A stretch of DNA of 29,899 nt, from the IMG/VR virus record IMGVR_UViG_3300043465_000408, positions 1 to 29,899 of that record. One strand, given 5' to 3'. This stretch comes from a virus. Shown piece by piece: positions 1 to 29,899 of the stretch; the first letter of the stretch is position 1; each line of letters begins with the position of its first letter. The position numbers and the translations under genes are program-made. The notes beneath the pieces were generated by a model. That model did no database searches, was not told the DNA's origin, and saw only the letters and a list, made by a program, of their open reading frames with translations.

Positions 1-51
1 GGGTAGTTGGGAGCCTGACCATGCCAATGCATAACTAGGGCGGTTGCCTCA

Positions 52-69
52 CTGACCGGCTAAGGTCAG
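52..69. repeat. short inverted repeat before the first gene
   Basis: CTGACC (52-57) and GGTCAG (64-69) form a perfect 6-bp inverted repeat around a 6-nt loop, 10 nt before the first start codon. It could be an operator or part of a leader hairpin. No convincing -35/-10 pair is visible in bases 1-79, so the promoter may lie outside the window. Confidence 0.3.
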
Positions 70-79
70 CGCGCGGGCT

Positions 80-859
80 ATGGTCCCGCCTGTACCAACT
101 ATGACCCCTTCGCCTGATCGATCTGAAATCGATCAAGAGCAACCTCAGCTCATATCCATGGAGCTGAGCCGCAGGCATTTCGACGCGGAGTGCGCCTTCA
201 ATGCCTCGCTAGCGCAGTTCCAGGCCGCCATCCGGCCCGTTGAAAATCTGGACTTAGCCACGATCGTGGCGGCCGCTCAGCCGGCCTTTGAGCTGGGGTT
301 CTGCTACCTGATCCGCCAGGACTCACAAGCCATTGAAGTGTGTCTGCGCCACAGCGCTGGTGCTGAGGAGTGCAGCAGCGCTGATGCTTCAGCACTGTGC
401 AGCCCGTCGCTGCTGTTGGCTGGCCTGCTTGGCATTCCTGTGGCCATGGGTGGACAGGCTTCTGAGCCTGAGCAGCCAGTACAACATTATGCAGATCCTG
501 CATCAACCGCCGACCCTGCAGGGGTAGAGCAGGCTCAAGGCAGCGAAGCCAGCGCCGCGCCTGTGATTGCAGCTGTGGCGGCTGAGCCTGAGCCTGATCT
601 GATGGGCTCTGATTCTCCGCCCGATCGCGCCGGTGATCACCCGAGCCTGCGGTTGCTGACGGCTGCGGAGATTGAGGCCGCCGTGGGGATGGTGAAGGTG
701 ATGGCGCCGCCACAGCGCAAAGCGTTCACCGTGGCGTTTCGGTGTGCGTTCGAGGTGTCCGACACCGTGACCCGCATCGCGTCTGAGATCACGCAGGTTC
801 GCCACCTCGAGTTCATTGATCGCTTCACGGTGGAGGCGGCCGGTGGCATTGCTTCGTGA
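80..859 (+). CDS. hypothetical protein, first gene of the early module
   Basis: A 259-aa protein I do not recognise. The N-terminal third (about residues 27-100) looks like a folded domain with hydrophobic and charged residues alternating. The middle (about 125-190) is low-complexity and rich in Ala, Glu, Pro, Ser and Asp, so probably a disordered linker. The C-terminal part (about 190-255) is helical. The start is uncertain: ATG 80 has no clear ribosome-binding site, and ATGs at 101 and 158 are in frame. The reading frame is real, because codon usage matches the neighbours and the next gene overlaps its end. Position at the head of the + strand operon suggests an early function, but nothing in the sequence says which. 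Confidence 0.6.
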   Translation: MVPPVPTMTPSPDRSEIDQEQPQLISMELSRRHFDAECAFNASLAQFQAAIRPVENLDLATIVAAAQPAFELGFCYLIRQDSQAIEVCLRHSAGAEECSSADASALCSPSLLLAGLLGIPVAMGGQASEPEQPVQHYADPASTADPAGVEQAQGSEASAAPVIAAVAAEPEPDLMGSDSPPDRAGDHPSLRLLTAAEIEAAVGMVKVMAPPQRKAFTVAFRCAFEVSDTVTRIASEITQVRHLEFIDRFTVEAAGGIAS

Positions 860-1082
860 TCAGAACCAGGCGCGGCTGCAGCGCTCCATTGAGCTGCTGA
901 CCCAGGTGGCTGATGACCTGCAGGCCCAGCTGGATCAGCAGCTGCGCCAGCCGATCTCCCCTGCCAAGGCCGGCGGCTTCCTGAAGCTCGGCCTGCATAT
1001 CGAATCCATCAACTCGATGGCTGGCGCCCTGCATGAAATCAGAGAGCACCGGCACCTGATGGAGCGCCGGCCCCATGTCTAG
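843..1082 (+). CDS. small helical hypothetical protein (79 aa)
   Basis: I chose the GTG at 843 because a full Shine-Dalgarno GGAGG (832-836) lies 6 nt upstream; a TTG at 816 is the only in-frame alternative nearby. The start overlaps the end of the preceding gene by 17 nt, as expected of a translationally coupled operon. The protein is mostly amphipathic helix with heptad-like spacing (about residues 10-40, rich in Leu, Gln and Asp) and may form a coiled coil. No cysteines, signal peptide or membrane segment is visible. The function is unknown. The next gene starts inside its last codons. Confidence 0.55.
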   Translation: MALLRDQNQARLQRSIELLTQVADDLQAQLDQQLRQPISPAKAGGFLKLGLHIESINSMAGALHEIREHRHLMERRPHV

Positions 1083-1278
1083 CCAGCCCCGCCGCCGCGG
1101 CTACGGCCGCACGCAGGCTCGCCGCCCTGGTGGTCGCGCCTACGTGATGACGGCCTTGACGCCTGACGCCTATGCCGCCGTCCGCATCGTGATGCGGCAG
1201 CAGAACATCAGCGCCAGTGGCGCTGTTCATCACATGGTTCGCGTCGCTGCGAACCTGCCAACCTTCGAAATCATCTGA
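1075..1278 (+). CDS. small basic protein, possible ribbon-helix-helix DNA-binding protein (67 aa)
   Basis: The first 24 residues are rich in Arg and Gly. The remainder (about 25-64) has the order short beta strand (VMTALTPDAY), helix (AAVRIVMRQQN), turn (ISAS), helix (GAVHHMVRVAANL). That order is typical of ribbon-helix-helix (Arc/MetJ-type) repressors and of short phage and plasmid regulators. The ATG at 1075 overlaps the stop of the upstream gene (ATGTCTAG). Neighbours are an unknown helical protein and an ssDNA-binding protein, so an early regulator is plausible. The fold call rests on pattern alone, and a non-DNA-binding small protein is possible. Confidence 0.45.
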   Translation: MSSQPRRRGYGRTQARRPGGRAYVMTALTPDAYAAVRIVMRQQNISASGAVHHMVRVAANLPTFEII

Positions 1279-1282
1279 ATCC

Positions 1283-1864
1283 ATGGCCACCGAAATCCTC
1301 TATTCCCCCCAGGCCCCAGTCCGCTGGGCCCACCTGATCAATGCTCGGGAGACCCTGGACCCCAGCAAGCCCAAGGCGTTCACCTGTGAGCTGCTGCTCA
1401 GCAGCGCGAACCCGAAGCACGTTGAGTTTCTGGTGAAGCTGGACGCCCTGTTCACCGACACCCATGGCGCCCGCAAGAAGCGCAGCGACAAGGGCACACC
1501 GTGGAAGACCGACAAGGACGACTCCAACATCACGGTGGTGAAGTTCAAGAGCACTGAGTTCGTGCGCGACGACGGCAGCAAGGCCGCCGGGCCCAGGATC
1601 ATCGACTCCAGAAAGCAACCCTGGGATGGCTCTGAAATCGGCAACAATTCTGAGGTGATCCTGGCGTTCACTATCTACGGATGGGAACGGCCCGAAGGCA
1701 CTGGCCTGAGCCTGCAGCCCAAGGCTGTGCAGGTGGTGACGTTCGTGCCCCGGGCCGATCTGGGTGAAGCCGCCACCGATGGCTTCAGCGAGCAGGAAGG
1801 CGGCTACAGCGTGGCCCAGCCGGCTGGGTTCGTTGATGAGTTCGGCGATGAGGCCCCGTTCTAA
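1283..1864 (+). CDS. ssDNA-binding protein, gp2.5/DUF2815-like
   Basis: A 193-aa protein starting at ATG 1283, four nt after the preceding stop; the upstream in-frame extension to 1217 would overlap another gene. The layout fits the OB-fold ssDNA-binding proteins of the DUF2815/T7 gp2.5 type: an N-terminal strand region, a charged insert (about residues 65-85), then the block PRIIDSRKQPWD-x4-IGNNSEVILAFTIYGW and a strand ending in KAVQVV. The acidic tail ends in Asp/Glu residues and a terminal Phe (DEFGDEAPF), the usual SSB tail that recruits replication partners. It would coat single-stranded phage DNA during replication or recombination. No phage DNA polymerase is visible, so it may work with host replication enzymes. 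Confidence 0.65.
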   Translation: MATEILYSPQAPVRWAHLINARETLDPSKPKAFTCELLLSSANPKHVEFLVKLDALFTDTHGARKKRSDKGTPWKTDKDDSNITVVKFKSTEFVRDDGSKAAGPRIIDSRKQPWDGSEIGNNSEVILAFTIYGWERPEGTGLSLQPKAVQVVTFVPRADLGEAATDGFSEQEGGYSVAQPAGFVDEFGDEAPF

Positions 1865-2052
1865 TGGGCCTGGTCATCACTGCAATCGCCGGCCTGCTGC
1901 TTGGCTGGGCCACCCGCACCTTGGTCGATGAGGCGATCGCGCGCCGGCGGCGGCGCCGGTACCTCGATGGCCTGGACAGCAGCCTGGCAACCCGCAACGA
2001 GCTGGAGCTGAGCTGGGAACGGCAGGGCAATGGAGGCCGCCATGTCCGTTGA
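1864..2052 (+). CDS. small membrane-anchored hypothetical protein (62 aa)
   Basis: The start overlaps the SSB gene stop by one base (TAATG), indicating translational coupling. Residues 2-20 are hydrophobic and form one likely transmembrane helix or uncleaved anchor. A very basic stretch (five to six consecutive Arg around residues 27-32) follows, then a hydrophilic tail. By the positive-inside rule, the tail should be cytoplasmic. The family is not recognised. It is followed by a second single-span protein, so the pair could be membrane-associated early factors. Confidence 0.5.
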   Translation: MGLVITAIAGLLLGWATRTLVDEAIARRRRRRYLDGLDSSLATRNELELSWERQGNGGRHVR

Positions 2053-2185
2053 GCTCCCCCGCATCGCCCCCCACCGAACCGCAACGGTGGGCATCACCTC
2101 GCTGCGCATCCTGCATCGCCTGGTTCTGTGCAACATCGCACTTAGCCTCGTGAGCCTGACCATGCTGGTCATGAGGGCCCGATGA
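2042..2185 (+). CDS. small membrane protein (47 aa)
   Basis: A small gene below common length cut-offs but well supported. A perfect Shine-Dalgarno GGAGG (2032-2036) lies 5 nt before ATG 2042. The frame overlaps the preceding gene by 11 nt and its stop overlaps the next start (ATGA at 2182-2185). The first 25 residues are polar and basic; residues about 27-44 (LVLCNIALSLVSLTMLVM) form a transmembrane helix, and the protein ends MRAR. A single-pass early membrane protein is the most that can be said. It contains a half-copy of the GAGCCTGACC motif that recurs at late gene ends. Confidence 0.55.
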   Translation: MSVELPRIAPHRTATVGITSLRILHRLVLCNIALSLVSLTMLVMRAR

Positions 2186-2427
2186 ACAGCGCCGAAATGG
2201 AGGCAATGTTCTGCAAGTGGTGGGGCAGGAGGCAGCACCACAATGCATCGCCGGCCCCAATCCTCTTGAAGTTAGGCGTTGAGTTCGGCCTGCATGTGCT
2301 GGCTGAAGCCAGCAAGCCACCACTCACAACCCTGGCTGAAGCACGCGAAGCAGCTCGGCAGCTGGGTGGCACCAATGCCGAAATCGTGCATCGCTTCCTC
2401 GATCAGCAGGTGGCCAGTGATGAGTGA
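2182..2427 (+). CDS. hypothetical protein (81 aa)
   Basis: Starts at ATG 2182, overlapping the preceding stop (ATGA), with a GAGGG ribosome-binding site about 4 nt upstream. The protein is predominantly helical (residues 4-20, 26-45, 50-75), with an aromatic patch CKWWGRRQHH near the N terminus. It has no membrane segment and only one cysteine. I do not recognise the family. It overlaps the DUF3310 gene start by 8 nt and belongs to the early operon. Confidence 0.5.
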   Translation: MNSAEMEAMFCKWWGRRQHHNASPAPILLKLGVEFGLHVLAEASKPPLTTLAEAREAARQLGGTNAEIVHRFLDQQVASDE

Positions 2428-2653
2428 TCCGGTGCATCACCCGGCGCACTACACCGCCGGCCGGTTTGAGGCGATTGATGTCATCGAAGACGCAGTGCAG
2501 CACGCACCGGATCCTGTGGTCGGCGGGCTCCAGTGGCAGCTGCTGAAGTACATGCTGCGCCTGTGGCACAAGGACGACGCTCTGCAGGATGCCCGCAAAG
2601 CCAGGTGGTACCTGGACCGGCTCATTGAGCGCCTGGAGCGGCTGGATCGATGA
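2420..2653 (+). CDS. DUF3310 family protein (77 aa)
   Basis: The start at ATG 2420 overlaps the previous stop and has an AGGTGG-like ribosome-binding site. The sequence carries the DUF3310 signature seen in many phages: HPAHYTAGRFEAIDVIED near the N terminus, a middle segment with WQLLKYMLRLWHK, then ARKARWYLDRLIERLE at the C terminus. The family is sometimes annotated as SaV-like or nucleotide-kinase-like, but its biochemical role is not firmly known; it usually travels with phage nucleotide and replication genes. Its length matches the family core. A longer in-frame extension to 2279 would overlap the preceding gene almost entirely and is not favoured. Confidence 0.7.
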   Translation: MSDPVHHPAHYTAGRFEAIDVIEDAVQHAPDPVVGGLQWQLLKYMLRLWHKDDALQDARKARWYLDRLIERLERLDR

Positions 2654-2847
2654 AGTGCCCCCATTGCGATGGCGACAAGGTCTGCGTGCAATACACGCGG
2701 CACATCGACGACAGCTCAATCCTCCGGCTGCGGCAGTGCCGTGGCTGCAGGAAGCACTGGTTCACTCGCGAGCTGGAGGTGCCGGGCCAGGCCTCCTGGA
2801 GCCGGTGGGATGACATTGCACCAGCAGCCCTTGAGCTGGCGTCATGA
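2650..2847 (+). CDS. zinc-ribbon protein, NrdR-like N-terminal domain (65 aa)
   Basis: Residues 1-41 form a zinc ribbon: CPHC at residues 3-6 and CRGC at about 30-33, with a basic strand between them (ILRLRQCRGCRKHWFTRE). This matches the NrdR zinc-ribbon pattern (CPxC...RRRxCxxCxxRFTTxE). The ATP-cone that completes NrdR is missing, so this is a stand-alone ribbon, as found in phage Ogr-type or other small transcription modulators. It overlaps both neighbours by 4 nt (ATGA at each end) and sits directly before the sigma factor, which makes a transcription role attractive. Direct DNA or RNA polymerase binding is inference. Confidence 0.55.
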   Translation: MKCPHCDGDKVCVQYTRHIDDSSILRLRQCRGCRKHWFTRELEVPGQASWSRWDDIAPAALELAS

Positions 2848-3803
2848 GCGGTGACCTGTCCTGGTGGGTCCAGCAGATCAGCCGCCATCCGCTGCTGACC
2901 CCAGCGGAAGAGATCAGCCTGGCCACCATCATCCAAACCTGGCAGAAGCACCCAGACCCGTCTGCCGTGGTGGTGCGCCGCGGTCAGCGGGCCGCGAACC
3001 GCATGGTGACTGCCAACCTGCGGCTGGTGATCATGATCGCCAAGCGCCACAGCAGGCTCACCAAGCCCGATGAGCTGATGGATCTGATCCAGGCCGGCAA
3101 CATTGGGTTACATCGTGGCGTGCTGCGATTCGACCCAACCCGCGGCTACAAGTTCTCCACCTACGGGTACTGGTGGATTCGGCAAGGTGTGGCGCGGTAC
3201 CTCGAGGAACTGAGCCGCACCATCCGGTTGCCCAGCACCTTCAGCCAGCGCATCACCGGCGCTGGCCGGGCCACCCAGCTGCTAGTTGGGACACTGGGGC
3301 GAGAGCCAAGCCTGGCCGAACTGGCCGAGGAGTTGGGCATGAGCGCCAACGATCTATCAATGGCGTTCAGTCGGTCCATCACCTGCGCCAGCCTGGATGC
3401 GCCGGTGATGGATGACGGCTGCTCACTGGGTGAGCTGATCGCCGACCCACAGGCCGGTGATCACAACGACCGCCTCGAAGCCATGGCGCATGAGGAACGG
3501 CTGGAGGGTATGCGCAGCGCCCTGGAGCTGCTGCCAGGCCGGCAGCGCCAGCTGCTGGTTGATCGCTGGGGCCTGCTCACCGGCGCTCCCCAGACCATTC
3601 GCGGCATGGCAGCGGCTGCTGGGGTGAAACCAGCACGGATCAGTCAGGACATCCGCCGGGCCGAGATGGCCCTGCGGCATCGCATCCAGATTCAGGCTCG
3701 TGAGCCTGACGTGCTCGCCTCATTGGCGATTCCATGGCCAACGCGGCCGATTCAGGAGATCACCGGCGATCAGCTCGGCCTGCCTGGCATCGGCGACCCG
3801 TGA
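2844..3803 (+). CDS. sigma-70 family RNA polymerase sigma factor (group 2-like)
   Basis: A 319-aa sigma factor with all core regions. Region 1.2 lies at about 4-35 (WWVQQISRHPLLTPAEEI). Region 2 lies at 50-122, with NLRLVIMIAKRHS, LIQAGNIGLHRGVLRFDP and the -10-binding segment GYKFSTYGYWWIRQ. Region 3 lies at about 125-175 and region 4 at about 216-280, with a helix-turn-helix around TIRGMAAAAGVKPARISQD. A 35-40 residue tail follows. The long N-terminal domain 1.1 of RpoD is absent, as in group 2 sigmas. The region 1.2/2 linker (HPDPSAVVVRRGQRAANR) resembles picocyanobacterial sigmas from memory. It should steer host core RNA polymerase to phage promoters, probably for the opposite-strand late operon. 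The start overlaps the zinc-ribbon stop. The last 84 nt overlap a convergent gene. Confidence 0.9.
   Translation: MSGDLSWWVQQISRHPLLTPAEEISLATIIQTWQKHPDPSAVVVRRGQRAANRMVTANLRLVIMIAKRHSRLTKPDELMDLIQAGNIGLHRGVLRFDPTRGYKFSTYGYWWIRQGVARYLEELSRTIRLPSTFSQRITGAGRATQLLVGTLGREPSLAELAEELGMSANDLSMAFSRSITCASLDAPVMDDGCSLGELIADPQAGDHNDRLEAMAHEERLEGMRSALELLPGRQRQLLVDRWGLLTGAPQTIRGMAAAAGVKPARISQDIRRAEMALRHRIQIQAREPDVLASLAIPWPTRPIQEITGDQLGLPGIGDP
3692..3709 (-). terminator. palindrome TCAGGCTC-GT-GAGCCTGA past the last late gene
   Basis: Perfect 8-bp arms (3692-3699, 3702-3709) with a 2-nt loop, or 7-bp arms with a 4-nt loop. It lies 10 nt downstream of the stop codon of the last minus-strand gene (3720), inside the 3' end of the sigma gene. 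The same palindrome follows three other minus-strand stops. No U-tract follows, so a classic intrinsic terminator is not proven. Confidence 0.45.
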
Positions 3804-3986
3804 CGCCTCCTGCAGTTCCAGCTCAGCCACCCTGCGCATGGCCTGGTTCAGCAGGTGATGGTTCGCGGCAGCGGCGCTCATGAAGTGCTCAGCCCGAGCG
3901 ATCAGCTGATCACGTGGCAGCTGCTGCAGCTGCAGCTGAGCCGCTCGCAGCTGGGCCTCCAGGCTCAGACTTATTGCTGGATCCAT
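3720..3986 (-). CDS. small helical protein resembling NblA (phycobilisome degradation)
   Basis: I start it at ATG 3986 (88 aa); ATG 3995 and an upstream extension to 4034 are alternatives. Residues 5-50 have the order seen in NblA: LSLEAQL, a helix, QLQQLPRDQL, a second helix, then HHLLNQAM. NblA has LTLEQEF...LSREQL...YxELL with two more residues in the first helix. NblA proteins of cyanobacteria and some cyanophages tag phycobilisomes for Clp-mediated proteolysis. The C-terminal extension (about 55-88) is not NblA-like. Codon choice is typical of the phage. It is the last gene of the late strand and overlaps the sigma gene 3' end by 84 nt, tail to tail. The NblA assignment is a hypothesis; a generic helical phage protein is the alternative. 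Confidence 0.4.
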   Translation of the reverse strand: MDPAISLSLEAQLRAAQLQLQQLPRDQLIARAEHFMSAAAANHHLLNQAMRRVAELELQEASRVADARQAELIAGDLLNRPRWPWNRQ

Positions 3987-4008
3987 CCAGGACATCAGAG
4001 GCAATCGA

Positions 4009-4218
4009 TTGAACCAGTCTGATGACGAGATCACCCTGACCGTCGTGGAGGTCGACGGTGAACCGTGGTGGCAGGCCTGCGCTGGTGAGCTGTGCGTGCG
4101 CGATCGCTGCGGCGCCAGGGCCCAGGAGCTGCTCAGGCAGGCTCAGCTGAACAGCCAACCCCAGCCGTTTGCAGGCCCTGGGTTGAGCCAGCGGGGGTTG
4201 AGCCCTTTGAATGAGTAG
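4009..4218 (+). CDS. possible small hypothetical protein (69 aa)
   Basis: An open frame with strong G/C preference at third codon positions, as in neighbouring genes, starting at TTG 4009 behind an AGAGG-like ribosome-binding site 7 nt upstream. The first part (EITLTVVEVDGEPWW) looks like a beta hairpin. It has a superficial likeness to the start of BRO-N domains, but the rest is far too short for that family. Three cysteines lie between about residues 24 and 34. It could be the last gene of the + strand operon. Its final 76 nt overlap the end of the convergent peptidase gene, which lowers confidence. Confidence 0.35.
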   Translation: MNQSDDEITLTVVEVDGEPWWQACAGELCVRDRCGARAQELLRQAQLNSQPQPFAGPGLSQRGLSPLNE

Positions 4219-4868
4219 ATCTGGTTCTTGCCTGTGGTGCCGCCTTTTGCCACCCAGCCGCCATTGAGTACGTTCAGCTCGCCGTAGGGATCCATCACGC
4301 GCCAGCCAGAGATTGTGGCGCCGTAGACCGCGATGTAATGCCCGCCGCCGGCTGGTGTCGAGCTGGGGCCATGGTGGAGCACGCCGATCGCGCAAGGCCG
4401 GCCGCCTTTCAGCTCGCCCAGCAGCTGGCTCTGGGTCATGGTGGTGCTGAATCTGGCCCGCACGCCCAGCTCAGCGAGAGCCGCCGCGTGAACGGCCTGG
4501 ACGGTGGTATCGCCATGCTTGACGACCACTCGCAGGTAGTCCAGATCATTTTTGATTCCAGGCACCTTCAGGTAGCGCAGGCACATGGCGATCGAACTGG
4601 TCTGGCATTGGCGCCAGCCTTCTGGGCCGTTGTCGAGTTGCGACTCGAACGGGAAGCCCGGCAGCTCGATGCTGCCATCACCGGCGGTGGTCGGTTGCGG
4701 CAGGCCTGGCTTGCTCACCGCCGGCCCGGCTCGGTAGAGCTCCGCGAACCGCACCATGGTTTCTGGCTTCTGCTGCTCCTGGAGCCAGTTCCAGGCGGCC
4801 AGCTGGTGTGGCAGCGGTGGCCGTTCAGTGTTGGTGGCGGCGCGGCTGAAGCGAATCGGATCAGTCAT
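4143..4868 (-). CDS. C39-like cysteine peptidase, endolysin candidate
   Basis: A 241-aa protein with a papain-like C39/peptidase_C39_2 core. The nucleophile motif is QCQTSS with Cys88, the general-base His177 is in GGGHYIAVYG, and the third residue Asp193 is in MDPYGE. This is the order and spacing expected for the family. The first 70 residues look like a non-catalytic leader; no signal peptide is visible. It lies directly after two small membrane proteins at the end of the late operon, the usual place for a lysis cassette, so a role in cutting peptidoglycan peptides during lysis is likely but inferred. Its start overlaps the upstream gene by 4 nt. Its 3' end overlaps a possible + strand gene. 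Confidence 0.6.
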   Translation of the reverse strand: MTDPIRFSRAATNTERPPLPHQLAAWNWLQEQQKPETMVRFAELYRAGPAVSKPGLPQPTTAGDGSIELPGFPFESQLDNGPEGWRQCQTSSIAMCLRYLKVPGIKNDLDYLRVVVKHGDTTVQAVHAAALAELGVRARFSTTMTQSQLLGELKGGRPCAIGVLHHGPSSTPAGGGHYIAVYGATISGWRVMDPYGELNVLNGGWVAKGGTTGKNQIYSFKGLNPRWLNPGPANGWGWLFS

Positions 4869-5119
4869 CGTGCCTCGAGGGTGGTGACGCGCGAATCGAT
4901 CGAATCGATCTGCTGCTCGGCCTTTCCCATGCGCACATCCAGCTGTGCCGCGCGTTCGGCGATGGTCTTCTGATTGGCCAGGATTGCGTCCAATTGACGT
5001 GGCAGCGTCCAGACAAGGAAGCCGATGCCTGCCACCGCGGCCAGGATCAGCCCAGCCGCCACTTGCTGTTCAACCTCACGCCAGAACTGCCGGCCGGGGC
5101 CTGGAGGTGATGGGGCCAT
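4865..5119 (-). CDS. single-TM/coiled-coil protein, second lysis-cassette candidate (84 aa)
   Basis: Starts at ATG 5119, just after the holin-like gene stop (5121-5123). A longer frame to 5170 would overlap that gene and lacks reason. There is one transmembrane helix at about residues 20-36 (AAGLILAAVAGIGFLVW), then a helical, coiled-coil-like tail (about 37-84: LDAILANQKTIAERAAQLDVR and a heptad-like continuation). This build resembles phage spanin- or antiholin-like proteins and the XhlA-type haemolysin family. It overlaps the peptidase gene by 4 nt. The lysis role is inferred from context. Confidence 0.5.
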   Translation of the reverse strand: MAPSPPGPGRQFWREVEQQVAAGLILAAVAGIGFLVWTLPRQLDAILANQKTIAERAAQLDVRMGKAEQQIDSIDSRVTTLEAR

Positions 5120-5120
5120 C

Positions 5121-5282
5121 TCAGCGCTTCGGCGGGGTCTTGGTCGACGCAATGCCGCGCAGCATCCCAAGCACCAGCTGGATCCAGGAGTTGGCTTTGA
5201 CGTTGGGGAACAGCGCCAACAGCTCAGAGCCGGCCAGCAGGGCCACTGCCACGGCTACAACCTGGGCGGTGGGGTCGTCCAT
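5121..5282 (-). CDS. holin-like small protein (53 aa)
   Basis: A gene too short for usual ORF cut-offs, read from ATG 5282 to TGA 5121. Residues 5-27 (AQVVAVAVALLAGSELLALF) and about 34-45 (WIQLVLGMLRGI) are hydrophobic, separated by the polar turn PNVKANS. The tail STKTPPKR is basic. The pattern SELLALFPNVKANSW-QLV resembles short phage holins with this turn between two membrane segments, from memory of such families. It sits immediately before the TM/coiled-coil protein and peptidase, consistent with a holin-accessory-endolysin cassette. It is preceded by the palindrome at 5308-5329. Confidence 0.55.
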   Translation of the reverse strand: MDDPTAQVVAVAVALLAGSELLALFPNVKANSWIQLVLGMLRGIASTKTPPKR

Positions 5283-5307
5283 GGGGCCAAACGATGCAAT
5301 GCCGATA

Positions 5308-5329
5308 GGTCAGGCTAACGAGCCTGACC
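5308..5329 (-). terminator. perfect 9-bp palindrome between tail accessory and lysis genes
   Basis: GGTCAGGCT (5308-5316), loop AACG, AGCCTGACC (5321-5329). It lies 14 nt past the stop codon at 5344 of the upstream minus-strand gene and before the holin-like gene. It is the longest-armed member of a four-copy family. It may terminate, attenuate or mark a processing point in the late transcript. No T-run follows. Confidence 0.45.
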
Positions 5330-5343
5330 ATGCTCGCTTAGTG

Positions 5344-5571
5344 CTACAGCCCCAGCAGAGCCCGCAGCTCATCAACCGTCAGGCCAGCAGCTGCGAGCTT
5401 CTCGGCTGGTGTCAGCTCCACAGGCGCGGGCGATTCTGGCGCTGGTTCTGGGATGTTGCCTTCGCCTATCCATTTCTGGTAAGCCTGGTAATCGCAGTTC
5501 CTGGGATCAACAGGAACCCAAGCACCGTCAGAAAGGCGGCGGACTGTGTTGTCAGAAATCAGTTGGTACAT
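5344..5571 (-). CDS. small tail-fibre-associated protein (75 aa)
   Basis: Starts at ATG 5571, two nt past the fibre gene stop (TGATCATG). An in-frame TTG at 5577 is the alternative. The N-terminal part (YQLISDNTVRRLSDGAWVPVDPRNCDYQ, in two pieces) followed by YQKWIGEGN and a Pro/Glu-rich linker matches a widespread small phage family found next to tail fibre genes (DGAWIPxDPxNxDYxxYxxWxxxGN). It probably acts as a fibre chaperone or small virion component. The C-terminal LTPAEKLAAAGLTVDELRALLGL region forms one or two short helices. The precise function is unproven. Confidence 0.55.
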   Translation of the reverse strand: MYQLISDNTVRRLSDGAWVPVDPRNCDYQAYQKWIGEGNIPEPAPESPAPVELTPAEKLAAAGLTVDELRALLGL

Positions 5572-5573
5572 GA

Positions 5574-6956
5574 TCAAAGCTCAGCGTTAAAGGATGTCCA
5601 AGTTATCTGGGCGGCGTAGTCGCCAGGAACTGTGCACGTCACCTGCGCCAGCGCTCCGCTGGTCATTGCGTAGGCGCTGATAGGCCCTGCTGAGCAGGCA
5701 ACCAGTGAGCTCCAGGCGGCGGTGATTGTCGGTGTCGCGCGCATTTCCACCGGAAAGTAAATCTGGGTGTTGGAGTTGCTGTTAACGATTCCATAGCCCT
5801 GGTGAACGTAACTCCCATTTGGGTAATAGAAATAGCGCTGGCAGAGCGCCAGCTCAAGGCCGCGGAGGCGATGCTCGAAAGGAGTGGCCTGGGAGCCAAC
5901 CTCCAGTTGCACCCCAAAGATGTCGAAGGTGCCAGATGCCAAGCCGCTTGCGACGCTGAACTCAACCTGCAGGCCGGTGGTTGCTGCAGATGGCACCGCA
6001 AATGTATGGCTATACAAGACGTAGGATGACGTTGTTGATTGTGTTCCGCTGATAGTTTGTTTTGACCCAGACCAGTCGTCGACCGTGCTTGTGTAAACGA
6101 CTGACCAGTTGATTAGGCGCGAACCACTAGATGCTGCGTAATAAGATAGTGTTACGGTTTTGCCGGCCATGTCAGAACAGTTAACGGCTTCGATGCGCTG
6201 GCCGACAATGGCAACAGTATTACCTGCTGAGCCAGTAACGCGTAGCGCATTTGCAAAGCCATTGCTGGAGATTGCGACTCTTTGGGCGGTAAGTGTTGAG
6301 CCGAAAGAATATACATACCAGCGATCGACCGTATAGGACAAGGTGTTTGTCGAAATTGAGGATGCAGCGCTCTGGTACCGCCTGCTGATCCCCATCGTGC
6401 CATTGATGATCCGGTTGCGCAGGCCCGCCAGCTGGCCGCCGTTCAGGTTTGGCACCACCGGCGTGCCGGTGAATGTTGGCGAGGCCAGCGGCGCCCTGGT
6501 GGTGTCAGCCGGGTGGATGTGGTCCTGCCTGGAGTAGCGCAGGCTGCTGCCTGCAGCAGCAGTACCAGCAGCCGTAGGGGTAGCTGCCCCAGCCTGCCCA
6601 ACCACAAACGCTGTGGTGGCCACCGATGTTGAGTTGTTGTCGACGGCCTGGGTTGTCGCTGTTGCCGCCGTGCTCGTGAAGCTGACGCTGCCGGTGACGG
6701 TCAGGTTGCCGCCGATGTTGACGTTCCCCGTGGTGGTCAGGGCCGTCAGCGCATAGGTGCCGGTAAGTTCGTTCCAGGTGCTGCCAGACCATTTCTTCCA
6801 GCGGTTCGCGCTGCTGTCCCAGCGGATTGTGTTGGTCGGGATGTTGCTGGGAGACACCCCATCGAACTGCACCGCCAGGTCTTCATCGCGTGCCTTGACC
6901 TCAGCCAGGAAGTTGGTGTAGGTACTGGTAAGAAGCGGATTGGTCCAATTGGCCAT
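5574..6956 (-). CDS. tail fibre / receptor-binding protein (460 aa)
   Basis: Starts at ATG 6956, five nt after the J-like gene stop; the in-frame extension to 7076 overlaps that gene and is rejected. The N-terminal about 70 residues (NPLLTSTYTNFLAEVKARDED, DTxIRWDSSANRWKKW-like block) form an attachment module common in phage fibres. Next comes a low-complexity Ala/Thr region with phage-fibre motifs (LRYSRQDHIHP, APLASPTFTGTP). The C-terminal half begins LRNRIINGTMGISRR and looks like a jelly-roll/carbohydrate-binding domain, closing with the common block FGVQLEVGSQATPFEHRLRG. It should trimerise at the tail tip and bind the host surface. It follows J in the lambda-like order. Confidence 0.75.
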   Translation of the reverse strand: MANWTNPLLTSTYTNFLAEVKARDEDLAVQFDGVSPSNIPTNTIRWDSSANRWKKWSGSTWNELTGTYALTALTTTGNVNIGGNLTVTGSVSFTSTAATATTQAVDNNSTSVATTAFVVGQAGAATPTAAGTAAAGSSLRYSRQDHIHPADTTRAPLASPTFTGTPVVPNLNGGQLAGLRNRIINGTMGISRRYQSAASSISTNTLSYTVDRWYVYSFGSTLTAQRVAISSNGFANALRVTGSAGNTVAIVGQRIEAVNCSDMAGKTVTLSYYAASSGSRLINWSVVYTSTVDDWSGSKQTISGTQSTTSSYVLYSHTFAVPSAATTGLQVEFSVASGLASGTFDIFGVQLEVGSQATPFEHRLRGLELALCQRYFYYPNGSYVHQGYGIVNSNSNTQIYFPVEMRATPTITAAWSSLVACSAGPISAYAMTSGALAQVTCTVPGDYAAQITWTSFNAEL

Positions 6957-6960
6957 GTCG

Positions 6961-9900
6961 TCAGACTCCCCTAGCTGTCCAGCTAAAGCTACCGGATACC
7001 CTGGCGCCTGACGTATCGAACAGAAGCACCTTGAATGTCGTGGGGTTGGGCACGTCGACGAAATCGTAGACCGCAATCACGGCGGTGGTATTGGCTGGCG
7101 TGACTGAAATCGAATCAATATCGATGAAGGGCAAACCAAAGGTGACGACTGTGCCGCCGGAGTCCGAAGCGCTTGCTGTGCCATTGCCACTGTCAGTGCG
7201 CTGCTTTGAATCCAGGCGGACGTTCAGCCCGCTGATCATCAGCAGGTCATCCCCACCGGCACTGGCGAAGTCGTACTGCACCCTGACGTATCGGAAGCTG
7301 GTGGCGTAGACCGAGGTGACGCCAGAGAACGTGGTCCAGGCATCTGTGCTCAACAGCTTGGTCTTGATCGATGGCGTGATTGTCGTTGAGCCGACGACGG
7401 ATGCACTGGTCAGGGTTGCGCTGATCTTGGTGCCAGCTAGGACAGTTCCATAGTCGATGTCTTCGTAGTACTGCCCTGATGTCTGGCTAGGCAAGGCATA
7501 GTAGTTGAAGCCGGCTGTAATTTGACTTTGCAGCGTTGTCCAGCCGCGGCTGGTGAAGTGTGACTGCCAGGTTTCCGTAGTATTGACGCTTGCAAATAAG
7601 TTGCCACCTTGCGCTGCAACATTGGTGCCTGTCCCTGTGAAGGTGCTGTTAAGGTTCAGCTTCAGGATGTAGTCAGGCGGCTGGTTCACCTGGGCGCTGA
7701 CGCTGCCAGGCGTGCCAACGTTGCCGGCGGAATCCACGCCTGCTAACCAATAGGTATATGTCGATGACACCGTCTCAAACACAGATGTAAACCTGCCTTG
7801 CTTGGTGCCAATGACCACCGCAGTGTCCCAGGTCGCGCCTTTGCGCAGCTCGTAGTAGATCACCGGCAGGGTTTGCTTTGCATCGTTCCACTGCAGCAGC
7901 ACATTGTTATCGACGACTTGCTGCGTGATGTTGGGCTGCAATGGCGCAGCCACCACAGCGTCATAGGTGGCAATGGCGCCGTAGTTGCCGATGGTGTCAA
8001 CCGCAGCGATGAAGAAGCGACGCGTGCCGATCCAGGCAGCTTTGACTGTGAACGTGGTGCCCTGCACCGTCCCGAGCGCTATCGCCGTCGCCCACGTGTC
8101 CAGGGCGGTGCCGTAACGCAGCTCGTAGAACGATGTGCTCAGGCTGCCACTGACCGGACTCCAGCTGAGAATGAGCGAGTCGTTGCTGAATGAGCCGGAT
8201 GTCGTGGCGGCGCCGGCGGTCGTGATCGTGATCGTTGCTTGGGTGCCGGTGGTCGAGTAGGTGCCTGATGTGTCCAGCGCCTTGATCCACCACTGCGTGG
8301 TGCCCGCTGGGGGCAGGCCAAGCTTCTTGGATGTGGCGGCGAACAGGCCGATCTTGACGCCACTCCCCCAGGCGCTGCCTTGCCAGATCTCATACCCCTG
8401 CAGGTCCAGATCAGCCACAGGATCCCAGTTCAGCGAGATCCCGACATCAGCATCCAGGAAGGCGAAGAAGTTGGTGACATCCGCAGGCGGGGCCGTCTTG
8501 CCCAGCACGTCCAGGCTGCCGGACAGGGATGTCGCAGACGACTGCCCACCAGCGCTCAACGAGTAGATCGCGATTTCGTAGTTGCCTGGGCTGGTGTCGA
8601 AGATCTCGCAATCCTGCTGCTGTCGCGTGACCGTCGTCCAGTTGCCATTGGCACGGCGCCATGAGACCAAGTACTGATCAATGCCTTGGATGCCGCGCCA
8701 GCTGACGATCACCTTGGAGCGCACCTGATCGGCGTAGGAGTAGAGCGCCTCGACCAGGCTCAGGCTTGTTGGTGGGTCGGGGACGCTGTTGAGGTTGGTG
8801 ATGTTCCGCGTCTGCAGCGGTACATCTCTTTCGACGTAGGCGTACTTGGAGCTGTTGTAGGCCAGGCAGCTGATGGCGTAGTTGCATCCGTCCTGCTCCG
8901 TGACGCTGAGCACCCGCCAGGTGGAAGATTGCAGCGATGCCGTCTCAAACATCCAGACGCTGTTGGAGTTGGGTGCTGAGCTGAAGGCCGAGGAGACCGT
9001 GATCACCTTGCCCGCAATGCTGGCGACTGCTCGAGCCTGCACCGTGCCATCGGCCAGGATCACTGACAGCATCGTGCTGGTGCCCATAGCCAGCCCTGTG
9101 GCGTCATCGACCGTGATGGCGGTGGTAGTGGCGGACGCAATGCGACCGGCTCTCCTGGCGCCAGCTCGCATGGGATCGCTGATCTCCACCACCTGGCCCG
9201 GGCGGACCTGGGCACCAGCATCAACCGACGCAGTGAAGGTGCAGACCTCCGTCTCCTTCTGCGCCGAGTAGAGCAGCCATTCCCCGATCCGCCGGGCCTG
9301 CCCACGCGATGTGCAGCCGAAAGCGGTGATCTCGGTCTTCACCACCCCATACCGCGTGATCCCGGCCTGGTCTTCGACGATCTCGTAGGCCGCATCCCGG
9401 ACCGCCAGGTCCTGGTACTGGACGACCGCGACGGTGGGCCTGGTCTTCAGGCTGGAGCCGGAATAGCTGAAGCCTTCCTCTGAGACGTTGGCATAGGTGA
9501 ACAGGTAGGCCGGATCCACCGGCTTGTCCTGGTTGATGGTGAGCGCCCCAGCGCCCCAGTAGGGCATAGCCCTGAAGATGGAGCACATGTCATTGATCAA
9601 CTTATAAGCGTCTTCTGCTGTCTGAATGTTTACGTTGCAGGAGAAGCGTGGCTCGAAACCACCAAAGCCATCAGGAACGCTTTGGCCGCAATACACGGAC
9701 GCAGAATAGAAGGACCATTTGTCCAGCGAGCTGGCAGTGATGTGGTTACCAAAGCCATAACGGGTGGAAGTCAGCAGATCCCACAGGCACCAGGCTGGGT
9801 CCGAAGTCCATTGCGCGGCGCCAAATGTGCCGTTCCACGTCCCAGAGTATGAAATGGCGCCGGTGGTTTGATTGACTGTGCCATTGCTGGGAATCTTGGC

Positions 9901-10665
9901 CTTGATTCCCCGGATGTGATAGCTGCGCGTTGGGATGCTGCTGAACTGCTCAGCATTGATCCTGATCCCTACCAACGCCGAGTTGGGATAATTTAGCTTT
10001 GCGTAGGCAATTTCTGTGTAGCTGCTCCAGCTGAAGGCATTGACCAGCTTGGGGGTCGTGCTTTCGCCAGTGACCCGGCTCACCCGAATGGCAACTGGGA
10101 ATGCGCCATTCAGGGAGACCAGGTACTGTTTCTGATATTGCTGAGAAGTCCTGCCTTTGATCTTGTCGACAATCGCGTCGGTGTAGCCGCCACCGTTGTA
10201 GGAAACGCCAATCTTCAGCTCAACAACTGAACCATCAATATCTCCATCACTCTGAAACTGTTGAAGGGTTGGGATCGTAATAGTAACGGCAACGGCATTG
10301 ACGGATGTGTCTGTGATTGACCTGATGACCGGTGCACCGTTGGCTACCGTGACACCTACGCCAACTTCGTTGGAGACCCCATCAAACCCTTTGACGTACG
10401 CTTGCGACTGCGTACCGACCCTGACGTCAACATTGACGTCTTGGAAGTTGTAGGTGCCGCCAGAGCTCTGCAGCGGCGTGTTGCCGATAAAAACTGATTT
10501 CAGTCCGTCCTTCAGGCCATAGATTTCGCCCTCGCTGATCAGATCAATCAGGCTGGCGTAGGACGTCGAAAACAGGCTTTCCTTGGTTTCTGTTGGCACG
10601 GCAAGCGACGCTGCGTTGCCGCCCTTGCCGCCGCCGCCGCCGCCGCCGCCACGGAGCACCGTCAT
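6961..10665 (-). CDS. J: central tail tip protein, lambda gpJ-like (1234 aa)
   Basis: The largest gene, placed after I as in lambda. The N terminus has a run of eight glycines encoded by a CCG tract, then the J hallmark LIDLISEGEIYGLKDGLKSVFIGNTPLQ. The region of about 270-600 matches the tail-tip/baseplate hub part of the family (WDLLTSTRYGFGNHI, CNVNIQTAEDAYKLINDM, RAMPYWGAGALTINQDKP). Several fibronectin type III-like repeats follow from about residue 630 (VPDPPTSLSL..., then three more Trp/Tyr-spaced units). The C-terminal about 250 residues are unlike the rest and may carry host specificity. The start overlaps the I gene stop (ATGA). Length is similar to lambda J, slightly longer. Confidence 0.85.
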   Translation of the reverse strand: MTVLRGGGGGGGGKGGNAASLAVPTETKESLFSTSYASLIDLISEGEIYGLKDGLKSVFIGNTPLQSSGGTYNFQDVNVDVRVGTQSQAYVKGFDGVSNEVGVGVTVANGAPVIRSITDTSVNAVAVTITIPTLQQFQSDGDIDGSVVELKIGVSYNGGGYTDAIVDKIKGRTSQQYQKQYLVSLNGAFPVAIRVSRVTGESTTPKLVNAFSWSSYTEIAYAKLNYPNSALVGIRINAEQFSSIPTRSYHIRGIKAKIPSNGTVNQTTGAISYSGTWNGTFGAAQWTSDPAWCLWDLLTSTRYGFGNHITASSLDKWSFYSASVYCGQSVPDGFGGFEPRFSCNVNIQTAEDAYKLINDMCSIFRAMPYWGAGALTINQDKPVDPAYLFTYANVSEEGFSYSGSSLKTRPTVAVVQYQDLAVRDAAYEIVEDQAGITRYGVVKTEITAFGCTSRGQARRIGEWLLYSAQKETEVCTFTASVDAGAQVRPGQVVEISDPMRAGARRAGRIASATTTAITVDDATGLAMGTSTMLSVILADGTVQARAVASIAGKVITVSSAFSSAPNSNSVWMFETASLQSSTWRVLSVTEQDGCNYAISCLAYNSSKYAYVERDVPLQTRNITNLNSVPDPPTSLSLVEALYSYADQVRSKVIVSWRGIQGIDQYLVSWRRANGNWTTVTRQQQDCEIFDTSPGNYEIAIYSLSAGGQSSATSLSGSLDVLGKTAPPADVTNFFAFLDADVGISLNWDPVADLDLQGYEIWQGSAWGSGVKIGLFAATSKKLGLPPAGTTQWWIKALDTSGTYSTTGTQATITITTAGAATTSGSFSNDSLILSWSPVSGSLSTSFYELRYGTALDTWATAIALGTVQGTTFTVKAAWIGTRRFFIAAVDTIGNYGAIATYDAVVAAPLQPNITQQVVDNNVLLQWNDAKQTLPVIYYELRKGATWDTAVVIGTKQGRFTSVFETVSSTYTYWLAGVDSAGNVGTPGSVSAQVNQPPDYILKLNLNSTFTGTGTNVAAQGGNLFASVNTTETWQSHFTSRGWTTLQSQITAGFNYYALPSQTSGQYYEDIDYGTVLAGTKISATLTSASVVGSTTITPSIKTKLLSTDAWTTFSGVTSVYATSFRYVRVQYDFASAGGDDLLMISGLNVRLDSKQRTDSGNGTASASDSGGTVVTFGLPFIDIDSISVTPANTTAVIAVYDFVDVPNPTTFKVLLFDTSGARVSGSFSWTARGV
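10627..10650. repeat. CCG trinucleotide tract in the J-like gene
   Basis: Eight tandem CCG units (as CGG/GGC on the coding strand) encode the poly-glycine run near the N terminus of the J-like protein. Such tracts can slip in length without a frameshift. Glycine-rich N termini are common in this family, so this is probably a flexible leader. Confidence 0.6.
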
Positions 10666-11237
10666 GCCGCAACCTGGATCACGTCGATTCCAGCGCTGAT
10701 CACCACGGAGCCAACAATGGTCTCGCCGTAGACAACAGGCACCGGCGTGCCTTGTCTGCTGGTGTTCTGGATTGAGCTGAAGCTGTAGTTTTTGCGCGGA
10801 TCACCGGCCGAGTCCTGGCCGGTTGGGGCTCGTGGCACAGGCGTGAGGAGCTGCGAGACACCACCCAGGACCAGGGACGAACCAACGCCGATGATGAGGG
10901 CATAGGCCGTTGGGCCGGCCCATGCCGCAAAGCCTGGGATGAAGACTGCCGCAGCAATCAATGCCACGCCGGCGATGATTCGCCCAGCGGTACCGGCACC
11001 AGCCACGACCGGGGTGATCTTGATCACCTCCTTGCCGGCCGGTTGGTTGATCTCGCTGAGCTCCAGGTCGTTGTCGCCAAGGCTGACGCGGTAATGCTGA
11101 TCGTTCATGTGCCGCTCAACCTGCGGGAAGTTGGCCACCAGGAACCTGATGGCTTCACCAGCGCTGGCGACATCAGCACGAAACACACGCCGCTTCAGGA
11201 ACGTCGCCAGCCGGCCGTAAACCCTGATTTCCCGCAT
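10662..11237 (-). CDS. I: tail assembly protein, lambda gpI-like (191 aa)
   Basis: The N-terminal domain (about 1-75, IRVYGRLATFLKRRVFRADV...) is the ubiquitin-like beta-grasp domain typical of gpI. A hydrophobic, Gly/Ala-rich middle (about 78-130) could span or insert into a membrane, then a C-terminal segment runs RQGTPVPVVYGETIVGSVVIS, also typical. gpI is needed for tail tip assembly in lambda but its exact role is unclear. It overlaps K-like (TGATG) and J-like (ATGA) neighbours, fitting the K-I-J order. Confidence 0.8.
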   Translation of the reverse strand: MREIRVYGRLATFLKRRVFRADVASAGEAIRFLVANFPQVERHMNDQHYRVSLGDNDLELSEINQPAGKEVIKITPVVAGAGTAGRIIAGVALIAAAVFIPGFAAWAGPTAYALIIGVGSSLVLGGVSQLLTPVPRAPTGQDSAGDPRKNYSFSSIQNTSRQGTPVPVVYGETIVGSVVISAGIDVIQVAA

Positions 11238-11962
11238 CAGTTTGTCTGCCCTTGGTTCAGGCTAAGGCGGCCAACCCAGCCGGTACATTTCTGCAGCCAG
11301 CCGCCGTACAGATCACGGCTGCTCAGGCGGTTAGGCCCCAGGTGATGCAGCAGCATCTGATCACCCAGGTAGACGCCAATGTGGTTGAGGCCGCCTGGCC
11401 CGCTGACGCACATGAACACTGCATCACCAGGCTGCATGTCATCCTCTGACACCTGCTGGAAGCCTGCTTCGGTCCAGTGCCGCTGAAATAGCGGGTCAGC
11501 TTCGAACTCGGCGTAGGTGGTTGGCCGCTCCCAGTCGGGCAGCGTGAGGCCCTGCTCGGCGTAGTAATCCCGCGCCAGGCTCCAGCAGTCCTGCACACCC
11601 CAGACCCACTCACGGCCGATCAGTGGCGCCGTGAAGCCTGACGGCTTGCAGCTGTCCCAGGCTTCCGTCTTGGGATTGACGATGAACCAGGGCAGCCCTC
11701 CCTTCTCGCACGCCACCAGATCAGCCTGGGATGGCGTTGGTGGGGTGACCGGGTGGGAATGGATCACCGCGGTGATCTCACCGGCATCTTCAGCGCTGGC
11801 ATAGTCGGCCGGGTCCAGCACAAAGAAGGAGGTGCTGTCGCTGAGGTTGCGGCAGGGCCAGTAGCGCTCACGGCCTTTGACCACCACCACCAGGCCGCAG
11901 CTCTCGCGCGGGTCTTCAGCTTGGGCGTGCTCCAGGGCCGCTGCGCGGGTGGTGTCGTTCAT
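11237..11962 (-). CDS. K: tail tip assembly protein, lambda gpK-like: JAMM + NlpC/P60 (241 aa)
   Basis: Starts at ATG 11962 (TGATG overlap with the L-like stop). It has two domains. Residues 1-105 are a JAB1/MPN (JAMM) metalloprotease with Glu20 and the zinc motif H68-S-H70...S78-x2-D81. Residues about 115-235 are NlpC/P60, with nucleophile Cys126 in QDCWSL and His194 in NHIGVYLG. This fused layout is that of lambda gpK, which acts in tail tip assembly and can cut peptidoglycan for DNA entry. All key residues are intact, so both activities may be retained. An in-frame extension to 12058 would lie inside the L gene and is not used. Confidence 0.85.
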
Positions 11963-12681
11963 CAGTAGTAGCTCGAGCCGACACCAGGGAATGATCCAAA
12001 CGGCAAGGTGGCATTCGAGCCGAACCGTGCCTTGCAGCTGCTGACCCGCTTGCCGCACACGTCGTTAGCCAGTGTGGTGCTGACGTCGTTCTCAGTGAAG
12101 TAGCTGGTGCCGGTGTAGCTGCATTCAGCTGAGCGGTACCCCCACTGGCAAATGTTGCTCAGGCATTGACGTTTCGGTGCGCGGACTGTGGCCAAGTCAA
12201 ATGCCGCTGCCAGCTCGAACTCAACATAATCACGAGTCTCGACAGTTTTGCGATCGATGTAGAAGATTTCTCTTGGCCATTCTGAGGTGTTGTCTGGTGT
12301 GCCGTATGGGTTCACACCACCAGGGAAGTTGACCGCATCCAGGTAGCGAGCCATGGTGCGGATGCGGCTGACCTTCGCGCCTTCCAGGCCGTACGGCAGG
12401 GTCAGCAGAATTGCCGTCATGGTGCCCAGGATGTTCGACACCCGGATCTTTGGCCTGGGTAGCTGACCGCCTGAATACTCGAAACCATCGGCTTCGATCG
12501 GGTAGGCCTGATAGGCGTTGCCGGCCCAGATGATGGGGCCATTGGTGCCGGTGGCATTGGTGCCGGCGTGGTAGCGGTACAAGGTGCTCGAGCCATGCAC
12601 CGCCGTCGCCAGCTGCAGCTCAAACAGCTCGATGATGGCGCTTGGTGCCACCGATTGCAGCTCAGACGTTGGGGTCGTCAT
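11962..12681 (-). CDS. L: tail tip protein, lambda gpL-like (239 aa)
   Basis: The N-terminal part (IIELFELQL..., [28 protein letters not shown]) matches the phage minor tail protein L family. The C-terminal region has cysteines at 173, 178, 187, 209 and 216 ([15 protein letters not shown]... [15 protein letters not shown]). In lambda gpL the corresponding C-terminal cysteines bind an iron-sulphur cluster, and the spacing here is compatible. It forms part of the tail tip ring with M, K, I and J. It is translationally coupled to both neighbours (ATGA to M, TGATG to K). Confidence 0.85.
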
Positions 12682-13013
12682 GCCTCAAACTTCTCCTTGA
12701 ATGTCGCCTGGATGGTGTTGAAGTTGCAGGAGCGCATGGTCACCTGCCATTCCTCGCAGACGTACTTGCCAGCAGCGCCACGGGGTGGGGTCCAGTCAAA
12801 GCTGTTGACGCCGCCATTGGTCTCAAAGAAGTTTGTGATCAGCAGGGCCTGGGCGTCAGTGCGTTCTGAGAAGACCAGCGTCCATTCCTTGGGGTCGGTG
12901 TTGAGCCCGAACCTGACCCGCTGTTCACAGCCATCACCGGCCTGGAACCTGCGCACCCGGGGCTTGCTGCTCTCGGTTGCTTCAAACGATGGGGTGTAGC
13001 TGAAGGTCGCCAT
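12678..13013 (-). CDS. M: tail tip protein, lambda gpM-like (111 aa)
   Basis: Beginning ATFSYTPSFEATESSKPRVRR and with the core block NFFETNGGVNSFDWTPP and a closing W-x-V-T strand, this matches the phage minor tail protein M family in length and layout. The protein is all-beta. It joins the tail tube to the tip complex after the tape measure in lambda-like assembly. It starts three nt after the tape measure stop and overlaps L by 4 nt. Confidence 0.8.
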   Translation of the reverse strand: MATFSYTPSFEATESSKPRVRRFQAGDGCEQRVRFGLNTDPKEWTLVFSERTDAQALLITNFFETNGGVNSFDWTPPRGAAGKYVCEEWQVTMRSCNFNTIQATFKEKFEA

Positions 13014-13016
13014 AGG

Positions 13017-15926
13017 TCAGCTCGCAAGTAAGCCGCCAGGCCGGCGCTGTTTCACCAGCTCAGTCTGAACCGCCCCGGCGATCACTCGCGCCAGGGCGCC
13101 GCCTTGGCCGTTGTCTCCCTGCACGCTGGAACCCTTGGCGTCGACTGAAACGTTGATGGTGGTGGAGCCGCCACCGCCGGCGACACCGAGCTTGCCGTCG
13201 GCGCCACGGCGCAGGGGCATGATCGCCTCTGGGCCGGCTTCACCCATCAGGCCGACCCCTTTGGCGAAGGGGAACAAGGTGGGCCGGCTGACGATTCCAC
13301 CCTGCGCGAATGGCTGGATGCCATTGGCAGCGAAGACATTACCCAGGGCGCTGGGAGCAAAGGCATAGCCGCCGCTGGGAATGAAGGCTGAGTTGGGCAT
13401 CTCGAAAGACTGCGCGACTCCACCGCCGCCGATGCCGCCGATGATCTGCATGATCGACTTCAGCACCAGCTGCCGGATGATCATCCGCGTCACATCTTTC
13501 AGCACGCTGGCAGCGAATGCTTTGAAGTTCCCGGCACCGGTGGTGGCCAGGCTGGTCAGGCTCTCCTCGAGGCCACCGATCGCGTTGGTGGTGAGCTGGC
13601 CCACGGCATCACGCAGGTTGCCGACCGAATCCACATAGGCCTGGATGCCCTGCTGGGCACCAGTGCCAATGCTGCTGCGGGTGCTCATCTCTTCCATGCG
13701 GGCCATGGAGTCAGCCAGCAGGGTCGCGCGTTCGCGCTCCAGGTCCAGCTGATCGGCGGTGATGGCTTTCATCTTTTCCTGTGCGTCAATCTCTGCCTTG
13801 CGGATGTCAAAGGCCTGCGATTGCACCAGCAGCAGCCGCTCCTCATCGCTCTTGGCACCGCTGAGCTTGTCGACGTACTCCTGCATCCGCCTGGTCCGTT
13901 CGTTATCGAACTCAAGCGAGAGCTTCTCCAGCGGGGTGATGGCGTTGGCAATCTCGAAGGCGGCTTCCTTGGTTGCCAGCAGATCGCGGGCTGCGGTGAG
14001 TTGCTGAGCGGTTTGCTCTCTGGCAGCAACCGCCGCCTTGGCCTTTGCCTCTTCCCCTTGGGCGAAGTCAGCCAGCCCAGCTGCCGGTCCGCTGCCAGCG
14101 ATCTCGCTGAAGACCTTTCTGGCATTGCCCTGCCGCTCGCCCATGGCTTTGACACCAGAGCGCTCGTAAAACTTGTCAAACAGGTATGCAGCCTGTTCCG
14201 GCGATTGCGCAGTCTTCAGTTGCGCCAGTGCTTTGGACTCTGGGCCCATGAGCTCGGACACCATGAATCGCAGCTGAGTGGCCATGTCGCCGGCCTGGCC
14301 ACGGCCACCGGCGAAGCGCACCAGATCGGTCTGGCGGGTGCCGGTCCACTGGGCGAGCCCATACCCGCCAACGCCTCGAGGCGCGCCTATGGCACCGCCC
14401 TCATTGACCCGTGGGTTCAACCCTGACTCGCGCATCAGGTTCCCGGCAATACCAGCGGCCTGTGCCTCCGTAATGCCCAGCGCTGACTTGAGGGCAATGG
14501 CGATCTGCGCCGCCGGGCTTTGGCTTTTGCTGCCTGCTCCGCCCGCCCTTCCGCCGCCGCCGGCCCCCGCTTGCAACGCCGTCAGGTCAGGGGTAAAGCC
14601 ACTGGCTGCGCTTGGGATCTGCGACTGAGGCCGGGCCTTTGGGATCTGTGCCAGCAGCTTGGCTTCACGCACCTGGGCCACCAGCAAGGCGGCCTTGGCG
14701 GCTTCATCCTGGCCGGTCAGCAACGGGAACCTGACCGATGCGGCTTCTTTCTTCAGTGCCACCTGTTGCTTCCTGACATTCGCCAGCTCTGCTTGCAGCT
14801 TCTCCCTGCTGGCCGCTTCACCGCCAATGTCGCTGAAATAGTCGTTGCTGCTCCTGTTGGTCACCTTGCCAAGGCGAGCCTGAAGCTCGACCAGCTTTGA
14901 CATACCACTGATGACAACATCGATGGCGAGAGTGATAGCGCCAAACTTAAGCAGGCCTCCCAGCGCTGATCGCAGTGCCACGATCCTTGGCGTTGCCGCT
15001 GTTGCGGCCGCTCCAGCAGCTGTGGTCGTCGTCGAGAACAGGGCCATGACGCCAATGGCGCCCTTGATCACTGAGGTGATCGGGCCCCAGGCGATGGCAA
15101 CAGCTGCAGCCGAAACGGCCACATTCTTCATTGGAGCCGGCATCGCGTTGAACGCTGTCACCGCAGCGCTCACCGCATCAGTGACAGCATTCAGCGCCGG
15201 CAGCAGCGCGATCAGCAGATCAGCGCCGAACGCCCCGACCTTGCCGCTCAATGCCGTCAGCTTGTCGCTGTACTCATCAGCCTTCTGTGCGAAGGCCGTG
15301 GTCATCTTGACCGACAGCTTGTCGATCGCCTGGCCGCCCATGTTGAGCAGCGGGATCATGTCGGCTCCGGCCTTGCCGAACAGCTTCAGCGCCAGCGCAG
15401 TTTTGGCAACGCCGTCAGGCATGGCCGCAAACCGGTTGGCCACTTGGAGCATCACATCATCGGAGCTCTTCAGCTGACCGCTGGCGTCGGTGATGCTGAC
15501 GCCCAGCGCCTTAAAGGCCGCAGACGCTGCAGCGTTGCCGGTACTGGCGTCCAGCATCCCCTTGCTCAGCTTCACCAGCGCTTTGCTGACGCTGTCGATA
15601 TCCGTCCCGCTGGTGCTCGCAGCCTTCTTAAATCTGGCCAGCGCTTCAACGCTGACGCCTGTCTTCTGCGCCAGGTCGAACATCTTGTCGCCTGCGTCCA
15701 GCGCCCCCTTCGTCAGGCCCACCAGGCCGGCGATGCTGGCCAATGGCGCCAGTGCACCCATGGCACCAGACAGGCCAGCCGCGGCGCCGGTCATGCCACG
15801 GAAAGCGCCGGTGACGCCTTTGGCGGTGCCCTCTACAGCCTGCAGGCTGCGATTGAGCGAGGTGATGCTGTTGGCGCCGTCGACCTTCGCTGAGATCCTT
15901 AGCGCTGCGTCCATGTTCATCGCCAT
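13017..15926 (-). CDS. H: tape measure protein with tail-lysozyme domain, lambda gpH-like (969 aa)
   Basis: A long, Ala-rich, mostly helical protein, with hydrophobic stretches around residues 55-75 and 235-340. Its length fits the tape measure and would set tail length. Residues about 470-610 hold a phage tail lysozyme-like domain (ALGITEAQAAGIAGNLMRE with candidate catalytic Glu500, then GGYGLAQWTGTRQ and FDKFYERSG). The C-terminal part (about 770-960) has the Gly-rich end and the block FAKGVGLMGEAGPEAIMPLRR, seen in many tape measures. The lysozyme domain would locally open peptidoglycan at DNA entry. Two starts at the N terminus (M1, M3) are possible. It follows the G/GT chaperones in the lambda order. 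Confidence 0.85.
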   Translation of the reverse strand: MAMNMDAALRISAKVDGANSITSLNRSLQAVEGTAKGVTGAFRGMTGAAAGLSGAMGALAPLASIAGLVGLTKGALDAGDKMFDLAQKTGVSVEALARFKKAASTSGTDIDSVSKALVKLSKGMLDASTGNAAASAAFKALGVSITDASGQLKSSDDVMLQVANRFAAMPDGVAKTALALKLFGKAGADMIPLLNMGGQAIDKLSVKMTTAFAQKADEYSDKLTALSGKVGAFGADLLIALLPALNAVTDAVSAAVTAFNAMPAPMKNVAVSAAAVAIAWGPITSVIKGAIGVMALFSTTTTAAGAAATAATPRIVALRSALGGLLKFGAITLAIDVVISGMSKLVELQARLGKVTNRSSNDYFSDIGGEAASREKLQAELANVRKQQVALKKEAASVRFPLLTGQDEAAKAALLVAQVREAKLLAQIPKARPQSQIPSAASGFTPDLTALQAGAGGGGRAGGAGSKSQSPAAQIAIALKSALGITEAQAAGIAGNLMRESGLNPRVNEGGAIGAPRGVGGYGLAQWTGTRQTDLVRFAGGRGQAGDMATQLRFMVSELMGPESKALAQLKTAQSPEQAAYLFDKFYERSGVKAMGERQGNARKVFSEIAGSGPAAGLADFAQGEEAKAKAAVAAREQTAQQLTAARDLLATKEAAFEIANAITPLEKLSLEFDNERTRRMQEYVDKLSGAKSDEERLLLVQSQAFDIRKAEIDAQEKMKAITADQLDLERERATLLADSMARMEEMSTRSSIGTGAQQGIQAYVDSVGNLRDAVGQLTTNAIGGLEESLTSLATTGAGNFKAFAASVLKDVTRMIIRQLVLKSIMQIIGGIGGGGVAQSFEMPNSAFIPSGGYAFAPSALGNVFAANGIQPFAQGGIVSRPTLFPFAKGVGLMGEAGPEAIMPLRRGADGKLGVAGGGGSTTINVSVDAKGSSVQGDNGQGGALARVIAGAVQTELVKQRRPGGLLAS

Positions 15927-15929
15927 GGC

Positions 15930-16262
15930 TCAGCGCTCCTGTTTGGCGACGAAGGACAGCACGGCGTTCTCCATGATCTGCAGATCTTCCAGCAAGCTGC
16001 GGTGATCCGACTCCTCTGAGAACAGCCTAAGCACCCAGGCCACGGCGGAATAGTCCAGGCCGATCAGGCCATTCATGCCGACCCGCCATTGGGTCTGGAC
16101 TTTCAGGAACATCTCCAGGCTGGCCCAGTTCTCTTCGAACACTTCGCAGTGCGCTGATGGCGCTGGGGTTTCAGGCAGCACCAGGCCCATCACCGCTGCA
16201 TCGTCTGGCGCTTCATCAACAACAACACCGCCGCCGGCCCAATGCTCAGCGGCGTCAATTAG
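15930..16262 (-). CDS. GT part of the tail assembly chaperone, DUF1799-like, made by -1 frameshift
   Basis: The frame from 16262 to the stop at 15930 is open and continues in the -1 frame straight out of the G-like gene. The sequence made after the shift is 23 linker residues (LIDAAEHWAGGG...) followed by an 87-residue domain with the DUF1799 pattern (CEVFEENWASLEMFL, VQTQWRVGMNGLIGLDYSAV, VLRLF). The G-T fusion would be about 236 aa. As in lambda, the T domain probably brings soluble tail tube protein to the tape measure. An ATG at 16190 might allow separate translation, but the slippery site makes fusion the better reading. The tape measure gene starts 3 nt beyond its stop. Confidence 0.75.
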   Translation of the reverse strand, partial: LIDAAEHWAGGGVVVDEAPDDAAVMGLVLPETPAPSAHCEVFEENWASLEMFLKVQTQWRVGMNGLIGLDYSAVAWVLRLFSEESDHRSLLEDLQIMENAVLSFVAKQER

Positions 16263-16268
16263 TTTTTT
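16229..16268 (-). promoter_or_regulatory. -1 programmed ribosomal frameshift site
   Basis: In the minus-strand sense the zero frame reads cgA AAA AAC TAA, so the canonical heptamer A_AAA_AAC (16268-16262) lies directly before the G-like stop codon. A possible 6-bp GC stem CGCCGC/GCGGCG (16249-16254 with 16229-16234, 14-nt loop) begins 7 nt downstream, a normal spacing for a stimulatory structure. The -1 frame is the DUF1799 frame. Confidence 0.8.
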
Positions 16269-16639
16269 CGCTTGGCTCCCTGCAGGCTGCCGAAGTAGGC
16301 GGTGACGACAGCTGCAGTGACGGTGGGGACATCGAGCAGCTCGGCCTTGGCCTTCTCGGAGAATGGCACCTGTTCGCCGGTGTCATCGGTGATGCCAGTC
16401 CAGCCGATCAGGATCTCAACGGCAATCTCGTGGTCGGTGATCATGCCGTCGGCTTCCTCGCCGCGTTGTATGGCGCTCAGGCGCTTCTGCACAGCTTCTT
16501 GGATCTCGACGATGCGGCTTTGGGGAAGCCGCTTCAGCTCGGCATCGAAGGTGTTCTTCTCATGCCGGCCACCATCGACAGGGACGTCGAAGGGGACCGG
16601 CCAGAGATAGGAGCTCGACTGCTTGAGAACAAAAGCCAC
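16259..16639 (-). CDS. tail assembly chaperone, lambda gpG-like (126 aa)
   Basis: A 126-aa protein placed between the tail tube gene and the tape measure, exactly where lambda has G. It is helical, with a conserved-looking block (FDAELKRLPQSRIVEIQEAV, then ITDHEIAVEILIGWTGI) seen in many phage tail chaperones, where a ...W.GI.D..G segment is typical. It ends KRKN* at the slippery site. It should coat the tape measure during tube polymerisation and be removed before maturation. Start at ATG 16639. The 50 nt between it and the tube gene hold a palindrome. Confidence 0.7.
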   Translation of the reverse strand: MAFVLKQSSSYLWPVPFDVPVDGGRHEKNTFDAELKRLPQSRIVEIQEAVQKRLSAIQRGEEADGMITDHEIAVEILIGWTGITDDTGEQVPFSEKAKAELLDVPTVTAAVVTAYFGSLQGAKRKN

Positions 16640-16670
16640 AGGGTGGAGACGTGAGGTGGATGATGCAACG

Positions 16671-16690
16671 GTCAGGCTCAGGAGCCTGAC
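16671..16690 (-). terminator. palindrome past the tail tube gene
   Basis: GTCAGGCTC (16671-16679), AG, GAGCCTGAC (16682-16690): perfect 9-bp arms whose last base is part of the TAG stop codon of the tail tube gene (16690-16692). It is followed by the G-like chaperone gene 32 nt later. Termination between tube and chaperones would give the large excess of tube protein needed for a tail; partial termination or mRNA processing is the reasonable guess. Confidence 0.5.
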
Positions 16691-17625
16691 TAGGTGAAAG
16701 CCAGCGAGAACTCGTTGTTGCCAGCGCTGGTGGGGATGGCCACGTAGGGCACGTTCATCATCACGATCCCATCCTGCTCGGAGTAGGTGGGAGCGGTGAT
16801 GTCCACCTGGCCGGCGGTGAAGGTCACCTTGTTGCCGGCAGCGGTGCCATGCAGGAGGCTCAGGTTGCCGGTGGTGTCGGCTGTGGCGGTATTGAAGAAG
16901 TTTCTCGTCGCCATGGTTGGCGCCTCGATCATCACCGATCCAGCCGGCTTGCGGTCCGTGATCAGCACCTCCTTGGTGCAGCCGATCAGCTCGCGGTAGA
17001 CCGTCTCATTGGCCAGATTGAACTCAAACGACTGCAGGCAGAAGGCAGTCGACGAGAAGAAGCTGAAGGCTGAGGTGTTGGTCTGGCGGAAGATCAGAGG
17101 TGTGGCCTGCGCTGTGTAGGTCGGGGTCAGCGCTGCTGCGTCAGTTGGTTCGTTGTAGATCGAGGTGAGATCAAACTTCAGCGTAGGTATGGCCCCCAGG
17201 GCGCCACTGATTGACATCGTGCCACGGCAGCCGACAAACTTGTGCAGCACGCCGTCAACGTTGACCCAGATGGTGCAGGACTTGATTGCGCTGCTGACGG
17301 GGTTGTAAGTGGCCGACGTGGTAGCAACCACAGTTGGCGCCAAGGCGCAGGCCTGCAGCACGGCGTCGTACTTCGGTGCTGTGCCAGCCGTGCCGGAGCC
17401 GGCCAGCTCAACCTCAAACGACAGAGCCGAAGATGTCCGACTCAGCAGTTGCTCGCTGTTGCCGTAGTACGGCTTGATGAGATCCCTGCTCACCGTCTCG
17501 GCGTTCAGAGGCGTCACCTCGAGGTTCCGCACCAGCAGCGCGTCAGAGCCGGTCGGAGCCGAATCCGTGCCATAGCTGCTTTCGACCTTGGCGATAATCA
17601 GGCGCTTGCGGCTAAGGAGTGCCAT
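16690..17625 (-). CDS. major tail tube protein, lambda gpV-like (311 aa)
   Basis: A beta-rich 311-aa protein beginning ALLSRKRLIIAKVESSYGTD, a common start in phage tail tube proteins (xxLxAKxExTYGTD). It has internal blocks such as TLKFDLTSIYNEPTD and a C-terminal ISTSAGNNEFSLAF-like ending, both typical. Position after the terminator-like gene and before the G/GT chaperones confirms it. It polymerises around the tape measure to form the tail shaft. The start overlaps a small upstream gene by 14 nt. The stop is built into the palindrome at 16671-16690. Confidence 0.8.
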   Translation of the reverse strand: MALLSRKRLIIAKVESSYGTDSAPTGSDALLVRNLEVTPLNAETVSRDLIKPYYGNSEQLLSRTSSALSFEVELAGSGTAGTAPKYDAVLQACALAPTVVATTSATYNPVSSAIKSCTIWVNVDGVLHKFVGCRGTMSISGALGAIPTLKFDLTSIYNEPTDAAALTPTYTAQATPLIFRQTNTSAFSFFSSTAFCLQSFEFNLANETVYRELIGCTKEVLITDRKPAGSVMIEAPTMATRNFFNTATADTTGNLSLLHGTAAGNKVTFTAGQVDITAPTYSEQDGIVMMNVPYVAIPTSAGNNEFSLAFT

Positions 17626-17812
17626 CGGTCAGTACCTCGGGTTCAGGGGATTGGGTTGGCACTGATGCCGGCTCGTCGAGGCGCGAGCGCTTGCCGTCTG
17701 GATGGAGCAGGTAGGAACCGCCCTGGCCCCAGAACTCGTCGCCGACATAGCTCAGCTCGGCTGATGCTTCAGCTGCTGGCTCGTTTGGCGTGGTGGTGCT
17801 GGCCTTAGCCAT
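17612..17812 (-). CDS. small hypothetical protein between U and V (66 aa)
   Basis: An acidic, Pro/Ser/Thr/Glu-rich 66-aa protein. The only ordered-looking part is the middle block ELSYVGDEFWGQGGSYLLHPDGKR, with aromatic and glycine residues. The ends look disordered. It overlaps the tail tube start by 14 nt, and 28 nt separate it from the upstream terminator-like gene, so it is probably co-translated with the tube. I do not recognise it. It could be a tail accessory or simply a small linker gene. Confidence 0.45.
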   Translation of the reverse strand: MAKASTTTPNEPAAEASAELSYVGDEFWGQGGSYLLHPDGKRSRLDEPASVPTQSPEPEVLTDGTP

Positions 17813-17840
17813 GTGCTGGGATTGGCTGAATCGAGCCTAT

Positions 17841-18281
17841 CTAGATCGTGATGTCGTTCACCGCCGTGCGATATCGGATCACCCAGTCGCAGATCGCCAC
17901 ACCGGCGGTGGTGTCGGCATCGGCCTGCTCCCAGTCGACGGGTCCGGGGTAGACACTGATGGTCAAACCCGCCAGGCCTGCATTGGTCATCAATCGCTGA
18001 TGGACATCCACCAGGATCGGGTCAGCCAGCTGGTCAGGGATCGGGCCACGGGTGATCACGCCAATCTTCACGATCAGGCGCCGATCCAGATAAGGAAAGC
18101 TCAGCCCTTCGCTCCCTTCGGGGTCAATCGGGGTTTCAGTGGCTGGCTCGATGAGCAGCGCAGGTGATTCGTTGCGGCTGACCGCCTCGGCCCTGCTGCG
18201 CCAGATCCTGCTGCCCAGGCCAGTCGTGCCGGTCAGGGCGGTGGTGATGGCCTGGATGATCTGCTCGCGGCGGCTGGTCAT
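17841..18281 (-). CDS. tail terminator, lambda gpU-like (146 aa)
   Basis: The layout matches the tail terminator/minor tail U family: an N-terminal helix (SRREQIIQAITTALTG), a strand block with RIWRSRAEAVSRNESPALLIEP, a charged turn, LDRRLIVKIGVITRG, a helix with DVHQRLM, and a final strand ending VIRYRTAVND. The closing YRT motif is frequent in this family. It caps the tail tube at the head-proximal end and joins it to the head connector. It lies directly upstream of the tube gene, as in lambda. Its start overlaps the preceding gene by 4 nt (ATGA). Confidence 0.7.
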   Translation of the reverse strand: MTSRREQIIQAITTALTGTTGLGSRIWRSRAEAVSRNESPALLIEPATETPIDPEGSEGLSFPYLDRRLIVKIGVITRGPIPDQLADPILVDVHQRLMTNAGLAGLTISVYPGPVDWEQADADTTAGVAICDWVIRYRTAVNDITI

Positions 18282-18907
18282 GGGGTGACCCAGGCCTCGT
18301 TGATGTCTGGCGTGGCGGGGTCATCAGCGATGAAGGATCCATCGGCTGCCCTGGCGCGGATCAGCTCAACTGCTGGTGCAGGCGCCAGGGTGTAGGTGCC
18401 GGCAAGGTAGCTCTGCTCGAGCAGACCCTGCAGCTCAACCTCGTCAGCATCGCTGACCGTGGCGGTCCCCAGCAGCAGCCACACCGCCGACTGCAGCGCC
18501 GGTTGATTGACCCTGCCGGCCATGGCTTCACCGATGGCTGAGGCGAACACTGCGATGGTGGTGGCCAGGGCTGGGCTGGTGCTGGTCATCGCCTGCTGCA
18601 GCACCGATTGATAGGCCGTGCTGGTGAGCAGGGAGTTGTAGAAGCCCACGTAATCCGGGGATGGTGGCGTGGGTGGTGGGGGCGGTGGGAGTTCCACAAG
18701 CTGCCAGCCACGGGTGACGGTCAGGGCGTCCAGGTCGATCAGCTCATCTGGCTCCAGTCGCTGCGTGGCCGGGTCGTAAGTGGGCTGAGTCTCTTGGATG
18801 ACATCGAGCTCCACATACCTCGGATCCAGGCCAACCACTGGGCCGTCGTCGTCGCGGGGGTAGGGGACAAGTAGGTCGCTGGTGAGGTCGTAGAGGATGC
18901 GGGTCAT
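18278..18907 (-). CDS. hypothetical virion-associated protein with Pro-rich hinge (209 aa)
   Basis: The first about 70 residues form a small beta-rich unit (ILYDLTSDLLVPYPRDDDG, YVELDVIQETQPTYDPATQ) followed by a PPPPPPTPPSP hinge at about 74-84. Then comes a helical domain of about 80 residues (YVGFYNSLLTSTAYQSVLQQA...). I have seen this layout in small phage proteins next to fibre genes, where the helical part (FYxxLLxSxAYQxVL) recurs. It directly follows the Gly-rich adhesin in the operon and overlaps the U-like gene start. A fibre accessory or chaperone role is inferred from context only. Confidence 0.5.
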   Translation of the reverse strand: MTRILYDLTSDLLVPYPRDDDGPVVGLDPRYVELDVIQETQPTYDPATQRLEPDELIDLDALTVTRGWQLVELPPPPPPTPPSPDYVGFYNSLLTSTAYQSVLQQAMTSTSPALATTIAVFASAIGEAMAGRVNQPALQSAVWLLLGTATVSDADEVELQGLLEQSYLAGTYTLAPAPAVELIRARAADGSFIADDPATPDINEAWVTP

Positions 18908-18938
18908 GGTTTGATTCGGTAGAGAATGATGGTCATGA

Positions 18939-19730
18939 TTAGATGGCGTAGCGAATGATTACGATGCCGGAGCCGCCATTGCCTAGGGGTTGCCCGGCAT
19001 CACCAATGCCGCCACCTCCAGTATTTGCTACGGCGCCCACACCGGTGCCGCTGTAGTTTCCACCACCACCATGTGATGCCGTTCCCAAGCCAGTTGTTGA
19101 GTTGCCAGCGCCACCTCCGCAATAGCCAATAGCTGTTCCAGTGATTGAGTTTGTTACGCCAGCGCCACCATTTTTTGTATTACCTGCCGATCCGGCACCG
19201 CCACCGCCGCCGCCATAAACACCAGTACTGCCATTTGCGCCATTGTTTCCTTGGCTTGGGCTTGTGGAAGGAGTGTTGCCAGCGCCACCAGTGCTGTAGC
19301 CGCCGCCGCCAGATCCACCAGGTAAGCCGGTCTGGAAGGGAGCGGTCATCCCTGCCGCCGCTCCGCCGCCGCCACCGCCAGCCGCTGCGATACCGGCAAA
19401 GCTGGTGTCTGACCCTGATAGTCCTTTGGTGTTAGAGCCAGGGCCACCAAGACCACCAGCCCCCACGATTACCGTCTGCGTCCCAGGGACAAGGCTCAAC
19501 GTTCCAGTTCGGTAGCCACCAGCACCGCCACCAGCCCCAAAACCCACACCACCGCCGCCACCGCCAGCGATGATTAAGTATTCGACACTCAGAGAGCTTG
19601 TAACAATCAGGCTTGATGTTCCCGTTGTCGAGAATGTGTGCACCTTGTAAGGCACGCCGCCGACGTCAATTGTTGCCACGGTGTCGCCACCAGTAGCTGA
19701 ACCGCCAAACATGTAAGAGTTAATCAGCAT
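18939..19730 (-). CDS. glycine-rich tail adhesin (263 aa)
   Basis: About one third of the residues are glycine. After an N-terminal strand region (about 1-50, MLINSYMFGG...VHTFSTTGT) the protein has EYLIIAGGGGGG, then many Gly-rich blocks separated by short polar loops. It closes with SGIVIIRYAI, the standard end of glycine-rich phage surface domains. Such polyglycine sandwiches form the receptor-binding tip in gp38-type adhesins of T-even-like phages. The polar loops between Gly runs are the likely variable contacts. A GAGGG ribosome-binding site precedes ATG 19730. The paired fibre gene lies directly upstream and probably provides the shaft. Confidence 0.65.
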   Translation of the reverse strand: MLINSYMFGGSATGGDTVATIDVGGVPYKVHTFSTTGTSSLIVTSSLSVEYLIIAGGGGGGVGFGAGGGAGGYRTGTLSLVPGTQTVIVGAGGLGGPGSNTKGLSGSDTSFAGIAAAGGGGGGAAAGMTAPFQTGLPGGSGGGGYSTGGAGNTPSTSPSQGNNGANGSTGVYGGGGGGAGSAGNTKNGGAGVTNSITGTAIGYCGGGAGNSTTGLGTASHGGGGNYSGTGVGAVANTGGGGIGDAGQPLGNGGSGIVIIRYAI

Positions 19731-19732
19731 CG

Positions 19733-20977
19733 TTATGCCCTCGTCCCGATGAGCCAGATCTTTAAGCCCTTAGCAGCGCCGCCAGGCTGAACAATATCAA
19801 CCGTCATCTCCGCATCGCTGGCCAGGGTGGTGTCACTGATGGTGCCTGGCACTGCACCACCCACGCTGGTTTTTGCTCCTACAGCAATTTCCGGCTTTGT
19901 ACTGAATACTGTCGTGTTGGATTCTTTGAGATCCAGTTGCAGCGCTGCCACTGTGACCGCCGTGTTCACGCTGACCCGCACCGCCGTCAGCGTCATGGCA
20001 TAAGGCATCCTCAGGGTCACTTTGGCCGTGCCGGTGGTGAGGGTGGTCGTCTCATCAGAGCAAGCCACACCGATCTCACAAGGCACTCCTGTGAGCGTCG
20101 AAAAAGCCTGCGTCCCCGTGTGGTTCCCCCGTCCTAGGTAGTAGCTCGGGGCATTGGCACCCAGCGCCGTCAGGTTGGTCGTCAGCGGTTGGTAGGTCGT
20201 GGCTGCTGTGGTTGCACTTAGTGCTCCAGTGATGCGACTGTCGTCTCCAGCGGCGACTGTGCCGGTTGTGGTGCCGACGCTGAGAAGCGCAGCGCCACCA
20301 AGGCCTGTGATGGTGGCCGCCGCCTGGGTGCCGGTGTGATTGGCTCTGGCCAGCAGCGTGGCATCTGAGCTGTTGGCGGTGGCGCCGCTGGTAATGCCGT
20401 CCAGCTTCGTCTTGTCAGCGCCTGACATCGAGCCGGCTGCGCTGGTGGTAGCTGCTGCGATCGAGATCGCTGGAGTTGTGCCACCACTGCTGGTGATCGG
20501 AGCAGTACCGGTGACGCTGGTGACCGTGCCACCACCACCACCAGACACAGCTGCCGTCGATGCCGCCGTGATCCGGCCATCAGCGCCGACCGTGATCACC
20601 GGCACCAGGGACGCTGAGCCGTAGCTGCCGGCCGCCACTGCCGTGGCCGGGAGCCTTGCAGCTGGCAGGGTGCCAGCGGCCAGGTCTGAGGCGCTGCCAC
20701 TGGTGGCCACCGCGGCCAGGCCGGTGATGGTGCTGGCGGCTTGGGTGTGGCTGGTGGCCGCCTTGCCGTCCAGGGCCGTCTGGGTGGCCGCGCTGACCGG
20801 CTTGTTGGCGTCGCTGGTGTTGTTGACGTTGCCCAGCCCCACCGATGCGGCTGTGGCGAGGTTTGCTATTTCTTGGCTGCTGGCGTCCACTGTGACGCCG
20901 CTCTGATCCATCGGCACGCGCTCGGTGCCGGCCAGCGCGCTGGCATTGGGTAGGCCTGAAATCGTGACATCAGCCAT
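19733..20977 (-). CDS. tail fibre shaft protein (414 aa)
   Basis: The N-terminal 30 residues (ADVTISGLPNASALAGTERVPMDQSG) match an attachment module common in phage fibres. The body is Ala/Thr/Gly-rich with repeated fibre motifs: VGLGNVNNTSDANKPVSAAT, ITGLAAVATSGSASDLAAGTLPAARLP, MSGADKTKLDGI and two copies of NHTGTQ. The C-terminal about 110 residues are a beta-rich domain without such repeats (TTLTTGTAKVTLRMPYAMTL...). It should form a trimeric fibre carrying the adhesin encoded next. Its start junction (TAG, 8 nt, ATGGC) is identical over 17 nt to the TerL/W junction. Confidence 0.7.
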   Translation of the reverse strand: MADVTISGLPNASALAGTERVPMDQSGVTVDASSQEIANLATAASVGLGNVNNTSDANKPVSAATQTALDGKAATSHTQAASTITGLAAVATSGSASDLAAGTLPAARLPATAVAAGSYGSASLVPVITVGADGRITAASTAAVSGGGGGTVTSVTGTAPITSSGGTTPAISIAAATTSAAGSMSGADKTKLDGITSGATANSSDATLLARANHTGTQAAATITGLGGAALLSVGTTTGTVAAGDDSRITGALSATTAATTYQPLTTNLTALGANAPSYYLGRGNHTGTQAFSTLTGVPCEIGVACSDETTTLTTGTAKVTLRMPYAMTLTAVRVSVNTAVTVAALQLDLKESNTTVFSTKPEIAVGAKTSVGGAVPGTISDTTLASDAEMTVDIVQPGGAAKGLKIWLIGTRA

Positions 20978-20989
20978 GGCTCAGGCTAC
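20973..20989 (-). repeat. 17-nt gene-junction repeat, copy 1
   Basis: The 17-nt sequence GCCATGGCTCAGGCTAC (+ sense) holds the TAG stop of the connector gene, an 8-nt spacer CCTGAGCC and the ATGGC start of the fibre gene. It is identical to 25503-25519. The TCAGGCTA part equals one arm of the palindromes at gene ends. Confidence 0.6.
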
Positions 20990-21366
20990 GCAGCAGCGGT
21001 GGCGAGATAACGGCCATCCTGAGTCATCAGGCGCAGGCCGCTCAGTGTTGTGATGTTGTTGGCAGTCATGGATGCCAAGGCCAGCGGCACCAAGCACCAG
21101 GTGCCATCGTCCAGCCGCATCGGTTCGTGGCGGACGGTGTAATTGGCCCCATCTACGGCGATGGTGCTGCCGTAGGTGAGGCTGCCAAAGTCGGCCGTGG
21201 TGCAGGTGAAGCCGTAGTCGATCGAGATGACCTCCCCGCCGAGCAGCATCTCGCTGTTCATCTTGAGGAACCCCCGGCCGGTGATAGCGCCAGCAGTTGC
21301 ACTGACGCTACCCAGGCGATCAAAGGCCACCCGATTAGCTGATGCTGAAAGAGTGGCCCAACCCAT
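20986..21366 (-). CDS. head-tail connector, lambda FII-like (126 aa)
   Basis: Placed directly after the DUF2190 protein and before the tail genes, like FII in lambda. The C-terminal half has a strand pattern GSTIAVDGANYTVRHEPMRLDDGTWCLVPLAL, matching the family's consensus of a short beta barrel (xVxGxxYxVxxxxxDxxGxxxLxL). It would sit at the portal to join head and tail. It overlaps the DUF2190 stop (TGATG). The family call is from layout and position, and other connector types are possible. Confidence 0.55.
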   Translation of the reverse strand: MGWATLSASANRVAFDRLGSVSATAGAITGRGFLKMNSEMLLGGEVISIDYGFTCTTADFGSLTYGSTIAVDGANYTVRHEPMRLDDGTWCLVPLALASMTANNITTLSGLRLMTQDGRYLATAAA

Positions 21367-21701
21367 CAGAACGAACCGTTGAGGCGGACGGTGCAGGTGG
21401 CGTCAGCATCGGCGCAGGTGGCGACGAACACCCCGATCAGGGTGTTGCCGCTGGAGGCTGCGCTGATGTTCTTGGTGCTGGCGATCCAGTAGGCCTTGGC
21501 ACCCTGGGCGCCGCCGGTGCTGGCGCCGGTGGCCTTGGCCAAGGTGAATACGCCTTCGAGCGCGAAGGTGCCGACCTCGGCATTGGCCAGGTCAGTGACA
21601 GCCACGCCGAAGGTGGCGCCAATCAAGGCACCACCGCCAGAGCTGACGGCATAGGGAGCAGCGAGGGCGAGCTTGTCGCCTTCTTGAATCGAGTTCTTCA
21701 T
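21366..21701 (-). CDS. DUF2190 family protein, possible capsid decoration/stabilising protein (111 aa)
   Basis: The sequence follows the DUF2190 pattern well: KNSIQEGDKLALAAPYAVSSGGGALIG near the start, a central block with GTFALEGVFTLAKA, then YWIASTKNI and VGVFVAT-like strands. DUF2190 genes sit next to major capsid genes in many phages and are thought to decorate or stabilise the capsid, the place of gpD in lambda. Fifty-seven non-coding nt separate it from the capsid gene stop. Confidence 0.75.
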   Translation of the reverse strand: MKNSIQEGDKLALAAPYAVSSGGGALIGATFGVAVTDLANAEVGTFALEGVFTLAKATGASTGGAQGAKAYWIASTKNISAASSGNTLIGVFVATCADADATCTVRLNGSF

Positions 21702-21758
21702 GGGGTCACCTCAGGGTTGTTGGGGCGGGCCGGGGTCACCGGCCCAGGGCTGGAGAAA

Positions 21759-23837
21759 TCAGACGCCAGAGCTGCGATAGATGAAGCGGTAATCCTTCAC
21801 GGCGCAGCCAAAATCGAAGCGAGCCAAGATGGTCAAGCCATCAGGATCGCGCTCAGGGACCGGGGTGATCGTGGGGCCAGGCTCATCAGCCAGGTAGCCA
21901 TAGACCAGGCCATCCATCTTGCTGGGGCCGGCAGCGACGTACCACTGAGCGGCACTGCCATCGAGGCGAGGCTCGACGATCAGCTGCATGGCGCCCGCGT
22001 AGACATTGGGCCCCGCCTGCCCCGTCAGAGCGCTTGGCGCATAGCCGGTGGGGTAGAGGAACTGAAGCGCTGTGGCCTCCAGATCGCTAGGCACCACCAG
22101 GTAATCCGGGGTGACATTGATAGTCACACCCCCAATGTCGGTCTGCTTACGCATGGCCTTCTTGGCGGCGTTCATGCCGGCGATGCCGATCACGCCGGTG
22201 CCGGTGTTGACGTGATCTGCGTGGAACAGGGCCTTGGAATCCACCGATACGGTGGCGTTGCCGCTGATCAATGCCCACACCAGATTTGACTCCAGGCGGC
22301 GGAAGCCACGGCCGAGATACTCGGGCACACGCTCCAGGGCGCTCAAGTCATCGTTGATGATCGCTTGCCTGGAGATCGAAATCTTCCGAGCATAAGTAGC
22401 GAGTTTCCAGGTGGCTTGGGCCTCTTTGAGGGTGCCCTTCTTGTACTCGCCGCCTTCGAGCAGGAGCTCTGGTGCCAAGCCGGAATCACCGGCGATCACC
22501 AGGTCGCTGGCCTGCTTGAAGTCGGGCAGGTTGCGCTGACGGGCCAGGGCCTTCCAGGTGTGGGGCTCTTCGTTGTAGGCAGCATCCAGGCTCTTGCTGG
22601 CCAGGTTGCTGAACAGCAGCGGGAAGTCGCTGGTGCTGTGCATGGCCATTGCCACCATCTCGCTCTTGGAGCGGCCGACGGTGGAGATGCCCCGGCTTTC
22701 GGCGTGTGCACGCACGCACTCCATCAAGGAGTAGCCGCGGTACTGCTTGCCGGCATCACCCAGCTCGATGCCGGGGTTGATCCGGGAATAGAGCATCTGA
22801 CCGATGCCAGCCATCACCGTTTCGCCAGAGTCACGGGTGACCTGGATGCGAGCAGGGTGACCAGCAGAGCTTTGGCTCAAGCCAGCGGCATGAGCGGTGA
22901 CGATGTCCATGGCCACCTCAGAGAACGGCTTGCCGTTGTCGACCATGGCTTGCACCACCTCGGCAGACAGGCTGGCCTGAGCGGCGCAGCGGCGAATGTC
23001 AGCTTCGCGGCGCAGGGCGGCGACGGTCTGGGATTCAGTTGCAGCCTGCACAGGCTCGTGAGCCTGAGCAAGGACGGGCGCAGCCTCAGGCGTGGTGGAC
23101 GCCAAGGGCTGCACCTCGGGGGTGGCGACCGGTGCGCCCCCGGCCTGAGATTGCGATTTCATTGTGATTACGGAGGGCTCGGGGATTGATTCCTCTGGGT
23201 TCAGCGTATCGACTGCAGCCCAGGTGTTCAGTTGCACCGGGGGATCCACGAAACGCCCTTGCGGTAGCCGGGGAACACTGGCCCGGACATCAACGGGTGC
23301 AGCGACTTCATCAGCCAGGCCGGCGGCTTTGGCGGCATCAGCGGTGAACCAGGTGCCGGCGCCGCTGCCGGCGCTCATCCACTCCATCACTTGTGCTTCG
23401 CTCTGGCCGCTCTTCTTGGCGTAGGTGGCGCGGTAGCTGGCGGAGTAGGTGTCGAGCAGGTCGGCGCTGCTGCGCATTGAGGCGGCATCGCCGGCCGCCA
23501 TGCTCCAGCAGTTGTGGATCATCAGGAGCGCGTTGTCTGGCATCACGACCTTGTCGCCAGCCATTGCCACCATCGAGCCAGCGCTGGCAGCCACGCCATC
23601 AATGACCACTGTCGTCTTGCCGGCGTACCGGGCCAGAAGGTCATGGATGGCCAGGCCCTCCCCAGCATCACCGCCATAGCTGAAAAGATTGACCGTCACA
23701 TCCCGGCCGCCGGCCTGCTGCAAGGCACTGGCAACGTCGGCGGCTAGGACGTCGATCCCCACGTCCCCATAGAGCTGCAGGACTGGTGCAGTCGCTGCCG
23801 CTTTGACTGTTACTGCCACTGTCGCCACTGCAATCAA
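21759..23837 (-). CDS. ClpP-type prohead protease fused to scaffold and major capsid protein (692 aa)
   Basis: One frame holds three parts. Residues about 17-185 are a ClpP-like serine protease with GVAASAGSMV (Ser85), MIHNCW (His108) and WFTADAAKAAGLADEV near the third catalytic site. Residues about 200-330 are low-complexity and Gln/Ala/Glu-rich, a scaffold-like linker. About 330-692 is the major capsid protein (SRINPGIELG, SKSEMVAMAMHSTSDFP, LESNLVWALISGN, TPDYLVVPSDLE). Protease-capsid fusions of this type are known in phages; the protease is expected to free the capsid and cut the scaffold. No ATG exists at the N terminus: TTG 23837 or GTG 23828 are the candidates. A palindrome lies just upstream. 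Confidence 0.85.
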   Translation of the reverse strand: MIAVATVAVTVKAAATAPVLQLYGDVGIDVLAADVASALQQAGGRDVTVNLFSYGGDAGEGLAIHDLLARYAGKTTVVIDGVAASAGSMVAMAGDKVVMPDNALLMIHNCWSMAAGDAASMRSSADLLDTYSASYRATYAKKSGQSEAQVMEWMSAGSGAGTWFTADAAKAAGLADEVAAPVDVRASVPRLPQGRFVDPPVQLNTWAAVDTLNPEESIPEPSVITMKSQSQAGGAPVATPEVQPLASTTPEAAPVLAQAHEPVQAATESQTVAALRREADIRRCAAQASLSAEVVQAMVDNGKPFSEVAMDIVTAHAAGLSQSSAGHPARIQVTRDSGETVMAGIGQMLYSRINPGIELGDAGKQYRGYSLMECVRAHAESRGISTVGRSKSEMVAMAMHSTSDFPLLFSNLASKSLDAAYNEEPHTWKALARQRNLPDFKQASDLVIAGDSGLAPELLLEGGEYKKGTLKEAQATWKLATYARKISISRQAIINDDLSALERVPEYLGRGFRRLESNLVWALISGNATVSVDSKALFHADHVNTGTGVIGIAGMNAAKKAMRKQTDIGGVTINVTPDYLVVPSDLEATALQFLYPTGYAPSALTGQAGPNVYAGAMQLIVEPRLDGSAAQWYVAAGPSKMDGLVYGYLADEPGPTITPVPERDPDGLTILARFDFGCAVKDYRFIYRSSGV

Positions 23838-23838
23838 T

Positions 23839-23862
23839 GAGTCAGGCTACGGAGCCTGAGTC
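23839..23862 (-). terminator. palindrome between portal and capsid genes
   Basis: TCAGGCT (23842-23848), loop ACGG, AGCCTGA (23853-23859); beyond one G/G mismatch two further pairs (23839-23840 with 23861-23862) are possible. It follows the portal stop (23865-23867) by a few nt and ends directly before the capsid start. It could reduce ribosome access to the TTG/GTG start or separate portal and capsid transcript levels. Confidence 0.45.
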
Positions 23863-23864
23863 GG

Positions 23865-25301
23865 TCAGGGTGCAGCAGGGTCTTCAGTGGTGTCTGCTGC
23901 TGGGCCTGCCATCTGCCCGGCCTGCATCACCCCGGAGTCGCTGACCATGCCGGGATCGATCGACAGGGTGAGCCCGGAATCCCTGGCGCGGCTCACGTCC
24001 AGTGCCAGCTCAGCGATCACCTCCTCGGGCACATAACCGAAGCTGCGCTGCACCTCACTGAGCGACATGATGCCGGCCCTGACGGCATCGATCAGCGCCG
24101 GGATCTCTCGGGTCGGATCGATCATCTCGCGGCGTGGCGGGGTGTGGGTCCACTCCATCGGGCCCTTGAGCAGCCCGCTCATTCGCGCCAGCTCGTCATG
24201 CCAGCGGCACACCGGGTTCAGCATTCCTGGCACGGTCACCTTGCCGCGCAGGTAGGCGATCCGCCGGCTGAACTCCAGCCAACCACCGCGGAAGCTGCTG
24301 AAGTTCACATTGCTCAGATCGCCGGTGAGGCTCTCATAAGTGATCTCGTAGGCAGCTGCCACGGCGTGTGCGTACTCCCGGTGGGTGCTGACGAAATCAC
24401 CAGAGCTGGGCGGGCTGAAGGCCTGGAAGTTGCGACCTGGTGGTAGGTGCTCGACGGCTCCAGGCTCGATGGTGTCGAAGGCAATGCCAGTGCTGTTGGG
24501 GTCCTGCTCACCATCCAGGTCGGTGACGACGCCGAAGAAGCAGGCGCTGATCTTGTCCTTCATCTGCTGTGCGGCGCGGATGTCGCCCATGTCCCGCAGG
24601 GTCATGATTGCTGCCGTGCCAAACGGCAGGCCCATGCGCTGACCGGCGCGGCGGCTGTCGTAATGCAGGCTGATCTCAGCCTTTGGCACGAACGAAGACT
24701 GAATCCTGACGCCGGTGTTCAGCACCGATTCGCCTGGGTGCTTGTCGCGGATCCAGTACCCCTGCAGCCGGCCGTCGTTGTCGAACTGCTGGCCAAACAG
24801 GATGTCGACGCCGTTGTCCTTGTTGAAATCGAGCCAATCCGGCTCGAGCATCTGCACCTCCAGTGGCACCAGGCCCTCGTCCAGCAGTGCCGGGTTCACC
24901 CGCTTGCGCAGCAGCACGGCGCCACGAACGGCGGTGGTCCTGGCACCTACGGCCTGATTTCCAAACCAGTCGTGCACGCCATAGAAATCACCGCTTGGCG
25001 AATCACACCAACGCTTCCACGACTGGTTGTAACGCTTGGTGGCGCCCAACGGCGTGCTCATCACACCGTCGCCAATCCAGTTGTTGACGATCACGCCGAT
25101 GGCACGGCTGGCGTAGGCGTCGTTATCCGCCAGGTCCTGGTGCCGCTTGACCAGCCAATACCAGGCGGTCCGCAGATCGGAGTTGGGGCCGCTGTTGGTG
25201 GCCCACCAGCCATCCGTCCGCCTGGTTTGCTTGGCCGCTTCAAACTCAGCCAGCGTCTGGCGGAACCCAGCCAGGTCCTGGCGGCCCTTGCGTTTCGCCA
25301 T
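23865..25301 (-). CDS. B: portal protein, lambda gpB-like (478 aa)
   Basis: A lambda-type portal. The N-terminal region has AWYWLVKRHQDLADNDAYASRAIGVIVNNWIGDG; the middle has RGAVLLRKRVNPALL, LEPDWLDFNKD and GYWIRDKHPGE; the conserved late block is ITYESLTGDLSNVNFSSFRGGWLEFSR (in pieces). The C-terminal part is Pro/Asp-rich. Twelve copies would form the ring through which DNA enters the head. I start at ATG 25301, which overlaps the gpW stop (TGATG), rather than the GTG at 25310. Downstream is the protease-capsid fusion. Confidence 0.9.
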   Translation of the reverse strand: MAKRKGRQDLAGFRQTLAEFEAAKQTRRTDGWWATNSGPNSDLRTAWYWLVKRHQDLADNDAYASRAIGVIVNNWIGDGVMSTPLGATKRYNQSWKRWCDSPSGDFYGVHDWFGNQAVGARTTAVRGAVLLRKRVNPALLDEGLVPLEVQMLEPDWLDFNKDNGVDILFGQQFDNDGRLQGYWIRDKHPGESVLNTGVRIQSSFVPKAEISLHYDSRRAGQRMGLPFGTAAIMTLRDMGDIRAAQQMKDKISACFFGVVTDLDGEQDPNSTGIAFDTIEPGAVEHLPPGRNFQAFSPPSSGDFVSTHREYAHAVAAAYEITYESLTGDLSNVNFSSFRGGWLEFSRRIAYLRGKVTVPGMLNPVCRWHDELARMSGLLKGPMEWTHTPPRREMIDPTREIPALIDAVRAGIMSLSEVQRSFGYVPEEVIAELALDVSRARDSGLTLSIDPGMVSDSGVMQAGQMAGPAADTTEDPAAP

Positions 25302-25507
25302 CAGCTGCACCTCTGCATTCCGAAGTAGGTGCGCTTAATTCTCACGTTGGTGCTGGACTCCAGCTCGGCCGCCATGGTCGCTTCAATGCGGCGCATCTCG
25401 TCCAGGCTGCGATAGGTCAGCTGCCGGCCATCACTGAACCTGACGGACAGCACGCCCTCGGCGATTGCGGCGCGAAGATCCGCCAGCTGGGTGGAGGTGT
25501 AGGCCAT
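25301..25507 (-). CDS. W: head-tail joining protein, gpW-like (68 aa)
   Basis: Beginning AYTSTQLADLRAAIAEGVLSVRF and continuing DGRQLTYRSLDEMRRIEATMA, this is a good match to the gpW family in length and in the helix-hairpin-helix order. gpW completes the head after packaging and offers the site for FII binding. It lies between TerL and portal exactly as in lambda. Its start is eight nt after the TerL stop, in the 17-nt junction repeat. Confidence 0.85.
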   Translation of the reverse strand: MAYTSTQLADLRAAIAEGVLSVRFSDGRQLTYRSLDEMRRIEATMAAELESSTNVRIKRTYFGMQRCS

Positions 25508-25519
25508 GGCTCAGGCTAC
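25503..25519 (-). repeat. 17-nt gene-junction repeat, copy 2
   Basis: Identical over 17 nt to 20973-20989, again holding a TAG stop (TerL), an 8-nt spacer and the ATGGC start (gpW). The 12-nt left part GCCATGGCTCAG also occurs at the chaperone/tape measure junction (from 15922). Confidence 0.6.
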
Positions 25520-27417
25520 CGACGCAGCCAGCCACTGCGGCCAGGCTTGTTCAGCCAGGCAGTAGTGGGCTGGCTGGCTTGGGTGGTGGGTGGTGCTGGC
25601 TGGCTGGGGATCATGCCGCTCACCTGCGCTTCCAGCTGATCCCACATGGTGGCGCGGTTGTAGCGGCGCTTCACGAGCTCCAGCATCGCCAGGCAGTAGA
25701 CCTTCAGGTCCAGGGGTTCGTTGCGGGCGCCGCTTGGCTTCTGCCACTCCAGCACCTGGAAGCCCTTCACCGTGCGCGGCACCAGCCGCTCACAGGTCAG
25801 GCCCTCGAGGTAGCCGTCGGTAGCGTTCTGGCCGAAATGAATGAAGCCTGGCCCTGGCTGATCGATCTTCAGGCGGGCGTAAATGGTGCGCTTCAGGGTG
25901 TCAGTGCCGACCATGAACAGGGTCACGCCGCCCTTCACCATGCGGCCTTTCCAGTTCACGTCCTGCTTGCTGCCCTTGCCCAGAGCCGGCGCCGCCCTGG
26001 TGCTGCTGCCCTTGATCGCAACCACGCCCTCCCGTGCCCGCTGGCGGCAGAACTCATAGGCCTCCTGGGTGAAGTGGCCGCCGGTGTCAACTGCGGTGTG
26101 GCGAATCGTCAGGATGCCGCCGCCTTCACGGGGCCATTCCGTCCGGCGAATGGTGTCGATCTGCTCCCACGGTTCAGCCTGGGCCGGATCGCCCTCAATC
26201 TTCTGGTGCCAGATCAGCCAGCTTTCATCCCCGCGGCCGACGCCCCAGACCGACACCTCAAGCCAGGTGTCCTGCACGTCAACAGCAGCAAGCAGCAGCA
26301 GCACGCCATCAGGGCAATGGCCGGTGGGGTACGGGTTCAGCGCGGCGCGCTCCATCAGGCCATCGGCATTGATCCGTGCCACCGCCTCGTCTTCCCAGGC
26401 TTCGGCGGCGTGCTTGTTGACCCAGCCCTTCAGCAGCAGCGGGTCACCCTTGGCCCGCAGGAACTCATCGCGGACCTGCTCCCACGGTGTCCAGCCGGCC
26501 GGGGCATACCAGGACGGCAGGTGGAAGCCGGCGGTCTGGCCATCGCCTGCAGCGTGCGCTCGCCATTCGGCACCGGCAAGCATGGTGGTCTTGTGGTGCT
26601 GCGCGATCCGCTCGCCGCAGGCTGGGCATTGGCACCACACCTCGCCATCCGGCCGATCCCACACCATGTGCTCGCGCCAGCGCAGCACCTCCCTGGCGCC
26701 GCAGCACGGCATGAAGGCGGCATAGCGGCGCTGGTCTGAGCGGCGCTCAAACTGCTCGGTGATCCGGCAGGCCCCGCGAGTGCCGGGGGTGCTGGTGATC
26801 AGCACCTTGCCCATCGGGAAGGTGCGCGTTCTGGCTTCCGCGTTCTCCAGCGGGTCGCCTTTGTCATCGGCCTCCAGCGGGTAGGAGCTCACCTCATCGG
26901 CGGCGAGGTAGGCGGCCGGCATCGACTGCAGGCCGCTGGCACTGTTGGCGCCGGTGACAACGAAAAGACCACCCACAAACTCCTTCAGGAACATGGTGTT
27001 GCCGCTGTCCCTGGATCGAGCCGGCGCGATCCGATCGGCCAGCACCGGTGTTTCCCTGAGCAGCGGCTCCAGGCGCTGGCGGTTCAGACGCTTCGCCATG
27101 TCCAGGGTTGGCTGCACCAGCAGCATCGGCCCGGGCCATAGGTGGATGATCGAGCCCAGCCAGTTCAACACCACCTCGGTCTTGCCCATCTGGCTGCCGA
27201 ACATCAGCACCACCCGGCGGATTGGATCGCTGGGACTCAGGCAATCCATCGGCTCCTTCAGGTAAGGCGTGCGCACCGTGCGCCATGGTCCCTTTTCAGC
27301 TGAGCCCTTGCCGCTCAGGATCCGATGCGCGTCCGCCCACTCGCTCACCGTCATGGCAGCCGGTGGCATCAGGCCATCACTGAAGGCCTGCCGGTAGACC
27401 GTTGCTGCATCAGCCAT
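25516..27417 (-). CDS. terminase large subunit, lambda GpA family (633 aa)
   Basis: The ATPase domain has Walker A GSQMGKT at 74-80 and Walker B LAADE (Asp174-Glu175). A Cys-rich zinc site follows (CCGAREVLRW and CQCPACGE, about 240-270). The C-terminal nuclease domain begins about residue 360 with AAVDVQDTWLEVSVWGVG and has a conserved block with TAVDTGGHFTQEAYEFCRQRA. The family packages DNA into proheads and cuts it at cos. The last 35 residues are Pro/Thr/Gln-rich, lower complexity. The start overlaps the small subunit by 8 nt. GpA-type terminase argues for a cos phage, which fits the repeat-rich region just upstream of the small subunit gene. Confidence 0.95.
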   Translation of the reverse strand: MADAATVYRQAFSDGLMPPAAMTVSEWADAHRILSGKGSAEKGPWRTVRTPYLKEPMDCLSPSDPIRRVVLMFGSQMGKTEVVLNWLGSIIHLWPGPMLLVQPTLDMAKRLNRQRLEPLLRETPVLADRIAPARSRDSGNTMFLKEFVGGLFVVTGANSASGLQSMPAAYLAADEVSSYPLEADDKGDPLENAEARTRTFPMGKVLITSTPGTRGACRITEQFERRSDQRRYAAFMPCCGAREVLRWREHMVWDRPDGEVWCQCPACGERIAQHHKTTMLAGAEWRAHAAGDGQTAGFHLPSWYAPAGWTPWEQVRDEFLRAKGDPLLLKGWVNKHAAEAWEDEAVARINADGLMERAALNPYPTGHCPDGVLLLLAAVDVQDTWLEVSVWGVGRGDESWLIWHQKIEGDPAQAEPWEQIDTIRRTEWPREGGGILTIRHTAVDTGGHFTQEAYEFCRQRAREGVVAIKGSSTRAAPALGKGSKQDVNWKGRMVKGGVTLFMVGTDTLKRTIYARLKIDQPGPGFIHFGQNATDGYLEGLTCERLVPRTVKGFQVLEWQKPSGARNEPLDLKVYCLAMLELVKRRYNRATMWDQLEAQVSGMIPSQPAPPTTQASQPTTAWLNKPGRSGWLRR

Positions 27418-27997
27418 TGGCCAGACCCCGCAGCGCCACCCGGTGCTCTTCGGTCAGCAGCCGGTGGCACTCGCGCGCATCGGTGGTGGCCGCCAGCATC
27501 GGCGCCAGTCGATCAGCCAGGCCCAGCAGGGCATCGCGCACCGCCCGCGCCTGAGCGAACGCTTCGGCCTTCACTTGGTCCGCTGTGACCACCTCCTCAC
27601 GCTCCCGTAGTGCCGCGACTTTGGCGCGCTCAGCGAGGTAGTGCTCCTTGCGCCGCTGGCTGTCGATCAGATCAGGAACTTGATCCTCTGGCAGCCCCTG
27701 CACCAGCGCCAGGAGCTGCTTGTTTGTGGGGAGGCTGGCCGGTGGTGGTGGATCTGGATTGAGCTGGCGAGTCTTGCGCTCTGCCGTTTTGCGATCGGCC
27801 GGGAGGCCCGTCTTTGTGTTGTTGTTGCGGCGGGTGTTCGCGTCCCAGAGCTCCAGCGCCAGATCCCGATTCAGCAGCCGGCGGCCATTGACCTCAACGA
27901 TCGCGGCGGCGATGCGCGCCTTCATGGCTTCATGCACCGTTGGCTTGCTCACGCCTTTGATGGCAGCAAACTCCGCAGGCTTGAGAAGCTCTGGCAC
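27410..27997 (-). CDS. terminase small subunit, Nu1-like (195 aa)
   Basis: The N-terminal 50 residues form a winged helix-turn-helix (LLKPAEFAAIKGVSKPTVHEAM, then GRRLLNRDLALELW), the DNA-binding part of Nu1. A Pro-rich, polar linker follows. The C-terminal part (about 115-190: RRKEHYLAERAKVAAL, VKAEAFAQARAVRDALLGLADR) fits the phage Nu1/DNA-packaging family. It uses GTG at 27997, the first codon after an in-frame TAG. It should bind cosB and bring TerL to the DNA. The candidate target is the repeat-rich region ten nt upstream of its start. Confidence 0.75.
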   Translation of the reverse strand: MPELLKPAEFAAIKGVSKPTVHEAMKARIAAAIVEVNGRRLLNRDLALELWDANTRRNNNTKTGLPADRKTAERKTRQLNPDPPPPASLPTNKQLLALVQGLPEDQVPDLIDSQRRKEHYLAERAKVAALREREEVVTADQVKAEAFAQARAVRDALLGLADRLAPMLAATTDARECHRLLTEEHRVALRGLANG

Positions 27998-28006
27998 TCG
28001 CTACAG

Positions 28007-28095
28007 ATCGTTAGGTCGGTCCAGTTAGGCTAACGATCCCCTAACTTCCGCCTAACTGGGTCGGGGATCGACTGACAAAGGGGGCCATGGTTAGG
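28007..28095. promoter_or_regulatory. GTTAGG cluster with nested inverted repeats (cos/cosB or operator candidate)
   Basis: Five GTTAGG hexamers lie in 86 nt: + strand at 28010, 28024 and 28090; - strand at 28040-28045 and 28051-28056. Three perfect inverted repeats interlock: ATCGTTAG 28007-28014 with CTAACGAT 28030-28037; CCAGTTAGGC 28021-28030 with GCCTAACTGG 28050-28059; CGATCCCC 28034-28041 with GGGGATCG 28063-28070. The location, directly upstream of the terminase genes, is where lambda-like phages carry cos. An operator for a late regulator is the other reading. Confidence 0.5.
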
Positions 28096-28151
28096 AGGGT
28101 TGGCGGCCTGCCGCTAAAAATTGACCGAGCGCGAGTTTACCCTCGGGCCAT

Positions 28152-28201
28152 GACCCCTTGGGAGGACCCTGAGACCCCCAAGCCCCGTGCCGCAAGGGGT
28201 C
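28152..28201. repeat. 9-bp inverted repeat past the Z-like gene
   Basis: GACCCCTTG (28152-28160) and CAAGGGGTC (28193-28201) are perfect arms around 32 nt that themselves allow GC hairpins (CCCC 28183-28186 with GGGG 28196-28199). It starts 6 nt beyond the Z-like stop on the minus strand and could be a terminator or part of cos. Between it and the GTTAGG cluster (28096-28151) I see no gene. Confidence 0.4.
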
Positions 28202-28207
28202 TTGTAC

Positions 28208-28840
28208 TCACTTTGGCTTGATCGCCTGCTCTATCCAGTGGTTGAGCCGAGCAGGTAGATGCCGCTCGATGCTCGCGCTGCTGATCCGATCAATCGGCCA
28301 GCGGCGTTGAATGTTGGGCAGGGCGTTGAAGCTCAGGATGTTCTTGATCTTCCCTTTGGCCATCCGCTGGTAGATGCCAGGCTTGAGCTTGCCTTTGGCG
28401 CCATCAACGCGGAAGAGGCTCGGCCCACCCTTGAGCGCTCTGACCGCCTGCGCCTTGCTGATGTTGCCGCTGCTGTTCAGGCTGGCACCAAGGCCTGGCC
28501 GCCATGCCGCCACGCCTTGTAGCTTGCGCTCCGATGGTCGCTGGGGCCTGATGCCACCCTTGACCGACGGCACCAGGTAGCTGGCCTGGATCGGTCTGAG
28601 GTTCAGTGTGGCCGTGAGGTTGTTCTTGTTGCTGTAGCCCGTGACCGCATAGCCGCGTTGCGTGAACTTAGTTGGACGGTCGAAGTAGGTCGAGGTTGAC
28701 GCGTTGAGATCCTTGACTGCTTCCTTGGCCGCATCGTTGAGCGCACGGGATGTGGCGTAAGGCATCTGGCCATTGATCGTGGCAAGCCACAAAGCGGCCT
28801 TATTCAGATCCTTGCTGTCGATGCTGACGTTGATGTTCAT
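28208..28840 (-). CDS. minor tail Z-like / virion-associated protein (210 aa)
   Basis: Starts at ATG 28840 (overlapping the upstream stop TGATG), not at 29059, which would run through two other genes. The N-terminal half has the order seen in the phage minor tail protein Z-like families: an amphipathic start, YATSRALNDAAKEAVKDLN, FDRPTKFTQRGYAV, then a strand-rich region. The middle is basic (GGIRPQRPSERKLQG). The C-terminal end closes with SIERHLPARLNHWIEQAIKPK, also frequent there. In lambda Z sits between FII and U, but here it is upstream of the terminase, separated by the candidate cos. The family call is moderate; another head-completion type is possible. Confidence 0.45.
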   Translation of the reverse strand: MNINVSIDSKDLNKAALWLATINGQMPYATSRALNDAAKEAVKDLNASTSTYFDRPTKFTQRGYAVTGYSNKNNLTATLNLRPIQASYLVPSVKGGIRPQRPSERKLQGVAAWRPGLGASLNSSGNISKAQAVRALKGGPSLFRVDGAKGKLKPGIYQRMAKGKIKNILSFNALPNIQRRWPIDRISSASIERHLPARLNHWIEQAIKPK

Positions 28841-29016
28841 CACCCAACCTCCCGAACCATCGTGATCTCCACCCCAGGATGCAGACGCCTGTGGAGCCAC
28901 CACGCCGCCCAGGCCGACCGGGCCATGAGGCGCACGTCCTGGGTGCGGGTGCGGTCTGGTGCGGTCGTGACCCAATAGGGGGTCATGGTGCAGTGCATGG
29001 TCAGCGGGCTGCTCAT
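28840..29016 (-). CDS. small hypothetical protein (58 aa)
   Basis: A gene too short for usual cut-offs: ATG 29016 to TGA 28840. It is supported by tight coupling on both sides, an ATGA overlap with the RusA-like stop and a TGATG overlap with the Z-like start. The sequence is basic with a Trp-rich centre (ARSAWAAWWLHRRLHPG). No membrane span is likely because of the many arginines. The function is unknown. Confidence 0.55.
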   Translation of the reverse strand: MSSPLTMHCTMTPYWVTTAPDRTRTQDVRLMARSAWAAWWLHRRLHPGVEITMVREVG

Positions 29017-29429
29017 CCCATGATCCGAACATCGATCGTGGCGCCCTCACGCTGGCCATGGCTGGCGTACTCCTTGAAGCAGGTCATGCCGGCCACCTGG
29101 CTGTCATCACTGAACAGCACACCGGTAAGGCCATCCAGGGTGGAGCGTGCCAGCTTGTCGATGTCAGGCCTGGTGCTGTGCTGACTGGGTGCTGACGGCT
29201 TGAGCTCACCCTTGCTGTTGTGGTGGCCTTTGGGCCTGGTGAAGCGGAAGGTCAGGCCAACGAACACCGGCAGATCGGTCATGGGTGCGCCGGTGGCTAG
29301 GGCGCCCTGGCGGACGGCTTCTCTCCAGGGCTTGACCTTGGCGCTGCTCTCGATCATGCGACCACCACCCACGTGACGCTTTGATCCCTGCGGTGCTGGG
29401 CTCAGGCCTTCAACGACGAACAGGGTCAC
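29013..29429 (-). CDS. RusA-like Holliday junction resolvase (138 aa)
   Basis: The RusA core is clear: an N-terminal block with PAPQGSKRHVGGGRM, then RPDIDKLARSTLDGLTGVLFSDDSQV with Asp89, Asp91, Asp99 and Asp108 in the positions where RusA proteins hold their metal-binding acidic residues. Length is near the 120-140 aa of the family. It would cut four-way DNA junctions made during recombination-dependent phage replication or remove branches before packaging. It starts at GTG 29429, overlapping the upstream stop (GTGA). Together with the ssDNA-binding protein it is the only DNA-metabolism enzyme visible here. Confidence 0.85.
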   Translation of the reverse strand: MTLFVVEGLSPAPQGSKRHVGGGRMIESSAKVKPWREAVRQGALATGAPMTDLPVFVGLTFRFTRPKGHHNSKGELKPSAPSQHSTRPDIDKLARSTLDGLTGVLFSDDSQVAGMTCFKEYASHGQREGATIDVRIMG

Positions 29430-29851
29430 AGGATCACCCGGGTCTGATAGTTCGGATCAGTGGCATCGAGGCCCTCATGGCATTCGGGGCCAAAGCCTGT
29501 GGCGACGACAGCAGCAGGAACTGCTGAGGCCTTCTTGCCAGGCCTGGTGTAGCCGTAGTGGCCCAGCCATTCCCTGATGGCATTGCCGGTGGGGGTGCCA
29601 TCAGGCCAGCGGCAGGCGATCACCACTTCGCGGGCGGTGGCGTATGGGGTGCAGGTGCGAGCAAGGACCGGGTCATGGTGCTTGATGTCGAGCAGCGTGA
29701 AGCCACCTTCGACAACGCTGATCAGCAGGCCATTCTCCCGAAAGTCCTTGGCGATACCTTCAGGCGGCACCTCAACATCCAGCGCCTTGATGATGCGCTG
29801 CTTCATGGTGCTGTCTGGGATGGCGGCCAGCTGCTTCCAGGAGATGGCCAT
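29426..29851 (-). CDS. hypothetical protein upstream of RusA (141 aa)
   Basis: Starts at ATG 29851, overlapping an upstream stop (TGATG), although the same frame is open to the window edge, so a longer protein cannot be excluded. It begins AISWKQLAAIPDSTMKQRI and has a central mixed alpha/beta part (GLLISVVEGGFTLLDIKHHD, TAREVVIACRWPDGTPTGNAI). The C-terminal end is less ordered. No signal peptide or membrane segment is present. I do not recognise the family. Confidence 0.5.
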   Translation of the reverse strand: MAISWKQLAAIPDSTMKQRIIKALDVEVPPEGIAKDFRENGLLISVVEGGFTLLDIKHHDPVLARTCTPYATAREVVIACRWPDGTPTGNAIREWLGHYGYTRPGKKASAVPAAVVATGFGPECHEGLDATDPNYQTRVIL

Positions 29852-29899
29852 CAGCGCTTCACCCACCAACCACCATGAAACCCATTTGCCCGCTCGATG
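29851..29899 (-). CDS. partial gene at the right edge (3' end only)
   Basis: The frame ending at TGA 29851-29853 reads ...IERANGFHGGWWVKR* from the window edge and keeps the TGATG junction style typical of this phage. Only about 15 residues are visible, so identity cannot be judged. It could instead be non-coding if the neighbouring gene starts further upstream in its own frame. Confidence 0.4.
   Translation of the reverse strand, partial: IERANGFHGGWWVKR

Follow-up and report, generated by a model that had tools for sequence, protein, structure and literature searches.

How the small terminase subunit (TerS) reads DNA has so far been worked out mainly in phages lambda, 21 and N15. In lambda, cosQ and cosN are assigned to termination, and TerS binds the sites R3, R2 and R1 (PMC9026076; PMC4669245). 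R3 occupies bp 50-65 in lambda and bp 48-60 in N15 (PMC9026076), and a narrow "lambda-like" group has been defined by the sequence of the cohesive end (PMC4669245).

Here we analyzed a viral contig of 29,899 bases (IMG/VR record IMGVR_UViG_3300043465_000408; the entire stretch is referred to as the window), in which a dense array of short repeats precedes the terminase genes. Its nearest named relatives, judged by the gene for the large terminase subunit (terL), are the Synechococcus siphophages S-CBS3 (79%) and S-CBS1 (78%), and our search of the open-access literature found no description of cos for this cyanophage group. We estimate a probability of about 0.87 that the region is a lambda-type cos of an S-CBS1/S-CBS3-group cyanosiphophage, with an enlarged, dyad-rich cosB that would be read by a Nu1-like TerS. 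The repeats are most likely TerS docking sites, predicted to lie beside the cut that makes the ends. This reading draws on contig ends that approach cosN from both sides, on cosQ, on a conserved distance between the sites and cosN, and on a match between the repeat word and the class of the TerS winged HTH (wHTH).

Arrangement of the region ahead of terS

Read on the minus strand, the region consists of cosQ, cosN, a conserved box, a lone R site at about bp 50, a spacer, a cluster of half-sites, terS and terL (Table 1). As in lambda, the terminase pairs a GpA-family TerL with a Nu1-like wHTH TerS, and all elements lie within the last 150-200 bp ahead of terS. A sequence-only reading had drawn attention to the interval 28007-28095 and had placed the start of a Nu1-like gene ten nt away; terS indeed starts there, at bp 145. 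The most informative parts of the region, cosN and cosQ, lie outside that interval. A minor tail protein gene lies on the far side of cos; in S-CBS1 and S-CBS3, too, the gene that comes last ahead of cos encodes such a protein. We sought relatives of terL in genome contigs and found none, and hence no evidence of a host or a prophage.

Table 1. Elements of the candidate cos region and flanking genes of the window, listed in minus-strand order; bp are counted from the first cohesive base (left end)
Feature	Position	Strand	bp	Remarks
Minor tail protein gene	28208-28840	-		PHROG 1924, E=3e-36; far side of cos, right end of virion genome
cosQ, GGGTCCT	28163-28169	-		21 nt upstream of the cosN nick
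Left arm (minus strand) of perfect 5-bp inverted repeat around cosN	28142-28146			From sequence
cosN, predicted 12-nt 5' cohesive end GGTAAACTCGCG	28130-28141	-		By homology to contig ends of relatives
Right arm (minus strand) of the same repeat, CCGAG/CTCGG	28125-28129			From sequence
Conserved box TTTTTAGCGG	28111-28120	-	22-31	At the place of the lambda I2 segment; putative role
Candidate R site 1 (R3-equivalent), GTTAGG	28090-28095	+	47-52
C-box CCCCGACCC	28058-28066	-	76-84	Spacer
Inverted repeat, 8 bp	28034-28041/28063-28070
Candidate R site 2, GTTAGG	28051-28056	-	86-91
Inverted repeat, 10 bp	28021-28030/28050-28059
Candidate R site 3, GTTAGG	28040-28045	-	97-102
Inverted repeat, 9 bp	28006-28014/28030-28038
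Sixth core copy (half-site), GTTAG	28030-28034	-		Fused to R site 4
11-bp dyad GTTAGgCTAAC	28024-28034			R site 4 plus sixth half-site
Candidate R site 4, GTTAGG	28024-28029	+	113-118
Candidate R site 5, GTTAGG	28010-28015	+	127-132
terS, Nu1-like terminase small subunit	27410-27997	-		PHROG 57, E=1.4e-18
terL, GpA-family terminase large subunit	25516-27417	-		Pfam GpA_ATPase and GpA_nuclease; PHROG 15, E=4.8e-236

TerS was modeled with an N-terminal winged HTH, formed by helices at residues 7-14 and 18-26, after which come two strands and another helix. Structural comparison matched the model weakly to 6hn7, the Rpp/TerS packaging-redirection complex (probability 1.00, TMt 0.68, E=0.22), a similarity that we regard as suggestive. 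A search of PDB sequences with the TerS profile returned no significant match.

The five GTTAGG hexamers described in the sequence-only reading are all present, and the core GTTAG occurs six times in the array. Five hexamers in 86 nt compare with 0.012 expected (Poisson P ~2e-12); this is below the 0.04 given in the earlier reading. Only seven GTTAGG exist in the whole window, five of them in the array. When the window was dinucleotide-shuffled 40 times, five GTTAGG never fell within 86 nt, and in another 20 shuffles the count of every hexamer stayed at four or below; in the unshuffled window, two other and simpler hexamers, GCCGCC and CAGCTG, also attain five at other places. The three perfect inverted repeats that had been reported are real, although the first is 9 bp rather than 8 bp long and the three are interlocked, not nested. 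The dyad GTTAGgCTAAC recurs in a relative, L160, and CTTAAcTTAAG dyads occupy the corresponding stretch of other relatives.

The remaining elements keep their places among relatives. Only two copies of GGGTCCT are found in the window, and the identical 7-mer stands 23 nt from the right end of lambda. Where cosN had been located without the use of cosQ, GGGTCC[CT] was present upstream of it in 23 of 24 relatives; a separate tally of 18/18 was discarded as circular, as those loci had been picked by cosQ. The stretch of the conserved box contains [TC]AGC in 39 of 43 cos loci. Core-site centers in the same 43 loci concentrate in the bin at bp 50-54 (28 centers, with all six word classes represented), and very few fall between bp 55 and 84. 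The center of the first site is at bp 50-51 in most relatives, regardless of the word; it is at bp 50.0 in the window, 1 nt closer than in L160 (bp 51.0). Within the spacer, a C-rich box at bp 76-82 is found in 18 of the 43 loci; L124 has it in identical form and L160 in nearly identical form. The pattern of this box, CCCC(G/T/A)(A/C)CCC, holds a constant place (bp 76-84) in those 18 loci.

Contig ends at cosN and comparison with lambda

On the minus strand, positions 28125-28146 of the window read CCGAG^GGTAAACTCGCG^CTCGG, a 12-nt segment between the arms of a 5-bp inverted repeat. To place the ends, we counted 90 distinct IMG/VR contigs of relatives that are cut off upstream of terL. Exactly at the cosN base, 32 of the 90 begin (29 at GGT and 3 at an ATGG variant), and another 4 begin 1 nt away. 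The GGT of these starts is that of (G)|GGTnnATTC. We also located, by pattern, contigs that approach cosN from the opposite side. All six that end in cosN (L251, L252, L257, L264, L268 and L308) stop exactly 13 nt past that base. The left and right contig ends thus overlap by 13 nt, as a filled-in 5' overhang would give, and the probable 5' polarity of the ends was deduced from this overlap. The window, L006 and L007 are 1 nt shorter at cosN than most relatives, which in the window agrees with the 1-nt shift of its first site. Since the window contig and the near-identical L004 and L005 run through cos, the end of the window was placed by homology, and its symmetry and homology together suggest a cohesive end of 12 nt. 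One contig, L073, begins with ~70 nt of what is apparently sequencing-adapter sequence.

The deposited genomes of S-CBS1 and S-CBS3 are both broken at cos. The S-CBS1 record (NC_016164; 30300-30332), labelled circular and complete, stops just past cosQ and resumes inside terS, so that it lacks cosN, the array and the N-terminal part of terS. In the S-CBS3 record (NC_015465; 32720-33004), the phage's own sequence covers ~6 nt of the cohesive end and then gives way to a 276-nt inverted duplicate of positions 31745-32020. These breaks may be the reason why both phages were described as being without terS (PMC6157547).

The region resembles lambda in the identical 7 bp of cosQ and its spacing (21 nt compared with 23 nt), in the symmetry of cosN and its predicted 12-nt 5' end, and in a candidate first TerS site at bp 47-52, close to the place of lambda R3. 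It differs from lambda in the cohesive end itself (GGTAAACTCGCG compared with GGGCGGCGACCT), which places it outside the narrow definition of "lambda-like" ends, and in a shorter distance from cos to terS (144 bp compared with 190). Whereas lambda has three 16-bp R sequences, of which R2 has the opposite orientation to R3 and R1, the window has five or six short sites, comprising five hexamers and a half-site, in another order and including a fused dyad. A further feature of lambda is an IHF site lying between R3 and R2; in the window, the stretch from the first site to the cluster contains no sequence within one mismatch of the IHF consensus. The sequence-only reading had suggested a packaging site of a design different from lambda cosB. 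The design proves less foreign than that, given the identical cosQ, the placement of cosN and the R3-equivalent at bp ~50, but it is set apart by the sites clustered at bp 86-132 and by the missing IHF match.

Repeat words and TerS classes

In the slots equivalent to those of GTTAGG, relatives carry the words TTAA, GTCAGA, GTTCAA, TTACA and TTGCA. For 45 non-redundant cos loci, we assigned TerS to classes according to its HTH peptide and counted the core word of each class in the array. Class-based counting was used instead of hexamer over-representation per locus, which is weak for TTAA-class phages, whose word is short and variable. At least two copies of GTTAG were present in 2 of 2 loci of its own class and in none of the 43 others, and the result was the same for GTCAGA (2/2 and 0/43). 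The corresponding counts were 23/23 and 0/22 for TTAA, 1/1 and 0/44 for GTTCAA, 11/13 and 0/32 for TTACA, and 3/4 and 0/41 for TTGCA. The two misses for TTACA (class E), L072 and L117, are loci at which cos had been called falsely, and the word of L273 is a variant, GGTTGC. Classes A, B and D are small, and the GTTAGG class has two independent members, the window and L160. No locus carried two copies of the word of another class, and the association between word and wHTH class was significant by permutation (p=2e-4), a test that is partly descriptive because the words were picked after the arrays had been viewed.

A partial Mantel test, which compares k-mer similarity of the arrays with protein identity, makes no use of chosen words. 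With terL and the terS C-terminus controlled for, array similarity followed wHTH identity (r=0.20, p=0.002); with the wHTH controlled for, it followed neither terL nor the terS C-terminus (both p=0.34). The sharpest contrast comes from individual relatives. L160, with a terL 83% identical over the compared part and a wHTH 82% identical, has the same word as the window; six others (L006-L009, L014 and L015), with terL at 88-89% and wHTH at 36-47%, share neither wHTH nor word with it.

In class E, genes including a ParB-like gene lie between cos and terS. The array sits beside cosN and terS is 0.8-2.5 kb away, and the word matches the TerS class despite this gap. Class F has one word, with terS adjacent to the array in L274 and L282 and ~1.1 kb away in L075. 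A match that holds at such distances argues against simple hitchhiking, and also against the view that the array is just an operator for the gene that follows. Within the first ~2.5 kb of seven contigs (L039, L045, L061, L067, L074, L080 and L200), a gene for a ParB-like N-terminal domain directly follows cos; terS comes 0.8-2.5 kb later, and the array is again next to cosN. Four loci of a further class (L256, L259, L262 and L266) have cosQ and cosN of the same type together with a TGTGAC array, and their terminases are 31-39% identical to those of the window.

Alternative readings and predicted mechanism

The sequence-only reading had offered two roles for the repeats, R-type sites for the Nu1-like protein or operators for late control. 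The first is supported by the contig ends, cosQ, the position of the sites and the co-variation with the wHTH. If the repeats were instead operators, a regulator or TerS itself would control late transcription through them, and any cosB function would be secondary or absent. Short sites in opposing pairs just upstream of terS, the first late gene, would suit an operator, and TerS autoregulation would equally yield the match between word and wHTH. Nevertheless, the sites are fixed in position relative to cosN, and the class E arrays stay beside cosN rather than beside terS. A scan of 27900-28400 found no sigma-70-type promoter-like site, although a phage sigma factor could use another kind. A gene for a sigma-70-family factor is present in the window (2844-3803), and one is also annotated in S-CBS1, S-CBS3 and S-LBS1; with a sigma factor of the phage's own, late promoters may escape such a scan. 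We found no positive evidence for operators and consider this reading improbable, although TerS may regulate its own gene.

Still less probable is that word and wHTH match by hitchhiking, the array and the terS N-terminus recombining as one fragment that no protein reads. Array and wHTH are indeed adjacent in most loci, but the match persists across the separations seen in classes E and F, and the terS C-terminus, which is equally linked, does not track the array.

We also considered whether the array could be the pac site of a headful phage, that is, a TerS recognition region without fixed cohesive ends. The precedent is S-LBS1 (MG271909), a more distant cyanosiphophage that PhageTerm read analysis assigned to the headful type (PMC6157547) and in which iterated CCTAAC/GTTAGG immediately precedes the gene of a wHTH TerS. 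In that genome, eleven copies lie just upstream of terS (34275-34617, part of the tail being a repeated stretch), and the reported headful terminus is at 25,643. S-LBS1 differs from the window in having no cosQ or cosN beside its iterons, a TerL just 36% identical to that of the window and another recognition helix. An array alone is therefore no proof of cos, and one word can pair with different helices. In the relatives of the window, however, contigs end at a single base on each side with a constant overlap, rather than at variable or permuted positions, and cosQ is present; a headful pac site is accordingly very unlikely. Least probable of all is an RNA structure such as a terminator, attenuator or structured leader, which the three perfect inverted repeats might suggest and which we rejected, as folding z-scores were only -1.1 and -1.4 on the two strands (non-significant) and a terminator scan found no terminator-like site.

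Under the lambda-type cos reading, the winged HTH of TerS would bind the GTTAGG sites and hold the GpA-type TerL over cosN, where TerL would nick both strands after CCGAG. Packaging would begin at the terS end of the concatemer, and cosQ would serve to end packaging once the next cos is reached. Joining of the lone site to the cluster would take place without IHF, possibly through bending of the spacer by HU or by TerS.

In the known system used for comparison, as in this group, the R sites vary together with the recognition helix of TerS on a background of similar cosQ and cosN. Unlike that system, the present group has at least six words on one scaffold within one phage group, and some of its terS genes are far from cos. 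We give even odds to the broader proposal that a single cos scaffold common to cyanosiphophages, with close-packed dyads and free of IHF, has its TerS wHTH and word switched as a matched set, providing at least six mutually exclusive packaging specificities.

Public contig ends alone sufficed to place cosN with single-base precision, an approach that can be reused for other uncultivated phages, and the matched sets of recognition helix and word are ready pairs for testing how TerS reads DNA. If the proposal of switched matched sets is true, these phages would possess a natural recognition code that prevents co-infecting relatives from packaging each other's DNA.
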